A stretch of DNA of 64,000 bases, taken from the NCBI RefSeq assembly GCF_014643175.1, contig NZ_BMJH01000001.1:744001-808000 (forward strand), read 5' to 3'. Numbering within the stretch: the stretch's first letter is position 1; every line of letters starts with the position of its first letter. Origin of the DNA: Hoyosella rhizosphaerae (GTDB lineage Bacteria > Actinomycetota > Actinomycetes > Mycobacteriales > Mycobacteriaceae). Shown here one piece after another: positions 1-64,000 of this stretch. A program made the translations under genes and the position numbers. The notes beneath the pieces are model-generated. The model saw only the letters and a program-made list of their open reading frames with translations. It did not search any database and was not told the DNA's origin.

Positions 1-404
1 AGTTGGCCGTCACTTACTTCGTGTGGTCGTCTCTCGAGCAGGTCTTGCGTGAGGCCGACGGCTTCGGCGAGGCGGGTGGTGTCGTCAGGCGAGGATGTGC
101 CGCGGAGGCGGGCGGGTTCTGAGATGACGCGCGCGAGTGTGTGGCGCGGGTTTGTGGCATTGCGGGGGGATTGAAAGATCAGCGCAGTGTGGCCGCGCGG
201 TGCCGACTTAAGGTGCTGCCCCGCGATGGTAACGGTGCCGTTTTGGGGAGTGGTCAAACCGGTCAATACGCGCGCGAGAGTGGTTTTACCGCTTCCGGAT
301 TCACCGGTGAGGCCAACGATTTCTCCCCTTTTAAGGTCAAAATCGGCGTCGCTCAGAACAGTGTTTGCGCCGTATCGCACTGTGATGTTTCGGGCGGAGA
401 GCAT
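1..404 (-). CDS. ABC transporter ATP-binding protein, partial (DppF/OppF-like)
   Basis: This is the second nucleotide-binding subunit of a peptide/nickel-type ABC importer; it hydrolyses ATP on the cytoplasmic face to drive uptake. Reading from the start, Walker A is GESGSGKT and an ABC signature resembling VSDGQ lies just before the window edge. Walker B and the rest lie outside, so the C-terminal part is missing only because the window ends. The start codon overlaps the stop of the preceding ATPase gene (TGATG), and GGAGG sits five bases upstream of ATG, which fixes the start. It is the last visible gene of a five-gene operon. The transported substrate cannot be read from this subunit. Confidence 0.9.
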   Translation of the reverse strand, partial: MLSARNITVRYGANTVLSDADFDLKRGEIVGLTGESGSGKTTLARVLTGLTTPQNGTVTIAGQHLKSAPRGHTALIFQSPRNATNPRHTLARVISEPARLRGTSSPDDTTRLAEAVGLTQDLLERRPHEVSDGQ

Positions 405-1360
405 CACGGCCTCCGGGTTCTTACCGTGCGATTCTCACGCGTCACAAGCATCGTCGGACCACCCAAGTGTTGAGTTTCGGGCCTGCGCAGGTGGTAAACA
501 CAATCGTCGCCGAGGTTTGTTAGTTCTGGTGGCATCCCTGGGATTGGGTGCAGGCCCCGTTCGGGTAGGGCGTTGAGCAGGTCGGCGGTGTAGTCGTGCC
601 ACGGGTCTTCCAGCACATGCTCGGCGGGGCCTTCTTCCATGATGCGGGAGGCATACATCACGGCGATCCGGTCGGCGATCGATGTGCGGAGCAAAGCCCC
701 AATATCGTGCGTAATCAGCAGCACGGCGCTGCCTCGTTTGGCGCATCCTCGGAGCAGGGCCAGGACAGTGTCTGTGTGTTGTTGATCGAGATGTGCGGTT
801 GGTTCGTCGGCTATCACCACCGGTGGGTCGGCGGCGATGGCTGCGGCTATGGCCGCACGCTGCACCATCCCGCCAGACAGTTCGTGCGGGTACCGGTCGA
901 GTGCTTCGGCGGGGAAATCGACGCGGCGGATCAGTTCCGACACCGAATATGGTGACCCGACGGCACGAATGGTTTCGGCGATTTGTGCGCCCACGGTGTG
1001 CACCGGGGTGAAGTGGGTCGACGGTGACTGCGGCACCATACCGATTGTTCTGCCTCGAAAACTCTCCGCAGTGTGAAGCAGATCAACGATGCGCCCATTA
1101 TCGCCGACCGTAATGCGGCCACCAATGCGCGCAGACGGCGGAAGGAGGCCCATGGCAGCCAGCGCGACGACTGATTTCCCGCACCCTGACTCCCCCACCA
1201 GCGCCGTAATCGTTCCTGGCTCGATCCGAATACTGACGTCGGTGACAGCATGAACCGTCCGACCTCGACGCCACGGAATACGCACGGTCAACGCATCGAT
1301 CGACAGCCCAGTTCCGACCACCGGCGTGACGTGTAGAGGGGTGCTCGCGATGGTGGTCAT
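404..1360 (-). CDS. ABC transporter ATP-binding protein (DppD/OppD-like)
   Basis: First ATPase of the importer operon, 318 residues, the usual size for DppD/OppD. It shows Walker A (GESGCGKS), a signature motif LSGGMVQR, Walker B ending VVIADEPTAHLD and a switch histidine in LLITHD. A longer reading frame extends 38 codons upstream inside the permease gene, but the ATG at 1360 overlaps the permease stop as ATGA and has GAAGG seven bases upstream, so I take it as the start. It is translationally coupled to both neighbours. Family knowledge says two such ATPases form a heterodimer below two permeases; the specificity is set by the binding protein. Confidence 0.93.
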   Translation of the reverse strand: MTTIASTPLHVTPVVGTGLSIDALTVRIPWRRGRTVHAVTDVSIRIEPGTITALVGESGCGKSVVALAAMGLLPPSARIGGRITVGDNGRIVDLLHTAESFRGRTIGMVPQSPSTHFTPVHTVGAQIAETIRAVGSPYSVSELIRRVDFPAEALDRYPHELSGGMVQRAAIAAAIAADPPVVIADEPTAHLDQQHTDTVLALLRGCAKRGSAVLLITHDIGALLRTSIADRIAVMYASRIMEEGPAEHVLEDPWHDYTADLLNALPERGLHPIPGMPPELTNLGDDCVYHLRRPETQHLGGPTMLVTRENRTVRTRRP

Positions 1361-2178
1361 GTCGGTACCTTCGACGGAATGGGTGGGATGAGCATGGTCC
1401 GTAAATGCGAACCGGCAATTGCTACGGAAACCGTGGTGAGGACGAGGACTCCGGCGGGGAAAACTAACGTCCACCAGCCACCGAGGAGCAGCGAGCTGCG
1501 CGCCTCCTCCAGCAATGTTCCCAAGCTTGGTTCATGCGGCGCGAGGCCGAACCCAAGAAATGACAGCGTCGACTCGTGCCACACCGCATGGGGAAGCAGC
1601 AGAATCACCGCGATCAGCGCTTGCGGTGCGGTTGCGGGCACGATGTGATGCAACAGAATGTGGCGTCTCGGCGCCCCAGCGAGTCGCGCCGCACTGATGT
1701 AGTCGCGTTCCCGCAGGCTCACCGTCTCACTGCGCACAATACGCGCCACTTGAACCCAGTGCGTGAGGCCAATCGAAAGGATAATGGCGACGACATTGCC
1801 CCTGAACATCGCCACAATGACGATGCCGAGCAGCAGATGCGGGAGCGCGTTTGCGGCATCGGCAAGTCGCATGACGACCCGGTCGTACCATCCCCCGGCG
1901 ATAGCTGAGGTGGTGCCGACGAGTACACCAATGATCGTGGCAAGCAGCGCGGACGCAAGAGCAACCAGCAACGACGTACGGATTGCCGACGCGATACGCA
2001 CAAACAGATCGCGCCCCGCTGAGTCGGTGCCAAACAGGTATTCACTCGACGGTGGTTGTCGGGCTACCGCAAAGTTTGTCACCCGGTCATTGACGTCCGT
2101 CAGCCAGGGAACGAGTAGCGCATAGGCGATTACGAGGCCCAGCACCCCACATGCGACGACGAACTTCTTGTTAGCCAT
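1357..2178 (-). CDS. ABC transporter permease (DppC-like)
   Basis: Inner-membrane permease of 273 residues belonging to the binding-protein-dependent transport family. There is one N-terminal membrane helix (about residues 5-25), then the permease domain with several hydrophobic segments. The cytoplasmic EAA-type loop can be seen as YISAARLAGAPRRHILLHHI, which contacts the ATPases in this family. Near the C-terminus the stretch STLSFLGFGLAPHEPSLG is typical of DppC/OppC subunits. The gene overlaps the upstream permease by eight bases and the downstream ATPase by four, so the genes are probably translationally coupled. It pairs with the DppB-like permease upstream. Confidence 0.93.
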   Translation of the reverse strand: MANKKFVVACGVLGLVIAYALLVPWLTDVNDRVTNFAVARQPPSSEYLFGTDSAGRDLFVRIASAIRTSLLVALASALLATIIGVLVGTTSAIAGGWYDRVVMRLADAANALPHLLLGIVIVAMFRGNVVAIILSIGLTHWVQVARIVRSETVSLRERDYISAARLAGAPRRHILLHHIVPATAPQALIAVILLLPHAVWHESTLSFLGFGLAPHEPSLGTLLEEARSSLLLGGWWTLVFPAGVLVLTTVSVAIAGSHLRTMLIPPIPSKVPT

Positions 2179-3241
2179 CGGCTTCTACCCTCGGGTCAAG
2201 AAGAACGTACGCAACATCGGCGAGCAACGAACCGAGAAGCCCTGCCAGAGTCGTTCCCACCGTCAAAATGGCCAACAACGGCATATCTAAGTTGTGCGCA
2301 GCGGTGACAAGCGCCCCGGCAACACCGGGCCAGGAAAAGATCTCCTCCACTAGAACAGCGCCCACCACGATTTCCGGCAACCTCACGCCGACAATGGTGA
2401 CGAACGGGGCCAGAGAAGTCGGCACAATATGCTTCCGGGTGATATCGCGTTCACTGAGTCCCCGCGCGACTGCTCCCGCAACGAAATCCTCGCCCCTATT
2501 AGTCGAAATCGACTCACGTACCGCCAGAAGCAACCACGGCATTTGCGATATAGCCAAAACCCCTGCAGGAAGAATGAGATGCCGAGCCACCTGAGCCACG
2601 GTCGGGTCAGCGCCCGCATCGGTGAGCCCCGCTGGCGGTAACCATCCCAACGCGAGGGCAAAAACACCAATCGCAACAAGTGACAGGACAAATGGCGGGA
2701 TCCCTTGCAGGATGATCGCCAACGCCGCAATTGCCTGATCGATTCGCCCACCGCGGTGCATCCCACACCAAATGCCGACAATCAACGACAACATCACGGC
2801 CACAGTCATCGCGACACCAACAAGCAGTATTGTCCACGGAATACGTTCCGCGAGAACGTCAACCACAGGTTGGCTGAAGCTGCGCGACATCCCAAGATCA
2901 CCGGTAAACAGTCCCTGCACCCAACTCCCGTACACGACGTACCAGGGCGTATCCAGCCCGAGTTGTTCAGCAATGAGGAACTTGTCGGCCTCCGTGGTGG
3001 TCATGTAGCGGGACCCGAGGTAGCCAACAAGAGGATCAAACGGCGACAATGCAGCCGCAGCAAACAGACCGGCAGAAACAACGATGAACACCGGCGGAAG
3101 CATGACCAACCGCCAAAAAATCATGCCGCCCAAACCGCGATCGTGGTAGCGACGCCGCACCCGGCGAGCATGGGCGCCCACGGCCTGCGCACTGGTTGGC
3201 CCGGCCTCAAGTCGGTTGTGCAAATCCGGGTGAGCGCTCAT
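2171..3241 (-). CDS. ABC transporter permease (DppB-like)
   Basis: Second permease, 356 residues, with a hydrophilic N-terminal extension of roughly 38 residues before the first membrane helix; this is longer than usual for DppB (about 310-340). The periplasm-facing region contains the family-typical GDLGMSRSFSQPV stretch, and the conserved cytoplasmic loop is represented by FVAGAVARGLSERDITRKHI. The start ATG overlaps the stop of the binding-protein gene as TAATG. The extension rich in His and Arg might be a mis-set start, because an internal ATG precedes the first helix (sequence MIFWRLVM), but the overlap with the upstream stop favours the long form. Confidence 0.92.
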   Translation of the reverse strand: MSAHPDLHNRLEAGPTSAQAVGAHARRVRRRYHDRGLGGMIFWRLVMLPPVFIVVSAGLFAAAALSPFDPLVGYLGSRYMTTTEADKFLIAEQLGLDTPWYVVYGSWVQGLFTGDLGMSRSFSQPVVDVLAERIPWTILLVGVAMTVAVMLSLIVGIWCGMHRGGRIDQAIAALAIILQGIPPFVLSLVAIGVFALALGWLPPAGLTDAGADPTVAQVARHLILPAGVLAISQMPWLLLAVRESISTNRGEDFVAGAVARGLSERDITRKHIVPTSLAPFVTIVGVRLPEIVVGAVLVEEIFSWPGVAGALVTAAHNLDMPLLAILTVGTTLAGLLGSLLADVAYVLLDPRVEADG

Positions 3242-4860
3242 TAGTCACGCGTCCACGTTTGCACTGACCACCAAGGTCCCCACGTCACCCCGTGCGAGTG
3301 CGGTTCCAGTATCGGCCCAGACATGGTCCAGTCGCTGTCCTTGGCGACGTAGGTGTGATCAAGGAACGTGAGGAACACATAGCTCGGATCGTCAATGTAC
3401 GCCTCCTGTACAGCTCGATATTGTTCGGCACGTTCCTGCTCGTCAATGCTGCGACGGGCGACGTCGAGTGCTTCGTCGATGCTGGGGTTTGCGTGGCGGC
3501 TCGCATTGTCGAACACACTGCCCACACCGGAGTCGAGATACTGTGAATGCAGCGTCTTATAGCCCTGAGTATCGGGGTCGAACGGTTCGTCACCGCCGCC
3601 AAGAAGGATCGCATCCTGTTCGATCCGTGGGGTGATCCTGTCCCACGACAACGCTTCAAGATTCACCTCCACACCAATCGCGAGGGCGTCGGATGCGAAT
3701 GCCTGGGCTAGATCCCTACGAACAGTGTCCACCGAGTTGTACATAACGGTGAATTCCGCTCGCTGGCCGTCGCGCACACGGATACCGTCGGACTCCTCGA
3801 TCCATCCGGCGTCATCAAGAATGTTGCGGGCCTCGGCCTGATCGAAGTTAAACACTGCGTCGGGATTGTGGAAGGCACCAAAATCTGGCGGAAATGGTGT
3901 GTGCGCGGGGCGACCGAAGCCTGCAAGCACATTGTCTACCATGACATTTCGATTCGTTGCGCGGTTGAGCGCAAGACGAATAGCTGCATCACCTGTCACA
4001 GGGTGGTCCGAAGGCATGGACACTCCACGCCAGTCTGCGGAGGAGTGTGAGTACACGCTCATGCCATCCCGATTGGCGAAAGTGTTCGCAAGTTGCGGCG
4101 GGAGGGTGGTGCCATCAAGTTCTCCCGACGCCATCCGCTGAGCACGCGTGTTGTCATCGGGGACATACAGCAATGTCAGGGAGCTAACCTCAGGTTCGCC
4201 GTCCCAGTAGTCATTATTTGCTTCTAGCACCGCCCGGTGTGGAGACAATCTCGACAATTTGTAGGGCCCTGTGCCGATGGGCGTGGTGTTGAGTGGCGAT
4301 TCAGTTGCGAGCCCTGGTTCTGCAACTGTGTGCGAGGGAACGATGCCTATCAGCATCTTTGTCGGCAACGCCGCATACGGATAATCGAGAACGAAGCGAA
4401 CAGTCGTGTCGTCGACTGCTTCCACGGTTCGAATCATTTCGAATGACGACCGGGCCTCCGATGCCGAGGCAGGGTCCAGAATTGCGTCATAGGTTGCCAC
4501 CACGTCGCGGGCTGTGAACTCAGATCCGTCGTGGAACAGCACACCCTCACGAAGCGTGACGGTCCACTCCGTGGCGTCGGTATTTGGCGTTGGGTCATCC
4601 GCTGCCAACGCCGGAACTAGATTCGGTATCCCCTCGCCGCTGCTCAACCGCAAAAGGCCGTCAAACATTTTTGCCTCACCCGCGGGCCCGTACCCGGCAA
4701 CAGGGTTGAAACCACCGAGTTGATGTCCGTCCGCGAGCACAATGCCATCAGCGGATGATTCGGCGCTGGGATTCGAGCAAGCCGACGTAGCTAGCGACAA
4801 GGCCGCGACGACAGCGATTACGGCGGATACGTTGCGGCGAAGGCGTGAGTCGGCGACCAA
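3241..4860 (-). CDS. ABC transporter substrate-binding lipoprotein (SBP family 5)
   Basis: Extracytoplasmic binding protein that delivers peptides, nickel chelates or similar ligands to the permeases. The N-terminus has basic residues, a hydrophobic helix and a lipobox ending TSAC, so the mature protein should be lipid-anchored. The body has the family-5 features DGTTLPPQLAN and a long C-terminal lobe; the total of about 539 residues is normal. The frame can start at ATG 4875, but that codon has no ribosome site and lies inside a perfect palindrome, whereas TTG at 4860 has AGAGGG six bases upstream, so I prefer TTG. It is the first gene of the five-gene importer operon. Substrate is not predictable with confidence. 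Confidence 0.9.
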   Translation of the reverse strand: MVADSRLRRNVSAVIAVVAALSLATSACSNPSAESSADGIVLADGHQLGGFNPVAGYGPAGEAKMFDGLLRLSSGEGIPNLVPALAADDPTPNTDATEWTVTLREGVLFHDGSEFTARDVVATYDAILDPASASEARSSFEMIRTVEAVDDTTVRFVLDYPYAALPTKMLIGIVPSHTVAEPGLATESPLNTTPIGTGPYKLSRLSPHRAVLEANNDYWDGEPEVSSLTLLYVPDDNTRAQRMASGELDGTTLPPQLANTFANRDGMSVYSHSSADWRGVSMPSDHPVTGDAAIRLALNRATNRNVMVDNVLAGFGRPAHTPFPPDFGAFHNPDAVFNFDQAEARNILDDAGWIEESDGIRVRDGQRAEFTVMYNSVDTVRRDLAQAFASDALAIGVEVNLEALSWDRITPRIEQDAILLGGGDEPFDPDTQGYKTLHSQYLDSGVGSVFDNASRHANPSIDEALDVARRSIDEQERAEQYRAVQEAYIDDPSYVFLTFLDHTYVAKDSDWTMSGPILEPHSHGVTWGPWWSVQTWTRD

Positions 4861-4872
4861 TAGATACCCTCT

Positions 4873-4886
4873 CATCTGTACAGATG
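4873..4886. promoter_or_regulatory. 14-bp perfect palindrome at the importer operon start
   Basis: The sequence CATCTGTACAGATG is its own reverse complement. It lies 12 bases upstream of the preferred TTG start of the binding-protein gene and overlaps an alternative ATG start. Such a symmetric site directly before an operon fits a dimeric repressor, but no regulator gene is adjacent and the binding protein is unknown. Confidence 0.45.
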
Positions 4887-4951
4887 TTCAGATATTGATG
4901 TTATCGCGTTGAAGATAGAGGTGGCGGACCTGGGTGCTGGTTTTCGGCAAC

Positions 4952-5020
4952 ACCAAAGGATCCTGCATTTAGACCCTTTAATGTTCGAAATGTAGGTTCC
5001 TTCGAACCCGCCAAACCCAC
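4952..5020. repeat. 69-bp hairpin repeat, copy 1
   Basis: This 69-base block recurs 460 bases downstream at 5412-5480 with only two differences. It starts ACCAAAGGATCCTGC and ends CCAAACCCAC. It folds as an imperfect hairpin: the arm AAGGATCCTGCATTT pairs with AAATGTAGGTTCCTT with one mismatch and one G-T pair around a 17-base loop, and a smaller hairpin (GGTTC/GAACC) follows. It is not coding on plausible grounds. I infer a dispersed palindromic repeat or miniature mobile element. Confidence 0.8.
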
Positions 5021-5411
5021 GTAACGCGCAACACTGCGCAATAGCGGCAAAACACTGCTGGTCGACCCAACTTATGGTGATTTTTCTACACCACATGTGG
5101 TCAACTCACCACAAGTTTCCATCGGCCATGCGGTCCAGGGGGCTTTCAGGGTTAATAGCCGGAGTGGTGTATCCCCGATATCTGGCGTCTGACTTTCCCT
5201 GACAGTGGTGTGAACATGCTTTGAATGAATATTCGGTGTCATGTCATCGGAATTCGCTGTCGTGTGGTGCAGTTGGTCGCAAACTCGTCAAGAACGAAAC
5301 GACGCATTCAGCTGGGAAGGCGGCAACCGAATCCGAAACGGAAGGGGAGGCAGCCCCGACCAACTAACCACCCAACCCGCCACCGCTATACACCGATTTC
5401 GGCTAATAAGA
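5021..5411. other. Gene-free spacer between the two hairpin repeats
   Basis: No convincing gene is seen on either strand. The stretch contains a 12-bp perfect palindrome, ACCACATGTGGT, at 5090-5101. Open frames here are short, lack ribosome sites and have atypical composition. Together with the flanking repeats it may be a decayed insertion. Confidence 0.5.
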
Positions 5412-5480
5412 ACCAAAGGATCCTGCATTTAGACCCTTTAATGTTCGAAATGTAGGTTCCTTTGAACCTGCCAAACCCAC
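5412..5480. repeat. 69-bp hairpin repeat, copy 2
   Basis: Second copy, same orientation as 4952-5020, differing at two positions near the right end. Both differences change C to T. One lengthens the main stem to 17-base arms (CAAAGGATCCTGCATTT against AAATGTAGGTTCCTTTG) and the other completes a 6-bp second hairpin (AGGTTC/GAACCT). Changes that extend stems suggest the structure, not only the sequence, has mattered. It runs directly into a 16-bp tandem repeat. Confidence 0.8.
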
Positions 5481-5516
5481 AGTCCGCCAAACCCACAGTC
5501 CGCCAAACCCACCACC
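5469..5516. repeat. 16-bp tandem repeat, three units
   Basis: Units of 16 bases at 5469, 5485 and 5501 follow the pattern YGCCAAACCCACAGTC, the third diverging in its last bases, with a further partial unit at 5517-5526. The first unit overlaps the end of the second hairpin repeat, so the tandem array seems to have grown from that end. The same GCCAAACCCAC motif closes copy 1 without expansion. Confidence 0.8.
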
Positions 5517-5548
5517 CGCCAAAACCGAAACAACCCACAAACAGCACT

Positions 5549-5578
5549 GTGGCCCCCCACCGTAAGGTGGAGGGCCAC
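5549..5578 (-). terminator. Transcription terminator of the cold-shock gene
   Basis: Thirteen-base arms (GTGGCCCCCCACC and GGTGGAGGGCCAC, one mismatch) around a GTAA loop lie 36 bases beyond the cold-shock stop codon. On the minus strand the hairpin is followed by a T-rich stretch rather than a pure T run, as is common in high-GC actinobacteria. Confidence 0.75.
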
Positions 5579-5614
5579 AATGTTTAAGCGAGTTTTACCT
5601 CAAGACTGATTGAC

Positions 5615-5818
5615 TCAGACTGGGCGAACCGCGATGGCCTGCTGGCCCTTGGGGCTCTGGCCGATCTCAAACTCAACTCGCTGGTTCTCCTCAAGCGAAC
5701 GGAAGCCGTTCGTCTGAATCTCGGAGTAGTGGACGAATACGTCAGCCGATCCATCTTCGGGGGCGATGAAGCCGAAGCCCTTCTCGGAGTTGAACCATTT
5801 GACAGTGCCCTGCGCCAT
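5615..5818 (-). CDS. Cold-shock protein (CspA family)
   Basis: A 67-residue single-domain cold-shock protein, a small nucleic-acid-binding beta barrel that acts as an RNA chaperone or general RNA-binding protein. RNP-1 is visible as KGFGFI and RNP-2 as VFVHYS, both at the expected positions, and the protein begins [10 protein letters not shown], the canonical start. The frame extends 16 codons upstream, but that extension has no similarity and the ATG at 5818 is preceded by a purine-rich AAGAAG sequence, so it is excluded. It is monocistronic, with its own strong terminator. A long untranslated leader would be expected from the family and there is room for one, but no specific element could be identified. 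Confidence 0.96.
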
Positions 5819-6160
5819 GTTACTTCTTTCTCTTACCGGAAATGATGGGTAGACGTTCCAGCCCATCCAGCCGGTTGTGATCGCACGCAGTGGTTACCCA
5901 ATGCTCTACGACCGCAACTTCGATCTCGAGCACGTTTGTAACGAACACCGAAAACTACGACCGGACTTAAGTAGACCACATCCATGGGCTATGCGCTACC
6001 ACTTGGCGAAAAACTTTCTGCCGCAACCTAAGAAAAGCCGACAACCAGGTGAGGGGCGAAACCGCTGATGCACCAGGTGGGAGCCCTATTGATGACAACC
6101 TGAAGGGGTAATAAGACAGACTAGCAAGACTTTGGATATCCGATAAATTGCGAGGCAGGT
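5819..6160. other. Divergent intergenic region
   Basis: About 340 bases with no convincing long gene. It must hold the promoter and leader of the cold-shock gene on the minus strand and of the small frame at 6161 on the plus strand. Around 6040-6110 the plus strand has repeated CAGGT motifs that can pair with ACCTG, so a structured leader is possible, but it does not match a riboswitch class that I can recognise. Confidence 0.4.
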
Positions 6161-6295
6161 ATGACAACCGATGACACCAACGTCGTCTTTCGCGTTGGAG
6201 AGCCAGTACTTTTTTCTGGTGCCACCGCGGTCACATTGGCGTCAAAAGTGGGCACGCCTGCGCTCCTGGCGTTCCTCGGTGTGGGCCCTTACTAG
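6161..6295 (+). CDS. Possible small protein, 44 residues
   Basis: A short frame starting ATG directly after GCGAGGCAGGT, which contains a GAGG ribosome site at good distance. The product starts MTTDDTNVVFRVGEPVLF and ends in a mostly hydrophobic half with ALLAFLGV, so it could be a small membrane-associated peptide. It lies 125 bases upstream of the beta-lactamase-fold lipoprotein gene on the same strand. I do not recognise it. Support is limited to the ribosome site, the reasonable residue composition and the otherwise empty surroundings; it could equally be an unexpressed leader frame. Confidence 0.4.
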   Translation: MTTDDTNVVFRVGEPVLFSGATAVTLASKVGTPALLAFLGVGPY

Positions 6296-6420
6296 GATTT
6301 AGCTCGACGTCACTGAGAAAACGACCTCTACGCTGGGTGAGCCGCGGGCTGGAACCACGACACAGTAACGAGATCTCCGCAACTTCGCCTAACTGCGGTG
6401 AGACAAGGTAGTAAAGAGGG

Positions 6421-7827
6421 ATGCGACTTACGTCTATGTCCTTGCGCTCTGCCGCAGTCCCCGCCATCGCACTGTCAACAGCTGCAGTTCTGGGTTTATC
6501 CCTCGGCGCATGCGGCACCAATGACTCGACGGACGGCGTCGCGGACGGTTCATTCGCTGAAGAATTTGGTATTGATCTACCCGACACCCCTGTGGGCCGT
6601 CAGATGGCGTGGTTCATTTCGGCTGTGCCGCAGGCGCCGCTGTCCGAGGAGTTGCTGTCGTCTCGATTCACTGAGGAGTTTTTGTCGCAGGTACCTGTTG
6701 ACGACATCAACAACAGTCTGCTCGATTTCGGTCGACTCAACCCGGTATCAATCGAGCGTGCTGACGAGTTCGAGATGATGCTGATCGTCACCGCGGGCGA
6801 AGAACGCTTGAATTTGGCGATGTCAGTTGATGAGAACAATGACATCTCCGGCCTGACCTTGACGCCCGCTGGCCCTGAGCGTCCCGACTCCCCCGAATCT
6901 TGGGATGAGTTCGATGACCGCCTTGATGCACTTGCGCCCGATTCAACATTCGTTGTCGCTTCCGTTGATGGCGATGGCATGTGCGTTCCTGTGCGTGAAA
7001 AGCGGGGCGACGACGTCATGCCCATCGCATCCGTCTTCAAGCTTTATGTCCTCGATGCGGTTGCCGGGGCTGTAGAACGTGGCGACATCGAGTGGGAAAC
7101 GACCATGGCTGTCACTGATGAGTTGAAGAGCTGGCCGACTGGCATTCTCCAAGATGAGCAAGCTGGCACTGAGGTCAGTGTCGGCGAATCTGTTGAACTG
7201 ATGATGGCACTCAGCGACAACACGGCGACCGACATGCTTATTGATCTCGTCGGCGCGGAGGCCGTCGAGGATTCGATTGCCGCATCGTCGCGTAACGCTG
7301 AACGTAACCAGCCGTTGCTTACGACGCGAGACATGTTCATCTTGAAAGCAGTTGACTATCCGTCCCTTGCCGACGAGTTCGTCGGACTCGATGCAGATCA
7401 ACGTCGCGATTTTCTCGCCACGACCCTCAGTGAAACGCAATTGCCCCCGCTGTCTGAGGCCCAGGATTGGACAACGCCGCGGCACATCGACTCTATTGAG
7501 TGGTTTGGCTCCGCTGAGGATGTGTGTGCCGCATATGTCGGCCTTTCGCAGCGAGACTCCGAAATGGTGGATAGGGCCCTGTCGCAAAACGACGGCGGCA
7601 TAGGCCTTGACCGCGAGGAATTTCCGACCGTGTGGTTCAAAGGTGGCTCCGAACCAGGCATACTCGCGTTGTCGTATCTTGTTGAAACCCCGGAGGGCGA
7701 CAGGTTTGTTATCTCGATTAACACACGAGATGAACGCGCTGACATAACAGATAGTCGCGTTACCACAACGGATGTCCAGGAAGCATTGTCGTTGGCAGAG
7801 GGCGCATTACGCTTGGCCACATCGTGA
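6421..7827 (+). CDS. Beta-lactamase-fold serine hydrolase lipoprotein (LpqF-like)
   Basis: Exported lipoprotein of 468 residues. The signal peptide ends in lipobox LGAC (Cys 31). After a separate N-terminal domain (about 45-160) comes a class-A-like penicillin-recognising domain: SVFK with Ser 204 and Lys 207 as nucleophile and base, SDN at 265-267, and KGG starting at 407 in place of KTG. All three motifs are in the right order, so it should be catalytically competent. The role could be peptidoglycan or ester hydrolysis, with true beta-lactamase activity less certain. The architecture recalls mycobacterial LpqF. The first ATG has purines immediately upstream; an ATG five codons later is an alternative. 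It precedes the WS/DGAT gene. Confidence 0.88.
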   Translation: MRLTSMSLRSAAVPAIALSTAAVLGLSLGACGTNDSTDGVADGSFAEEFGIDLPDTPVGRQMAWFISAVPQAPLSEELLSSRFTEEFLSQVPVDDINNSLLDFGRLNPVSIERADEFEMMLIVTAGEERLNLAMSVDENNDISGLTLTPAGPERPDSPESWDEFDDRLDALAPDSTFVVASVDGDGMCVPVREKRGDDVMPIASVFKLYVLDAVAGAVERGDIEWETTMAVTDELKSWPTGILQDEQAGTEVSVGESVELMMALSDNTATDMLIDLVGAEAVEDSIAASSRNAERNQPLLTTRDMFILKAVDYPSLADEFVGLDADQRRDFLATTLSETQLPPLSEAQDWTTPRHIDSIEWFGSAEDVCAAYVGLSQRDSEMVDRALSQNDGGIGLDREEFPTVWFKGGSEPGILALSYLVETPEGDRFVISINTRDERADITDSRVTTTDVQEALSLAEGALRLATS

Positions 7828-7863
7828 AAGACCTGACGAGCATTGCTAACGAAAGGTTCTAGG

Positions 7864-9294
7864 ATGCGCCAACTCGATCCGACAAGTGCAATCATGCTTC
7901 ACCTTGAAGGGTCAGGCCATCATCACAACCTCATGAGCGTGTATTTTGTTGACCCGCTCACCTCGACCAGCGCCGACGAACTTACGGCACTGGTCGAGGC
8001 GCGTCTTCGCAATTCGCCCACATACTGTGCTCGTCTTCAGAATGTTCCCGCTGCTCTCGGTAATCCGTTTTGGGTGAGGGACCCAGAGTTCGCGGTCGAG
8101 AACCATGTCAGCACAGGAGTGGTGTCGGGGCGCGGCACGTGGCGCGATGCGTGCGACGACATCACCAGCATCTTCGACAAACCGATGGACTTTTCACGTC
8201 CTACGTGGGAGGTACACATCCGCCACGGGGTAGCGCCATGTGAACGATTCCCTGTTGGAGCCTCGATTGTGATAGTCAAAGTCCACCACGTCGCGCTGGA
8301 CGGCCTTGGGTTGGTGCAGTTTTCCTTGCGACTGTTCGATACCAATCCAAATACCGGTCTGTCCCCTATCGCAGCCGACACTCCGGCGACTCATACACAG
8401 CCAGCTGGCCCCTTGCGCGTTCTTGGCAAGGTTGTCGCAAGCTCTCCCGGCAAAGCCGCCGCCTTTGCACGTGACTTAACCAAGACAGTGCGACTGAACC
8501 GCAAACTGGTGTCGGCGGTTGCGGAGGGTGCCATCGTGCCGCGTCCTACCAAGTCGGCTCGAACGGTCCTCAATGACACAACTAGTTCGCTACATAACTT
8601 CACTGGGATCGCATTGCCTTTTGCGGACGTTGCTCGATGCAGGCAACTTGCTCCTGGCGCCACCATCAACGATGTCGCACTGGCGGTCATATCAGGAGCC
8701 CTGCGCAAGTTTCTAGTCGAGAATGACGAAATTCCGACGGAGGATTTGATCTGCGGTGTTCCAAAGTCACTACACGGCGATGCTGTAGAAGAAGGAATTA
8801 ACAAGGTCACCGGACTGTCGGTCATTCTGCACAACACCATCGCTGATCCGGTGGAGAGGTTAGCAGCCATCCGCACGTCATCCGGCCATGAAAAGCGTCG
8901 CGCTGAAAAGTTCAGTGCCGCCGAAATTGCGAGCATGGTGATCAAGCTCCCCCCATTCATGCTGAAACCGATTGTCACCGCAGAAATGAAGTCCACGCAG
9001 TCACAATCTTCGACAGTCAACCTCAGCACGGTGGCAACAAACATGCCGCGTGGAGTTAAGGAGCTCTACTTCCAGGGCGAGAGGGTTCGCGAAACGTACA
9101 CGCTGCTCCCGATGAACAGTGGAGTCGGGATGAAACACGAGATCACCTCCATCGGTGACACTGTGTTCATCTCAGTTGCCGCGGACCGGGACTTGCTGCC
9201 GGATGCCGAGTCCTATGCCGACAAGCTGCGGTTGTCATTCGCCGACCTCTACTCGCGCACTAATGCAGATCGCTCACCTGTCACGGCCTCGTAG
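7864..9294 (+). CDS. Wax ester synthase/diacylglycerol acyltransferase (WS/DGAT)
   Basis: Transfers fatty acyl groups from acyl-CoA to diacylglycerol or fatty alcohols, making storage lipid, a hallmark of mycolic-acid actinobacteria. The 476-residue protein has the catalytic HHVALDG motif (His 141, His 142, Asp 146), and the N-terminal LDPTSAIMLHLEG and the later PRGVKELYFQG also fit the family. A TTG at 7843 would add seven residues, but ATG 7864 has AAAGG seven bases upstream and gives the canonical N-terminus. The 3' end overlaps the convergent gene by 21 bases. It is 36 bases after the lipoprotein gene, so the two may be co-transcribed. Confidence 0.95.
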   Translation: MRQLDPTSAIMLHLEGSGHHHNLMSVYFVDPLTSTSADELTALVEARLRNSPTYCARLQNVPAALGNPFWVRDPEFAVENHVSTGVVSGRGTWRDACDDITSIFDKPMDFSRPTWEVHIRHGVAPCERFPVGASIVIVKVHHVALDGLGLVQFSLRLFDTNPNTGLSPIAADTPATHTQPAGPLRVLGKVVASSPGKAAAFARDLTKTVRLNRKLVSAVAEGAIVPRPTKSARTVLNDTTSSLHNFTGIALPFADVARCRQLAPGATINDVALAVISGALRKFLVENDEIPTEDLICGVPKSLHGDAVEEGINKVTGLSVILHNTIADPVERLAAIRTSSGHEKRRAEKFSAAEIASMVIKLPPFMLKPIVTAEMKSTQSQSSTVNLSTVATNMPRGVKELYFQGERVRETYTLLPMNSGVGMKHEITSIGDTVFISVAADRDLLPDAESYADKLRLSFADLYSRTNADRSPVTAS

Positions 9295-10467
9295 TGTTGT
9301 GATGTCACCAAACAGCATGTGCTGGTAGCGGAGCAGAATTTCGTCACTGCTACTGACCTGCTCGTCCACTAGTCGTATGTTGTCGGTGGATATTTCGCGT
9401 ACCCCGGAAGTCGACAACAGTTCGTCGAGGCGAGCATCAAGGTGCTGTTCGGCCCTATCTGCCTCGAGGTAGCGGAATTGCTCCTCCATACGTGACACGG
9501 TGAGATCAATGCGCATCAGCGCAGCAACCCTATTGACAATCTGGTCCCAGACAGCAGCGATTGAGTCGTCTCGAGTACGGATCGCCGCCCGCTGCGCACT
9601 TGTAGTTGCGGACAGTAGCGCTGTTTCGCTGTCCGCAACTATTCCTTCGAGGGCAATCGTGTCGACGGCGATGTTGGTGAGTTCTTCAGCAAGGTCGACG
9701 TGCGTGCGCTGAGATGCGAGGACCTCGGATTGCCAGGCACGCGAACGGCTGATGTCATTGCATAAAACCCCGGCGAGATACAACACAGCGTCGTACTTGG
9801 TGGTGAAGACCAGTGTTGTATCGGCTTCACCTCCGAGGCGATCTAGGAGTGCCTTTCCGACTACTTCTAACCGAACCGATTGCTCCCATCGTTGCGCCCG
9901 ATCGTGAAGTGCATTTCGCATTGCGTGGGTGACTACGCCAGTGATGTCGGTGTGACTCTGCGGTGCTGGGGTGCGACAGAGGGCATCGAACAGGGCGTCT
10001 CGTTCGCCTACGTCGAGGTAGATGCCAGCTTTGCGTTCTTTACGAATCGTGCTGACTTTGCTGCTGAAGTGCTCTCGCGACATCGTGAAATCTGAGCGCA
10101 GGCGGCGCAGTTTGGCAGTTAATGATCGGGCCCGCCTGATAAGAAGCTGTTTCGCTGGCCCTTGGGGTAGTTCTGCGATCCTGTCGTTGGTGGCGTCGCG
10201 CCGGTCGCACAAATTGCGCAGTTCGCTAAAACCACCCTGCGCACTCAAACCACCCTGCGCACTCAAACTACTTAGCGCCGGAAACTCCGCACCGTTGCGA
10301 AGCCGTCGCACGAGCGTGTCGCGGGTAGGTTGCGGCAGTCGGCCTGCCGCAATGTAGAGCGCTACGCCGTCGTCGAGTGGGCCCACAAGTGCGGGGAGGG
10401 TCCGCGATTCGCAGCGGGTGCGGACCCATGTTTCGGGAGTTACATCACCAAGTTGTGGAGGTGGCAT
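9274..10467 (-). CDS. Uncharacterised helical protein, 397 residues
   Basis: I do not recognise a family. The protein is soluble, rich in Arg, Leu, Asp and Ala, and almost wholly helical in appearance, with long amphipathic stretches (for example around residues 85-150 and 260-340) that could form coiled coils; there is no signal peptide or membrane helix. A six-residue unit LSAQGG is tandemly duplicated because of an 18-bp DNA duplication. The start follows AAGGAG, giving ATG 10467 (a GTG one codon earlier is possible). Its last 21 bases overlap the end of the WS/DGAT gene on the opposite strand. The upstream region shared with the arylsulfotransferase-like gene contains the palindrome GACAATTGTC at 10494-10503. 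Confidence 0.75.
   Translation of the reverse strand: MPPPQLGDVTPETWVRTRCESRTLPALVGPLDDGVALYIAAGRLPQPTRDTLVRRLRNGAEFPALSSLSAQGGLSAQGGFSELRNLCDRRDATNDRIAELPQGPAKQLLIRRARSLTAKLRRLRSDFTMSREHFSSKVSTIRKERKAGIYLDVGERDALFDALCRTPAPQSHTDITGVVTHAMRNALHDRAQRWEQSVRLEVVGKALLDRLGGEADTTLVFTTKYDAVLYLAGVLCNDISRSRAWQSEVLASQRTHVDLAEELTNIAVDTIALEGIVADSETALLSATTSAQRAAIRTRDDSIAAVWDQIVNRVAALMRIDLTVSRMEEQFRYLEADRAEQHLDARLDELLSTSGVREISTDNIRLVDEQVSSSDEILLRYQHMLFGDITTLRGRDR
10231..10266. repeat. 18-bp exact tandem duplication inside a gene
   Basis: The unit ACCACCCTGCGCACTCAA occurs twice without any mismatch at 10231 and 10249. Being a multiple of three it keeps the frame and produces a duplicated hexapeptide in the uncharacterised helical protein. 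Perfect identity implies a recent slippage event. Confidence 0.9.
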
Positions 10468-10658
10468 CACCGCTCCTTAGTCTTGCCAATACTGACAATT
10501 GTCGCAGTTCGTCGGCGACCCTGTGCGCGTGATCCAGCACACTTTAGGCGTCCGCTGGTATGTCACTGTGCTGACGACCGCGGAATGCCGTAGCGTGGCG
10601 TCATTGTATTTGTGTCCACGTCAGACTGAGTGCGGGCGTCGCAATCGCTGATACAGGG

Positions 10659-12281
10659 GTGGTGGGATCGGTGCAGTGGCCGGGGTGCTGGCGTGCAAGG
10701 TTACGTCTCGTTGCAGTGGGTGCCACTGTGTTGCTCGCTGGTGGGTGCATCAAACCTGAGGTGCCTCCGACATTCCCCGCCACACTCGATCTCGGAGCCG
10801 AGACGTTTATCTCTGCGCCCCACTTGCGTCCGCCGGTGGTTAAGGACATGTTCAAACTTGAGTCAGCAACAACTGGCATGTTGCTGTTTGCGCCTCATTT
10901 CCGATCGAGTTCCGATGCTGATGAATGGGACGCTTTAATCGAGGACGCTGCGGCCGAGGACTCAGCAGCGCGGGATGCGGAGCCGTTGGCGGCGCGCCCG
11001 GATGCAGGCATTTTGATGGTAACTAACGGTGGGGAGACGAGCTGGTTCCTCCCGGCCTGGGACGATATCGAACTGCGCAATGTGGCGGTACAGAACTTGG
11101 GTGATCAGCAGGTGATCACCTACTGGCGTGGCAGTGTCGTGGACGAACAGACCGGTGAGGGCGAGTTTGTCATCGTTGGGTCGGACATGGGCGAATTGCG
11201 CACGGTTAATGCGGCCAATGATCTCCGTGCGAGCTTCCAAGATTTGGTGTTAACCGCGCGTAATTCCGCGCTGCTTATCGCCCACCCGGTCGTTCGCCTC
11301 GACGAGGGCGACATTCGTACGACGATCGTCCAGGAGGTCGCCCTCGACACGGGTGAGGTGCTTTTCGAGTGGAATGCCCTTGATCATGTTGATCCATCGG
11401 AATCAACCGTCGAGAAACCTCAGGATGATGAAGTTCCCTGGGATTACTTCCATGGCACCTCCGTCAGCGAAGGCACAGACGGCAGTGTTTTAATTTCTGC
11501 GCGCAATACCAGCACTGTCTACAAGGTAGATCGTGAAACGGGCACTATCGTGTGGCGTCTCGGCGGGAAACTGAGCGACTTCACCGGCGATGATGACGCG
11601 CGGTTTAGCTACCAGAACGACGTTCGGTGGCGCAATGAGGGGCGCATAAGTTTGTTGGATAGCGGTATCCCACCGGTGGACCGCCGTGACAGTGACCGTG
11701 ACAGTGACACAGACACAGACACAGACACTGAAAGCGACGATGAGGATGTGCCGCTACCGCCCTCCCGTGGGCTGATCCTGGGTATCGACGAGGTGGAACG
11801 AGCTGTCACGGTGGAGGCTGAGTTTCCTCACCCTCTCGGATTTTCAGGTAGCACCGCAGGTAGTCACCAGGTGCTAGAAAATGGGAATAGTGTTGTGGCG
11901 TGGGGTTCTCACGCCAGCATCACTGAGTTCACCCGTGACGGCGGCATTGTGCGGCACGCAGTGTTCCCGGCCTCGATGGCGACGGATCGTGCGATCCTCG
12001 CGCAGTGGGCAGGAACGCCCTTCGCTCGTCCTGCTCTCAACGCACGCAGCAACACGACTACTACCCGACTGAATATGAGTTGGAACGGTTCCACTGGTGT
12101 GACCAGGTGGCGCATCCTTGCTGGCGATGACCGCGATGACTTGGAGGTCATCGAAACTGTGCCGAGGACGGGTTTCGAAACTGAGGCGACACTTGACCGC
12201 CGGTTTGGTTTTGTGCGCGTTCAGGCACTCAATGCGATTGGTGAGGTTCTCAGCCAATCGGATGTCGAGGAAGCCAGCTAG
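10659..12281 (+). CDS. Arylsulfotransferase-family (ASST-like) lipoprotein
   Basis: Exported protein of about 540 residues with a signal peptide ending LAGGC (Cys 30), hence a lipoprotein. The body has repeats of a beta-propeller: DTGEVLFEW, DRETGTIVWRLGG and GGIVRHAVF, with the motif DYFHGTSVSE in which the histidine corresponds to the catalytic position of arylsulfotransferases. Family members move sulfate between phenols, but many actinobacterial ones have unknown function. Unusual is an acidic insertion made of Asp, Ser, Thr and Arg repeats (near residues 345-365) encoded by ACAGAC-type repeats. GTG 10659 is the longest start; GTG 10671, with GGTGGG upstream, is equally good. The 3' end overlaps mmsB convergently. 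Confidence 0.82.
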   Translation: MVGSVQWPGCWRARLRLVAVGATVLLAGGCIKPEVPPTFPATLDLGAETFISAPHLRPPVVKDMFKLESATTGMLLFAPHFRSSSDADEWDALIEDAAAEDSAARDAEPLAARPDAGILMVTNGGETSWFLPAWDDIELRNVAVQNLGDQQVITYWRGSVVDEQTGEGEFVIVGSDMGELRTVNAANDLRASFQDLVLTARNSALLIAHPVVRLDEGDIRTTIVQEVALDTGEVLFEWNALDHVDPSESTVEKPQDDEVPWDYFHGTSVSEGTDGSVLISARNTSTVYKVDRETGTIVWRLGGKLSDFTGDDDARFSYQNDVRWRNEGRISLLDSGIPPVDRRDSDRDSDTDTDTDTESDDEDVPLPPSRGLILGIDEVERAVTVEAEFPHPLGFSGSTAGSHQVLENGNSVVAWGSHASITEFTRDGGIVRHAVFPASMATDRAILAQWAGTPFARPALNARSNTTTTRLNMSWNGSTGVTRWRILAGDDRDDLEVIETVPRTGFETEATLDRRFGFVRVQALNAIGEVLSQSDVEEAS

Positions 12282-13174
12282 TCCGCTGGCTGTTCTGACC
12301 GGCGCCGGATGTCGTTGATGATGGCGGAGAAGTCAAGACCGTGTCCGCCTTCTTTGGCAACACGGTGGTAAATCTGTGAGGCGTGCTGCCCGAGTTCGCC
12401 CGTGACGCCACTTTTGGCGAGCGCGTTGGCGGCGAGGCCGAGGTCTTTATCCATGAGTTCCACAGCGAACCCAGGCTGGTAGTCATTGTTTGCTGGCGAT
12501 GTGGGCACTGGGCCTGGAACCGGGCAATACGACGTCAGCGCCCAGCATTGGCCGGAAGCTTGCGAAGCGACCTTGAAGACGGTGTCGTGAGTAAGACCGA
12601 GCTTCTCCCCCAGTACGAATGCTTCACTGACCGCGATCATAGAAATACCAAGGATCATGTTGTTGCAGATCTTGGCGGCCTGGCCCGCACCTGCGGCACC
12701 GCAGTGCACTATGTTGCGGCCCATGATGTCGAGTAGTGGGCGTACCTGGTTGACGTCGTCTGCCGATCCGCCGACCATCATCGTCAACGTCCCGGCTGTG
12801 GCACCTGCTACCCCACCCGATACTGGTGCGTCGACAAATCGGTGCCCTGCTTTGACGGCCTTGTCGTGCGCTGTGCGTGCATCATCAACATCAATGGTGG
12901 AGCAGTCGAGGAAGAGAGTATTGGGTGTTGCTGTGGCGAGCACTGTGTCATACACCTGGTGCACGTGGGCGCCGCTGGGCAGCATGGTGATGACGACAGT
13001 TGCGTCTGCCACGGCTTTGTCGAGCGAACCCACTGTCGTGATGCCGTTTTCCGCGGCGAGCGCCAGTGCTGCGGGTACTACGTCGTAACCCTGAACTGGG
13101 TACCCAGCCGTGACGAGGTTGTGGGCCATGGGGCCACCCATGTGTCCAAGTCCAATAAATGCGATTGTTGGCAT
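12278..13174 (-). CDS. mmsB: 3-hydroxyisobutyrate dehydrogenase
   Basis: Oxidises 3-hydroxyisobutyrate to methylmalonate semialdehyde with NAD+, a step of valine degradation in the cytoplasm. The 298-residue protein has the Rossmann start IAFIGLGHMGGPMA, the substrate-binding DAPVSGG (115-121) and the catalytic lysine (Lys 168) in GAGQAAKICNN, all standard for the family and full length. It is the last gene of a three-gene block: mmsA, acyl-CoA dehydrogenase, mmsB, with a 30-base gap to the dehydrogenase. The product of this enzyme is the substrate of the neighbouring mmsA enzyme, which supports the assignment over generic beta-hydroxyacid dehydrogenases. Confidence 0.94.
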   Translation of the reverse strand: MPTIAFIGLGHMGGPMAHNLVTAGYPVQGYDVVPAALALAAENGITTVGSLDKAVADATVVITMLPSGAHVHQVYDTVLATATPNTLFLDCSTIDVDDARTAHDKAVKAGHRFVDAPVSGGVAGATAGTLTMMVGGSADDVNQVRPLLDIMGRNIVHCGAAGAGQAAKICNNMILGISMIAVSEAFVLGEKLGLTHDTVFKVASQASGQCWALTSYCPVPGPVPTSPANNDYQPGFAVELMDKDLGLAANALAKSGVTGELGQHASQIYHRVAKEGGHGLDFSAIINDIRRRSEQPAD

Positions 13175-13204
13175 GACGACTGCTCTCTCTTCAGTACTGT
13201 GCGG

Positions 13205-14344
13205 TCAGGTGACGTTGAGGGTGGATCGTGCGACGACCATGCGCATAATCTCGTTGGTGCCTTCGAGGATCTTGTGAACCCTTAGGTCGCGAACGATCTT
13301 CTCGATTCCGTAGTCGGCGAGGTACCCGTATCCGCCGTGGAGTTGCAAAGCCTCATCGGCGACGCGGAATCCAGCTTCTGTGACGAAGCTTTTCGCCATC
13401 GCGCACAAGGCGATCTTGTCTTTCGAGTCATCGTCGAGTGCCTCCGCGGCGCGCCATAGGATGCTGCGTGATGCTTCGAGGTCAATGCGCATACCGGCGA
13501 TTGTCGACTGGACTGTTTCCCGTTGGGACAGTTTTTGGCCAAAAGCGGATCGCTCATTTACATAGTGAACTGCTTTGTCGAGTGCTGCCTGCGCACCGCC
13601 AAGCGAACATGCGGCGATGTTGAGCCGCCCACCGTTGAGTCCATTCATTGCGATGCGAAACCCATTGTTTTCGCCACCGAGGATATTGGTAGCGGGGACA
13701 CGGACATTGTCGAACATGACTTGCCGGGTGGGCATCGCGTTCCACCCCATCTTGGTTTCGTTCGCTCCGAAGCTTAGGCCCGCTGCTGAGCCTGGTACGA
13801 GGACGGCGGAAATACCATGCGGACCCGCGCCCCCAGTCCGGGCCATGACTACGTATGTTGAGCTCACCCCGGCGCCGGAAATGAACTGTTTCACTCCATT
13901 GATGACGAGTTCGTCCCCATCGCGGCGGGCCGATGTCGTCAGCGCTGCCGCATCGGACCCGCTGTTGGGTTCTGTGAGGCAGTAGCTCGCTAAGCTGTCC
14001 ATCGTCGCCAGTGGGGGCAGCCAATCGCGCCGCTGCGCTTCGGTTCCGTATGTGTCGATCATCGAGGCAACCATGTTGTGGATTGACACGTAGGCGGCGA
14101 TGGTGGGGCATCCGTGCGCAAGATGTTCGAAGATGCGGACGGAGTCGAGACGAGTGAGACCAGAGCCGCCGACGTCTTCGCGGACGCAGATTGCTCCCAT
14201 GCCGAGGGTTGCGGCGCGGCGAAGTACGTCTACGGGGAAGTGTTTACGCTGGTCCCAGTCCAGTGCGTACGGTTCGATTTCCTCGTGGGCGAACTGTTGC
14301 ACGGTGTCGAGAATCGCCTGATCATCTGCGGTTAACGTGAACAT
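13205..14344 (-). CDS. Acyl-CoA dehydrogenase, probably isobutyryl-CoA dehydrogenase
   Basis: FAD enzyme of 379 residues that should introduce the double bond into isobutyryl-CoA during valine breakdown. Visible family features are YCLTEPNSGSDAA near the middle, the QLHGGYGYL loop and the catalytic glutamate in KILEGTNEIM (Glu 361). Position between mmsA and mmsB and the length match ACAD8-type enzymes; a short/branched-chain enzyme of different specificity remains possible from sequence alone. The gene starts six bases after the mmsA stop. Enoyl-CoA hydratase and 3-hydroxyisobutyryl-CoA hydrolase, the intermediate steps, are not in this window. Confidence 0.9.
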   Translation of the reverse strand: MFTLTADDQAILDTVQQFAHEEIEPYALDWDQRKHFPVDVLRRAATLGMGAICVREDVGGSGLTRLDSVRIFEHLAHGCPTIAAYVSIHNMVASMIDTYGTEAQRRDWLPPLATMDSLASYCLTEPNSGSDAAALTTSARRDGDELVINGVKQFISGAGVSSTYVVMARTGGAGPHGISAVLVPGSAAGLSFGANETKMGWNAMPTRQVMFDNVRVPATNILGGENNGFRIAMNGLNGGRLNIAACSLGGAQAALDKAVHYVNERSAFGQKLSQRETVQSTIAGMRIDLEASRSILWRAAEALDDDSKDKIALCAMAKSFVTEAGFRVADEALQLHGGYGYLADYGIEKIVRDLRVHKILEGTNEIMRMVVARSTLNVT

Positions 14345-14350
14345 GTCTGA

Positions 14351-15856
14351 TCACTTCATGGTGGGAATGATGAAGTGGCCTTCGTTTTCTTTGATGCCGG
14401 ATGGCCACCGCTGGGTCACTGTTTTGGTTTTGGTGTAGAAGCGGATGGAATCGGGGCCGTGTTGGTTCAGGTCACCGAAGTTTGACGCCTTCCATCCGCC
14501 GAAGGTGTGGTAGGCGACGGGTACTGGGATTGGTACGTTTACGCCAACCATTCCTACGTTGACTCGGGTGGTGAAGTCCCGTGCCGTGTCACCGTCGCGG
14601 GTGAAGATGGCGACACCATTGCCGTACTCGTGCTCGCTCGGGAGTCGCAGCGCTTCGTCATATGTGTCGGCGCGGACCACGGTAAGGACGGGTCCGAAAA
14701 TTTCCTCGATGTACGCACGCGATGTGGTGGGGACGTTGTCGAGCAGTGTGGGTCCGGTGAAGAATCCTTTTTCATGTCCGGGGAGCGTGAATGCACGGCC
14801 GTCGACGACGACGTCTGCTCCATCGGCGATGGCGATGTCGATGTAGCTGTTGACCCTGTCGAGCGCGTCTGAGCACACGAGTGGCCCAAAGTCTGCGTCC
14901 TCGTCGTCTGATGTTCCGACTGTGAGGTTGCGGACTCGTTCGGTCAGCTTCGCTACTAGCGCATCAGCGGTGGCTTCACCAACCGGTACTGCTACGGAGA
15001 TCGCCATGCATCGTTCACCCGCTGACCCGTATCCCGCGCCAACGAGTGCGTCGGCAACCTGGTCGAGGTCCGCATCCGGCATGACGATCGCGTGATTTTT
15101 CGCGCCACCGAAGCACTGAGCGCGCTTACCATTTGCGGTGGCTGTGGAGTAAATGTATTGGGCGATCGGTGTTGAGCCAACGAACCCGACTGCAGAAATA
15201 TCCGGGTGATGCAGGAGGGCGTCCACTGCTTCTTTATCGCCGTTGACGACGTTGAAGATGCCGGGTGGAAGTCCTGCTTCGAGGAATAGTTCGGCTAGAC
15301 GTAGCGGTACCGACGGGTCACGTTCTGATGGTTTGAGGATGAACGCGTTCCCGCACGCAATGGCGGGCGCTGCTTTCCATAGGGGGATCATGGCGGGGAA
15401 GTTAAACGGTGTGATTCCGGCAACCACACCGAGCGGTTGGCGCATGGAGTAAACGTCGATTCCTTCGCCAGCACCGACGGTGTATTCGCCCTTGAGGAGG
15501 TGTGGAATGCCGCAGGCGAACTCGACGACCTCGAGTCCGCGTTGGATGTCCCCGTGGGCATCGGCGACGGTTTTGCCGTGCTCTGCGGAGAGTAGTTGTG
15601 CCAGTGATTCTCGTTCTTGTTCGACGAGGTGGAGAAACTTGGTGAGGATGCGCGCGCGTCGTTGTGGATTCCATGTGGCCCATGAGCGCTGCGCTTGCAC
15701 GGCATCCGCTACTGCTGCGTCTACTTCGGCCGAGCTCGCTAGCGGCACTCGTGCCTGAACCTCGCCAGTGTTGGGGTTGAATACGTCGCTGTACCGACCA
15801 GAGGTCGATGCGGAGGGTTTGCCGGCGATGAAGTGGGTGAGGTCGCGAACGGGCAT
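14351..15856 (-). CDS. mmsA: Methylmalonate-semialdehyde dehydrogenase (acylating)
   Basis: CoA-dependent aldehyde dehydrogenase that turns methylmalonate semialdehyde into propionyl-CoA. The 501-residue protein has the ALDH core: ITPFNFPAMIPLW, the NAD-site GFVGSTPIAQYIY and the active cysteine in GSAGERCMAIS (Cys 283). The replacement of the usual general-base glutamate region by KNHAIVMPDAD is characteristic of the MmsA group. It is the first gene of the minus-strand valine block, and its upstream region is shared with a divergent MarR gene, so repression by that protein is likely. Length is normal. Confidence 0.95.
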   Translation of the reverse strand: MPVRDLTHFIAGKPSASTSGRYSDVFNPNTGEVQARVPLASSAEVDAAVADAVQAQRSWATWNPQRRARILTKFLHLVEQERESLAQLLSAEHGKTVADAHGDIQRGLEVVEFACGIPHLLKGEYTVGAGEGIDVYSMRQPLGVVAGITPFNFPAMIPLWKAAPAIACGNAFILKPSERDPSVPLRLAELFLEAGLPPGIFNVVNGDKEAVDALLHHPDISAVGFVGSTPIAQYIYSTATANGKRAQCFGGAKNHAIVMPDADLDQVADALVGAGYGSAGERCMAISVAVPVGEATADALVAKLTERVRNLTVGTSDDEDADFGPLVCSDALDRVNSYIDIAIADGADVVVDGRAFTLPGHEKGFFTGPTLLDNVPTTSRAYIEEIFGPVLTVVRADTYDEALRLPSEHEYGNGVAIFTRDGDTARDFTTRVNVGMVGVNVPIPVPVAYHTFGGWKASNFGDLNQHGPDSIRFYTKTKTVTQRWPSGIKENEGHFIIPTMK

Positions 15857-15914
15857 TGGTAGCTACCTTCTCAATCAGTTGCACAAAACGTGGTAGTCCA
15901 ATAGTAGGACGTCC

Positions 15915-15948
15915 AAGTGTTTCCTGTCACGTCCGTGAACCAACACTT
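15915..15948. promoter_or_regulatory. Inverted repeat in the mmsA/marR intergenic region
   Basis: AAGTGTT at 15915-15921 is the reverse complement of AACACTT at 15942-15948; the second arm also forms a closer pair, CACTT with AAGTG at 15956-15960. The arms lie between the divergent starts of mmsA (15856) and the MarR gene (15974), the expected place for a shared operator. Assignment is by position and symmetry only. Confidence 0.4.
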
Positions 15949-15973
15949 CTAAAATAAGTGACAAGATGAGTCG

Positions 15974-16501
15974 GTGAGCACCAACCACGCACTCCCCTTT
16001 GACCCCATCGCGCGGGCACAGCACCACTGGACCGAGCATGGGTGGGACGCCGCCGCAGACGGAATGGCGGCCGTCACCTCAATCATGCGAGCTCACCAAA
16101 TCATGATCAGCAAGGTCGAAGATGCATTAAAGCCGCACGGCCTCACTTTCTCGCGCTACGAAGTGCTCATGCTTCTGAGCTTCACCAAGCGCGGCGAAAT
16201 GCCGATGAGCAAAGCAAGCGCGCGACTTCAAGTTCACCCCACCAGCATTACGAACGCGGTCGACCGGCTTGAACGTGCAGGCCTTGTCCACCGAGTAGCC
16301 CACCCCGACGATCGCCGCACGACGCTCATCCGCATCACCGAGGACGGCCGGGAAAAGGCCACAGTCGCCACAAAGCAGCTCAACTCTGAGGTGTTCGGCA
16401 ACATCGGGCTACCCACACAAAAAGCCCGGCAGCTGGTCGAAATTCTCACCGAATACCGTTACCTCGCAGGTGATTTTACAGAGCCACCAAGCGAGCGGTA
16501 A
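15974..16501 (+). CDS. MarR-family transcriptional regulator
   Basis: A 175-residue winged-helix regulator. The MarR core is clear: a dimerising N-terminal helix, the recognition helix region MSKASARLQVHPTSITNAVD and the wing containing HPDDRRTTLIRITEDG. It starts with GTG at 15974; an ATG nine bases earlier runs into a stop after three codons. Divergent orientation to the valine block, with an inverted repeat between, implies autoregulation and control of mmsA, the acyl-CoA dehydrogenase and mmsB, probably responding to a CoA thioester or branched-chain acid, though the ligand is inferred only from the neighbours. Confidence 0.92.
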   Translation: MSTNHALPFDPIARAQHHWTEHGWDAAADGMAAVTSIMRAHQIMISKVEDALKPHGLTFSRYEVLMLLSFTKRGEMPMSKASARLQVHPTSITNAVDRLERAGLVHRVAHPDDRRTTLIRITEDGREKATVATKQLNSEVFGNIGLPTQKARQLVEILTEYRYLAGDFTEPPSER

Positions 16502-16519
16502 CGGCATACGCCCCGACTA

Positions 16520-17437
16520 CTACAGGTGCATGTGGGCGATCGCTGAACTCGACAACGAACCAAACCACAAATCGCCATTGCGCTCACGAACGCTAGTGAG
16601 GAGCTCGAACCCCTCCACACGGCCATATTCCTCATGCGCCACGGTGCCATCAGCGTTGATGCCGAGAAAACCAACGCCGGACTTCGGCTTCGGCAATACC
16701 TTCTCGGGAACCTTCGACACCAAGCGTCGAGCCGCGTTTGGCAAATACTGCACGAGCGACAACGCGCGGTTGGTTGGGTTTGCAAGCGCGACCCAAATCA
16801 ACCCGTCCGTACCTGTTGAACAATTGTCCGGATACCCAGGAAGGTCATCAATCCACACTTCCGCCGTGCCAGTTTTTGGCCCCGTCAACCACACTCGCTG
16901 GATTTGCCTCGTTGACGATTCTGCAACCACCACAAAGGATTCGTCAGGCGCTAGCGCAACTCCGTTCGCGAATTGCAGCCCCTCCGCGATGACGTCAACT
17001 GCGCCGTCCGGTGAACGCTTGAGCAGTCGCCCTGTTCCGGTCTGCGCGATCATTTCGGCGCGCCACTGCGGGATGACAAACTCTGTCGAGGAGTCACTGA
17101 AGTAAATTGACCCATCCGACGCCACTGCGGCGTTGTTGCAGGTTCGCAGCGGGATACCAGCCACCTCCGATACCAGCGTCCGCACATTCCCGGTCGCAAT
17201 ATCCACGGCAAGCAAACCTGCATCTGACGCACACACCACCAGCTCGCCATCACCGAACAATTCGATACCCAGTGGCCGCCCTGGCAATTCAGCGATCGTC
17301 GAGAATTCACCATCCGGACTGCGGCGGATTATCTGACCATCAACCAACCCCGCGAAAACCGATCCGTCCGCCGCGATAACGACATCCTCAGGGCCTTCGC
17401 CCGGTACTGGATGAACAGCAAGAAAGGTGGTGCTCAT
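16520..17437 (-). CDS. SMP-30/strictosidine-synthase-like beta-propeller protein
   Basis: A 305-residue six-bladed propeller of the SMP-30/gluconolactonase/strictosidine-synthase group. Diagnostic stretches are GPEDVVIAADGSVF, DGSIYFSDSS, LQFANGVALAPDE and PGYPDNCSTGTDGLIWVAL. Members hydrolyse lactones or esters, or have lost activity; no specific substrate can be assigned. No signal peptide is visible, so it probably acts in the cytoplasm. ATG 17437 has AAGGA six bases upstream; the frame extends two codons further to a TTG. It follows the secretory lipase gene by 29 bases on the same strand, suggesting an operon handling esters or lactones. Confidence 0.88.
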   Translation of the reverse strand: MSTTFLAVHPVPGEGPEDVVIAADGSVFAGLVDGQIIRRSPDGEFSTIAELPGRPLGIELFGDGELVVCASDAGLLAVDIATGNVRTLVSEVAGIPLRTCNNAAVASDGSIYFSDSSTEFVIPQWRAEMIAQTGTGRLLKRSPDGAVDVIAEGLQFANGVALAPDESFVVVAESSTRQIQRVWLTGPKTGTAEVWIDDLPGYPDNCSTGTDGLIWVALANPTNRALSLVQYLPNAARRLVSKVPEKVLPKPKSGVGFLGINADGTVAHEEYGRVEGFELLTSVRERNGDLWFGSLSSSAIAHMHL

Positions 17438-17466
17438 ACACAATCCTTAAAGTAAAGCCACGACGA

Positions 17467-18690
17467 TTAGCACGTCGAAGGTGCGGGTTCACCGCGAAAA
17501 CGTGCAGCGAGGTACTCATAGGCATCGCCAAAGCCCGCCGCTGCCGGGATTAGGTGCTCTGCAATATCGTAGGTGACAAACGTCAACTGCACCCCTGCGG
17601 AACAGTACTTCTGCGCGATTTCTTCGATGCCGTCATACGGAGTCAATGGGTCGAGCCGTCCATGCCACATGTACACCGACACCTCGGGAACACCCTCAAA
17701 GTGGCGCAGACTGTTCTCCCGCAGCACATCTCGCGCATCCCCGTTGTTGAGCCACCCATTCGAACGGGTCAGCACGCCTGCGTTATGAAAGACACCGTGG
17801 AACAGAATGGACCGGCGGCACTCGTTGCTGAGGAAGTTTCGCAACGACAGCCCCCGCTCATTGAGTTGCTGCGACATCCTGAAGCGATCAGGGTATTCAC
17901 GCTCTAAACCGATGGCGGCAGCAAAGCCCAAACCGAAGCCGGGGTGCGGTTCGTTGCCGATTAGATCTGCCATTTGTTCCAAGTCCGCTGGAACGCCGCC
18001 TTGCACTACACCAACGATGTCAAGTTCGGGAGCGTAGGTCGGTTGGAGCGCAGCTGCCCATCCACTCGCCATTCCCCCGCCGGAATATCCAGCTAGAGCT
18101 ACTGGGCTCGACACGAGGCCGAGTTCGGTCGCATTTTTCACTGCTCGCACGCTGTCGAGCGTCACCATCCCACCCAACCGTGCGGCGCCATAAGCATTTG
18201 TGGGACCAAGATGATCAGGCACGTTCACTGCCCAACCGCGCTGCAACGGGATCAACAGCCCCGGAGCCTCAACCTGCTCAAGGTTGAACAATCCGCGAGA
18301 GGGGGCACACTGCGACCCCAACGCATTAACAATCGCTTGATACGACAGCACTGGAGGTTTCGTCACACCACGGGGAACCAACACCGTGGTAACGCCGAGA
18401 ATGGGATCGCCTTGAGAGTTTGTCGACCTAAACGCGAGCTGCCACCCCATGGAGTCTGCGTAGACACGCGTGTCGACAGAGCGCACCCGCACAACGTCGC
18501 CAGGCTGCAATTGAGCAAGGTCGGCAGGAGGTCTATAGAAGGCGTCAGGGTCCGGGATTGCATATGCCGGTGTGCTGTCACCTAACTGTGCGGTGGCTAG
18601 ACCAGGACTAGTCAATCCATGAAGTATTGCTGCGCCAGCGACAATAACCCCAGCCAATACAGCGGCAATGCTCCGCGTTTGGACGCGCAT
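17467..18690 (-). CDS. Secretory lipase (LIP family)
   Basis: Exported alpha/beta-hydrolase of 407 residues. A typical signal peptide ends around LATA/Q (near residue 34). The nucleophile is Ser 203 in GYSGGGMASG, the acid is the aspartate of WHGRLDPLTP and the base the histidine of IAEHLIPA. Cysteines near both ends of the domain can form disulfides. The family hydrolyses triacylglycerols and other esters outside the cell; length and motif order are normal. Upstream lies an 11-bp perfect inverted repeat at 18765-18795 that could regulate it. The SMP-30-like gene follows closely. Confidence 0.92.
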   Translation of the reverse strand: MRVQTRSIAAVLAGVIVAGAAILHGLTSPGLATAQLGDSTPAYAIPDPDAFYRPPADLAQLQPGDVVRVRSVDTRVYADSMGWQLAFRSTNSQGDPILGVTTVLVPRGVTKPPVLSYQAIVNALGSQCAPSRGLFNLEQVEAPGLLIPLQRGWAVNVPDHLGPTNAYGAARLGGMVTLDSVRAVKNATELGLVSSPVALAGYSGGGMASGWAAALQPTYAPELDIVGVVQGGVPADLEQMADLIGNEPHPGFGLGFAAAIGLEREYPDRFRMSQQLNERGLSLRNFLSNECRRSILFHGVFHNAGVLTRSNGWLNNGDARDVLRENSLRHFEGVPEVSVYMWHGRLDPLTPYDGIEEIAQKYCSAGVQLTFVTYDIAEHLIPAAAGFGDAYEYLAARFRGEPAPSTC

Positions 18691-18764
18691 CGATAAAGCT
18701 CCCCCTCGAAATGGTGCACCTAGGCAAAACTCACCCCGTCAGTACTCACAGCGACAGCGTTCAA

Positions 18765-18795
18765 CTGTGATCTAGGCGTCACAACTAGATCACAG
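18765..18795. promoter_or_regulatory. 11-bp perfect inverted repeat upstream of the lipase
   Basis: CTGTGATCTAG and CTAGATCACAG, perfectly complementary, are separated by nine bases. The element lies 75 bases before the lipase start and 95 bases after the stop of the 52-residue gene, both on the minus strand, so it can be read as an operator of the lipase or a terminator of the small gene. No T run follows on the minus strand, which favours an operator. Confidence 0.55.
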
Positions 18796-18889
18796 CCTGA
18801 CACGAATTGCGACTTAGGGCACACCGATATGTTAAAGGGAGTCGTACGACTAGCGGCAATAGCGCGGCGCTAACCGGAAAACTGGCACG

Positions 18890-19048
18890 TCATTTGCCGT
18901 CCGCTATGTCCTCTTCAGGGCGCGGCGGGACAGTTTCGTCAACCTCCAGAATGTGGACATCTGCGAACTCTGGGTGTTCATGCAGAATTGCTTCCGCCAA
19001 TTCGTGACCGTGCAGAGTCTCTGGGGACGGGTCAAACTTTTTGCCCAT
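18890..19048 (-). CDS. Small acidic protein, 52 residues
   Basis: A short gene missed by length filters but well supported: ATG at 19048 is preceded by GGAGG with a six-base spacer. The product begins MGKKFDPSPETLHGHEL and is rich in Glu, Asp and His, with a C-terminal PPRPEEDIADGK tail. It is soluble and has no signal peptide. I do not recognise it. The strand is the same as the lipase downstream and the TspO-like gene upstream, but gaps of about 75 and 200 bases on its two sides argue for its own transcript. The His-Glu content leaves metal binding open, without firm evidence. Confidence 0.7.
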   Translation of the reverse strand: MGKKFDPSPETLHGHELAEAILHEHPEFADVHILEVDETVPPRPEEDIADGK

Positions 19049-19122
19049 CTCGCACCTCCATGATCGTCTACTTCAGTGTAAAACTCTGCCGCGCAGAACT
19101 CACGTGAGCGGGACTCAGGCAG

Positions 19123-19929
19123 CTACGACAACCTGGGCCCGGTTGGCAACCGAACCAGTACGGTGATAACTCCAATTGTCACTGCAGCCGCCAATGCGGT
19201 CGATGCAGTCGTCGCATTCACGAGTTCACCAGAGAATCGGGCGTAGGCAATCCAGCCCAACCCCCACACGAGCGCGATGGCGGGTGCTGTCCTGCCGCCC
19301 GTGATCCACGCGAGAGCAACACCGACTACGGTAACCAGGCTCAGAGCAATAACGGACCAGAAAGTGGCACCCCACGTGGTGCCCTCAGCATCAATTCCGA
19401 TGGAAACAAGCCAAGCGGTGATGTTTGCGAAAGTCGCCAGAGCGACCCAGCCGAGGTAGAGCCCGAATGTTCCGTCGACAATGACGCGTTCCGCTCGGCT
19501 TTCGGGGCACGTGTCTAACAGCCTGCCCATGATGGCGATGAGGGTTGTGAGCAACATCAGCATGATAAAGACACTGACGAGCAGCTGATCCATGACTGCG
19601 CTGACCAGCCAAGCACCGTTCAGGATCATCGATGCGGCCGCCAACGGCCGGAGTTGCTTCTGCCGGTAGGATCGCTTTTGGCCTGGCAGCGCTTGCCAGA
19701 CGGCGTAGGCGATCAGTCCAATGTAAATCACTGTCCAAATACCGAACGCCGCGGACGCAGGTGCCACCAACGTGCCGGTTTCCCCGAGTACACCGTCGCC
19801 AGCATCGGCAATCGAACGCTCCCCGATGCGTCCAGCACCCACAAATGCAGCGGCAACGGCGACGAGAATTGCGGCGATGACACCAAAGCGCATGCTTGCT
19901 CGTGCACGGTCATCAAGTACTGCTGTCAT
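19123..19929 (-). CDS. TspO/MBR-like tryptophan-rich sensory protein
   Basis: Membrane protein of 268 residues with about seven or eight hydrophobic segments. The part PASAAFGIWTVIYIGLIAYA and the later tryptophans in ITAWLVS and LVWGLGWIAY resemble the TspO family, whose members bind porphyrins or other ligands in the membrane, but the protein is much longer than classic five-helix TspO (about 160), matching the long actinobacterial type. The frame continues 36 codons upstream; ATG 19929 with GGGGAG nine bases before is the better start. It is separated from its neighbours and no operator is seen. Confidence 0.78.
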   Translation of the reverse strand: MTAVLDDRARASMRFGVIAAILVAVAAAFVGAGRIGERSIADAGDGVLGETGTLVAPASAAFGIWTVIYIGLIAYAVWQALPGQKRSYRQKQLRPLAAASMILNGAWLVSAVMDQLLVSVFIMLMLLTTLIAIMGRLLDTCPESRAERVIVDGTFGLYLGWVALATFANITAWLVSIGIDAEGTTWGATFWSVIALSLVTVVGVALAWITGGRTAPAIALVWGLGWIAYARFSGELVNATTASTALAAAVTIGVITVLVRLPTGPRLS

Positions 19930-20185
19930 GAAGCGAAACTCCCCTTTGTAGCCGTGCACGCCGCCATCGGTCATCCTGACACAAATCGCCAGAATTTCAG
20001 CGTTCCGGTTTGGACAGTGTCGCCACCTGATCCTCATCGAGGTCCAGCACGAACAGGTGTGATGTCAAGGCTGTGATGTCGCTGACGAATCCCCCACCTA
20101 ACTGCGCGTACAGAGGCTGTGATCCGATACATTTAACACTTATGGACGGTAGCGATTTATGTAGTCACATTGCACGGGTGAATTC

Positions 20186-21571
20186 ATGCTAGATGCCTGG
20201 TTACTCCTTGGCCTTGTGATTGTGCTGATTGCCGCAAACGCGCTGTTCGTTGCCTCTGAGTTTGCATTGGTGACTGTGGATCGCCCGACAATCGCGCAGG
20301 CGGCAGAGCAAGGTGACAAACGCGCTGCTTCAGTTCATAAGGCACTGAAATCGCTCTCAACGCAGCTATCAGGTGCACAGTTGGGCATTACGGTGACGAG
20401 CCTGGTTATTGGCTTTATCGCCGAACCCTCACTGGCGCGCATTTTGCGCGGACCCCTTGACTTAGCTGGACTGCCCGAAGCGACCACTCTTGCGATCGCC
20501 CTCGGTGCAGCGCTTCTGCTTGCCACTGTGACACAGATGGTGTTCGGCGAATTGGTGCCGAAGAACTGGGCGATCTCGGAACCCCTGCGAGTGTCGCTGG
20601 CTGTCGCGGGGCCACAGCGCGCCTTTACCGCAGCCACACGTCCTCTGATCGTGGTCCTGAACGGCGCCTCCAACGCTATCGTGCGTGCGCTCGGAGTTGA
20701 GCCGCGTGAAGAGCTCGCGTCAGCACGAAGCGCGCAGGAGCTCGGTTCGCTTGCGTCGCGGTCAGCGTCCGAAGGCCTACTTGAACAAGATGTCGCAGAC
20801 CGGCTCACGCAGGCTGCTGAGTTTGCTGATCAGACGGCGGCCGACGTGATGACGCCTCGACCTCGCGTGAAGTTTGTCAGCACCGACACCACCGTCAGTG
20901 AGGTCCTGGAGCTGGTGGCAAAGACGGGACATGCCCGTTTCCCCGTCGAAGGCACGTCCGTAGACGATGTAATCGGTGTAGTGCACTTTAAGGATGCCCT
21001 AGCAGTCCCAGCGGACGACCGCGAAACAAAAACAGTCCGCGACATCATGGGCGAGGTACCGGTGGTGCCAAGTTCATTGCCAATCGACGACGTGTTGGCT
21101 GCCCTGCGTGGCGGTACCCACCTCGCTGTTGTTGTCGATGAATACGGCGGCACCGACGGCATCGTCACCATCGAAGACTTAGTTGAAGAAATTGTTGGCG
21201 AGATTGATGACGAGCAGGACCGTCCTTCAGCACGGGCACGGCAACTTGCCGACGGAACGTGGACGCTACCGGGCCAGCTCAGGCCTGACGAAATCGGCGA
21301 CATCACAGGGATTGACCTTCCCGAAGGTGAGCATTCCGACACCATCGGTGGCGTCATCGTCGAGCAACTCGGACGGCTCGCCGTATCTGGAGATGTCGTG
21401 GTAATGACAGGGCGCAACACACAAGTCCTTGACAGCGACGGCATCGCTACTGACGCCGACGTGAAGTTGACAGTGACACAAATCGACGGACACAGGGTGG
21501 CGCGTGTTCGCCTGTCGCTCACTCCAAAAGACGTCAAGTCTTCGTCGCAGAGTGAGGACACACAGCGATGA
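20186..21571 (+). CDS. CNNM/CorC-like membrane protein with CBS pair
   Basis: A 461-residue protein of the hemolysin-C/CNNM family linked to magnesium or other cation transport. Order of parts: DUF21 membrane domain (about 1-190; includes ANALFVASEFALV and VFGELVPKNWAIS), a CBS pair (about 220-340; includes VDEYGGTDGIVTIEDL) and a C-terminal CorC/HlyC domain (about 355-440). Its start lies after a 256-base upstream gap following the divergent TspO-like gene. The last four bases overlap the start of the second family member (ATGA), so the two are translationally coupled and probably act together. Confidence 0.94.
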   Translation: MLDAWLLLGLVIVLIAANALFVASEFALVTVDRPTIAQAAEQGDKRAASVHKALKSLSTQLSGAQLGITVTSLVIGFIAEPSLARILRGPLDLAGLPEATTLAIALGAALLLATVTQMVFGELVPKNWAISEPLRVSLAVAGPQRAFTAATRPLIVVLNGASNAIVRALGVEPREELASARSAQELGSLASRSASEGLLEQDVADRLTQAAEFADQTAADVMTPRPRVKFVSTDTTVSEVLELVAKTGHARFPVEGTSVDDVIGVVHFKDALAVPADDRETKTVRDIMGEVPVVPSSLPIDDVLAALRGGTHLAVVVDEYGGTDGIVTIEDLVEEIVGEIDDEQDRPSARARQLADGTWTLPGQLRPDEIGDITGIDLPEGEHSDTIGGVIVEQLGRLAVSGDVVVMTGRNTQVLDSDGIATDADVKLTVTQIDGHRVARVRLSLTPKDVKSSSQSEDTQR

Positions 21572-22626
21572 TCAACATAACCGGGATGCTTATCGGCATC
21601 GCCCTGTTGTTCGGCAACGCGTTCTTCGTCGGCGCCGAGTTCGCTCTGGTATCGACACGTCGAACACAGATTGAGCCACGAGCCGAAGCAGGAAGTCGCG
21701 TTGCGCGAATTACCTTGCGGGCGCTAGACAACGTGTCGTTGATGATGGCTGGGGCGCAGTTGGGCATCACCATGTGTTCGCTCGGGTTGGGTGCCGTCGC
21801 AGAACCGGCGGTGGCCTACGCGCTCGAAATCCCTCTCGAAGCTATCGGTGTGCCGTCCGCTTTCCTCCATCCCATTGCCGTAGTCATCGCGTTGACGATT
21901 GTGTTGTCCCTACACATGACAATTGGCGAAATGGTGCCGAAGAACCTGGCGATCGCCGGTCCCGAACGCACAGCGATGATTCTTGGTCCAATCTTGTACG
22001 TTCTAGTTCAGATCATGAAGCCGCTGTTGCTGCTCATTAACTTCCTGGCCAACACTGTGCTCCGCATCTTGCGGGTCACGCCCAGAGAGAAAGTGGCGAC
22101 GGCATTCACAGCGGACGAGGTAGCTGGATTTGTCAGTGAGTCGATGGCAGAAGGTCTGATTGACCACGAAGAACATCAACTTCTCACGGGTGCGCTCACG
22201 ATGAGTCGCGAAACGATTGAAACCATCACGGTGCCGCGTTCAGAGCTAGCGGTCTTGTCCATGAACGCGACAATCAGCCAGGCCCAGCAGGAATGTGTCC
22301 GCACCGGATATTCACGTTTTCCTCTCGCCGACGCTCATGGAGACCTAGCTGGGTACGTTCACGTTAAGGACCTTTTGTCGAGTGAACTCAACGCAGACGA
22401 TCCCCTACCTGCACGCGTCATGCGGCCACTTCCCCGGTTTACGGCCAACACGTTGCTCGACGACGCACTGGAAGGCATGCAAGCTGGTGGCGTCCACGTT
22501 GCGCTCGTCAGCGGAACCAGTGGGGACATCATTGGTGTTGCCATGCTTGAGGACGTCGTGGAACGCCTCATCGGCGAAATTGGAGAGATTGGCGAGGTAA
22601 CCGATCGGCCCACTTCGTCGTCGTGA
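21568..22626 (+). CDS. CNNM/CorC-like membrane protein, short form
   Basis: Paralogue of the preceding gene, 352 residues. It has the DUF21 membrane domain (GNAFFVGAEFALV; IGEMVPKNLAIAG) and a CBS pair (SRFPLADAHGDLAGYVHVKD; IIGVAMLEDVVERL) but ends after the CBS region, lacking the CorC/HlyC domain found in its partner. Such long-short pairs occur in mycobacteria, so this seems a normal arrangement and not a truncation; a heteromeric complex is a reasonable inference. The C-terminus has an IGEIGE duplication. Confidence 0.93.
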   Translation: MINITGMLIGIALLFGNAFFVGAEFALVSTRRTQIEPRAEAGSRVARITLRALDNVSLMMAGAQLGITMCSLGLGAVAEPAVAYALEIPLEAIGVPSAFLHPIAVVIALTIVLSLHMTIGEMVPKNLAIAGPERTAMILGPILYVLVQIMKPLLLLINFLANTVLRILRVTPREKVATAFTADEVAGFVSESMAEGLIDHEEHQLLTGALTMSRETIETITVPRSELAVLSMNATISQAQQECVRTGYSRFPLADAHGDLAGYVHVKDLLSSELNADDPLPARVMRPLPRFTANTLLDDALEGMQAGGVHVALVSGTSGDIIGVAMLEDVVERLIGEIGEIGEVTDRPTSSS

Positions 22627-22694
22627 CACCTCCAAACATGCACAATCACCCCAACTAGCGGTGAAGTCCGCCGCTCACCACTACGCTTGTTCAA

Positions 22695-23426
22695 GTGGCA
22701 TTCACTTTGACCGCCCATGCCGTAACTGATCGTGGCCTGTACCGGGAACGCAACCAAGATGCTCTCGCCGTAGACGGCTGGTTTAACCAATCGGATCATG
22801 GCGCGCTGACAAGCATGCGCATCGCCATTGAACATCCAACAGTTTTAGCGGTTGCAGACGGTGTCGGTGGGCAACTCGCTGGCGATGTCGCGAGTCGCAT
22901 TGCTTTGATGGAAATGGTGTCCACGAAGGAACAGTGGGTATCACATGAGAATGTTGCCGCGTGCCTTCAGGCGATAAATGATCGCATCAGTGTCGTCGCT
23001 GACAACGCAAACCTCGCGGGGATGGCCACCACAATCGCGGGGATCGGCATCAGTGCTGATTCCGTCATCGCATTCAATATCGGCGATAGCAGGGTTTACA
23101 CCTGCGCAGAAGGTCGTCCTCTGGAGCAAGTATCAGAGGACGATGTCGTGCGTGATTCGTTTGGGAAGCCGACCCATATGATCACTCAGTGCCTGGGCCG
23201 CCGTGATGAACCGCCCGTCCCCCACATCACTGAGTTCAATCTAGAACCTATGCGGGTCGTGGTGTGCAGCGACGGGATCCACGGGGTCATTGATGATCGA
23301 ACGATGAATGCTGCGTGCGAGGATTTGGGGGGCGCCGATTGCGCGCGATTCCTCGCTGAGACGGCGGTAAACCGGGGAACGCGAGACAACTATTCGCTCA
23401 TCGTCGTTGATATCGCTAGTGGTTGA
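22695..23426 (+). CDS. PP2C-type serine/threonine phosphatase
   Basis: A 243-residue metal-dependent protein phosphatase. The PP2C metal-ligand motifs appear in order: RNQDAL (Asp 22), VADGVGG (Asp 55), GDSRVY, CSDGIHG and RDNYSLIVVD. There is no membrane segment, unlike PstP, so this is a small soluble enzyme which would dephosphorylate Ser/Thr-kinase substrates. It begins with GTG at 22695. No kinase gene is adjacent. The stop codon sits inside a 16-bp tandem duplication. Confidence 0.92.
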   Translation: MAFTLTAHAVTDRGLYRERNQDALAVDGWFNQSDHGALTSMRIAIEHPTVLAVADGVGGQLAGDVASRIALMEMVSTKEQWVSHENVAACLQAINDRISVVADNANLAGMATTIAGIGISADSVIAFNIGDSRVYTCAEGRPLEQVSEDDVVRDSFGKPTHMITQCLGRRDEPPVPHITEFNLEPMRVVVCSDGIHGVIDDRTMNAACEDLGGADCARFLAETAVNRGTRDNYSLIVVDIASG

Positions 23427-23437
23427 TATCGCTAGTG
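23406..23437. repeat. 16-bp exact tandem duplication at a stop codon
   Basis: GTTGATATCGCTAGTG is present twice without mismatch. The junction creates the TGA that ends the phosphatase gene, leaving the second copy untranslated; without the duplication the frame would have continued to a different end. Confidence 0.9.
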
Positions 23438-23680
23438 GTTAATAGCTGCGGCATTTGATAGCCACCGCCCGCAGTGACAGCGCTCAATCGGGATCGCACC
23501 AAACAGTGGCGCGGAGCGCTCTCACTACGGGACTGCAGCCCGTCCTTGGACTGCGGGTGTAGAACTCCCCAGCACAATTGCAAAAAATGCTGCACACCCC
23601 TCTGCGCAGCGATCACGCAACCATGTCCTGGTGAGTTCATCGGTCCTGCGGTCAAGAGCGTTACACCTAGGTGGACGCGG

Positions 23681-26659
23681 ATGCCATGCTCTAATCACAT
23701 GGTGACAACGAGAACTGCGCCGCCACTCCCGGTCGTTGCACTTGTTGTTAGCGCCACTCTGCTCGGCCTCGTCATCACGATGGGTGAATTGAATCGCCTT
23801 ATCGAGACTGCGCATGGGCTAGGGCGAACCGCTGACTTCAGTTCTGTTCTTGTCCCCACTCCATGGCACGATCAACGAGCTTGGTTGGTATGGAGTGAGT
23901 CTGGTTATGGCCGTGCAGTGCAGTGGTGGATTCTCGCCCATACTATGGCGGGCCTCACTGTGGCAGGCATCGTTGTGGGTGCGCTGTGGAACCTTTTACC
24001 TGTCATCTCGCGGCCTGTCCGTCGGGCCGCCCTCACATTCGTGGCGGTCAAGGTTCTAGAAACCCTCATTGTCGGGGTACATGCACTACTGCTAGGCGGG
24101 GGCTCGGCATCTCCTGTGCTGATGGGGTCCGGTGAACTGATCGCGACTGCGAAGTGGCTGAGCATCGTCGCGCTGAGCACGGCGGTGGTTCTTACTCCTG
24201 GGGTTGTGCGCTTGACCCAACAATGGGTTCTACGGGCAGCTCGCGCGCTGTGGGTGCAGCGGCTATCTGCGGTGCTGGTTCTCCTCCTCGGTGGTTTGGG
24301 TTTGGTTCCTGCGCGGGACATTCTGGATCAACTACCTGATGTGCAGCGGCAATGGTTTGAGTCGTGGGCAGGTCTCGGCCATGCGAGCGCCGCGACGATC
24401 GGGACAATTTTTGTTGCGTTTGTTCTCTTCACGCACGGCCGTTTCCGCTCCGAACTAGCAGTACAGCCTTACTCGACGCGTGCTTCGACTTACCGCCCGT
24501 GGCTAGTTTTTCCGGCGGCGCTCCTAGTGCTTGCTGCGGTGGTTCAGATCACTTTAGGCAGTGATTTTGTGGAGTGGGCAACGGTGGCCATTGTCGTCAC
24601 TGTTCCTCTTGTTGTCGTAGCGCTGTCGGTGGCCGTCCGGCGGTCATCGCCCCGTAGCGTTGGTCAGAAGGCGGCTGTCAGTCAACGAGACGCCTACGAC
24701 ATCTGGATTGCAGGTGATGTTCTCGCGGTAGCACTTCTGCTCATCGCTTGGCTCGGCTTAATTCGGTCACTCACTGCCCCTGTCGCTTTGTTGTTAAGCG
24801 GACTCATCCCCGGTACCGGCGCACTGCCGTTCATCGTCGGATTGTGCATCGCATGGGCGCTGGCGCTCTGCACACCATTGATCTGCGCAGCGCTTATTCG
24901 GCGCGCGGTTGTCACCGGCGAACCGCCTACTGGCGTGGCGGTAACGCGGCTACTCGATCCGCGGTGTCACTCACCCGCCCCCGGTTGGTTGCTGGCGTTC
25001 ATTGTTGGTGTGCCCATTGCCCTGCTGGCTTTGGCTGCACTCCTGCCGCTGGATGTTCCGCCGCTGCTCGGTGTTATTGGTACGACGATCGTGACACTAG
25101 GTTCGTGGGTGTTGCTCATCAGCTTCCTGACCGTGCATTTTCAACGTCACGCACCCCTGCCTGTTTTCACTGCTCTGCGGTTGAGGGAAACGCCGTTCCT
25201 CACCATCGTTGTGATCGCCTTGGTGATGACGGCGTATTCCACAACCACCTCCGATTTGCATCGGGTGTCGAGCGATGCGGCGCGGGCTGTGGACGAGCCG
25301 CTAACGCTGTCTCAGCTTTGGGATCAATGGCTCGAGACCTCATCTGACTGCGATCGCATCGTCCCCATCCCTGACGGTGGCACTGTGTCGGTGCGACCAA
25401 TGCTGCTAGTGGCCGCTAGCGGCGGCGGTATTCGGGCTGCGGAGTGGTCAGCTGGTGTCATCAGCGCGTTCGGTGATCACGGGTGTGGAAGCTCTGCGGT
25501 GCTGTTGTCGAGCGGGGTGAGCGGCGGATCAGTGGGACTTGCCCTTACCCACACCCACGGTGGCGCTTCGTCGGATGATCCGTTGGCTCTCACGAGCACT
25601 ATCTCTCGGTCTGACGCCCTGGCGGTTGCGTTGGGAGGCCTCGCGTCCCGTGATTTCGTGGCCGGGGCGACTGGTATCAGGGTTCCGTTGATTGGAGACA
25701 ACTCAACATGGCGGGATCGGGCAGCGCTGATGTCTGAAACATGGTCCACGCAAGAACCTGCGCTGTCGGGTACATCCAATACTGGTCATGTGATGGGCCC
25801 CGGTGGTGCTCTTATTTTCAACGCGACCGACGCCCGAACTGGGTGCCGAGCTGTACTCAGCCAGGTGGAGTTACCCGCACCGAACATAGGCGGAATGGTG
25901 CCGGCCTCGTGCGGTCCCGCAGGTCTGACCGACAGTGAGCACGGGGCGCTAGCACAGTCCGCTCCCAGCATGATCGACCTTGCCACACGGTTGGGCACAT
26001 GCATGCCGGACCAGTCGTGGGCAAGCGCGGCGCTGGTGTCGGCTCGCTTTCCGTGGATCACACCCACTGCGCAATTCCGGGGACCCCACAATGACACGTG
26101 CTCTGGCGAAACCTTCCAACTTGGCGACGGCGGCTATTCTGATCCGTCAGGGATCGCCACGCTGGTCGAGATCGCCCCTCCGCTCGCGTCGCGTGTTCTG
26201 CAACACAACATTGCTGTTCTCGCAAACGCTGCTGACAACGAGGTACCGAACACGCTCATCATTCCGATCGTTGTGCATTTAGACGATTCCCCGGTCGCTG
26301 AATTCACCACGCTCGACAGTCGGCCGACGTCAGAGGTCCTCGCCCCGCTGGTGTTGCTTCAGGGAGCGGGCACAGTGCAGAACACCACCACTACGTGGAT
26401 GAATAGGGCTGCTTATTCCTACGGCGTAACGTGCCCCACCGGTATTGCGCAGTGCGACGCCGCTGTTGAGCACGTCGTTGGTTTCCTTGGCGCCAACATG
26501 GTCACCATCGCTCCCGATACCCGGCCCACATTGAGGTCCCCGCTAGGGTGGACATTGTCGGAACTGAGCAGGTCATCGACGCGTGCGGCACTGCACGAAA
26601 ACGCTGACAGTGGCACACTGGGGTCACTCAAAGCGCTCCTCGACGGAGAGGATGACTGA
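23681..26659 (+). CDS. Large membrane protein with C-terminal patatin-like lipase domain
   Basis: A protein of about 992 residues. The first 530 or so residues hold many hydrophobic helices (at least ten); the second half carries a patatin-like phospholipase domain with oxyanion loop SGGGIRAAEW, nucleophile Ser 614 in SGVSGGSVG and the catalytic aspartate 816 in GDGGYSDPSG. Active residues are intact, so lipid acyl hydrolysis at the membrane is likely. The frame can extend 69 codons further upstream, but that stretch is Cys-rich and atypical; ATG 23681 has AGGTGG six bases before it. The fusion to a long membrane domain is uncommon for patatins. It precedes the SpoIIM gene by 20 bases. Confidence 0.85.
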   Translation: MPCSNHMVTTRTAPPLPVVALVVSATLLGLVITMGELNRLIETAHGLGRTADFSSVLVPTPWHDQRAWLVWSESGYGRAVQWWILAHTMAGLTVAGIVVGALWNLLPVISRPVRRAALTFVAVKVLETLIVGVHALLLGGGSASPVLMGSGELIATAKWLSIVALSTAVVLTPGVVRLTQQWVLRAARALWVQRLSAVLVLLLGGLGLVPARDILDQLPDVQRQWFESWAGLGHASAATIGTIFVAFVLFTHGRFRSELAVQPYSTRASTYRPWLVFPAALLVLAAVVQITLGSDFVEWATVAIVVTVPLVVVALSVAVRRSSPRSVGQKAAVSQRDAYDIWIAGDVLAVALLLIAWLGLIRSLTAPVALLLSGLIPGTGALPFIVGLCIAWALALCTPLICAALIRRAVVTGEPPTGVAVTRLLDPRCHSPAPGWLLAFIVGVPIALLALAALLPLDVPPLLGVIGTTIVTLGSWVLLISFLTVHFQRHAPLPVFTALRLRETPFLTIVVIALVMTAYSTTTSDLHRVSSDAARAVDEPLTLSQLWDQWLETSSDCDRIVPIPDGGTVSVRPMLLVAASGGGIRAAEWSAGVISAFGDHGCGSSAVLLSSGVSGGSVGLALTHTHGGASSDDPLALTSTISRSDALAVALGGLASRDFVAGATGIRVPLIGDNSTWRDRAALMSETWSTQEPALSGTSNTGHVMGPGGALIFNATDARTGCRAVLSQVELPAPNIGGMVPASCGPAGLTDSEHGALAQSAPSMIDLATRLGTCMPDQSWASAALVSARFPWITPTAQFRGPHNDTCSGETFQLGDGGYSDPSGIATLVEIAPPLASRVLQHNIAVLANAADNEVPNTLIIPIVVHLDDSPVAEFTTLDSRPTSEVLAPLVLLQGAGTVQNTTTTWMNRAAYSYGVTCPTGIAQCDAAVEHVVGFLGANMVTIAPDTRPTLRSPLGWTLSELSRSSTRAALHENADSGTLGSLKALLDGEDD

Positions 26660-26679
26660 AGGGGAGGGCCGTCTTCACC

Positions 26680-27684
26680 GTGGACATCGACTTGTTTGTG
26701 GCGCAGCATGAACGCGACTGGCAACGCCTACGCCAGTTGACGCGCCGCGCGGGGAAACTCAGCGGCGCAGAAGCCGATGAACTAGTTGAGTTGTATCAGC
26801 GCACAGCAACGCATCTTTCGGTGGTGCGCTCATCCGCCCCTGATCCCACTGTGGTTGACCGGTTGACGATGCTGGTGGCGCAGGCGCGTGCCGCGACCGC
26901 TGGGACATCAGCACCAGGGTGGCGTGTGGTGACGGATTTTTTTGTCGAGACGTTCCCTGCGGCGGTGTACAGGTCCCGAAACTGGTGGATCCCCGTCTCT
27001 GTTCTGTTTCTCCTCTTCTCAGGCATCGTGGCGGCGTGGGTAGCGCAGAATCCGACTGTGCAGTCCGCGTTGGCGACACCCGAAGCGATTGAGGAACTTA
27101 CCCGCCCGGGTGGGGACTTCGAGACCTATTACTCGTCAGAACCTGCGGCGTCGTTTGCTGCGCAGGTGTGGACAAACAATGCCTACATTGCGGCAGCATC
27201 ACTCGTCGTGGGCGTGCTGATTCTGCCCGTGGTTTACATCCTGATTATTAACGCACTCAATGTTGGTGTCTCGGCAGGACTTATGGCCGATGCCGGGCGA
27301 CTCGACATCTTTTTTGGCTTGATTACCCCGCACGGCCTGTTGGAATTGACGGCAGTGTTCATTGCCGCTGGGGCCGGAATGCGGCTCGGTTGGTCGCTTA
27401 TTGATCCTGGCCCGCGAAGCCGAACAAAAGCCCTCGAACAGGAGGGACGCACGGTCGCAGGTATGGCTCTGGGGTTGGCGCTGGTGCTGTTCATCTCCGG
27501 GATCATTGAGGGTTTTGTCACGCCGAGTGGGTTTGGTACCGCAGTTCGCGTAGGTATCGGTGTTGCCGCTGAAGTGGCATTCCTGGCCTACGTATTCGTC
27601 CTTGGTCGACGCGCGGTAGCGCTGGGAAATCTCGGTGACATTGATGCCGCGCTCGCTGGCGATGCCGCACCAACAGCGGCGTAA
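26680..27684 (+). CDS. Stage II sporulation protein M-like (SpoIIM/DUF95) membrane protein
   Basis: A 334-residue membrane protein with the SpoIIM/DUF95 core: a soluble N-terminal helical part (1-95), then six or so hydrophobic segments with the family motif GLITPHGLLELTAVFIAAGAG. Outside sporulating bacteria its role is unknown, but it is regularly encoded next to MoxR, DUF58 and RDD genes, exactly as here, pointing to a joint envelope-linked complex. The start is GTG 26680, downstream of a GGGGAGG sequence. It ends one base before the convergent DUF58 gene ends. Confidence 0.92.
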   Translation: MDIDLFVAQHERDWQRLRQLTRRAGKLSGAEADELVELYQRTATHLSVVRSSAPDPTVVDRLTMLVAQARAATAGTSAPGWRVVTDFFVETFPAAVYRSRNWWIPVSVLFLLFSGIVAAWVAQNPTVQSALATPEAIEELTRPGGDFETYYSSEPAASFAAQVWTNNAYIAAASLVVGVLILPVVYILIINALNVGVSAGLMADAGRLDIFFGLITPHGLLELTAVFIAAGAGMRLGWSLIDPGPRSRTKALEQEGRTVAGMALGLALVLFISGIIEGFVTPSGFGTAVRVGIGVAAEVAFLAYVFVLGRRAVALGNLGDIDAALAGDAAPTAA

Positions 27685-28980
27685 CTACAGCTTCCCGGCG
27701 GCCTTGAGATCGATGTATGTATCGGCAAGTGCCGGTGGGAGTTCTTCTGGGGTGTGGTCGACGACCGTCACACCTGCTTTGGTGAGGACTGCAGCTACGC
27801 GGGTGCGGTCGGCGATAGTTCGTTCGGCGGCGGCAGCGGCGTAGACAGCGTTCCGGTCGCCCCTGCCCCGCGCGAGTTCAGCAATGGTGGGGTCAGCCAC
27901 GGACGCCACGATGACCCGGTGGCGTGCAGTCAACGCTGGCAATGCGGGGATGAGGCCCGCCTCAATAGCAGCCGGTTCGAGTGGGGTTATTACCACGACG
28001 AGCGCTCGTTGTTTAGCGCGCCGGAGAACTTCAGAGACCATCCCCCTGGTGTCGGATTCAGCAAGAACCGGCGAAAGTGGAGCCATTGCGTTAACAAGGG
28101 TCGGCAAAAGTTGCGTTGCCCCAACGCCTGCCACCGAGGCGCGAGTAGTCCGGTCGTAGGCCACAAAGTCCACTCGGTCCCCAGCACGTGACGCCAGCAC
28201 AGCGAGCAACAGTGCCGCATCCATTCCCGCATCGAGTCGTGGTGCATCACCTACCCTGCCAGCCGAGGTGCGTCCGGTGTCCAACACGATGATGATGCGC
28301 CGGTCGCGTTCTGGTCGCCAGGTGCGCACCATGACGTCGCTCGCACGGGCAGTGGCTCGCCAATCGATGGACCGTACGTCGTCACCAGCGACGTATTCCC
28401 GCAACGAGTCGAACTCCGTTCCTTCGCCGCGCTGCAAGATGGCCTGCCGCCCGTCGAGTTCACGCAACCGCGCCAACCGGGAGGGCAAATGCTTGCGACT
28501 ACTAAATGGCGGTAGAGCGCGGATCGTCCACGGAACAAGGTGATGGCCCTGGCGCGCAGCCATACCGAGGGGGCCTACCGACCGGATTGTGGTGCGGACC
28601 GCTCCCCTGTCGCCGCGCCGCGTCGGGGTCAGCGAAAGCGTAACTTTTTGCCGTTGACCAGGTTTTAGATGCAATGGAAACCGCGTTTGGTGCGCACCTG
28701 CGCTCGGTACCCACGCGTCGCGCATCACCCCGCGGACGGTGCGCTTACCAGTATTGGTCACCGTCAGGGTAACTGTCGCTGTGGCGCCAAGACGGACTGA
28801 CTCGCTGCCTTCGCGCACTATCGCGACGTCCCGCACGGAGCCCGCACGAACAACATCGACCCACACCAGGGCGATCAGGACAGCACAGACGGCGGCGATT
28901 CCCCACCATGATGGCGCGAACACCCCCACGATGAGTGCCGCAGCAGTGGCGAGTAGTCCAATACGCCCGGTTAACGTCAT
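27685..28980 (-). CDS. DUF58 domain protein
   Basis: A 431-residue protein with two N-terminal hydrophobic helices followed by a beta-rich segment, then the DUF58 core with GEGTEFDSLREYVAGDDVRSIDW (split here across the well known EFDSLREY and DVRSIDW motifs) and a von-Willebrand-A-like part with DTGRTS. DUF58 proteins pair with MoxR ATPases, which act as chaperones or activators for vWA-containing partners. The gene is ten bases downstream of the MoxR stop on the same strand, the canonical order. Function in the cell remains undefined, with envelope assembly or stress resistance suggested for the family. Confidence 0.92.
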   Translation of the reverse strand: MTLTGRIGLLATAAALIVGVFAPSWWGIAAVCAVLIALVWVDVVRAGSVRDVAIVREGSESVRLGATATVTLTVTNTGKRTVRGVMRDAWVPSAGAHQTRFPLHLKPGQRQKVTLSLTPTRRGDRGAVRTTIRSVGPLGMAARQGHHLVPWTIRALPPFSSRKHLPSRLARLRELDGRQAILQRGEGTEFDSLREYVAGDDVRSIDWRATARASDVMVRTWRPERDRRIIIVLDTGRTSAGRVGDAPRLDAGMDAALLLAVLASRAGDRVDFVAYDRTTRASVAGVGATQLLPTLVNAMAPLSPVLAESDTRGMVSEVLRRAKQRALVVVITPLEPAAIEAGLIPALPALTARHRVIVASVADPTIAELARGRGDRNAVYAAAAAERTIADRTRVAAVLTKAGVTVVDHTPEELPPALADTYIDLKAAGKL

Positions 28981-28989
28981 TGGTGATCC

Positions 28990-29952
28990 CTACCGTGGTA
29001 CCGGCACCGTGTTGAGGACATGGTCGACAACACCGTCGGCGGTTGCGCCTTCCAATTCAGCTTCGGGACGCAACTCGATTCGGTGCCGCAGTGCTGGGCG
29101 GGCAATCGCTTTGACATCATCGGGTGTGACGTAGTCGCGACCGGTGAGCCACGACCACGCACGGGCTGCATGCATCAGCGCCGTGGCGCCGCGTGGCGAG
29201 ACTCCGAGCTGCACGGCCGGTGACTCGCGGGTCGCCCGACATAGGTCGACAGCGTAGGTGACGATCTCTTCACTGATTTGCACTTGCGCAACTGACTTAC
29301 GCGCCGCGTGCAAGTCGTCAACACTTGCCACCCGGCGCACTCCGGCTCCGTCGAGGTCACGCGGGTCGAACCCGGCCATGTGTCGGCTGACAATAGCGAC
29401 TTCGTCATCCCTGCTGGGCAGCGGCATGGTCAGCTTCAGCAAGAACCTGTCCAGTTGGGCTTCCGGAAGCGGGTATGTGCCTTCGTACTCCACGGGGTTT
29501 TGCGTCGCGATCACCATAAACGGATTGGGCAGCATTTGCGCTTGCCCATCGACCGACACTTGGCGTTCCTCCATTGCCTCAAGCAACGAGGATTGAGTTT
29601 TGGGTGGGGTTCGGTTGATCTCGTCTGCCAGCAAAAGGTTGGTGAAGATGGGCCCCTCGCGGAACGAGAACTCTGCCTTTTTCGCGTCATAAACCAACGA
29701 TCCGGTGACGTCGCCTGGCATCAAGTCTGGTGTGAACTGCACGCGCGCGGTTTCGAGGTCAAGCGCAGCGGCGAGCGTGCGCACCAGCAGTGTCTTCGCC
29801 ACACCGGGAACACCTTCGATCAGGACGTGCCCACGGCAGAGCAGCGCCACCAGGAGTCCACTCACGGCGGCGTCCTGACCGACGACTGCCTTCGCTAGTT
29901 CTGTGCGGAGGGCTACCAGTGCCGCGCGGGCATTGTCTGCGTCAGTGCTCAT
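28990..29952 (-). CDS. moxR: MoxR-family AAA+ ATPase
   Basis: A 320-residue cytoplasmic AAA+ ATPase. Walker A is GVPGVAKT (47-54), Walker B ends LLADEINRTPPK (Asp 110, Glu 111) and sensor 1 follows in ATQNPVEYEGTYPLPEAQLD. The family matures or activates vWA-type proteins; the DUF58 neighbour is the obvious client. The frame extends 21 codons upstream; ATG 29952, which overlaps the DUF4350 stop by 11 bases and has AAGGAG upstream, is the better start. The neighbourhood matches the mycobacterial moxR2 (Rv3692) locus in gene content. Confidence 0.94.
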   Translation of the reverse strand: MSTDADNARAALVALRTELAKAVVGQDAAVSGLLVALLCRGHVLIEGVPGVAKTLLVRTLAAALDLETARVQFTPDLMPGDVTGSLVYDAKKAEFSFREGPIFTNLLLADEINRTPPKTQSSLLEAMEERQVSVDGQAQMLPNPFMVIATQNPVEYEGTYPLPEAQLDRFLLKLTMPLPSRDDEVAIVSRHMAGFDPRDLDGAGVRRVASVDDLHAARKSVAQVQISEEIVTYAVDLCRATRESPAVQLGVSPRGATALMHAARAWSWLTGRDYVTPDDVKAIARPALRHRIELRPEAELEGATADGVVDHVLNTVPVPR

Positions 29953-31102
29953 TGATTTCGTTGCTCCTTGTCGTGGTGGCGTCGTCAATAGCGCATTCAA
30001 GGTCGTCAAGCTCACGGGCTAGCGTGATCAGGGCGCCGTCATCTGTGAGTGGTTGGCCATCAAGCAATGTCCGAATGGCATCCACGCGTAGGCCCGTAAG
30101 CCGTGCTGCTTCTGTGACAATGACGTCGATATCTGCGGCTGACGGTAGGTGCAGTTTGTGACGTATTCGTCGAGACGCGGCGGCCCGCAATGTTGCGGCG
30201 GCATGGTTGGTATCACCAGAGCGCTGATATAACCGTGCTCGACCTTCAGTGGTTTCAGCACCGCGAACAATGACGGGCAGGGGTTCAGTAACCAGTGGCC
30301 CTAGTCTGCGGGCTCGCCACACAGCAATCAGGATCGCGGCGATCACCAGTTGAATAGCGCCGAACCGCCAGCCCGCAGGCACCAGTTCGATAATGGTGCT
30401 GCCTTCGTCACCGAAAGCTGGGTCATTCCAGCTGGGGAAATACCACGTCAGGTTGTCATGCTGTCCGAGCAGCCACATGCTCAATGCGGCGTTGCCTTCG
30501 TCGCCCACATTGTCATTGACTAACGGATCGGACGAGCCAAAAACAACTATTTGTGTGTCGTCGTGCTCGAAAACTAGCAAGTTTCCTTCGTAGCAGGACT
30601 CAATCGGATCGTCCGATACGTACACCGGTCCGCCCAGTGTGACGGGCCCCGCTGCTGTTGCTGCGGGCGATTCGCAGTCGGGCTGACGCGTTGCTGCGCG
30701 CGCTATTACGTCGTGGGAAACCTCCACGCCAAAACGGGCCAGAACGTGTTCTGGAGGTTGGATTAACACTACTGTCGCTGCGGCTGAGGCGAGTTCGGTG
30801 AGGTTGCCTGCGGGTATCCGCGCTGGTCCAGCAATGACAACCGTGCCGCCTGCGCCGGACTGCAGTGCGTCCGCAAAAACTTCGGCCTTGTGAGTGGTGA
30901 CGCCTTCGTCCTGCAACAACGTCGTGAGCGCACGGGTCCCGCTCGGTGCCGGGGACTGTGGATCCAGTGCCGTCGCGGCTTGATCTCCGCGAACCAACAC
31001 GGTAATCACGGCGAGCATGACGACGGCCACGACAATGAGGACCGGGGTGCGCGCCGCACGCCATGCGCGGCTGACATCTACGGTGTCGCTGTGGTGTGTC
31101 AT
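29942..31102 (-). CDS. DUF4350 membrane protein
   Basis: A 386-residue protein with a single N-terminal membrane helix (about 20-40), an external domain that resembles a GATase/intraflagellar fold (motifs PSGTRALTTLLQDEG and VVVFGSSDPLVNDNVG in family terms, here starting at IVVFGSSD), a second membrane helix near 275 and a cytoplasmic helical tail. This is the DUF4350 arrangement found immediately upstream of moxR genes in actinobacteria. It overlaps the DUF4129 gene by four bases (ATGA) and the MoxR gene by 11. Biochemical role unknown. Confidence 0.88.
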   Translation of the reverse strand: MTHHSDTVDVSRAWRAARTPVLIVVAVVMLAVITVLVRGDQAATALDPQSPAPSGTRALTTLLQDEGVTTHKAEVFADALQSGAGGTVVIAGPARIPAGNLTELASAAATVVLIQPPEHVLARFGVEVSHDVIARAATRQPDCESPAATAAGPVTLGGPVYVSDDPIESCYEGNLLVFEHDDTQIVVFGSSDPLVNDNVGDEGNAALSMWLLGQHDNLTWYFPSWNDPAFGDEGSTIIELVPAGWRFGAIQLVIAAILIAVWRARRLGPLVTEPLPVIVRGAETTEGRARLYQRSGDTNHAAATLRAAASRRIRHKLHLPSAADIDVIVTEAARLTGLRVDAIRTLLDGQPLTDDGALITLARELDDLECAIDDATTTRSNEINEH

Positions 31103-31779
31103 GACGGCGCAACCACCGGCTCTGCCTGGGGATTCGACGCGATAATGCGTCCTGTACGAGCCAACTCATCAGCGGCAACAACGATCTCGTACTTCGTAGA
31201 ATCTGCAGCGTGGTGGCCATAAAAGACGTCACCGAACACTCTGGCGGCGTCGACGAGGACGGAACCATCAACGTCCAATGAACCTGCGGCAAGACTCGCG
31301 AGTTCGATCGCCGTACGGCCCGTGGTGGTGTCCACGACGGTTCGCTCCTCAATCTCAGCGACAAACGCCCGAAATCGCTCCGAAATGGCAGTGGAAAAGT
31401 CGCCGGCTTTTGCGGCGGCTTCCGCGCGTTGGCGATGCTGCCGCGCCGACAGTGTTGCCACGACAGATGTTGTTGTCTGCACCGCCCGAGACCGCGCTAT
31501 CCGCCCCATCCGGAGACGAATCGCTACCAGCGCAGCAATGAGCACCGCCACCAGGATGACCACGCTTGCCCACCCACCGGGGGCAAGCGTGGTGACTCCT
31601 TCTGTGAACGAATCGAGAATGCGCCCAAGCTGTTCGATAGCCCACTGCATTGCTTGCTGCGTGAGCGAGGGTTGGGCATCCAAGTAGATCTGCCTCGACA
31701 ATTCCTCGCGTGCAGCAGCACCCGCCGTGTCGCGGTCTATTTCCACCGGTACGCGAAGGGACGTCACGCCAGCCAACAC
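31099..31779 (-). CDS. DUF4129 membrane protein
   Basis: A 226-residue protein: an extracellular N-terminal part with AREELSRQIYLDAQPSL, one membrane helix (about 70-90), then a cytoplasmic C-terminal helical domain with the DUF4129 signature AAAKAGDFSTAISERFRAFV. It starts GTG, sharing one base with the stop of the upstream gene (TAGTG), and overlaps the DUF4350 gene by ATGA. The family is linked with MoxR/DUF58 systems and sometimes transglutaminases; no transglutaminase domain is present here. A role as membrane anchor or sensor is inference. Confidence 0.88.
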   Translation of the reverse strand: MLAGVTSLRVPVEIDRDTAGAAAREELSRQIYLDAQPSLTQQAMQWAIEQLGRILDSFTEGVTTLAPGGWASVVILVAVLIAALVAIRLRMGRIARSRAVQTTTSVVATLSARQHRQRAEAAAKAGDFSTAISERFRAFVAEIEERTVVDTTTGRTAIELASLAAGSLDVDGSVLVDAARVFGDVFYGHHAADSTKYEIVVAADELARTGRIIASNPQAEPVVAPS

Positions 31780-32837
31780 TACAGCGACGGCCCAGGCTCT
31801 GTTCGTGGCTGCTCGCCCCCACTTACTCGGCGAGTCAACTCAATGTCGAGGCCTTCCTTGCGCATACGGAGGTCCGTGTACAGCAACGCAAGCGTCGTCG
31901 TCATGAAAGGCGTGACAATCAGCGAACTGAGAATCCCTCCGATGGACCCGATAACCAGAATAAGGAACGGACTATCGACGACGACACCGACGATGCCAGC
32001 GACGATTCCGATCGGGATTTGGACGATCATGGTGACAATCAAAACGATGACGCCAACGAGGAGCAGGATTCCGAAAATTCGCCACCAAGTGCCGCGGACC
32101 AGTGCGATTGACCTCTTGATACCGCCGATAAGGGTCGCTTGTTCGAACACGATCGCGGGTACCGCAACCGAGACGAGCACCGCGATCCATACTCCTGCGA
32201 CGAGTCCAGTCAATACCGCGACAACGCCGACAGCGGGGTGAATAAAGAATGACCCTACAATTGCCGCTATCGCTGCGATGAGCACAATGATGGACAGAAT
32301 GTAGAGCCCGATAATGCGCAACAGGTGCGGCTTGGCTCCTGCCCAGGCATCGGAGAACGACACGGGCTGGCCTAGCACAGCCCTGCTGACCACAAAGGTG
32401 AGCATGGCGTACAGCAGTATGGTGACGAGACCTGCCGCCAGCCCAGCAACAAATTGACCGCCGAGCATCCCGATGAACGCGGCGTCGTCGAGTGGATCAA
32501 CAAACGGGTCGGCAAACGGGTCCAGCGCCGTACCAGCAGTGGGAGCCTGGGCAATCAGCGAGATGAGTTGCCCAATTGTGACGAGAATAGCCGTCAAACC
32601 GAACATTGTCGCCGCATATTTGGTCATCGTGCGCACAGCGCCATCGAGGATTTCGCCCACACCAAGTGGTCGCAGTGGAATCACGCCCGGTTTCGGAGCG
32701 TCGTAGCCGTGCGGCTGAATCGGCGACATCGGTGGCATCGGCTGATATTGACCCGGTGGGTGCATCTGGTGGGGTTGACCACCCGTGTCGTATGGGTCAG
32801 GTCCGATAGGTGGCCATTGGTCCGGTTCGTGGCTCAT
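31779..32837 (-). CDS. Multi-helix membrane protein (GPDPase membrane-domain type)
   Basis: A 352-residue protein with a Pro/His/Met-rich cytoplasmic N-terminus of about 60 residues (PPGQYQPMPPMSPIQPHGYD), then PLRPLGVGEILDGAVRTM, the typical entry to the glycerophosphodiester-phosphodiesterase-associated membrane domain, and six hydrophobic segments. No GDPD catalytic domain is attached, so the enzyme name does not apply. ATG 32837 has AAGGAG four bases upstream and is chosen over an ATG eight codons earlier. It is the second gene of the minus-strand MoxR operon, as in the mycobacterial counterpart. Confidence 0.85.
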   Translation of the reverse strand: MSHEPDQWPPIGPDPYDTGGQPHQMHPPGQYQPMPPMSPIQPHGYDAPKPGVIPLRPLGVGEILDGAVRTMTKYAATMFGLTAILVTIGQLISLIAQAPTAGTALDPFADPFVDPLDDAAFIGMLGGQFVAGLAAGLVTILLYAMLTFVVSRAVLGQPVSFSDAWAGAKPHLLRIIGLYILSIIVLIAAIAAIVGSFFIHPAVGVVAVLTGLVAGVWIAVLVSVAVPAIVFEQATLIGGIKRSIALVRGTWWRIFGILLLVGVIVLIVTMIVQIPIGIVAGIVGVVVDSPFLILVIGSIGGILSSLIVTPFMTTTLALLYTDLRMRKEGLDIELTRRVSGGEQPRTEPGPSL

Positions 32838-32876
32838 CTCGCTCCTTTTCACTATCAACAATCGGAAACGTAGTTT

Positions 32877-33848
32877 TTATTTGGGCGGGGCAAACGGCGA
32901 CTGCGGGCCGGTGTTCGGTGTATCGGGAATATGTGTGGGCGGCGCGACACCACTGAAGCGGGCTGCCTCACGCGCGCGGCGCTCTGCCAATATCGAATCA
33001 AGCACCAGTTCCGGGGGGTGATCGGCTGGTGGCACGATGCCAGCAATTCCAATGAGTTGCTGCACAAGTCCCTGTGCAATGCGATGCCGTGCCTCTGGCC
33101 GTAGAGCGTTTGCCCGGCTCAAGAATTGTCGAATTGTGAGGACAAGGTCGGGTGTCAGCCGTGATAAATCTAGGGTTCTTGTCCATTCTTGGCGCTGTGC
33201 CTGCGCTTGCCACCCGGCCGGTGGGCGGGTGAGTCGCTCGCGAACCACGACGGTGCCTGCAAGGTAGTCGCCCACGCGTTTGTGACGTGGTGACAGCAGC
33301 GACACGATCATGGCGACTGCTCCGAAAAATCCCAGCACCCAAAAGTCGAGGAAGAAGCCTGCAAGTCCGCGGATCAAGGAATGACGAAAGCGTACTGGAC
33401 CGCCATCATCGCGTACTACGCGCAACCCCATCGCGAATTTTCCGAGGCTACGACCACGCGTTAATGTCTCCACAGCGACCGGAAGAGCAATCATCGTCAA
33501 CACCACCACCAGGATCACAATGGCGCTGTACAGGGCATCGTCGAGGTCGGGTGCGGCTGCGAAAAGTATCCCAACTAGGGTGAAGAGGAGCATCAACTGC
33601 ACGATGATGTCGATAAATACCGCGACAGCACGACTCGCGAACGTAGCTTCGCGCAAGTCGAGATGAACGGCTTCACCGGAAACTATTGGGGACACACTTT
33701 TTACGTTAGACGGCTCTTGGCCAATCTGCTCGGTCCGAATGCCGAGCCCCCGACGCCGCATTATTAACCGCCACCCATGATCAGTGCGTATGCGGTGGTC
33801 GTCGACAATGTTGTGCTTTGCCCGCACATGTATGGAGACGTTTGTCAC
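32877..33848 (-). CDS. RDD-family membrane protein
   Basis: A protein of up to 323 residues. The RDD domain spans about 65-215: ASRAVAVFIDIIVQ with the conserved Arg and Asp, three hydrophobic helices and SPRHKRVGDYLAGTVVV at its end. A cytoplasmic tail of about 100 residues follows, ending in Pro-rich NTGPQSPFAPPK. The true start is uncertain: GTG 33848 is the longest, and ATG 33761 (30th codon) with GGTGG upstream is a good alternative, because the first 50 residues are not conserved-looking. It heads the MoxR operon. RDD proteins are sometimes ion exchangers, but the role in this locus is unknown. Confidence 0.87.
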   Translation of the reverse strand: MTNVSIHVRAKHNIVDDHRIRTDHGWRLIMRRRGLGIRTEQIGQEPSNVKSVSPIVSGEAVHLDLREATFASRAVAVFIDIIVQLMLLFTLVGILFAAAPDLDDALYSAIVILVVVLTMIALPVAVETLTRGRSLGKFAMGLRVVRDDGGPVRFRHSLIRGLAGFFLDFWVLGFFGAVAMIVSLLSPRHKRVGDYLAGTVVVRERLTRPPAGWQAQAQRQEWTRTLDLSRLTPDLVLTIRQFLSRANALRPEARHRIAQGLVQQLIGIAGIVPPADHPPELVLDSILAERRAREAARFSGVAPPTHIPDTPNTGPQSPFAPPK

Positions 33849-33918
33849 CTACACCATGTGAACATGGCATCGGATTCGCTAAGATTTCGTCTACCAGCAA
33901 TAACGAAGCGGAGAATGC

Positions 33919-35655
33919 GTGACCGACGAATCACAAGACCAGTCTGAGGCCGACGATGTTGAGGCCACAGCGGATGATCCTAAACTCCGGTCACGGACAC
34001 GCATTTTGGTGATCGCAGGGGCCGCCATCGTCGCTATCGCAGGCGCTGCCTACATCACAGATATTGTCGTCACAAAAGACTCCACAGTTCGTGGCGCTCA
34101 TGTTTTAGGCACCGATATTGGCGGGTTAACACCAGCCGCGGCGGAGGAGAAGCTTCGTGCTTCCGTCGGCGAACGCGTCACCACTCCCATCACGGTCGTA
34201 GCCGGGGACGTCACAACTGAAGTCGTACCGCGCGATGCCGGATTGGAGTTCGACTTTTCCAGCACGGCGTCACGTGCGGCGCAACAAAGCCTGAATCCTT
34301 TCACGCGAGCCGCATCGTTCTTCCGTGAGACGGACATTCCGCACCGATACACCGTTGATGTCGAAAAGCTCGACGAAACAGTTGAAAGGTTGGCGTTTGA
34401 GGTCAATCGCGAACCTCAGCATGGCGGAATCGCCTTTGACGGTGCCGAGCCGGTCGTAGAACTCCCCCGGCAAGGTCAACAATTGCTCGAGCAGTCAGCC
34501 AGGTCTCATATTTTGCGGACCTGGGGCGACGGAAGCGTCATCGAGTTACGCACCGATGTTGTTCCGGTGGAACTCACCGAAGATGACGTCCGCACAACAT
34601 TTGAAACGATCGCTGAACCCGCCCTCGCGAATGAACTTGTCGTCAAGGGCACCGGCAGCGCCACCGCTACACTGCCGCGTGATCGCATAGGCGAGGTTCT
34701 GTCGTTCGCTATCGAGGACGGCGAACTTCGGCATTCTTTTGATCGCGACGCTGCTGAGAAGATCCTTGCACCACAGCTATCTTCCACGGAGTTTAATCCG
34801 ACCAACGCCACGGTACTTATTGGAAACTCTGGCCCATATGTGGTTGCAGACACCTCCGGTAGCAAGATCTTGTGGGATGACACGCTCCGAGACTTCGACT
34901 CGGTGATGCTGCAGGTGGATGACCGCACAGTCGATGCGGAATATGAAGAGGTCGTCGCAGAGTTTCGAACAGCCGACGCCAATGCGCTAGGTATCCGGGA
35001 AGTGGTTGCCGAATTCACGACGGGCGGATTCGCGCAAGCATCAGGGATTAACATTCGCCGAGCCGCACAGCAGGTCAATGGTGCAATCGTCAGACCCGGA
35101 GCGACCTTCTCACTTAATGGGTGGACAGGCAGCCGTGGAACCGCCCAAGGCTACGTAAAGTCTGGCATCATCCTCAACGGTCGTCCTTCAGAAGCTATTG
35201 GGGGCGGCGTGAGTCAGTTCGCTACCACTCTGTTCAATGCCGCCTATTTCGCGGGAATGGACGATGTCGAACACCAAGAACATTCGTATTACATCCCCCG
35301 CTACCCCGCCGGACGCGAAGCAACAGTGTGGGAAGGCGCGATCGACGTGAAGTTCCACAACCCGTACGACACCGGCGTCCTCATTCAATCGTGGGGCACC
35401 GCATCCAATGTCACCGTCCGCATTTGGGGAACCAAAACGGTGAATGTGCAGTCCATCAACGGGGGACGCTGGGCTTACACCAGCCCGCAACGAGTGACAT
35501 TGCCCGCTGGCCCTAACTGTGTGCCATCTGAGGGGGCGCAAGGTTTTACCACCAGTGATACTCGGGTGATTCGTAGTGCTCTCACCGGTGCGGAGATTTC
35601 GCGATCAACACGGACCGTTCGCTACGATCCCCAGCCGAACGTGGTGTGCCGCTAA
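33919..35655 (+). CDS. VanW-family protein with peptidoglycan-binding-like domain
   Basis: A 578-residue envelope protein. A cytoplasmic acidic start (1-25) is followed by one membrane helix (about 28-50), repeats of a PG-binding_4-type domain (about 55-330), and the VanW domain (about 370-520) with GATFSLNGWTGSRGTAQGY, GGGVSQFATTLFNAAYFAG and FHNPYD. The whole is anchored with its bulk outside. VanW occurs in glycopeptide-resistance clusters but is widespread elsewhere with unknown function; nothing here indicates vancomycin resistance. GTG 33919 has GGAG five bases upstream. It is divergent from the RDD gene and overlaps the ACR3-like gene end by four bases. Confidence 0.92.
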   Translation: MTDESQDQSEADDVEATADDPKLRSRTRILVIAGAAIVAIAGAAYITDIVVTKDSTVRGAHVLGTDIGGLTPAAAEEKLRASVGERVTTPITVVAGDVTTEVVPRDAGLEFDFSSTASRAAQQSLNPFTRAASFFRETDIPHRYTVDVEKLDETVERLAFEVNREPQHGGIAFDGAEPVVELPRQGQQLLEQSARSHILRTWGDGSVIELRTDVVPVELTEDDVRTTFETIAEPALANELVVKGTGSATATLPRDRIGEVLSFAIEDGELRHSFDRDAAEKILAPQLSSTEFNPTNATVLIGNSGPYVVADTSGSKILWDDTLRDFDSVMLQVDDRTVDAEYEEVVAEFRTADANALGIREVVAEFTTGGFAQASGINIRRAAQQVNGAIVRPGATFSLNGWTGSRGTAQGYVKSGIILNGRPSEAIGGGVSQFATTLFNAAYFAGMDDVEHQEHSYYIPRYPAGREATVWEGAIDVKFHNPYDTGVLIQSWGTASNVTVRIWGTKTVNVQSINGGRWAYTSPQRVTLPAGPNCVPSEGAQGFTTSDTRVIRSALTGAEISRSTRTVRYDPQPNVVCR

Positions 35656-36614
35656 GCATCGTGTTCCGCAAATAGTCTGCGCGGAATCCACCACAGGTAA
35701 ATCACCATCCCGAACAGTTCAACGAGTGACTGTACGACGATGACTACCGCGGTGATTTCCCAGCCGAACGGCAGTGCTAACGCGAGAGGAAGCACAACAA
35801 ACGAGTTGCGAGTTCCCAGGCTGAACGCGAGCGTCCGGCCTTGGGGAGTTGGTAGCCGCAGCACCCACGCCAGCGCCTTGGCCAGCAGTGCAGCAGACAC
35901 CAAGAACGCGATGAAGACAGGCACAACCACCGGAAGCACACTCATCGCATCGATGACGGCACCTACCTGGGCACCAGCGATGAGGAACATCACCACGGCC
36001 AGAGCGGGAATCGGCCACCACGCCAAGTGGTCTCGAACCACCGACCGTGCAGGTTTCGCTTCTATCCAATACTCAGCGACTATGGCCGCACCCAGTGGTA
36101 CGAGCACGATCGCTATCGCATGCCAGAGGTCGCCTATGCGCAGAGCACCGGTTATCTCCGCACCGGCGAACAGCCACAGGTAACCAGGTAGCAGCGCTAG
36201 TTGAAGGATGAGGTTGAGCGGGGTGATGGCGATGGCCCGCGCTGTATCGCCACCACCGAGCTGTGTGAAGGAAATGAACCAGTCGGTGCAGGGCACCAGC
36301 AGCACGAGGAGGACCCCGAGCCGCAGCACATTGTCGTCGGGTAGGAACTGAACGAGCCCCCACACCACCATGGGGATGAAAACGAAGTTTCCGATAACTG
36401 CTGCTGTGGTGAATCGGTAGTCTGCGAAAGCGTCACGCAAGTGCAACAGCGGCACCTGCACGAAGGTGGCGAATAGCAGGACTATCAGCACGGGCCACAG
36501 TGCCGCCTCAAACGCGGATTCGACGCCAGGCCACGCACTTCCGACGCCGAGTCCAATGATGATTGCCGCCAGGTAGACCCATACCTGATTGCGTTCTAAT
36601 GCTAGCCGCGTCAT
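35652..36614 (-). CDS. ACR3-like (bile acid:sodium symporter fold) permease
   Basis: A 320-residue membrane protein with about ten helices. The segment LLVLLVPCTDWFISF contains the conserved cysteine (Cys 109) characteristic of ACR3 arsenite exporters, and SLGTRNSFVVLPLAL matches the second conserved region of the family. Arsenite or antimonite efflux is the first hypothesis, but several ACR3 relatives move other substrates. There is no arsC or ArsR-type arsenite sensor beside it; the neighbouring regulator is of the cadmium/lead type. It overlaps the small thioredoxin-like gene by four bases and is probably co-transcribed with it. Confidence 0.85.
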   Translation of the reverse strand: MTRLALERNQVWVYLAAIIIGLGVGSAWPGVESAFEAALWPVLIVLLFATFVQVPLLHLRDAFADYRFTTAAVIGNFVFIPMVVWGLVQFLPDDNVLRLGVLLVLLVPCTDWFISFTQLGGGDTARAIAITPLNLILQLALLPGYLWLFAGAEITGALRIGDLWHAIAIVLVPLGAAIVAEYWIEAKPARSVVRDHLAWWPIPALAVVMFLIAGAQVGAVIDAMSVLPVVVPVFIAFLVSAALLAKALAWVLRLPTPQGRTLAFSLGTRNSFVVLPLALALPFGWEITAVVIVVQSLVELFGMVIYLWWIPRRLFAEHDA

Positions 36615-36952
36615 TGTGCTAAACGTGCGGCGATAGCGTCAGCAAGCATCGCGGGGGTTGGCACGGCAGTGATCTTTCCTTCGTATTGGTAAATCCGGCA
36701 ACTCAGTCCTGGTTGTTGATTTGCTGCCCCGAATGGATCAACGCCGTCGATCAGGAACGTGGGTGATCCCACGAAATCCCGTTCTTGTGCTTCTTCGTGG
36801 TTTCGCACCATTGTTGTGTGCACGGCAATCGTGCCGCCCGGTATTTTTGGCTCGAGCAACGCCAGTGCCGCATCAACATTCGACCGTGCAACGTCTGCGT
36901 TGGGGCATTCGGTCACAAGGAGAATTTCTACCACCACCGTCTGATTATGCAC
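36611..36952 (-). CDS. Small thioredoxin-like protein
   Basis: A 113-residue protein beginning VVVEILLVTECPNADVAR, with one cysteine in the position of a thioredoxin-fold active loop, a cis-proline-like region VGSPTFLIDGVDPF and another cysteine in GLSCRIYQY. This pattern belongs to the small thioredoxin-like family found next to metal-resistance genes, including alkylmercury-lyase-associated ones. It lacks a CxxC pair, so ordinary disulfide reduction is doubtful. The start GTG 36952 is uncertain. It shares a 16-base gap region with the divergent CadC-type repressor operator, so both may be controlled by it. Confidence 0.72.
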   Translation of the reverse strand: MHNQTVVVEILLVTECPNADVARSNVDAALALLEPKIPGGTIAVHTTMVRNHEEAQERDFVGSPTFLIDGVDPFGAANQQPGLSCRIYQYEGKITAVPTPAMLADAIAARLAQ

Positions 36953-36967
36953 ATCTCCATTGTGCCA

Positions 36968-36999
36968 TCATTTCAATACTCGTTAGAATATTGAAATGA
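36968..36999. promoter_or_regulatory. CadC/ArsR-type operator overlapping a leaderless promoter
   Basis: Arms TCATTTCAATACTC and GAATATTGAAATGA (14 bases, one mismatch) flank GTTA. A promoter can be seen within: TTGTGC at 36960-36965, an 18-base spacer and TAGAAT at 36984-36989. The ATG of the repressor (36996) lies seven bases after the -10 box and inside the right operator arm, so the transcript is expected to be leaderless and repressor binding would block the promoter. The site can also cover the divergent thioredoxin-like gene. Confidence 0.8.
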
Positions 37000-37358
37000 C
37001 GGTAGAACCCGACGTATGCGAACTGCTCTGTCTTGATCTCCCCCACGCCGAACGCATTCGCAACGCTCTCCCACCGCTAGATGCGCGCCAACCCGCAGCG
37101 GCCGCAGCACGGGCATTGTCCGACCCCACACGCCTACACATCGCCACCGCACTACTCGAAGGCGAAGAACTCTGCGTCTGCGATATCTCCTGGATCGTCA
37201 ACAACGCCACAAACCTCGTCTCACACCACCTACGGCAACTACGCGCAGGCGGGATAGTGACTTCGCGACGCGACGGCAAACTCGTCATATACCAACTGAC
37301 CCCCACCGGACGTTCGCTCATCGCATCACTCATTGCGACAACCGCTCCACCGTCATGA
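36996..37358 (+). CDS. CadC-type metal-sensing repressor (ArsR family)
   Basis: A 120-residue winged-helix repressor. Metal ligands of CadC-type sensors are all present: Cys 8 and Cys 12 in VCELLCLD and Cys 60 and Cys 62 in ELCVCD, closely matching the spacing 7/11/58/60 known for staphylococcal CadC. The recognition helix region is NLVSHHLRQLRAGG. It should bind Cd(II), Pb(II) or Zn(II) and leave its operator, which overlaps its own start codon. The stop overlaps the start of the metal ATPase gene (ATGA), so sensor and pump are co-expressed. Confidence 0.93.
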   Translation: MTVEPDVCELLCLDLPHAERIRNALPPLDARQPAAAAARALSDPTRLHIATALLEGEELCVCDISWIVNNATNLVSHHLRQLRAGGIVTSRRDGKLVIYQLTPTGRSLIASLIATTAPPS

Positions 37359-39259
37359 TTCGCGACATCACACGTACCCGCGAAATCCAAGCGGCCATCG
37401 CCGCTGCCATCGCCCTGTCGATCGCATGGATTACCGGATCGCTGGCATTAGAACTCGTTGCCGTCGCTATCGGCGCCTGTACCTTTGTGCCCCGCGCACT
37501 ATGGCGACTGCGCATACCCACAATAGGTGTCGGTACATTGATGACCATCGCGGTCATCGGCGCCCTCAGCCTTGGCGCATTCACCGAGGCCGCCCTGCTC
37601 GGAGTGCTTTTCTCGCTCGCCGAAGGCCTAGAACGCTTCGCTATTACCCGCACACACAAAGGAGTTCGAGCGCTCCTCGCGTTGGTGCCGACTGCTGTTC
37701 CAGTAGTACGAAACGGCCGCGAAGTCACCGTTGAACCACACGAACTCGTTGTCGGCGACACGATGATCCTGAAACCCGGAAGCCGCTCAGCCACCGACGG
37801 CACTGTCACCACGGGCACAACAACGCTGGATCTGTCCGCGATTACCGGCGAATCCATGCCCCTCGAAGCAACACCAGGAACCCCGGTTCCCGCTGGGGCA
37901 ATCAATGGCGATAGTGCCATCGAAGTGTCGGTGACCACGCTTGCACAGGACTCCACCCTCGCCCGCATTGTCGCACTCGTCGAGGCAGCGCAGCACAACA
38001 AAGGCACGGGACAGCGGCTCGCTGACCGTATCGCCAGTCCGCTTGTGCCCGGAATCCTCATTTTCGCGACCATCATCGCCAGCGTCGGGTCGCTACTCGG
38101 TGATCCTCGTGTATGGATTGAACGTGCACTCATCGTGCTCGTCGCCGCATCACCATGCGCGCTGGCCATTTCAGTACCGCTCACCATCGTCGCCGCCGTA
38201 GGTGCAGCCGCCCGCAACGGCGCACTCATCAAAAGCGGTGCCGCACTTGAACAGCTTGGGCGAATCAGCACCGTCGCCATTGACAAGACTGGCACCCTCA
38301 CCCTGAACAACCCGCAAATCGTAGCCATGAACAGCTCAGCTGGCTGGACCGACGAAGAGGTCATCAGCGCTGCAGCGGCAGTGGAACTACGGAGTCAACA
38401 TCCACTCTCGCGAGCCATCGCCGCGGGTGTCAGCCCCCGCCCCGCCGAGGACGTCACTACCCTTCCCGGACGCGGCATCGTCGGCACTGTGCAATCGCAA
38501 GAGGTGCGCGTGGGAAACCCGCGTTGGATAGCACCACAGGGGTCGCCTTTCGACGAGTTCGTACATACGTGGGAGGAGAGCGGTGCAACCGTAGTCCTGG
38601 TTGAAATCAACCAACGTGTCATCGGTGCGATCGCCGTCCGAGATGAACTTCGCTCCGAAGCCTCTGAGGCGATGCGCGAGCTAGACGAGCTGAAAATATC
38701 CACGGTGATGCTTTCGGGCGACAACAAGCGGACCGCCAACGCTCTAGCCCAGCAGAGCGGTATACGTACTGCCTACGCCGAACTGCTTCCCGAGGACAAA
38801 GTCAGCCACGTTGCCACTCTGCAAGCCGACCGCCACGTCGCGATGGTGGGCGATGGCATCAACGACGCCCCCGCACTTGCCACCGCTTCCGTGGGAATCG
38901 CCATGGGCGCTCTGGGAACAGATGTTGCGATAGAAGCAGCCGATGTGACTCTGCTCGGCGACGACCTCAGGCACTTGCCCCAACTACTCAGGCATGCTCG
39001 TCGCGCCCGCCGCATCATGCTATTCAACATTGGAGCGTCGCTCGCTATCATTGCGACACTTATTCCGCTCGCGGCCACGGGGCTGGTTAGCTTTGCAGCC
39101 GTCATTGTGATTCACGAAGTCGCCGAGGTGCTCGTTATTCTCAGTGCGCTTACCGCCGCAAAGCTTAAGCCGCTGCCCAATGTGACCGTCATAAGCGCAC
39201 TAGCCAGCACAAACGTGAGCAACCGCGGCGACGAACCGCAATGTTGTTCAGCTTGCTAG
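37355..39259 (+). CDS. P1B-4-type heavy-metal-translocating ATPase
   Basis: Membrane ATPase of 634 residues that exports a divalent metal. The actuator has TGES (164-167), the membrane metal site is SPC (266-268), phosphorylation is at Asp 310 in DKTGTLT and the hinge is VGDGINDAP. SPC with a late HEVAEVLVILSAL helix places it in subgroup P1B-4 (Co, Zn, Cd, Fe transporters such as CtpD/CtpJ), not the CPC group. There is no N-terminal metal-binding domain; instead the last five residues are CCSAC, likely a C-terminal metal site. Coupled to the CadC-type sensor, so Cd/Zn/Pb or Co export is expected. The 3' end overlaps the YqeY gene by 12 bases. Confidence 0.93.
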   Translation: MIRDITRTREIQAAIAAAIALSIAWITGSLALELVAVAIGACTFVPRALWRLRIPTIGVGTLMTIAVIGALSLGAFTEAALLGVLFSLAEGLERFAITRTHKGVRALLALVPTAVPVVRNGREVTVEPHELVVGDTMILKPGSRSATDGTVTTGTTTLDLSAITGESMPLEATPGTPVPAGAINGDSAIEVSVTTLAQDSTLARIVALVEAAQHNKGTGQRLADRIASPLVPGILIFATIIASVGSLLGDPRVWIERALIVLVAASPCALAISVPLTIVAAVGAAARNGALIKSGAALEQLGRISTVAIDKTGTLTLNNPQIVAMNSSAGWTDEEVISAAAAVELRSQHPLSRAIAAGVSPRPAEDVTTLPGRGIVGTVQSQEVRVGNPRWIAPQGSPFDEFVHTWEESGATVVLVEINQRVIGAIAVRDELRSEASEAMRELDELKISTVMLSGDNKRTANALAQQSGIRTAYAELLPEDKVSHVATLQADRHVAMVGDGINDAPALATASVGIAMGALGTDVAIEAADVTLLGDDLRHLPQLLRHARRARRIMLFNIGASLAIIATLIPLAATGLVSFAAVIVIHEVAEVLVILSALTAAKLKPLPNVTVISALASTNVSNRGDEPQCCSAC

Positions 39260-39718
39260 CTGAGCTTTTACTTCTGAAGCGACGCGAGCCCCGTCAGCGC
39301 GTGCTGCAATGGCAGCGTTGGCGGTCTTCATGACCTGACCCATTTGGCGCATACCAGGCTTCTCGCCGAGTTGGCTTTCGACGTCTGCAATAGCTTGCGC
39401 GACGATGGCACTTAATTCGTCATCACTGAGCTGCTGGGGAAGGTAGCGGGCGATGATCTCACCTTCAGCCTCTTCCTTTGCTGCGAGTTCAGGGCGTCCA
39501 TTGTCGGAATACACCTGAGCTGACTCGGCGCGCTTTTTCGCCTCCCGCGTCAACACTTTCATGATGTCTTCATCCGACAGATCTTTCACCTGATCACCGG
39601 CGACTTCTTCGGTCTGCACCGCGGCGAGGATCATCCTCAAGGTCGCGAGAGTGTCGGTGTCCTTGGCTTTCATTGCTGCGGTCAAATCTGCGCGCAGCTT
39701 CGCTTTCAATTCAGACAT
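39248..39718 (-). CDS. GatB/YqeY domain protein
   Basis: A 156-residue all-helical YqeY-type protein. Visible conserved parts are LRADLTAAMKAKD at the start, the ARYLPQQLSDDEL motif in the middle and GMRQMGQVMKTANA near the end. The fold matches the tail domain of the GatB amidotransferase subunit, which contacts tRNA, but stand-alone members have no settled role. Length is normal. It is convergent with the metal ATPase, overlapping its end, and a strong hairpin lies just upstream, closing the next gene. Confidence 0.93.
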   Translation of the reverse strand: MSELKAKLRADLTAAMKAKDTDTLATLRMILAAVQTEEVAGDQVKDLSDEDIMKVLTREAKKRAESAQVYSDNGRPELAAKEEAEGEIIARYLPQQLSDDELSAIVAQAIADVESQLGEKPGMRQMGQVMKTANAAIAARADGARVASEVKAQLAS

Positions 39719-39765
39719 AGTGTGATCAGCCTACTGCGATCCGATGTACTTCACAGACGCGCAAC

Positions 39766-39812
39766 GCTCAAACGCACCAGAACCTGATCTACGGGTTCTG
39801 GTGCGTTTGAGC
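39766..39812 (-). terminator. 19-bp perfect-stem hairpin
   Basis: GCTCAAACGCACCAGAACC pairs perfectly with GGTTCTGGTGCGTTTGAGC around a nine-base loop. It lies 24 bases past the stop of the secreted-protein gene at 39837 and 48 bases before the YqeY start, both minus strand. It most likely terminates the former. No clear T run follows, which is common for actinobacterial terminators. Confidence 0.75.
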
Positions 39813-39836
39813 TAAAGAGAAGTATGAGCGTCCTGT

Positions 39837-40277
39837 TCAGCTGAACAGTTCAGTCAACAGGTCAATAATCGCTTGGGGGTCGTCGGAGAACGTGACCTCA
39901 ACATTGGATTGCGTATGTGCCCACCGGTTCGGTGGATCTTGGGCGGGGTTGGTGTTGACGCAGTCGCTGGCAACTGTGTAGAAGCCCGGAATCAGCGGCA
40001 CAAACTGGAAGTTCAGTTGCTCACCGCCGATATCGCTACCGCTTTGCGTCATACCGATACCAAAATCTTGGTGAGTCACGGTGACGTCGCAGTCCTTAGG
40101 AAAGCCGACTCCGCCTGGCACTGTTAGTGCCACATCAATAGCTAGGTCGCCACCGGTGGCCACCGGCGCAGGGTCGAAAGCCAACGGCTCCGCCGCCGCT
40201 GCGCCCGCTCCAAGCGCCAATGCCCCTGCCGCGGCAGCCGCAACAACCAGTGTTTTGCGTGAAATGCTAGATGACAT
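39837..40277 (-). CDS. Secreted protein of unknown function, 146 residues
   Basis: A signal peptide with a long alanine-rich core ends near GAGAAAAEPLAF, giving a mature protein of about 115 residues. ATG 40277 has AGGAG six bases upstream, which excludes the longer frame. The mature part is beta-rich in appearance, with two cysteines (KDCDVTVTH and SDCVNTNP) that may form a disulfide; the arrangement recalls small Ig-like secreted proteins, but I do not recognise the family. It has its own strong terminator and stands between YqeY and the large flippase-like gene. Confidence 0.75.
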   Translation of the reverse strand: MSSSISRKTLVVAAAAAGALALGAGAAAAEPLAFDPAPVATGGDLAIDVALTVPGGVGFPKDCDVTVTHQDFGIGMTQSGSDIGGEQLNFQFVPLIPGFYTVASDCVNTNPAQDPPNRWAHTQSNVEVTFSDDPQAIIDLLTELFS

Positions 40278-40409
40278 AATTTGCTCCTGTTTCCATGAGC
40301 GCTGTGCGCACTCCATCAATATCGTTCGCGTACGCCCCGTCGTATTTACCGTAACGTGACACAGCGAACTCGGTTGGTGGAATACCCAAAAAAATCGCCA
40401 GGATTACGC

Positions 40410-42821
40410 CTAGATCATGTCTTTTGCGCCCAGCCAGCGCAGCGTCGGCCACCCGAGCGCAACCGGCAACCACGTGGTCAGCACGCGATACAACAACACT
40501 GCTGGCACAGCGGTCGCAGCAGGCAAACCAAACGCCACCAGGCCACCAATGAGAACAGCCTCCACTGCGCCAACCCCGCCTGGAGTCGGTGCCGCCGAAG
40601 CGAGTGTGCCGCCAATCATGGTCACGACCGTGACGGTGACAAAAGTTGTGCCACCGCCGAACGCTTCAATACTCGCCCACAACGCCAGGGCCATCCCTAG
40701 AGTCGTCATGGCGCACCCTAAGAAAATGATCGAGAAACGCTGCGGGTCCCGCGCCAAATCGCCCAACTCACGGATGACATCGCGAAGCTGCGGCAGAATC
40801 GAGCGGCCGAGCCAGCGCCGCAAAGCTGGGACCAGCACCGAGACGCCGAAGATCCCCAACGCAACACCGATGATCAAATAAATCACCGTGGGGTCCGGAA
40901 CAATCTGGCGGATCTCGGCAGTTGTACCCGCCATGATTGCGAAGAACACGAGCAAACCCACATGCGTGATCACCTGAACCGACTGCTGCAACGTCACCGC
41001 AGCGGTCGCACGAACTACACCCAAGCCACCTTTTTGCAAGAACCGAACACTAAGCGCGAGCCCACCCACGCCTGCCGGGGTTGTCGTAGCCGCGAACGTA
41101 TTGGCAATCTGCATAATCGCCAGGTTGCGGAAGCTCACTAAACGGTTAGCGCACGCCCACAAAGCCGCAGCGGCACCGATATACGTCAAGCCGGAAATAA
41201 CGAGACCAACAAGCGCCCAAGTCCAGTTGACTGTGCGGAGTTGGTCATAAAACGTCGGAACGGCACTGATAAACGGATATGCGACGTACACGAGACCAAT
41301 CAGCAACGCCAACTGTATCCATTGGTTGCGGGTAAACCGCGTCACCTGTTCTGGCTTGATCTGGTCTGCACCGGTCTGTCTCAACACCTCTTCACGTGCC
41401 GCAACCATAACGGAACCGCAATCAGGCACAGATCGGCGCAACAATGCAGGAATCGCCGCCCGCGTGAGCCGAGCGGACGCAGCGAGAACAGCGTCGGTGC
41501 CCATTGCATTCACCGCGCACCGCACCGCAACCTCATGGCCAAAAATTGAGGTGGTTGTGACCAGAAGCTGAGCTATATCGGAAAGCAACTGGGGCTTCGA
41601 TGCGCCGTACTCCGCAGCGCCAAAACCATCAAACAGCGCCACTCCGTCGTCCATGCGGATTTGCTCCGCGCGAAGGTCGCCGTGCGAGATCTGGTGCGAG
41701 TGCAGCAGCTTCAACGCATTCCAGATGCTTTTGGCCGCTGCTTCGCCGTCAGCGTCCGTGACTATCGAGCCGCGAACTGGGGTTCGGGCGTACAACACCC
41801 AACCACGATCAAGTGCCGCTACCAACAATGGCCGACTACTTGCCACACCCAGATCGTTGATCACAATGCCCATCAAGGCTCGATGTTCTACTGCTCTGCG
41901 CATCGAAACGTGAAGCGGTGCGGTTTCGTTCTCCCGAAACGACAACCACCGCCAGTACTGCCACAAGGCGCGATTGCTTCTCTGGTAGGGGCCATAGAGT
42001 TCGACGATGACTTCGTCGTCACCATGAAACCCACCAACAGGTCCGGTCGGTGTGCTGGTAGCCGCACCAGTGGACGACAACACCAGGGGCCCAGCCCCGG
42101 CCGGGCGCAGCACCGTGAAATGTTCCGTCATATGCCCTTGGCGCCCCAGCACCTTCGCCGCTGTCCGCAAGGGAACTTCCAGGGCTGGTGTCCCCACGAT
42201 GAGGACGGTCAACGCCCCAACGGCCCATCCCACTGAAAGCCCGAGCACCGACCGCGCCGGGATTACCGTACTGGCAACTAGATGAATGGGCACGAAAGCG
42301 AGAAGTAGACCCCACCACCACCGGCGCCACACCTTCGGCAACCACGGGCCAGACACTGTCAACACTGCGGCCAGGCCTGCAATCCACCGTGAGTCAATGA
42401 GAAATTGTGACAAGAAGGAATCGAGCTCAGTAGCGCCCTCGAACGTCAAAGTCGATGTCGTGAGGCCCTCTGGCGTAATGGACAACAAGAGGCCCGCGAC
42501 ATTGCCAGCCACAAAGTACGCCGCAAGCAGACGCCACTGCAGACTCGCTAGAACTCCGATGAGGATCGCGAACGGCAATGCCAAGATAACGAGGCCGTAC
42601 AGCAGAAAAACCAAGTTGGCTTGCGCAGGCGTCAGTACACCCACAATGCCTGAGACTGACTGTTCCAGCGCCGACCATTTGCTGCGAGTGATCTCAGATG
42701 CCGCAATTACCGCACCAAGGACCGACAAAGACAGGGCGACGCGGATGAGATCTGTTGTACGACGGGCACGCGGCTGCAGCAAACTTCCCGAAACCGGGAT
42801 GTCTCGCCCATCGACGCGCAT
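40410..42821 (-). CDS. Fusion of membrane domain, kinase-like domain and LPG-synthase-type flippase domain
   Basis: An 803-residue protein with three parts. Residues about 20-230 hold several membrane helices. About 265-440 form a soluble kinase-like domain with a catalytic-loop match HGDLRAEQI (His 380, Asp 382) and a DFG-like FDGFG (Asp 398); the usual asparagine is replaced by glutamine. About 490-800 are the eight-helix UPF0104/lysylphosphatidylglycerol-synthase membrane domain, which translocates lipids in MprF. No aminoacyl-transferase domain is present. The longer frame to 42875 has no ribosome site; ATG 42821 has AGAGAG six bases upstream. Lipid or lipid-linked phosphorylation coupled with translocation is a hypothesis only. 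Confidence 0.85.
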   Translation of the reverse strand: MRVDGRDIPVSGSLLQPRARRTTDLIRVALSLSVLGAVIAASEITRSKWSALEQSVSGIVGVLTPAQANLVFLLYGLVILALPFAILIGVLASLQWRLLAAYFVAGNVAGLLLSITPEGLTTSTLTFEGATELDSFLSQFLIDSRWIAGLAAVLTVSGPWLPKVWRRWWWGLLLAFVPIHLVASTVIPARSVLGLSVGWAVGALTVLIVGTPALEVPLRTAAKVLGRQGHMTEHFTVLRPAGAGPLVLSSTGAATSTPTGPVGGFHGDDEVIVELYGPYQRSNRALWQYWRWLSFRENETAPLHVSMRRAVEHRALMGIVINDLGVASSRPLLVAALDRGWVLYARTPVRGSIVTDADGEAAAKSIWNALKLLHSHQISHGDLRAEQIRMDDGVALFDGFGAAEYGASKPQLLSDIAQLLVTTTSIFGHEVAVRCAVNAMGTDAVLAASARLTRAAIPALLRRSVPDCGSVMVAAREEVLRQTGADQIKPEQVTRFTRNQWIQLALLIGLVYVAYPFISAVPTFYDQLRTVNWTWALVGLVISGLTYIGAAAALWACANRLVSFRNLAIMQIANTFAATTTPAGVGGLALSVRFLQKGGLGVVRATAAVTLQQSVQVITHVGLLVFFAIMAGTTAEIRQIVPDPTVIYLIIGVALGIFGVSVLVPALRRWLGRSILPQLRDVIRELGDLARDPQRFSIIFLGCAMTTLGMALALWASIEAFGGGTTFVTVTVVTMIGGTLASAAPTPGGVGAVEAVLIGGLVAFGLPAATAVPAVLLYRVLTTWLPVALGWPTLRWLGAKDMI

Positions 42822-42946
42822 TGTCAGCTCTCTCGCCCCTAGTTCGTGGCCGCGATCACGACCAGACCACAACATATCGCGTACATACGTCTAAGAGCTG
42901 CCTATCCACGCGGGTTGGGTGGAATGCCCAAGTCGCCAATGCCCCC

Positions 42947-42971
42947 AGTAGCTATTCCGAGTAGCTATTCC
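42947..42971. repeat. 13-bp tandem duplication at a stop codon
   Basis: AGTAGCTATTCCG at 42947 is followed by AGTAGCTATTCC at 42960. The copies span the TAG stop of the cupredoxin gene on the minus strand, so the final codons and stop are repeated just after the gene. The pattern matches that at the PP2C stop. Confidence 0.85.
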
Positions 42972-43405
42972 ACGATCACTGTTGCGACCATCCGCGGGTG
43001 ATAGAAGCACACGTAGGTGTAGGTGCCGGGTTCGGTGAAAGTGCGCGCATAAGTGTCGCCTTGTGTCATATCGCCTGATTCGACACCATCGTCAAAGTCG
43101 ACGGTGTGCAGAGAGTTGTCTTGTTGCACCCAAGTTATGGTCGAACCCCGCGGCACGGTGATATCACCTGGGGTAAATCGAAACTCCGCTATATCGATGG
43201 TGCGTTGAACGGGAGCAGGCGAAGTTGTTGCAGGTGCCGTTGTTGGTTGTGCAGTGGACGGTTGTGCAGTGGACGGTTGTGCTTCCTCGGTCGTCACTGG
43301 TGAGCCTATTCCTGTGCTCTCCGACTCTGGGTCTTGCGCGAATGTTGCACATCCTGCGGCGACAATTGCGGCGGATACGAATACTGCTGAGAGGGTCTTA
43401 CGCAT
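42965..43405 (-). CDS. Cupredoxin-domain lipoprotein
   Basis: A 146-residue exported copper protein. The lipobox VAAGC puts the lipidated cysteine at 19; a Thr/Pro/Gln-rich linker (30-66) leads to a plastocyanin-like domain with type-1 copper ligands in order: His 100 (NSLHTVDF), Cys 133, His 136 and Met 139 (YVCFYHPRM). Electron transfer or copper storage on the outer face of the membrane is expected. ATG 43405 has GGAG seven bases upstream. It is the last gene of the operon with the sortase and the helical-bundle protein, 26 bases after the sortase stop. Confidence 0.92.
   Translation of the reverse strand: MRKTLSAVFVSAAIVAAGCATFAQDPESESTGIGSPVTTEEAQPSTAQPSTAQPTTAPATTSPAPVQRTIDIAEFRFTPGDITVPRGSTITWVQQDNSLHTVDFDDGVESGDMTQGDTYARTFTEPGTYTYVCFYHPRMVATVIVE
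43246..43282. repeat. 15-bp tandem repeat in the cupredoxin linker
   Basis: GTTGTGCAGTGGACG is present twice (43246 and 43261) with a seven-base third start. It encodes the repeated AQPST units of the linker between lipid anchor and copper domain, so linker length is probably variable between strains. Confidence 0.9.
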
Positions 43406-43431
43406 GGTGATACTCCAGTGCAACGGGTACC

Positions 43432-44049
43432 TCACTCTGCGAGTGAGGCAAAAGCAATGATGTTGTCGCGGTAGCTACGTTCACGCTGGTCGAAGTCGCC
43501 ACCGCACGTAATCAGCCGCAATTCCGGTGTGGTCGACGGAAGGTAGACGGCTTCGGTGGGGAATTCGTCTTTCGAGTGCTGTTCTACTCGGGTAACGACG
43601 AAGCGGAGGGTTTCCCCGGATTCGGTGGTAATAGTGACATCGTCGCCGGGATTAAGTTCATTGAGTCGGTAGAACACATCCGGTGCGATGTGGGAATCTA
43701 CGTGTCCAAGTATTGCTGCCGGTCCTGATTCTCCAGGCTTCGCTCCGCCGTTGAACCAGCTGATGTCACCAAAGTCGGGGACTTCGAGTGTGCGATCCGG
43801 GTTCAATCCCGTGTGGGTCAGTGGTCCGTCGATGTCGATTGCGGGGATGCTGATGCCGACTGGTGGTGATACTTGCCGTTGCTGCCTGGTCGACTGGAAA
43901 CCTCGGACAGTATCGATGTTCGGAGTTGTGGAGATTATGTCGGACGCTATTGGTGGTTGTGAGGTGGGGCTCTCTGTTGCCGTGCCGCACCCGCTGACCA
44001 GCAAGATGCCCGCGATCAGCGCTGCGAATAGCCGGTATGTGACAGTCAT
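43432..44049 (-). CDS. Class F-type sortase lipoprotein
   Basis: A 205-residue exported transpeptidase-fold protein. The catalytic triad residues are visible: His 116 in ILGHVDSH, Cys 182 in LITCGGDF and Arg 194 in RSYRDN. The N-terminus carries a lipobox LVSGC (Cys 21), so it appears lipid-anchored instead of held by a membrane helix. Length and the fairly loose N-terminal linker are those of actinobacterial class F sortases. No protein with an LPxTG-like sorting signal is encoded in this window, so its substrate is unknown. It lies between the cupredoxin and the helical-bundle gene in one operon. Confidence 0.9.
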   Translation of the reverse strand: MTVTYRLFAALIAGILLVSGCGTATESPTSQPPIASDIISTTPNIDTVRGFQSTRQQRQVSPPVGISIPAIDIDGPLTHTGLNPDRTLEVPDFGDISWFNGGAKPGESGPAAILGHVDSHIAPDVFYRLNELNPGDDVTITTESGETLRFVVTRVEQHSKDEFPTEAVYLPSTTPELRLITCGGDFDQRERSYRDNIIAFASLAE

Positions 44050-44136
44050 AACTCCCCCGGGGTTGAACTGCTGGTGACACGAAGTGTGTGGCGGCGTGCC
44101 ACCAGCAGGTCAGTAGTGGTGTTTGCCTAACGCTTG

Positions 44137-45417
44137 TTAGCGTGCGGCACCACCGGCTCCTGTTTCGACGCCACCTTCGGGCATTCCGTCACCCATGAAG
44201 GCAACGATGCCTCCCGCGAGGGCTTGGGCGGTGTCGTACATGTGGTTGTAGGCGTGGTAGGCCGACCGGTACGCGGCGGTGTAGTCCTCCGCGTGATAGG
44301 CGTCTACCTGTGCGACGAGGTCATCGACGTGTTTTTGCAGACCATCAGCAACTACATCGGCGGGGATGTTGCCGTTGGAGGCGGTGTCGAGGAACTGGGA
44401 GAAGTCGTCGCGGTATTGGCTTAGCCTGCGAAGTGCGGCCTCTTGACCCTGCTCGTCTTCTTCTGCAACTGCGACGGTGTACTGGACGAAGAAGTCAATG
44501 TGGTCGGCCCACATTTCCATGAATGCTTGTCCACCTTCGGCACCAAATACACTGCTGATCGATGCGGTGAGATCTTGGGTGTTGGCATCGAGTGCACCTG
44601 CAAGTGCTGTGAAGTCGTCGCGGCCGGTCACCCCTGATCGCATGGCTTGCACGGCAAGTTGGGCGTGTTCGCCGAGTTGCTGCCCGAGCCCTGACCGAAG
44701 GTCGATGGCGGAACTTTCAAGCGGTCCGCTGAATCCTTCTTGTGAAGCGACTATTGCACCGGCGAGGCCCTGTGCTGTTCCAAACATGTGGGCATACGCT
44801 TCACGAGTCTGGTCAGTGGCCACCGTGAAATCACCGTTGGCGTAGGCGCGGACTTGTTCAACGAGTTGATTGACGTGCATCTGTAGCAGGTCAGCAACTG
44901 CGTTGGCGGGAAGTTCTCCGTCTGTTGCGGTTTCGAGGAATCCGCTGAAGTCGGCCCGGTATTGGTCAAGCCGAGCGAGTGCTTGGTCTTGTGCGTCCTG
45001 GTCGTCTTCTGCCAGCCCTACAGTGAATTGCACGAAGAAGTCGATGTGGTCGCTCCACAATCCGTTAAACGCATCCGCACCGTCGTCGCCGTAAACTAGC
45101 CGGATAGATTCGGTGAGGTCATCGGTGTTTTGGCCCAGCGATGCGGCGGCGGCTTCGAAATCGGGTTGTCCCGCGATGCCAGCACGCATAGCTTCGACGG
45201 CAAGTAGCGCGTGGTGGCCAAGTTGCCGTTCGAGAATGATGCGTAATTCTTCAGCAGAAACGTCGCTACTTTGTGTGAGTTCGATGCTGTATGAAATTTG
45301 CCCGCGATCTGTGCTCGCGACATTGCCGACGGACGTGGTTCCGATTGTGACGACGCCTCCGGCAAGGACCCCTGCTGCGAGCAGAGCGGTGAGTTGGTTT
45401 TTGGTTACCTTGAGCAT
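44137..45417 (-). CDS. Exported protein with two tandem four-histidine helical domains
   Basis: A 426-residue exported protein (signal or anchor helix about 8-30). Two copies of a helical domain, about 56-226 and 239-406, are offset by exactly 182 residues. Each has four conserved histidines: 69/251 (LGxHAxLAVxAMR), 124/306 (DHIDFFVQ), 181/363 (HVxxLVxQV) and 210/392 (HMxxTAQxLAG), with acidic neighbours. The pattern suggests a four-helix bundle with a metal site per domain. I cannot give an established name; related sequences are often labelled loosely as copper-amine-oxidase-like without such a fold. There is no sorting signal; the tail is Gly/Ala-rich. First gene of the operon with sortase and cupredoxin. 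ATG 45417 has GGAG upstream. Confidence 0.82.
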   Translation of the reverse strand: MLKVTKNQLTALLAAGVLAGGVVTIGTTSVGNVASTDRGQISYSIELTQSSDVSAEELRIILERQLGHHALLAVEAMRAGIAGQPDFEAAAASLGQNTDDLTESIRLVYGDDGADAFNGLWSDHIDFFVQFTVGLAEDDQDAQDQALARLDQYRADFSGFLETATDGELPANAVADLLQMHVNQLVEQVRAYANGDFTVATDQTREAYAHMFGTAQGLAGAIVASQEGFSGPLESSAIDLRSGLGQQLGEHAQLAVQAMRSGVTGRDDFTALAGALDANTQDLTASISSVFGAEGGQAFMEMWADHIDFFVQYTVAVAEEDEQGQEAALRRLSQYRDDFSQFLDTASNGNIPADVVADGLQKHVDDLVAQVDAYHAEDYTAAYRSAYHAYNHMYDTAQALAGGIVAFMGDGMPEGGVETGAGGAAR

Positions 45418-45517
45418 GATGCTCCAATCGTTGGGACGTTCTCTTCCCCCCTGTGAAGTATTCGGAGAGGGGCAAGGCATCAGATTGGTGCAATTCGTAC
45501 TTTTCCTGCTTCCTGCG

Positions 45518-46849
45518 CTAATCAGGAAGGCGACTGCGAGGCCAGTCCAGGCTTAATAGTGGATCGGCGAGGGTGAGGTTCTCATCATCGAGGGCGAACG
45601 TCCGCGCTTTCCCTGGCCCCGTACTTCGCGTTTCGAATCGCACTGTGACGACGCCGTGGCCACACCCTTGCACCCATCCGAACCCGTATTGGACGTGCTG
45701 CACGTCGGACCCTGTTGAAATTCCGCTCCAGGAGCGGGTGGGGAGGTTCGCAGTTGATTCGCCTACTGGTTCGCTGTCAACGTCGAGTTCCGGGAACAGT
45801 ACCTGCTGCTGCGTTGACGTGAGCCCGGAAAGGCTAACGCCGACGAGTCGAATCGGCCCCACATCGATGGGGTCAGCTGCGAGTTTGTGTGCGGTTGCGA
45901 TGAGCACGCCGCGATCAGTAGTGGCATAGGGCAGGGTTGCGGAGCGCGAGACGATGCTGAAGTCCGCCTTACGAAGTTTGACGGTAACTGTTCGCGCACC
46001 GCGAGTGTCTTTGAGAAGCCGCGCGTGAGCGGAGTTGCCGGTTCTTGCGATGGCCGCGCGTACTTGCGCTTTGGTGAGAAGATCTTGCGCGAACGTGGTT
46101 TCAGCGCTGATTTGTTTTGCGACGGCGCGTTCCGTGACCGCGCGGGTATCGATGCCTTGTGCGAGGGCGTGCAAGGCGGGACCGGTTGTTGTCCCCAGTA
46201 TTGATGCGGCATCGGCAACGCTGAGGGCCGCAAACTGCCCGATTGTCGTTACCCCCATCGTGCGCAGACGTTGGTCGGCCACGGGGCCAATGCCCCAGAG
46301 CTTGCGCACTGGAAGTGGTGCGAGTAGCTCGCTTTGCTCGGCATGGCCAACGACGAGTTGCCCCGCTGGTTTTGCCAGGGCGGAAGCAATCTTGGCAATC
46401 TGCTTTCCTGACCCTGCCCCGACGGAGGCGTTAAGGCCCGTGCTGTTGTACACCTGGGCACGAAGTTCTTTACAAAACTCCTCGACTTCCTGCCGTGCCG
46501 CACCCTTCAAGGAAGGCGGTTCGCCAAATGCCTCGTCGAATGACAGTTGCTCAATCACCGGCATCAGCTCACGAACTGCCGCAAAGGTTCGTTCACTCGC
46601 GGCTCGGTACACACTGCCTCGTGGCGGCACTACAACTGCTGTGACGCCGATGAGCCGTTGAGCTTGGTGCATCGGCATCGCCGATTTCGCCCCGAAGGTA
46701 CGCGCTTCGTAGCTGGCACCGGCTACGACCCCTCGCCCGCCGATGCCACCCACAAGTACCGGCCGCCCGCGAAGTGTTGGGCGTGCGAGCTGCTCGACTG
46801 ACGCAAAAAATGCGTCCATGTCGAGGTGCACTACCCATCGCGATTCCAC
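45518..46849 (-). CDS. dinB: DNA polymerase IV (Y family)
   Basis: Error-prone translesion polymerase, 443 residues. The palm carries [12 protein letters not shown] (Asp 10, Asp 12) and SFDEAF (Asp 105, Glu 106); the helix-hairpin-helix part [13 protein letters not shown] and the little-finger domain follow. All catalytic acids are present. Start is GTG 46849. The C-terminal region after about 350 is longer than in Escherichia coli DinB, as in other actinobacterial members. No LexA box is obvious upstream; the upstream gene is a convergently unrelated higA on the same strand. Confidence 0.95.
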
Positions 46850-46902
46850 AGTCTCATTATTGACGACTGCTACGACATTCTTTGCTACGACAGTCTTGCG
46901 CG

Positions 46903-47187
46903 CTAGCTGACGCTGATGGGCCGAATGGCTCCCAGGGCGGCTGCAATACGTTCACGTTCGAACACAACGTCATACCGAGTTTGAAGATCAAGCCAAAAAT
47001 GCTCTGTCGTTCCAAAGTAGCGGGCGAGGCGCAAGGCTGTATCGAGCGTTACTCGGCGTTTGCGATGGATAATCTCGTTAATTCGCCCTGCGGGAACACC
47101 GATTTCGGTTGCTAATTGAAGCTGAGTGAGCTTAAGCGGAAGCAGGTATTCAACCTCAAGTACTTCGCCCGGGTGTACGACATCCAT
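46903..47187 (-). CDS. higA: HigA-family antitoxin, orphan
   Basis: A 94-residue Xre-type helix-turn-helix protein of the HigA group: [19 protein letters not shown] at the start, the helix-turn-helix [16 protein letters not shown] and the tail [16 protein letters not shown] are all standard. A longer frame adds 30 residues without similarity; ATG 47187 with AAAGGA upstream is preferred. The HigB toxin normally precedes HigA in this family, but the 200 bases upstream contain no HigB frame, only short broken frames, so this seems an orphan antitoxin or regulator. It may repress its own promoter. Confidence 0.88.
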
Positions 47188-47383
47188 CGTGTGATGGTCC
47201 TTTGGGTATTGGGGTTTCAATTTTTTCAAGCAGTGTTGGATTCGGTCTATCCGGCACTGCCGTTGAGTCGTACTCAACGGTATGAGGTCGTTGATAAATA
47301 GTCAACATAGGACTGCATTTCTTTTCGACATTGTTTTCGACAACTGATTTAATTCTCATTAAGTACACGAGTACGATAAGGCT

Positions 47384-48046
47384 GTGGCTGCAACTCCGAA
47401 AATGCCGGAAGTCCGACGAGCGCAAATCCTCGCGACGGCAATTGACATGCTTGCCACACACTCATTCGAATCGCTCACCATCGAAAAGGTCGCGCGCAAA
47501 GCCGGTGTGTCTCCCCCGTTGCTGTTCCATTACTTCACCAACAAAGAGGGTTTTCACAACGCACTCCTTGCTGAGGCGGCAGAAACATTCCTAGGGCGGA
47601 TAAGACCAAAATTCGAATTACCGGCTGACCAACAACTTTGCGACGCAGTTCGTTCATTCTTCGACACAGTCGACGAACTACCGACAGTCTTCCTCGCCGT
47701 GAAACGCCTGTCCTCAAGTGGGCAACCTCAATTGCGAAAACGCTACCGCGAAGTTCGTACCATCACGACCGGATGGATCGTCGACAACCTCATTGCACTC
47801 GGTGTGAAATCCACCCCACAATTGCCCGCACTGCTCGAAGGGTGGCAGGCATTCATGGAAGAAGTGGCCGTGAAGTGGTTAGACGATCCAATTTTGGCCA
47901 AGAACGACCTCTGCCAACTCTGCGAAACCGCGTTGTACCTACTACTGCCGGCCGCCAAACTCGATGCTAACGAACTTGAACGCGCCTTGGCGTCGTTGGG
48001 GCGCGACGCCACCGGTAGGCATCTAATCCAAGACGGCAGCGAGTAA
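47384..48046 (+). CDS. TetR-family transcriptional regulator
   Basis: A 220-residue regulator with an N-terminal DNA-binding domain: RRAQILATAIDMLATHSF, then the turn and recognition helix AGVSPPLLFHYFTNKEGF. The C-terminal ligand domain is unremarkable and gives no clue to the inducer. Start is GTG 47384. It ends inside the last codons of the convergent FAD/Fe-S dehydrogenase gene, overlapping by 24 bases. No palindromic operator stands out in its upstream region beyond the motif GTACACGAGTAC. Confidence 0.92.
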   Translation: MAATPKMPEVRRAQILATAIDMLATHSFESLTIEKVARKAGVSPPLLFHYFTNKEGFHNALLAEAAETFLGRIRPKFELPADQQLCDAVRSFFDTVDELPTVFLAVKRLSSSGQPQLRKRYREVRTITTGWIVDNLIALGVKSTPQLPALLEGWQAFMEEVAVKWLDDPILAKNDLCQLCETALYLLLPAAKLDANELERALASLGRDATGRHLIQDGSE

Positions 48047-50845
48047 CTCCGCGAGGTGGTGGCCGTCGCGGGGGGCTAGGTCATGCAATTGCGTGCGACA
48101 CGAAAACCCGTCCGCCAAGATGACAGTATCCTCACTCGCTGCACGAACAGCGGGCAAAAGCTGGTGCTCAGCAACCTTGACAGACACCTCGTAATGCCCC
48201 TGTTCGACCCCGAAGTTGCCTGCTAAACCGCAGCAGCCGCCAAGCCGTTCCACTGTCGCCCCAGCATTCGCCAGCAGTGCGGCATCCGCACTCCATCCCA
48301 TAACCGCATGATGATGACAATGCGGTTGCGCCACCACTTTTGTGCCTTCCAGCGAGGGCGGCACCCAGCCACGGTCCGCTAGTAACTCCGCTAGCGTGAA
48401 AAAGTTCTCTGCTACTGGCCTCGCTGCGGACTCACCAAGTAACTCCCCCGCGTCTGACCTGAACACACCCGTGCATGACGGCTCCATCCCCACGACCGGG
48501 ACTCCCTGACCAGTAAATGGTGTCAACTCACGAACGGTGCGCCCCAAAATGCGAGAAGCAGCATCGAGTTGCCCCGTGGAGATCCACGTAAGCCCACAAC
48601 ATTGTTGACGATCGGTGAGTTGGGGGCGCAATCCAGCAGCTTCCAACACCTTCACGGTCGCGACACCCACTTCAGGAGTGAAGTAGTTCGTAAAAGAATC
48701 AACAAAAAGCACCACCGGATCACCAGAATCCCGACGATCATTTTGGGTCCGCGTAAACCATGACCTAAATGTCACAGGCGCAAATGGAGGGATGTTGCGT
48801 CGAGGGTCAGCTCCCGCCGCTTTCAACGCCAAGGATCCACCGATCTTGGTGGTCGTATTAACTAACTTCGGTGAAATAGCAGCGAGTTTCGACCACCGCG
48901 GTAGCCAACCCAACGAGTAATGAGACGGGGGCCGAACTTTGTTCTTGTATGTCTGGTGCAGAACTTCGGCCTTATACATCGCCATATCGACCCCGGTTGG
49001 ACAATCCGAAGCGCACCCTTTGCACGATAAGCACAGATCAAGCGCCTCGTGAACTTCAGGCGAAGCCCACCCCTTGTTCACCGCGGTCCCGTTGAGCATT
49101 TCTTGCAGCACCCGTGCGCGCCCGCGCGTGGAGTCTTTCTCTTCTCGTGTCGCCAAGTACGACGGACACATGACCCCACCGGCACCCGAGTTGTCGGCCC
49201 GGCATTTGCCCACGCCAGTACACCGGTGCACTGCTTGTGTGAAGTCACCGCCGTCACCGTGGTACCCAAACATCAAATTCTTGCGCAGCGGCGGAGCCGC
49301 AGGAATGCGCAAGTCGGCATCAACCGCGGCGGGATTCACCATCACACCAGGGTTCAACAAATTGTCAGGGTCAAAAACTCTCTTAACCTGTTGGAACAAC
49401 GAGATAGCAGCCGGTGAATACATGTAGGGCAGCAATTCACTTCGCGCTCGCCCGTCACCATGCTCCCCGGACAACGAGCCACCATACTGTTTGATCAGCT
49501 GCGCGCCCGCAATCACAAAGTTGCGGTATACCTTCTGACCATCTGGCTTATCTAAAGGCAGATCGATCCGAATGTGCATACACCCGTCACCAAAATGCCC
49601 ATAAGGGATGCCCGTACACCCGTACTCGGCCATCAAGTCATCGAGATCGCGAAGGTAGCTACCAAGCATCTGTGGAGGAACGGCCGCGTCCTCCCACCCC
49701 GCGTGAGCAGGCTTTCCCGCAGGGCTACGTGCCGACAGTCCAGCACCGTCAGCGCGAATGCGCCACAGCGCAGCGGCAGTCAACGGATTCTCTTCGATTA
49801 ACGTGTCGACGGCGCCAGAATTGTCAGCGAGTTCCTCCGCCTTGGCGCGCGCTTCCTCACGGGATTGGCCGACAACCTCGACAAAAAGCCACGCAGCACC
49901 GTTCGGCAGCGGAGGAACGGCGTGCATTCCGCGCCGCTCGCGCACGACGTCCACGATCCGTTTGTCGATGCCTTCGCACGCGGTCAAATCAAAGCGCAAC
50001 AGCGACGGCGTGGCATCGCCCGCAGTTCCGATATCGGGATACCCCAGTACCACAAGGATTTTCACCTTCGGTTCGGTAGCGAGCTGCACGGTCGCTTCCG
50101 TCACGACCGTCAGTGTGCCTTCCGTTCCCACCATCATCCGCGCTACGTCAAACTTCTTTTCGGGTAGCAAATGCTCCAACGCGTACCCGGACACTTGCCG
50201 ACCAAAACGGCCAAACTCTGTGCGGATAGTGGAGAGATCGCTGTGCGCGACCTTGTTCAACCGAGCGAGCGTCCCTGAATCTGCGGTCTGGGTCGAGCTC
50301 GCGACCGGTGAATGGAGAACCATCTCCTCACCATGGGCAGTGAGCACCCGCATCGACACAACATTGTCGACGGTTTTTCCGTATCCCAGTGTCCGTGTGC
50401 CGCAAGCATTATTTCCGATCATTCCGCCGATGGTGCACCGGGTGAACGACGACGGATCGGGTCCGAAAAGCAACCCGTGAGGCTTCGCCACCTTTTGCAG
50501 TTCGCTCTGCACCACACCAGCTTCGACGGTAGCGGTGGCTGATTCGGGGTCAATCTCAAGAACTTTCGTCATGTGGCGCGAAAAATCAACAATGACACCA
50601 GTACCGACAGCGTTGCCGCACAACGATGTTCCCCCACCGCGGCTAGTCATAGGGACACCGAGCTCCCGACAGACTTCCAGAGCCGTTGCGACTTCGTCAC
50701 GGTGCCGCGGCCTGACCACCACCAACGGCGGAACCCGGTAGAGCCCGGCATCTGAGGAGTACGCCGCAATGGTGGTGGAATCACCAAGAACGTCGCTGAT
50801 TCCACGTCGCCGGAGTTCGGTCGCTAGTTTCTCAGCCACACTCAT
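48023..50845 (-). CDS. FAD-binding and iron-sulfur oxidoreductase (GlcD/D-lactate dehydrogenase type)
   Basis: A 940-residue respiratory-type dehydrogenase. Part one (about 30-480) is the PCMH-type FAD domain with MTSRGGGTSLCGNAVGTGV and CTIGGMIGNNACGTRTLG, then the FAD-oxidase C domain with YGHFGDGCMHIRID and GSLSGEHGDGRARSE. A 4Fe-4S region follows with LCLSCKGCASDCP (from about 605), then CCG-type cysteine domains (RQQCCGLTW and GGCCGLAGNFG). It should oxidise a 2-hydroxyacid such as D-lactate or glycolate and pass electrons to quinone. Its length shows all domains fused in a single chain. The neighbouring TetR could be its regulator, but orientation is convergent. Confidence 0.93.
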   Translation of the reverse strand: MSVAEKLATELRRRGISDVLGDSTTIAAYSSDAGLYRVPPLVVVRPRHRDEVATALEVCRELGVPMTSRGGGTSLCGNAVGTGVIVDFSRHMTKVLEIDPESATATVEAGVVQSELQKVAKPHGLLFGPDPSSFTRCTIGGMIGNNACGTRTLGYGKTVDNVVSMRVLTAHGEEMVLHSPVASSTQTADSGTLARLNKVAHSDLSTIRTEFGRFGRQVSGYALEHLLPEKKFDVARMMVGTEGTLTVVTEATVQLATEPKVKILVVLGYPDIGTAGDATPSLLRFDLTACEGIDKRIVDVVRERRGMHAVPPLPNGAAWLFVEVVGQSREEARAKAEELADNSGAVDTLIEENPLTAAALWRIRADGAGLSARSPAGKPAHAGWEDAAVPPQMLGSYLRDLDDLMAEYGCTGIPYGHFGDGCMHIRIDLPLDKPDGQKVYRNFVIAGAQLIKQYGGSLSGEHGDGRARSELLPYMYSPAAISLFQQVKRVFDPDNLLNPGVMVNPAAVDADLRIPAAPPLRKNLMFGYHGDGGDFTQAVHRCTGVGKCRADNSGAGGVMCPSYLATREEKDSTRGRARVLQEMLNGTAVNKGWASPEVHEALDLCLSCKGCASDCPTGVDMAMYKAEVLHQTYKNKVRPPSHYSLGWLPRWSKLAAISPKLVNTTTKIGGSLALKAAGADPRRNIPPFAPVTFRSWFTRTQNDRRDSGDPVVLFVDSFTNYFTPEVGVATVKVLEAAGLRPQLTDRQQCCGLTWISTGQLDAASRILGRTVRELTPFTGQGVPVVGMEPSCTGVFRSDAGELLGESAARPVAENFFTLAELLADRGWVPPSLEGTKVVAQPHCHHHAVMGWSADAALLANAGATVERLGGCCGLAGNFGVEQGHYEVSVKVAEHQLLPAVRAASEDTVILADGFSCRTQLHDLAPRDGHHLAELLAAVLD

Positions 50846-50895
50846 CTACTCGATGCTAGCTGCGATCCGCTAACACGGCAGGATTGTTCGCCCAG

Positions 50896-51669
50896 TTACA
50901 GCCGAACGGCTTCAAGGAGACGGTGCGCCAACTCTGCATCACCAAACATCTGCACCGTATCGAGTGGCTGGCGCCGCCACAGAGTGAGTAGCAGGTCCTG
51001 TGCAGTACCGCGGATTGCGACATCGCCTTTGCCATGTTCCCGCGTCACTGTCACATCATCATCGCTGATCGTTAGCATCCATTCAGCATGGTCAGTATCA
51101 GTGCCGTGAATATGCACGGTTCGGCCCGCGAGCTCCGCAGGCACTCCGCCATGCTTAGCCACATAGTGCTTTAGGGCCCGTGGAACCATGAGGTAACACC
51201 ACTCATCAACGCCATCGGCCGCCACCGGTGGGTCGGCGGGTGCCGATTCCACGCCCCGTGCAGCATCAATGTCGAAGCGATGAACAGTAGTCTCATGGGC
51301 CTGACGCCGCAGCCACCACCCGACCGTGGCAGGTTCAGCGAACGTCAGTGCAGGCTCGGCAAAATCTCGCGAGTCAAACAGTTCCACAAGACCAGTCACA
51401 GCGCGCTCATACTCAAGAATGCAACTCGCCCCAGCAGAAATGTCAGGTATCTCGCGTAGGCGCGGCGCTTGATCAGAAGGTGTGCGGCGCAACATCTCCA
51501 TCGCCCACAGATGCATTTTCGCGGTGTGGCGCACGACGTCCTCGACGCTCCAATCGCCCAGAGTTGGAACCACGTTTCCTAGAGATTCCACAGGCGTTGA
51601 CGCAATTCGACGCCCCTCAGTGAGAAGTACCGATTTCAGCTGCGATGATTCCACTTGCGACGCACTCAT
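50896..51669 (-). CDS. Mycothiol-dependent maleylpyruvate isomerase family protein
   Basis: A 257-residue protein of the DinB-like MDMPI group (TIGR03083 type). The N-terminal bundle has TLGDWSVEDVVRHTAKMHLWA and the metal-binding RRQAHETTVHRFDID with the His-Glu-His set, followed by the alpha/beta C-terminal domain. Such proteins use mycothiol, the actinobacterial thiol, for isomerase or transferase reactions; the exact substrate is unknown and the gentisate pathway is not encoded near it. It is divergent from the DUF1697 gene, with 44 bases between starts. Confidence 0.9.
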   Translation of the reverse strand: MSASQVESSQLKSVLLTEGRRIASTPVESLGNVVPTLGDWSVEDVVRHTAKMHLWAMEMLRRTPSDQAPRLREIPDISAGASCILEYERAVTGLVELFDSRDFAEPALTFAEPATVGWWLRRQAHETTVHRFDIDAARGVESAPADPPVAADGVDEWCYLMVPRALKHYVAKHGGVPAELAGRTVHIHGTDTDHAEWMLTISDDDVTVTREHGKGDVAIRGTAQDLLLTLWRRQPLDTVQMFGDAELAHRLLEAVRL

Positions 51670-51713
51670 GTTCTGTACAGTACCGGTGAAACGGGGATGC
51701 GAAGGCAGGGGTC

Positions 51714-52247
51714 ATGGCAGTTCGTGTGCATTTCATCCGTGCTATCAATGTAGGTGGCGCGTCACTTCCCATGGCGGAACTTCGTTCACTAGCAACTGAT
51801 CTCGGTGCTGAGAATGTGCGAACTTATATCGCGTCGGGCAACCTAATATGCTCCCCGCCCGGCATCCCGGAGGACTTCGATCGAGCCTTAGAGCGCGCAA
51901 TTGAAACGCACTGTGGTTTTTTCCGGGAAGTAATCTCACGGTCTGTTGATGAAGTGCGCGAGGCGTTGGCCGCACACCCTTTTGAAATACACAACCCAAA
52001 GTATTCATACGTAACTTTCCTATCGAAATCGCCTACCCCAGAGGCGTTGGATAAGGCCCACACATTCACGACGGGAGACGACAAGTGGGCTGTAGTAGGC
52101 CGCGAAATGCACATTCGCTACCACAATGGGGCAGGCCGACCACAGATGAAAGACGCGTCAATTTCGCGGGCGCTCGGAGTGCCGGGCACAGCACGCAACA
52201 TCAATACCGTTTCTAGCGTTGTGGAGCTGGCGAAATCAGTCGGTTAG
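51714..52247 (+). CDS. DUF1697 protein
   Basis: A 177-residue cytoplasmic protein of the DUF1697 family, recognised from VHFIRAINVGGASLPMAEL at the start, ENVRTYIASGNLI in the first third and the tail motif TARNINTVSSVVELAK. The fold is ferredoxin-like and no function is established. ATG 51714 follows a GGGG sequence. It is divergent from the MDMPI gene and is followed by about 370 bases that hold little. Confidence 0.92.
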   Translation: MAVRVHFIRAINVGGASLPMAELRSLATDLGAENVRTYIASGNLICSPPGIPEDFDRALERAIETHCGFFREVISRSVDEVREALAAHPFEIHNPKYSYVTFLSKSPTPEALDKAHTFTTGDDKWAVVGREMHIRYHNGAGRPQMKDASISRALGVPGTARNINTVSSVVELAKSVG

Positions 52248-52324
52248 TCGGAGCCGCCGGTCCGCACACCGTCGTTAAACCCGATAGAGGGACATGCTCT
52301 GGCCCGTCGGGCGTGTCTCCCTCG

Positions 52325-52597
52325 CTACCCAGCGGTCAACGCCGACGCATCTTGCGCCTGGGCCGAATGCTTGCCTCGGTCCTGGGTCAAATCGGCCCAT
52401 ATTTGGTCAAGAGAGAGACCAAGAACTGCGGGGAGCGCGTCAGCAATGACCTCTGGGTAGTGCCAGAGTCCCGGCGGGGTCGTCGCTGGTACCCAGTGCG
52501 GACTTTCCGTGGCCATCCGAACATTCCCAGCCTGGTGGAGCCCTGGGCTTGCCAAGAGGTGCCGAAGCGGCCAAGTCAAATGCGGCAGGAATGACAT
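52325..52597 (-). CDS. Possible gene fragment, 90 residues
   Basis: The 369 bases between DUF1697 and the TetR gene hold no standard gene, but this minus-strand frame has protein-like composition: LPHLTWPLRHLLASPGLH near its start, then PGLWHYPEVIADALPAVLGL and LSLDQIWADLTQDRG. I do not recognise a family. No ribosome site precedes the ATG and a stop codon lies in frame just upstream, so if real it is probably the tail of a truncated gene, in keeping with other relics in this region. A chance frame in GC-rich DNA cannot be excluded. Confidence 0.3.
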   Translation of the reverse strand: MSFLPHLTWPLRHLLASPGLHQAGNVRMATESPHWVPATTPPGLWHYPEVIADALPAVLGLSLDQIWADLTQDRGKHSAQAQDASALTAG

Positions 52598-52616
52598 TCG
52601 GCGACCCTATATTGCG

Positions 52617-53186
52617 CTATTCGATGCCAGCCTGAAGGCAGCGCTCGATTGTTGCCTGTGTCGTGGCCTTGCTGCCGGATTCCGGTCGCAATCCGAACAG
52701 GATGCTGATAAGTCGCCCGGTCAGCAGATCAACGAGATCGTCAGCGATCTCCCGGGATGGATCACACCCGAGTGCGATGGTGAGCTCCCGTGCGAGCTCA
52801 TGCGAGAAAAGGCACCGTCCAAGACTGTCCCGATGCTCCGAATCCTTAGCGACTTCCGGAAGCAATGCGATTACTGCGAGTGCCTGTTCCCGTCGTTCGG
52901 TAGCGAGGGAGTGCAAGTGCTCGGCGATGAACGCGGAGGCAGTCTGAACGGACAGCGGTTCCGGTAGTGGCGCGGCTTCGAACGCCATGCGGGAGTGTTC
53001 TCGGATGCGGGCTACAGCTGCCGCAACAAGTGCATCGCGAGTGCGGAAATAGTAGGAGGTCGATCCGATCGCCAATCCCGCGTCGCGATCCACAGCTTGA
53101 TGCGTCAGTGCCCGTGCGCCGCCGTCGGCAAGCATTGCAATCGCGTGGTCTGCGATCAGTGGGCGCCGATCTCCAGGGCGTGCCAT
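52617..53186 (-). CDS. TetR-family transcriptional regulator
   Basis: A 189-residue regulator. The DNA-binding part contains RPLIADHAIAMLADGGARAL and the recognition helix region LAIGSTSYYFRTRDALVAAA, typical of the TetR fold; the C-terminal domain has no informative motif. GGAGG lies four bases before ATG 53186 (GTG one codon earlier is possible). A perfect 13-bp inverted repeat eight bases upstream of its start, also upstream of the divergent AFG1/ZapE-like gene, is the obvious operator. The pair should be autoregulated together. Confidence 0.92.
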   Translation of the reverse strand: MARPGDRRPLIADHAIAMLADGGARALTHQAVDRDAGLAIGSTSYYFRTRDALVAAAVARIREHSRMAFEAAPLPEPLSVQTASAFIAEHLHSLATERREQALAVIALLPEVAKDSEHRDSLGRCLFSHELARELTIALGCDPSREIADDLVDLLTGRLISILFGLRPESGSKATTQATIERCLQAGIE

Positions 53187-53193
53187 CACCCCT

Positions 53194-53223
53194 CCTGTTA
53201 CTCTATGCCTATAGAGTAACAGG
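53194..53223. promoter_or_regulatory. TetR operator, 13-bp perfect arms
   Basis: CCTGTTACTCTAT and ATAGAGTAACAGG are exact complements separated by GCCT. The site fills most of the 46-base gap between the divergent TetR (start 53186) and AFG1/ZapE-like (start 53233) genes, so one bound dimer or pair of dimers could shut both. Confidence 0.85.
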
Positions 53224-53232
53224 GGGTTGTAT

Positions 53233-54249
53233 ATGTTTCGACCGCTTCACCGGGGGGTGTCCCGCAGCCGACCCAACCAACTCGCGGTTCTGACAGGACC
53301 CCGATTCCGACACGCGGCGGAAGCGTCCGCGCTCACGTTTGATCCCGCGCAGACTGCTGCGATCGCAGCACTAGCAGGACCTGTGGCTTATGGCCACTAC
53401 CTCTTCGGCGATGTTGGACGCGGCAAGACGATGCTCTCGGAGCTGTATTACGACACGGTGCCGACCACACACAAGCGTCGTTTTCACTTTCACAGCTACT
53501 TCCGCGACTTGCAATCGGAGGTTGTAGCGACTCGGCAACCGGTCGAGAAGTCAATCACAAGAATTATCGGGAATGCCCGCGCCGTGCTATTCGACGAGTT
53601 CCACGTGCACGATGTGGCAGACGCCGTGTATCTCACGAAGACTCTGCAATCACTCATTGAGCGAAACATACTTGTACTAACGACATCCAACTACGCACCA
53701 GCAGATCTGATGCCCAACCCGCTCTACCATGACAGGTTTCTGCCAGCGATCAACATGATCGAATCCCGGCTAGACGTAGTTTCACTGGCACAAGGCCCCG
53801 ACTATCGACAGATGATTGTTGACCCAACACGCCTCTCGGGATTCAGTGCTGGCCGTTGGACCCTGGACCCGACTCGTGTCCCCGGTGGGCTTCGGAGCCC
53901 GGTAGAACTGACAGTAAACGCCCTTCCCGTCCGAGCAGTCGCCGCCAAAGATGAGGTTGTGACGTTCACATTCGCGGAACTCTGCGAACGACCTCTCGGG
54001 GTCAGGGAGTATCTGCGGATCGCTGAGAACTATTCGGCCATCTGTGTTCTCGCTGTTCCCGATCTCGCAGAGGCCGATCGCGATCCTCTACTCAGATTCA
54101 GCAACATGGTCGATGTGTTTTACGACCGGAACCAACGGATTGATATTCAAGCAATCGCGGTGCCTGCGCGGATGCTCCAGGCAAAGGAGCCTCCCTACGA
54201 TGCAGCGCGAACCCTCAGCCGCCTGTCAACGCTGTCAACGACGGGCTGA
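53233..54249 (+). CDS. zapE: AFG1/ZapE-like ATPase
   Basis: A 338-residue P-loop ATPase of the AFG1/LACE1/ZapE family. Walker A is GDVGRGKT (59-66), Walker B ends RAVLFDEFHVHD (Asp 121, Glu 122), and the later TTSNYAPADLMPNPLYHDRF and FRFAELCERPLG-like stretch (here FTFAELCERPLG) are diagnostic. Members assist protein quality control or cell division; ZapE destabilises FtsZ rings in enterobacteria. ATG 53233 with GGGGG upstream is preferred over a TTG two codons earlier. Its control by a dedicated divergent TetR gene is unusual for this housekeeping-like family. Confidence 0.9.
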   Translation: MFRPLHRGVSRSRPNQLAVLTGPRFRHAAEASALTFDPAQTAAIAALAGPVAYGHYLFGDVGRGKTMLSELYYDTVPTTHKRRFHFHSYFRDLQSEVVATRQPVEKSITRIIGNARAVLFDEFHVHDVADAVYLTKTLQSLIERNILVLTTSNYAPADLMPNPLYHDRFLPAINMIESRLDVVSLAQGPDYRQMIVDPTRLSGFSAGRWTLDPTRVPGGLRSPVELTVNALPVRAVAAKDEVVTFTFAELCERPLGVREYLRIAENYSAICVLAVPDLAEADRDPLLRFSNMVDVFYDRNQRIDIQAIAVPARMLQAKEPPYDAARTLSRLSTLSTTG

Positions 54250-54480
54250 CGGTCAATGAACGGCTCCGCGCTCTCAGGTTCGGCGCGTTGTGAGAGCATG
54301 CGAAGGTCACTTCGCTCGCCGCGTCGGTCTGGGTCAGAGTGCGTGTTTGCAAACCAAGGCCACAACGCGATGATGCGCTAGCGCATGTCTGAGCTGTGGC
54401 ACTCGTGTACCAACCGCTCTCGTAGGTTGCCTGTGGTCACCTGGCGGGCGGATCAGGAATAGGAATTGAACAGAAAGACA

Positions 54481-54504
54481 ACAGCGACTAGATCTCGTCG
54501 CTGT
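54481..54504 (-). terminator. Terminator of the GNAT operon
   Basis: ACAGCGAC and GTCGCTGT form an eight-base stem with an eight-base loop, 17 bases beyond the acetyltransferase stop; on the minus strand a T-rich tract follows. The rest of 54250-54521 shows no gene. Confidence 0.6.
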
Positions 54505-54521
54505 CCTCTAGAAACTGGCAT

Positions 54522-54977
54522 TTACTGGCTGAGCTCCAGGTGGAGCGTTGGGTACGGTCGACCATCGCCGTCCAGCTCGTCGCGTCCAACCAGCACGAAT
54601 CCGCGATTGAGATAGAAGCCATACGCGCCCTCGTTTTGTTCATTCACATCAACCTTGGTTACGCCGAGGCCAGAGATCGCCTCTCGGAGCAGCAATGTTC
54701 CGACACCGCCGCCTCGCACGTCGTCCGTTACGAACAGCATTTCAAGATTGCCCTCGGCGACTCCTGCAAAGCCGACCGGCGCTCCGTCTCGTTCAGCAAC
54801 GATGAGAGCCACAGCCGGGAAGTACATCGAGGCGAGGTTCTCCTCGATTCGTCCAAAGTCCTCCTCTTGGAGGAAATCGTGAGTTGCGCGTACGGCGCTG
54901 CGCCAAATTTCGACGAGGTCCGAGTACTCTTCTTCGCCTTTCGAAGGGCGAACTGTAGTTTCAGGGTTGTCCTGCAT
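54522..54977 (-). CDS. GNAT-family N-acetyltransferase
   Basis: A 151-residue acetyltransferase. The acetyl-CoA loop appears as VTDDVRGGGVGTLLLREA, preceded by the beta-bulge strand AEGNLEMLFV, and the last strand region NEGAYGFYLNRGFVLVGRDE is typical of the small-molecule or aminoglycoside-like group including PhnO/YjaB-type enzymes. Substrate unknown. The frame extends 22 codons further, into a region overlapping the next gene; ATG 54977 gives the canonical N-terminus though no strong ribosome site is present. Only four bases separate it from the upstream hypothetical gene's stop, so they form an operon. Confidence 0.88.
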   Translation of the reverse strand: MQDNPETTVRPSKGEEEYSDLVEIWRSAVRATHDFLQEEDFGRIEENLASMYFPAVALIVAERDGAPVGFAGVAEGNLEMLFVTDDVRGGGVGTLLLREAISGLGVTKVDVNEQNEGAYGFYLNRGFVLVGRDELDGDGRPYPTLHLELSQ

Positions 54978-54981
54978 GCAA

Positions 54982-55344
54982 TTATCGTCGCAAAGTTGAC
55001 TCCTCAACACCAAGCTGTTTGCCAGCCAATTGAACAGCCGCACGCGCTCCGCGCGCTTGCCCTCGAGGGAGCTCGGTCACATACTTCCGCCAGCGGGGCC
55101 ACTTCGGCATCCCGCGCCCCGTCCACGTCTCCACCAGCTCAGCGACCCAGCGAACTGACGCGAAGAGCCCGTAGCCGACGCCGACGAGGCCGACGACGTC
55201 GGCACCGGCACGGTCTGCGACCGGCTGCAGCTTCGCGTGCTGATCGAGCATCGGGCGGAGCAGCACATCGCCGATCCGGTACATCGCGGCCTCGCGCTCA
55301 TCGTCACTCTCGATCGAATCGACCGCCGTGCAGACGACCTTCAT
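54982..55344 (-). CDS. Hypothetical protein, 120 residues
   Basis: Begins MKVVCTAVDSIESDDE and continues with RIGDVLLRPMLDQHAKLQPV, a Gly/Val-rich middle (VGLVGVGYGLFASV) and a basic C-terminus (RGQARGARAAVQLAGKQLG). I do not recognise the family. It is probably real: the start is coupled by ATGA to the end of the upstream frame at 55341, and its stop lies four bases before the acetyltransferase start. The Trp-rich WTGRGMPKWPRWRKY segment is noteworthy. Because the upstream gene has lost its 5' end, the promoter of this pair may be lost or replaced. Confidence 0.6.
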   Translation of the reverse strand: MKVVCTAVDSIESDDEREAAMYRIGDVLLRPMLDQHAKLQPVADRAGADVVGLVGVGYGLFASVRWVAELVETWTGRGMPKWPRWRKYVTELPRGQARGARAAVQLAGKQLGVEESTLRR

Positions 55345-55562
55345 GCTCGCCACATGCGAGCGCCCCTCTGGTAGCCCAGGAAGTCGGCGGAGGCATCCAC
55401 GAAGCCGCGGTTGCCGAGCATTTCGATGCTGTCCGTCGTCACCTCGAAGACCACAGTGAAGCGCCCCCTCGACTGATTGCGGTCCTCGGCCTCGTCCGTG
55501 TTCCCGCTTGCACCGGTGTACTCACCCGCCAGGCTGTCAAGGGACTCCGCGAACGGCGAGTT
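55341..55562 (-). pseudogene. 3' remnant of an unknown gene, cut at 55562
   Basis: The minus-strand frame ending MWRA is open for 73 codons and reads as coherent protein, including FAESLDSLAGEYTGASGN and FTVVFEVTTDSIEMLGN. It stops abruptly at an in-frame TAG at 55563-55565, exactly where the plus-strand TPR remnant begins. There is no ribosome site or start near this point, so the N-terminal part is missing. Its stop overlaps the start of the next gene (ATGA), showing that the two once formed a coupled pair. The family is not recognised. Confidence 0.55.
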
Positions 55563-55779
55563 CTACCCGAGCCTTTACCTCAACATCGCCGACAACCTAC
55601 GCCGACTTATGGCATTCGAAGCAGCGTCTGAGTACATCGACCTCGCCAAGCAGCGCATCTCCGCGCTCTCCTCCGATGTCTATGGCGAAACCATCCGCTC
55701 CGCCGTCAACGAAGTTAGCAACGCTATTCGCAACTGCGACACTGCCCGTCGACCGTCCACACCGGGGGGCGCAACGTAA
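55563..55779 (+). pseudogene. 3' remnant of a TPR-protein gene
   Basis: From 55563 the plus strand encodes FYPSLYLNIADNLRRLMAFE, AASEYIDLAKQRISALSSDV and YGETIRSAVNEVSNAIRN, the C-terminal end of an actinobacterial tetratricopeptide-type protein; the sequence to the left belongs to a different, opposed gene. The 5' part is therefore lost. The frame does extend leftwards to 55477, but there it runs antisense through the other remnant and has no family character. Confidence 0.6.
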
Positions 55780-55870
55780 CCAACAGCGGGCTCCACATGC
55801 GCTCATCACTCAAATTGCACTTGTGATTGGAGTAATTCCGCATTCTGACACGCAGCACAGTCACGGTGAG

Positions 55871-56755
55871 TCAATCGAAATTGGTAAGTAGGAAGCTGCT
55901 AAGGCGAGCGGTGGGAGGAGCTTCGATGGTGGCGGCCCAGGCGAGAGTGATGTCTCGGCGGTATTGCGGCCCGGCAATCGGCAACTCCGTTAACCCTGGA
56001 GGGTTGCGTTCGTCGTGCGGGAGAAGCGCGATTCCGATGCCGCGGCTGATCAGTTCACGGATGGTAGCGAACTCCGTGACTTCGAACGCAATATCGGGTG
56101 TGTACCCCGCTTCCTGGCACCACGATTCGGTCAGGCGACGGAGGTTATAGCTAGGCGGGTTGGCGATGAAGATCTCACTTTTCAGGTCCGCGAGCTCAAT
56201 GCGTCGTCGCAGTGCGAGAGGGTGATTATCAGGAACCACGACCCGGATCTCCTGGACGCCGATGCGGACGTGCCTAAGCCGTTCGGGTGCGGGAATGACG
56301 ATTGCCAGATCGAGATCACCTGCGAGAAGATCCGCACTTAGCGCTGCGCCGTGAGCCTGTTTAAGGAGAACCTTGACACCGGGATGGCGGTGCCGGAACT
56401 CCGCGAGTAGGTCGGGGATGTGCCCGGAACCCATGGTTAGCGGGAACCCGAATCGAACAGTTCCGTGATCGGGGTCAGCTGCCCCGGTCACCTCAGCGAT
56501 TGCCAGTTCCAGTTGGCGAAGTGGGTCACGCACTCGTGCAGCTAGCTGTTGAGCTGGGGGCGTGAGGCGGACGATTCGTCCGTCGTGAATAAGCAGAGGC
56601 ACACCAAGTTCCTCTTCCAAGGCGTGGATGCGACGGCTCATCGATGACTGAGGTACGCCGAGTGCCGCAGCGGCCTGAGTCATGTGCCCCTCATGCGCTG
56701 CCAGTTCCACGAGAGCCCGCAATTGCGGGGCCAGCCGATTGGTCCATTGATCCAT
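55871..56755 (-). CDS. LysR-family transcriptional regulator
   Basis: A 294-residue regulator with the N-terminal winged helix: LRALVELAAHEGHMTQAAAA and the recognition part LGVPQSSMSRRIHALEEELG. The C-terminal co-inducer domain is complete, ending close to the usual length. ATG 56755 follows CAGGAT; a TTG seven codons earlier is possible. Divergent to mqo with about 95 bases between starts, so control of malate:quinone oxidoreductase, perhaps by a dicarboxylate, is the simple inference. In the gap an ATTC/GAAT pair (around 56766-56792) may be part of a LysR box. Confidence 0.92.
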   Translation of the reverse strand: MDQWTNRLAPQLRALVELAAHEGHMTQAAAALGVPQSSMSRRIHALEEELGVPLLIHDGRIVRLTPPAQQLAARVRDPLRQLELAIAEVTGAADPDHGTVRFGFPLTMGSGHIPDLLAEFRHRHPGVKVLLKQAHGAALSADLLAGDLDLAIVIPAPERLRHVRIGVQEIRVVVPDNHPLALRRRIELADLKSEIFIANPPSYNLRRLTESWCQEAGYTPDIAFEVTEFATIRELISRGIGIALLPHDERNPPGLTELPIAGPQYRRDITLAWAATIEAPPTARLSSFLLTNFD

Positions 56756-56850
56756 ATCCTGATTGTAGTATCGCAATTCTTCATTGGACGGAACGAATGT
56801 TGTGGGTGGATTCTTAATGCACTAACCCTCTAGCCGGGAGCGTGTTTCAC

Positions 56851-58392
56851 ATGGAGAACCCCTTAACTACCGAGTCTGGCGCACAAACTGAGCTCGTCGC
56901 CGACGTCATCTTGATCGGCGGCGGGATAATGTCCGCAACACTGGGATCTATGCTTGCGGTTTTGCAGCCAAACTTGCGGATAGTCCTACTGGAGAGGTCA
57001 ATTGAATTGGCTGGCGAAAGTAGCGGACCTTGGAACAACGCCGGCACCGGGCACACCGGGTTCTGCGAACTCAACTACATGCCCGACCCGACAGATGGAA
57101 GCAAGGCATCATCGGTCGCACGGCAGTTTCATCTCAGTCGCCAGTGGTGGACGCACCTTGCACGAAAAGGACTGTTGGAGCCGGGCGCATTCATCCAAAC
57201 CACCCCACATATGGATGTGGTTTTCGGCCAACGCGACATTGATTACCTCCGGCAACGATTCGAAACCCTGACGCGCGACCCCCTATTTCGCGAGATGGAA
57301 TACACCGAAGATCCAGCCACAATCAGTGAGTGGGTACCACTACTAGCCGAGGGCCAGAAACCTGACGAGCCGATGGCCGCGACCCGCCACCCCGGCGGGA
57401 CCGACGTCGACTTCGGCGCACTGACAAAAGGATTGGCACAAATCATCACCGACGCCGGTGGTCGAATACTGCTCGAACACGAGGCGCGCTCGCTCCGACA
57501 ATCTCCGGACGGAACATGGGTCGTCGGTGGAAGCAACGGACGTGGCGGCACATTTAAGATCCGCGGCCGACGCGTATTCGTGGGAGCGGGGGGAATGGCG
57601 TTGCGTCTTCTGCAGCGTGCTCGTCTCCCCGAGGTTCGTGGCTACGCCGTGCTACCAGTCGGGGCCGCCTTCTTTCGCTGCTCAGAACCGGACGTCGTGG
57701 CTCGCCATGAGGGCAAGGTCTACGGCCAAGCAGCGATCGGGGCGCCGCCCATGTCTGTCCCCCACCTCGACAAGAGGTTCATCAACGGTGCCGAGCATCT
57801 AATGTTCGGCCCTTACGCTACGTTCAGCACCAAACTACTCAAGCGCGGACGGCTCACCGACTTCTTCGCCACACTGCGTTGGCACAACCTTCACGTCATC
57901 GCGGCTGCACTCATTCAGAACCTGTCGCTGATGCGCTACTTGTTCAGCGAACTCGCTGCTAGGCCCCGGAAGAAGTTCGCCAAACTACAACGCTTCTGCC
58001 CCCATGCAGACATCGATCAGTGGGAACTTGCACCCGCTGGCCAGCGTGCACAACTCGTCACACCCGACCGGCGTCGTATCGGAGTACTCCAGCAAGGAAC
58101 AGAGTTGGTGGTCAGCAACGACGGCACCCTCGCAGGCCTTCTGGGCGCATCCCCCGGCGCGTCAACAGCAGTGCCCATTATGCTTGACCTGCTCCAGCAA
58201 TGTTTCCCACACCAATGGAACGCATCCTGGACCAGCATCATGAGAGAAGCGATACCAGGCTTCACCGCAGCAACAGACTGGAACACCGCCACTACTGCCG
58301 GCGACGTAGATCTCGAAAGACAACCGAACGAACGCGGCGACCATAAGCCGACTCGGAATGGTCAATTAGGTAATGACAAGAGTAACTCGTAA
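56851..58392 (+). CDS. mqo: Malate:quinone oxidoreductase
   Basis: Membrane-associated FAD enzyme that oxidises malate to oxaloacetate with quinone as acceptor, a TCA-cycle step used by corynebacteria and mycobacteria. The 513-residue protein has the FAD site ADVILIGGGIMSATLG (Gly 23-25), the family block SGPWNNAGTGHTGFCELNY and TKLLKRGRLTDFF; the C-terminus includes LLGASPGASTAVPIMLDLL. ATG 56851 (MENPL) has GGGAG ten bases upstream; GTG 56842 lies too close to it. Full length. The C-terminal last 25 residues are hydrophilic. Divergent LysR is the likely regulator. Confidence 0.96.
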   Translation: MENPLTTESGAQTELVADVILIGGGIMSATLGSMLAVLQPNLRIVLLERSIELAGESSGPWNNAGTGHTGFCELNYMPDPTDGSKASSVARQFHLSRQWWTHLARKGLLEPGAFIQTTPHMDVVFGQRDIDYLRQRFETLTRDPLFREMEYTEDPATISEWVPLLAEGQKPDEPMAATRHPGGTDVDFGALTKGLAQIITDAGGRILLEHEARSLRQSPDGTWVVGGSNGRGGTFKIRGRRVFVGAGGMALRLLQRARLPEVRGYAVLPVGAAFFRCSEPDVVARHEGKVYGQAAIGAPPMSVPHLDKRFINGAEHLMFGPYATFSTKLLKRGRLTDFFATLRWHNLHVIAAALIQNLSLMRYLFSELAARPRKKFAKLQRFCPHADIDQWELAPAGQRAQLVTPDRRRIGVLQQGTELVVSNDGTLAGLLGASPGASTAVPIMLDLLQQCFPHQWNASWTSIMREAIPGFTAATDWNTATTAGDVDLERQPNERGDHKPTRNGQLGNDKSNS

Positions 58393-58550
58393 CCGCAGCC
58401 CCTCAAGCCGACGTGTTCAGGGCAAGCGGTCGAACGACCAGGCCATCGCCGACAGTTCTGCACATTGCGCGGCCGCAAGGATAAGACTGCCGGCTAATTC
58501 AGCCGGACGACCGCGCTTTGGTCACCGAGGGCGAGGTGCCGCCCTCAGCT

Positions 58551-58894
58551 GGACCGTACGAACTAGGACAGGACACCTCGTTACCCCCCCTACTGACCCG
58601 CATGACCTTGTCCTGGACGGTTCGTACCATCGTCGTGTTCCGTGAGGACTCCGATAGGGCGATGGACCATTTCGCCCGTCATTACGCCCAGCGCTCACCC
58701 GCCAACTCGTGGCCGATCTCCGGCAGTATGCAGACGCTCGGCTGAGCATGCCGATGGTTGGCCCCTTTGGCCAAATGGCAGATAGCTTCGTCCACATGCG
58801 GGACCTAGCTAGGCCATTGGGGCTAGCTAGGTCACCTAAGCCGGAAGAATGGCGCCGCGCCTCGCTAGACCATAAATGTGCGGACTGGAAGTGA
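58551..58894 (+). pseudogene. Frameshifted relic of an MDMPI-family gene
   Basis: Two adjacent frames together read like the middle of a mycothiol-dependent maleylpyruvate isomerase-type protein. The first gives LTRMTLSWTVRTIVVFREDS and DRAMDHFARHYAQRSP; the second, from about 58690, gives ALTRQLVADLRQYADARLSM, MVGPFGQMADSFVHMRDLAR and PLGLARSPKPEEWRRASLD before a stop. The shift lies between about 58680 and 58695. Neither part has a start with a ribosome site. An intact family member is present at 50896. I identify this from family patterns by eye; the first part is the less certain. Confidence 0.55.
58802..58833. repeat. 11-bp perfect inverted repeat inside the MDMPI relic
   Basis: GACCTAGCTAG and CTAGCTAGGTC are exact complements around a ten-base loop. 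CTAG-containing arms of this length are unusual in a coding context and the gene is dead, so the element may have arisen after inactivation or may serve as a terminator for either strand. Confidence 0.6.
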
Positions 58895-59016
58895 CCTACC
58901 GAGTACTTCCCTAGCTCACCAGTGGGGTCAGGCCTACAAGCGTTCGGCTGGATCGACCACGCCCACCTATGTGCTGATTGTCGAGGTTGTCGCGCGCTCT
59001 TGGTTAGATTGGCGAG

Positions 59017-59424
59017 ATGAAGACTTTGACCGTCTCCTCTGCCATATCCGTACTGTGCGCCGTTGTGGTGGTGCTGTACTTCGTTCCGCAACTTCTGCTG
59101 AACGGAGTGGTCGAGATCAATGCTGCTTTTGAGTTGATGGTCGTATTACCGACACTAGTCGGAGTTGCATCCTCTTTCGTGGGCGCGTTATTCGGGCTGA
59201 TTGCTCTCGTGCGACGTGTTGACCTCGGTTGGGCGAAGATTCTGATGGCTGTGGGGCAAGTGGTTTCCTGGGCGCTGGTCATCGTGGTCATAGTGTGGGC
59301 GACGAAGTTTGGCTCGACAGGATGGGAATTGCTCGCCTTGCCACATGCGTTGCTAGTGGGCCAATTCGTAGTTGCCACTGGCTTAGTCACGGCGGTTTAC
59401 CGTCGCCGCAAGCAGATCGGATGA
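59017..59424 (+). CDS. Small four-helix membrane protein
   Basis: A 135-residue membrane protein with four hydrophobic segments (about 5-27, 37-65, 74-95 and 105-127) and a basic end YRRRKQIG. It resembles generic actinobacterial small membrane proteins; no family is recognised. ATG 59017 is preceded by GGCGAG. It stands alone between two pseudogenes, on the plus strand, and no partner gene is evident. Expression and function are open. Confidence 0.7.
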   Translation: MKTLTVSSAISVLCAVVVVLYFVPQLLLNGVVEINAAFELMVVLPTLVGVASSFVGALFGLIALVRRVDLGWAKILMAVGQVVSWALVIVVIVWATKFGSTGWELLALPHALLVGQFVVATGLVTAVYRRRKQIG

Positions 59425-59494
59425 CTTACGCGAAATCTGGCGGATATCTGAAGGCGCATGACGGAAGGACCTGCACGCCCAGCTCTGCCGCATA

Positions 59495-60021
59495 ATGATA
59501 AGCGTGACCAAACACGACCCCAGCCTTGAGTCCGTACCGCCCATCGGGGAGGCGCAGATCGATCAGTTTTGGAACACTGTTGACCTCAACGATCCACATG
59601 TTGCAATCGCACAGATGAAGAGTCTCATCACCGAATTCGGTCTGGATGATGCCATAGCGCATTTTGAAATGGCAAGCGTCTACGACGCGATTGGCTTCGA
59701 GAGTGAAGCAGCCACTGAGTACGAAGCGGCTCCGCCATCGGCCTCAAGGGCGCTCGTCTGTCGCAGGCACACATTCAATATGGCTCGACGCTTCGCAACC
59801 TCGGACGAACCCGCGAAGCGATAGATGTATTGCAAGCAACGGTCCCTCACCCCTCTATCGGAGATGCAGGAACGGTATTCCTTGCATTGGCTTTGCGTGA
59901 CGCGGGAAGGACCGACGAAGCATTGCTCCGGACTATCGAGGCGCTGATTCCCCACCTGCCTCAATATAGGAAGTCAGCTACCGATTACGTGCGGGCGCTC
60001 CGCTCAGCGTCGACGGCATAG
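59495..60021 (+). pseudogene. TPR-protein gene split by a one-base deletion
   Basis: The first frame (from ATG 59495) encodes a TPR-type protein up to AATEYEAA and then turns into unrelated sequence. The family continues in another frame from 59734: AIGLKGARLSQAHIQYGS, TLRNLGRTREAIDVLQ and DAGRTDEALLRTIEAL. Adding one base near 59732 would restore a protein of about 175 residues, a common actinobacterial size for this tetratricopeptide family. The rest of both frames is well conserved, so the mutation is recent, or the base is a sequencing or assembly error. Confidence 0.75.
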
Positions 60022-60104
60022 CACGACGATAAGAACCAACACCGAATTACGTTTTGCACGACAGTGACCACGTCAACAAGTCCGCGCCGCGCTACTGTCG
60101 TGTT

Positions 60105-60872
60105 ATGTGCTTGGTACTGCTCGCATGGAAAACGAACCCGCATTTCCCTCTGATCGTTGCAGCGAACCGTGACGAGTTTTATCAACGCCCGACCGAACCA
60201 GTGCACTGGTGGGGCACCGACCCAGACGTTTTGGCCGGGAGGGACGTCACGGCCGGGGGAACGTGGATGGGGGTCACCACCGAGGGCAGATTTGCCGCTG
60301 TAACGAACTACCGTGACGGTGTTCGTGAAGCGGCTGCGCGGTCACGGGGCGAACTCACTAGTGGGTTTCTTCTCGGTCGTGCGTCTCCCGGCGACTACGC
60401 CAATTCGGTGAAAGAATCCGCAGGCGATTTTGCCGGGTTTTCATTGCTGATTTCAGATGGCCAGGAACTATGGTGCGTCACGAATAAGCCCACCGTTCAC
60501 GTCCAGCGGGTGCAACCGGGGGTTCACGGGCTGTCCAACGGTGAGCTCAACGAACCATGGCCCAAAGTGACCACTGGCATCGCTGCTTTATCAAGCGTGG
60601 CCGAACGGGACGTCTCGCTGAACTCGACAGATGACTACATGAATGTTCTCGCTGACCGCACCGCTGCGGATCCCGCACAGTTGCCAACGACCGGTGTCGG
60701 TGAGGATTTCGAGTATTTGCTGTCGAGTCGGTTCATACACTTCGACAGTTATGGCACTCGATCAAGTTCGGTTCTGAAAATTTCTGCCGACGGCGCATTG
60801 GCTATGGCTGAACGTAGGTTTGACAGTAATGGTGAATTTGCTGGACAAACCGACGTGAGGTATCCCAACTAG
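60105..60872 (+). CDS. NRDE/TANGO2-family protein
   Basis: A 255-residue protein of the NRDE (TANGO2) family. It begins MCLVLLAWKTNPHFPLIVAA, with Cys 2 that can serve as N-terminal nucleophile after removal of Met, and the namesame motif ANRDEFYQRPT follows, then TWMGVTTEGRFAAVTNYRD. The upstream frame extends 17 codons, but the canonical start MCL at 60105 is clear. The family has been linked with heme or lipid handling in eukaryotes and is of unknown role in bacteria. It is convergent with the nucleotidase gene, whose stop lies one base away. Confidence 0.93.
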   Translation: MCLVLLAWKTNPHFPLIVAANRDEFYQRPTEPVHWWGTDPDVLAGRDVTAGGTWMGVTTEGRFAAVTNYRDGVREAAARSRGELTSGFLLGRASPGDYANSVKESAGDFAGFSLLISDGQELWCVTNKPTVHVQRVQPGVHGLSNGELNEPWPKVTTGIAALSSVAERDVSLNSTDDYMNVLADRTAADPAQLPTTGVGEDFEYLLSSRFIHFDSYGTRSSSVLKISADGALAMAERRFDSNGEFAGQTDVRYPN

Positions 60873-60873
60873 T

Positions 60874-62319
60874 TCACTCTTGTGGTCGGCTTGCCTCACG
60901 AACAGCTGTCACATCGTGCGGCAAACTGGTTCGTGTTGCTCGAAGAAATGCGTACGGCGTGTGTTTGCCGAAGTTGGCTACGCGTGAGGTGTAGACGTCA
61001 GCGAACTTTTCTACCTGTCGTGCAAACAGACTTTTGTCGGTTCCGGCGCGCATGAGTGGTCCCCATGTGGCATTCCCGAGTGTGCCGGATGCTTTGGCGA
61101 GTGGGGCGATACGTTGGTCAAGTTCACGAATTGATTCGTAGTACTTATTGATTTGTGTGTCGCTGGATTTCGCGGACTCGCCTTGAGCAAGGGCACGTGT
61201 TCGCTCAAGGCGGGCGTGCGACAGTTCGTCTTCAAGGCGGACTTTTTCGCCCATGAGGTCGCGAAGTTTGATTTCGTCGTCCGCAAAGGAAGCAGAATCG
61301 CGAATTTCGGCCTCGAGTTCACGCATGATCAGGGCTGTTCGCCAACGCAGCACCGACTTGGACACGTGGACATCACCAAACAGGTGGTCGCCAACATAAA
61401 GGATTTGTGCACCGTTGAGCCCGAGGCTTTCTTCGACTAGTCGCGCGCAACCACCGTGGTAGACCCCTCCTGGTTCCATGATTCCCTGGTGGGGTTCAAG
61501 GAGGCTTCGCTTTTCGTCGACGACACGAAACACCGGCGGGGTTTCCGAGAAGAACCGTGGCTTAGATGCGGCGACGACAACGATGTCGAAAAGGTCACGC
61601 CAGTTCCCGGTGGGAGCGTGCCTGTCGAAGGCGTAGCTCATCATGGCACGGGTGTAGGTCCACTCACTGTTGGTGATGAGTAGCAGCCTTTTCCCTGCGA
61701 GGCGCTGGTCGATCAAGGTGGTGGCAGTATCGGAGTCGAGATCACAGAACCGGTCGGGGTCGGCGGTAATTTCGGCCTTTAGCGTCCCAACCGTGTGAGA
61801 CATGTCGAGAGCAGACGAGACGACCTTGAACAGTTCGTCGTAACCCAACGGGCGGCTTATCGCTCCGGCGTCGAGCAAGTCAACCAGTTGGGCGTAGAGG
61901 CACGCCTCCGAGATGGAAAACATTGTGTTGAGGAAACGGAAACGCGGTTCGGCGAGATCAACGAAAACACCGTCGTAGCTGCGGCGTAGTTCGTCGAATG
62001 GCAACTTGGTGGTGCCGTGGTGCGCTTGAATTACATATCCGAACCGGGTGGCCTTAATCAGGTTGCCTAGTTCGAGGTCGAGGACGAGACCTTGCAGGTA
62101 CTTGTCGGCATCGAAGACTAGGTCGTGGACGGGGTATCCGCGTTCGGCTAGGACTCGGCGGGCGTGCTCGAACGCCGCGCCTTCCCATTCTTCGGTGCGG
62201 TAGTGCAGCAGTGTGTAGTCCATGTCGTAGCCGATGGCTTCGACGGTCCGCAAATTTAGCGTCCGGTTGGCGTAAACGCGACGCTCGGGGACATCTGCAC
62301 CTTTATCTACCCATGACAC
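60874..62319 (-). CDS. HAD-IG family 5'-nucleotidase
   Basis: A 481-residue HAD-superfamily enzyme of the cytosolic purine 5'-nucleotidase type. Motif I is DMDYTL (Asp 32, Asp 34), motif II lies in LLLITNSEWTY, and motif IV appears in ILYVGDHLFGDVHVSK. A long coiled-coil-like insertion follows (about 340-400, rich in Glu, Leu and Arg), as in the eukaryotic-like bacterial members. It dephosphorylates IMP or GMP-type nucleotides by family knowledge. Start is GTG 62319; the ribosome site is weak. Confidence 0.92.
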   Translation of the reverse strand: MSWVDKGADVPERRVYANRTLNLRTVEAIGYDMDYTLLHYRTEEWEGAAFEHARRVLAERGYPVHDLVFDADKYLQGLVLDLELGNLIKATRFGYVIQAHHGTTKLPFDELRRSYDGVFVDLAEPRFRFLNTMFSISEACLYAQLVDLLDAGAISRPLGYDELFKVVSSALDMSHTVGTLKAEITADPDRFCDLDSDTATTLIDQRLAGKRLLLITNSEWTYTRAMMSYAFDRHAPTGNWRDLFDIVVVAASKPRFFSETPPVFRVVDEKRSLLEPHQGIMEPGGVYHGGCARLVEESLGLNGAQILYVGDHLFGDVHVSKSVLRWRTALIMRELEAEIRDSASFADDEIKLRDLMGEKVRLEDELSHARLERTRALAQGESAKSSDTQINKYYESIRELDQRIAPLAKASGTLGNATWGPLMRAGTDKSLFARQVEKFADVYTSRVANFGKHTPYAFLRATRTSLPHDVTAVREASRPQE

Positions 62320-62345
62320 AGTTAGAACCTACATGGTCGTTTCGG

Positions 62346-62942
62346 TCAGGGCGTGTCGATTGCGGCGAGGACGATCTGCGCCAAACGTACGAGACGTTTG
62401 GTTGCTTCCGACGATTCGATGGTCGGGACGATGGCGTGTGCCACCGCGAGGCGTGCAATCGAGTCAGCGAGAATCATCGCGTCATAGTCATCAATGTTCG
62501 GTTTGACCGTCTGCAGAAGTGAGGACAGTTCCTCGACTGAGCGTTCGTTGACGTCGCGCAGAAGATCCGTGAGGCCGGTTCGATCGCCACTACCAGATAG
62601 CACGGTACGGATTAGGGGTTCGTCAACGAATTCGAAAAAGAGGGTGAGTGCGCCGTGCAGTCCGGTTTCGAGGTCTGGACTATTTAGAACTGTGTCGCGA
62701 ACGGATACGAGAAGTTTATCGAGGCGATGGGTTATGTATGCCTCAGCGAGAGATTGTTTATTGCCAAACTCGTTGTAGACCGTTTGGCGACTAATTCCTA
62801 CTGTCTTGGCAACTTTTTCTACAGTGGTGGCGGCCCAGCCGTCTTTGCGAACGAGTTCATCAACGGTAGTGAGTACGGACTCGCGCAGTAATGAACGTGC
62901 TGCCTGTGCGTATGACAAGCGGGGGCGCGCGGACTCACTCAT
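62346..62942 (-). CDS. TetR-family transcriptional regulator
   Basis: A 198-residue TetR protein. The helix-turn-helix appears as TTVEKVAKTVGISRQTVYNE with the adjoining FGNKQSLAEAYITHRLD; the C-terminal domain includes LFFEFVDEPLIRTVLSG, resembling the AlkX/fatty-acid-type subfamily, though specificity is not certain. ATG 62942 has GAGG five bases upstream and is preferred to an ATG five codons earlier. It lies 108 bases from the divergent dehydratase gene and 26 bases before the nucleotidase gene on the same strand, so it may be co-transcribed with the latter. Confidence 0.93.
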   Translation of the reverse strand: MSESARPRLSYAQAARSLLRESVLTTVDELVRKDGWAATTVEKVAKTVGISRQTVYNEFGNKQSLAEAYITHRLDKLLVSVRDTVLNSPDLETGLHGALTLFFEFVDEPLIRTVLSGSGDRTGLTDLLRDVNERSVEELSSLLQTVKPNIDDYDAMILADSIARLAVAHAIVPTIESSEATKRLVRLAQIVLAAIDTP

Positions 62943-63050
62943 TTCTACCTCATCCACTTTGGTGTGATTGTTATCTAGCTTTCCAGACGATGCACGGTTC
63001 GCAAACTTCTACATGCTGCGGCGTGTGGTGGCACGTTCTATTGTCATGGG

Positions 63051-64000
63051 ATGACTCTTGTGACAGTTGAGGATGTTCGCAAGGCATCGAACAGGCTTGC
63101 ACCATATGTAGTGCATACGCCACTGTTGCGTGCGCCTCGGTTGTCAACTGAGCTGGACCTGCGCGTGCTGGTTAAGCCGGAGAACCTCCAGCGCACGGGG
63201 AGTTTTAAGGTCCGAGGTGCCTTGAACACGTTGTTGTCGTGGCAGGAATCCGGGAGTTTGCCGCGTGGCGTGGTGTGCTATTCCGCAGGCAATCACGCTG
63301 CCGCAGTGGCGTATGCCGGTCAGAGCCTGGGTGTGGAAACTGTCATTGCGATGCCGCATGGTGCTGTTCAGTCGAAGATTGACAATGTGCACCGGTTCGG
63401 CGGGGAAATCGTCGAGACTGACGACCTCATTGGTACGTGTAACTCGTTGTCCGCTGAACGCGGGTTTCCGATGCTTCTTCCGTTTGATATGCCCGAGGTA
63501 ATTGCCGGGCAGGGAACTGTTGGTCTTGAAATCCTTGCCGATGCCGTAGCGACTGGTACGGCCGTTGATGCCGTTCTCGTTCCTGTAGGTGGCGGAGGCT
63601 TGATAAGCGGTATTGGTGCGGTGGTGAAATCGCTGTCTCCCCGCACATTGGTAATCGGGGTGGAGTCCGAAGCGTCAAATGCGCTTGGGCTCGCATTGAA
63701 CGCCGGTGAGGTTGTGGATTTGCCCGCCCGCCTTCCCACTATCGCTGATGGTTTGGCAGCTCCGCGCGCTGGTGGACACACGCTCGCGCATGCCCAGGCT
63801 TATGTGAATTGCATGGTGGAGGTGTCGGAGTCGGCGATCACGCGAGCCTGGCGGGACATGGTTGATGCTACAAAGCTTGTGGTGGAGCCGTCGTCTGCGG
63901 TGGGGCTTGCGGCACTGCGCGAAATTAGCCTCGCTGACATGGGCTTACGTGCGGGTATGTCGGTTGTGCTGGTAGCTTCGGGCGGAAATGTGGATTTTTC
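63051..64000 (+). CDS. Pyridoxal-phosphate-dependent threonine/serine dehydratase, partial
   Basis: Fold-type II PLP enzyme that deaminates threonine or serine, or racemises serine. The PLP lysine is in RTGSFKVRGALN, the phosphate-binding loop is VPVGGGGLISG and the SAGNHAAAVAY and VASGGN motifs are present. About 316 residues are visible and the C-terminus is cut by the window edge soon after SGGN, so few residues, or a regulatory ACT domain, may be missing. ATG 63051 has GGG directly upstream; GTG 63060 is an alternative. Divergent TetR at 62942 may control it. Confidence 0.9.
   Translation, partial: MTLVTVEDVRKASNRLAPYVVHTPLLRAPRLSTELDLRVLVKPENLQRTGSFKVRGALNTLLSWQESGSLPRGVVCYSAGNHAAAVAYAGQSLGVETVIAMPHGAVQSKIDNVHRFGGEIVETDDLIGTCNSLSAERGFPMLLPFDMPEVIAGQGTVGLEILADAVATGTAVDAVLVPVGGGGLISGIGAVVKSLSPRTLVIGVESEASNALGLALNAGEVVDLPARLPTIADGLAAPRAGGHTLAHAQAYVNCMVEVSESAITRAWRDMVDATKLVVEPSSAVGLAALREISLADMGLRAGMSVVLVASGGNVDF

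Follow-up and report, generated by a model that had tools for sequence, protein, structure and literature searches.

Class F sortases are described as having an unknown physiological role, and Actinoplanes showed no phenotype when four of its class F genes were deleted (PMC13251363). The systems closest to the locus described here are pairs formed by such a sortase (NCBIfam model NF033748) and a substrate carrying the GVDTG_CTERM sorting signal (NF058571). Our locus resembles these pairs in that its sortase belongs to the class F model, in its substrate-then-sortase gene order, and in a P.GG..TG.GG motif such as is found beside other class F sortases. It differs from them in that the candidate substrate, a two-domain helical histidine protein referred to below as HB, ends after the motif with no hydrophobic or Arg-rich tail, and in that many HB homologues are N-terminally lipid-anchored. 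A third gene encodes a blue copper protein that shares the full type-1 ligands of amicyanin and plastocyanin-type proteins, as well as amicyanin's short C-x2-H-x2-M loop; unlike these, it is an actinobacterial lipoprotein, below the cut-off of the amicyanin equivalog. Finally, RefSeq gives the name copper amine oxidase to proteins of Planococcus and further halophilic Bacillota that belong to the HB family; they share its two His-bearing domains and often have a class F sortase alongside, but have kept a cleavable signal peptide as well as the membrane tail at the C-terminus.

We analyzed a window of 64,000 nucleotides from Hoyosella rhizosphaerae, a salt-loving actinobacterium. HB belongs to a family of envelope proteins with His sites that is conserved across phyla, widespread, and unnamed, apart from those members that carry the copper amine oxidase name in RefSeq. 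A specific C-terminal motif links this family to class F sortase. Overall, the data are best explained if HB is a metalloprotein located outside the cytoplasm and acts as a dedicated class F sortase substrate, a reading to which we assign a probability of about 0.6. The role of a class F sortase would be directly testable here, because a single small unit combines a lone sortase with one candidate substrate and a partner that is likely metal-related.

Organization and conservation of the gene trio

The open reading frames of HB, the sortase, and the cupredoxin confirmed the predicted arrangement of three minus-strand genes, separated by gaps of 87 and 26 bases (Table 1). A GGAG-like sequence was observed ahead of each of the three start codons, and no terminator-like site was found between the three genes on the minus strand. 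The genome assembly (3.54 Mb) is Lolliginicoccus-like, and the nearest HB relatives in the locus set were those of Lolliginicoccus species (78, 77, and 76% identical).

Table 1. Features of the HB locus, with positions in the window.
Feature	Position	Strand	Description
HB, first gene of the unit	44137..45417	(-)	Exported two-domain helical His protein; 426 aa
HB N-terminal stretch (residues 8-29)	45331..45396	(-)	Hydrophobic, signal peptide or signal-anchor, no Cys; from sequence
HB domain 1 (residues 52-232)	44722..45264	(-)	Five helices; H69, H124, H181, H210
HB domain 2 (residues 233-411)	44185..44721	(-)	Five helices; H251, H306, H363, H392
HB sorting motif (residues 413-423)	44149..44181	(-)	PEGGVETGAGG, class F (GVDTG-type); from sequence and profile match
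Class F sortase lipoprotein, second gene	43432..44049	(-)	205 aa; Cys21 lipobox; H116, C182, R194
Lipoprotein cupredoxin, third gene	42965..43405	(-)	146 aa; amicyanin-like loop C-x2-H-x2-M

The grouping of the three genes proposed in the original prediction was also found elsewhere. Eleven actinobacterial loci from several genera share the HB-sortase-cupredoxin order, which is common to the whole clade of the window protein, comprising Lolliginicoccus, Hoyosella, Haloechinothrix, and MAGs filed as Actinophytocola and Nitriliruptorales. Beyond the complete trio, HB occurs with the sortase in Bacillota, and with the cupredoxin but no sortase in many other Actinomycetota. The genes flanking the trio are not conserved, with dinB kept within the genus only, which favours the trio as the unit. 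The membrane-protein gene directly downstream of the cupredoxin (40410-42875, minus strand) was not found in the other loci fetched. Its product has 821 aa, with an LPG_synthase_TM domain that covers its C-terminal part only (residues 519-808); its middle part reads like a degenerate kinase-type HGDLR motif.

Histidine sites of HB and the linked cupredoxin

A search of genome contigs revealed HB relatives at 382 loci. The predicted histidine pairs (69/251, 124/306, 181/363, and 210/392) were all present, exactly 182 residues apart, and each of these eight residues was retained by at least 84 out of 86 relatives, whereas other HB histidines varied. In the 246 HB domains of the fetched loci, all four histidines were kept in 219, H69 and Asn97 (domain 1 numbering) were all but invariant, and a Met next to the fourth histidine was conserved in 213.

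A known family for HB was rejected, with no match in Pfam, NCBIfam, PHROGs, or PDB sequences; likewise, no phage homologue was found, and the PDB sequence search returned no solved relative. The AlphaFold2 model of full-length HB (pLDDT 83.7) contained five predicted helices per domain, and domain 2 modelled alone reached a pLDDT of 92.2. Structure searches gave, among the listed matches, a best E value of 0.12-0.14 with Foldseek, and with VIA a best Z of 10.3 (4.0 Å over 178 residues), corresponding to a designed bundle. The listed structural matches were thus at the level of a generic helical bundle, with no clear match for the fold.

In the predicted model, H124, H181, and H210 sit in three different helices. 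The H181 equivalent was also missing in 9 out of the 12 domains without the H124 equivalent, versus 2 out of the 234 domains that kept it. Because these three histidines tend to vanish together, they seem to behave as one shared site, implying one metal site per HB domain; H69 may be a structural residue or a fourth ligand. Histidine losses were observed in several separate lineages (the L100 group, L115/L116, L147, and L150/L151). Some tandem HB proteins have a first domain lacking three of the four histidines (L100, L102, L108, L115, and L116) or four (L150), which suggests that one metal site is enough in those proteins.

The cupredoxin is lipid-anchored (lipobox AAGC, Cys19) and carries the full type-1 ligand set that had been predicted (H100, C133, H136, and M139), conserved in 38 out of 38 relatives. 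Its score against the Pfam Copper-bind family (43 bits) exceeded the cut-off of 21.2, while that against the amicyanin equivalog TIGR02657 (50 bits) fell below the cut-off of 110.2, with the type-1 ligands nevertheless present. No amine dehydrogenase was noticed among the genes neighbouring the cupredoxin in the window. We then counted 50 complete actinobacterial HB genes, 21 with and 29 without the C-terminal motif, scored as TGxGG. A cupredoxin was located within 1 kb of HB in 11 of the 21 motif-bearing loci and 19 of the 29 motif-less ones, either upstream or downstream, and usually on the same strand. As this linkage exists with or without the sortase, HB and the cupredoxin appear to be a recurrent pair, and the sortase an added anchoring module.

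Copper, heme, or iron handling had originally been proposed. Copper is the option favoured by the cupredoxin linkage, and heme and iron, as well as zinc, stay in contention. HB is probably an envelope metalloprotein, with copper as the leading candidate: judged from gene linkage and ligand type, the odds that the metal is copper are about even. In the mechanism that we propose, the three-His site of each domain (H124/H181/H210 and H306/H363/H392) would most likely bind copper. The lipoprotein cupredoxin, as the functional partner of HB, would either deliver this copper or exchange electrons with it. It is conceivable, and we hold this with reserve, that HB has heme, iron, or zinc as its ligand and not copper, or that its histidines form a catalytic site, with the cupredoxin as electron donor to HB. 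Several metals, and also heme, can be accommodated by three-His sites and by helical bundles, HB is without a solved relative, and Bacillota HB rarely adjoins a cupredoxin, one being found nearby in only 1 of 74 loci. Copper is nonetheless the metal that better fits the conserved Met beside the fourth histidine (213 of 246 domains), and the cupredoxin linkage recurs in many actinobacterial families, whether or not a sortase is present.

A tail-less C-terminal motif and the adjacent class F sortase

The original prediction saw no LPxTG-type substrate in the window. This was incorrect, as HB, the product of the first gene of the trio, ends in a class F sorting motif (C-terminal sequence ...MGDGMPEGGVETGAGGAAR). 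HB stops three residues past PEGGVETGAGG, i.e., eight residues counting the motif Thr, with no hydrophobic or charged tail. The GVDTG_CTERM model accordingly aligned to profile positions 1-14 of 44 only, with 16.9 bits versus a cut-off of 29: the signature motif is present in HB, while the hydrophobic segment, the basic tail, and a score above the cut-off are not. HB is therefore not filed as a member of this family, failing as it does on the tail, but its C-terminus very probably works like a GVDTG_CTERM signal. In its own genome, it was the only match to this model at E < 1e-3 (E 9e-4), and the LPXTG_anchor scan gave no match better than E 0.11, so that the two whole-genome scans yielded no other convincing sortase substrate. 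A single sortase match was found in the whole genome. The literature that we searched contained nothing on sortase substrates that are tail-less or lipoproteins, nor on GVDTG.

A tail missed through a frameshift or a wrong gene end was considered and rejected, because the other reading frames within the window contain no hidden tail (maximum hydropathy 0.73) and because four loci leave no room for one, the HB stop being overlapped there by the sortase start codon. Moreover, congeners and tail-less relatives of several families end alike. All 21 actinobacterial motif-bearing HB proteins end 8-13 residues after the motif Thr (counting Thr), without a membrane tail. The P.GG..TG.GG motif was kept in 20 of these 21, in proteins otherwise as little as ~33% identical.

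The sortase corresponded to the predicted lipid-anchored, class-F-type enzyme, with a VSGC lipobox and intact H116, C182, and R194, and scored 172.7 bits against NF033748 (cut-off 166). Among relatives, the catalytic His was found in 77 out of 77 and the Cys in 76 out of 77 (one gap); the Arg column aligned uncleanly. In Actinomycetota, a class F sortase gene was located immediately downstream of HB in 21 out of 21 loci with the motif and in 0 out of 29 without it. In a tree of 73 HB proteins, the motif changed state about three times, so this split corresponds to few independent events; for the same reason, a Fisher test of motif versus sortase was dropped, the counts being non-independent. 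The independent contrasts agreed or showed no difference, and were too few for a significant sign test. The locus L094, sister to the 11-row window clade, has neither motif nor sortase but has kept the cupredoxin.

We also surveyed 30 class F sortase loci in Actinomycetota. Eighteen non-HB neighbours of these sortases carried a PxGGxxTGxG[GS]-like C-terminal motif, all with a membrane tail; this is thus what class F signals ordinarily look like in Actinomycetota, and HB has only the front half of such a signal. The GVDTG model covered nearly end to end all seven of the non-HB substrates scanned, only one of which reached the cut-off. The sole tail-less substrate in the survey was an HB. The suggestion that the sortase acts on the helical protein by an unrecognised signal is thus strongly supported, this signal being a GVDTG-type class F motif minus its membrane tail. 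From sequence and gene order, we consider it very likely that the sortase, whose gene directly follows that of HB, has HB as its dedicated substrate.

According to the proposed mechanism, HB would be exported by Sec, and the sortase lipoprotein, at the outer face of the membrane, would recognise PEGGVETGAGG at the HB C-terminus and cut between Thr419 and Gly420. The peptide GGVETGAGGAAR is a predicted substrate, cut between Thr and Gly. Following this putative cleavage, HB would be passed on to an amino group, with peptidoglycan as the most likely acceptor; we give covalent wall attachment an even chance. It is unlikely, yet deserves consideration, that the sortase processes HB without attaching it to peptidoglycan, either trimming its last residues by hydrolysis or joining it to another protein or amine. 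A tail-less substrate needs no release from the membrane, and the leaving peptide would comprise only seven residues in the window protein. Set against this, the other substrates with the same motif show the standard wall-sorting layout, which makes wall anchoring the default expectation.

Membrane anchoring and the Bacillota relatives

The Bacillota HB proteins exhibited the classical layout, with MPxTGxGG followed by a hydrophobic segment and then Lys/Arg. The motif was present in 74 out of 74, the membrane tail in 71, and an adjacent sortase in 46; in the checked genomes without an HB-adjacent sortase, a clear class F sortase was found elsewhere in 16 out of 18. In Salinicoccus, three HB proteins (L040, L045, and L073) lack the tail and part of the motif, lost independently of Actinomycetota, and have the sortase gene about 1.5 kb upstream; others (L038 and L042) keep the tail.

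Among the 21 tail-less actinobacterial HB proteins, 11 carried a lipobox (ten detected by script, and L139, with LLAGC, by eye) and four a long N-terminal hydrophobic segment (L100, L102, L103, and L108). Five, of the window type, had a shorter hydrophobic N-terminus with no Cys, and L150 fitted no clear class. The window protein and its nearest kin are without the lipobox of sister lineages. No lipobox was observed in the 74 Bacillota proteins or in 18 tail-bearing class F controls. Loss of the C-terminal anchor thus appears to be accompanied by an N-terminal one in most cases; the signal of the window protein may be cleaved.

Work on C. difficile (PMC5569036) showed that sorting there depends on membrane association, for which both the hydrophobic region and the charged tail are needed. 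An alternative anchor for HB is therefore a natural inference; the same requirement also means that tail-less HB might simply be secreted, which counts against its being a substrate. In Bacillota, the C-terminal tail would keep HB next to the sortase, while in Actinomycetota the holding would probably be done by the N-terminal anchor. This anchor would be a lipid in many of the relatives, in others a transmembrane segment, and in the window protein the hydrophobic N-terminus. HB would then span from membrane to wall. That the N-terminal anchor replaces the C-terminal tail is a tentative proposal. More doubtful still is the full scheme, in which Actinomycetota evolved tail-less sortase substrates and HB, held N-terminally in the membrane and joined C-terminally to the wall by its dedicated class F sortase, acts as a metal-binding membrane-to-wall staple. 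If true, the hydrophobic tail, taken as defining for sorting signals, would be replaceable by an N-terminal anchor, and HB would be a natural exception to the rule of a membrane tail. Braun-type lipoproteins carry a lipid at the N-terminus and a wall link at the C-terminus. HB can be compared with them only in how it would work, being membrane-held at one end and possibly wall-held at the other; they differ in using an L,D-transpeptidase instead of a sortase, and the window protein has no lipid anchor.

That the motif is a mere relic, the tail having been lost in an actinobacterial ancestor so that HB is secreted or lipid-anchored while the sortase acts on a different protein or is itself disappearing, seems improbable: the C. 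difficile requirement for the tail (PMC5569036) and the Salinicoccus proteins without both tail and strict motif would suit it, but P.GG..TG.GG was kept in 20 of 21 tail-less proteins down to ~33% identity, always with a sortase, HB relatives without the motif were also without the sortase, and the genome itself yielded no other substrate candidate.

Regarding annotation, no copper amine oxidase domain was matched in Pfam or NCBIfam by the window protein or by the Bacillota relatives scanned (one with Pfam, two with NCBIfam). The name is therefore unsupported in those scanned, and its use for Planococcus HB is probably a misannotation that has spread. Two Planococcus genes so named in RefSeq are plasmid-borne (L010, 5314-6681; L011, 5893-7254). 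A single class F sortase gene in Jeotgalibacillus (L055, 2745-5960) is preceded by a tandem of two HB genes, each of which encodes a sorting signal.

Bacillota HB genes were preceded by an ECF sigma factor in 50 of the 74 loci and by an RskA-type anti-sigma factor in 48, a pairing that makes HB look like the output of an envelope-stress switch. Examples include L013 (4548-6384) and, among the Bacillota loci L010-L093, L060 (3614-6350). No such pair was found around the window HB in the bases searched. A SigK/RskA-copper link was set aside, being only indirect in the published account. A single-domain, plasmid-encoded HB of Methylocystis adjoins an ECF sigma gene of the same broad kind. Halophiles or alkaliphiles make up most of the named HB carriers (Halobacillus, Salinicoccus, Salimicrobium, Haloechinothrix, and others), which may point to a connection between HB distribution and saline habitats.
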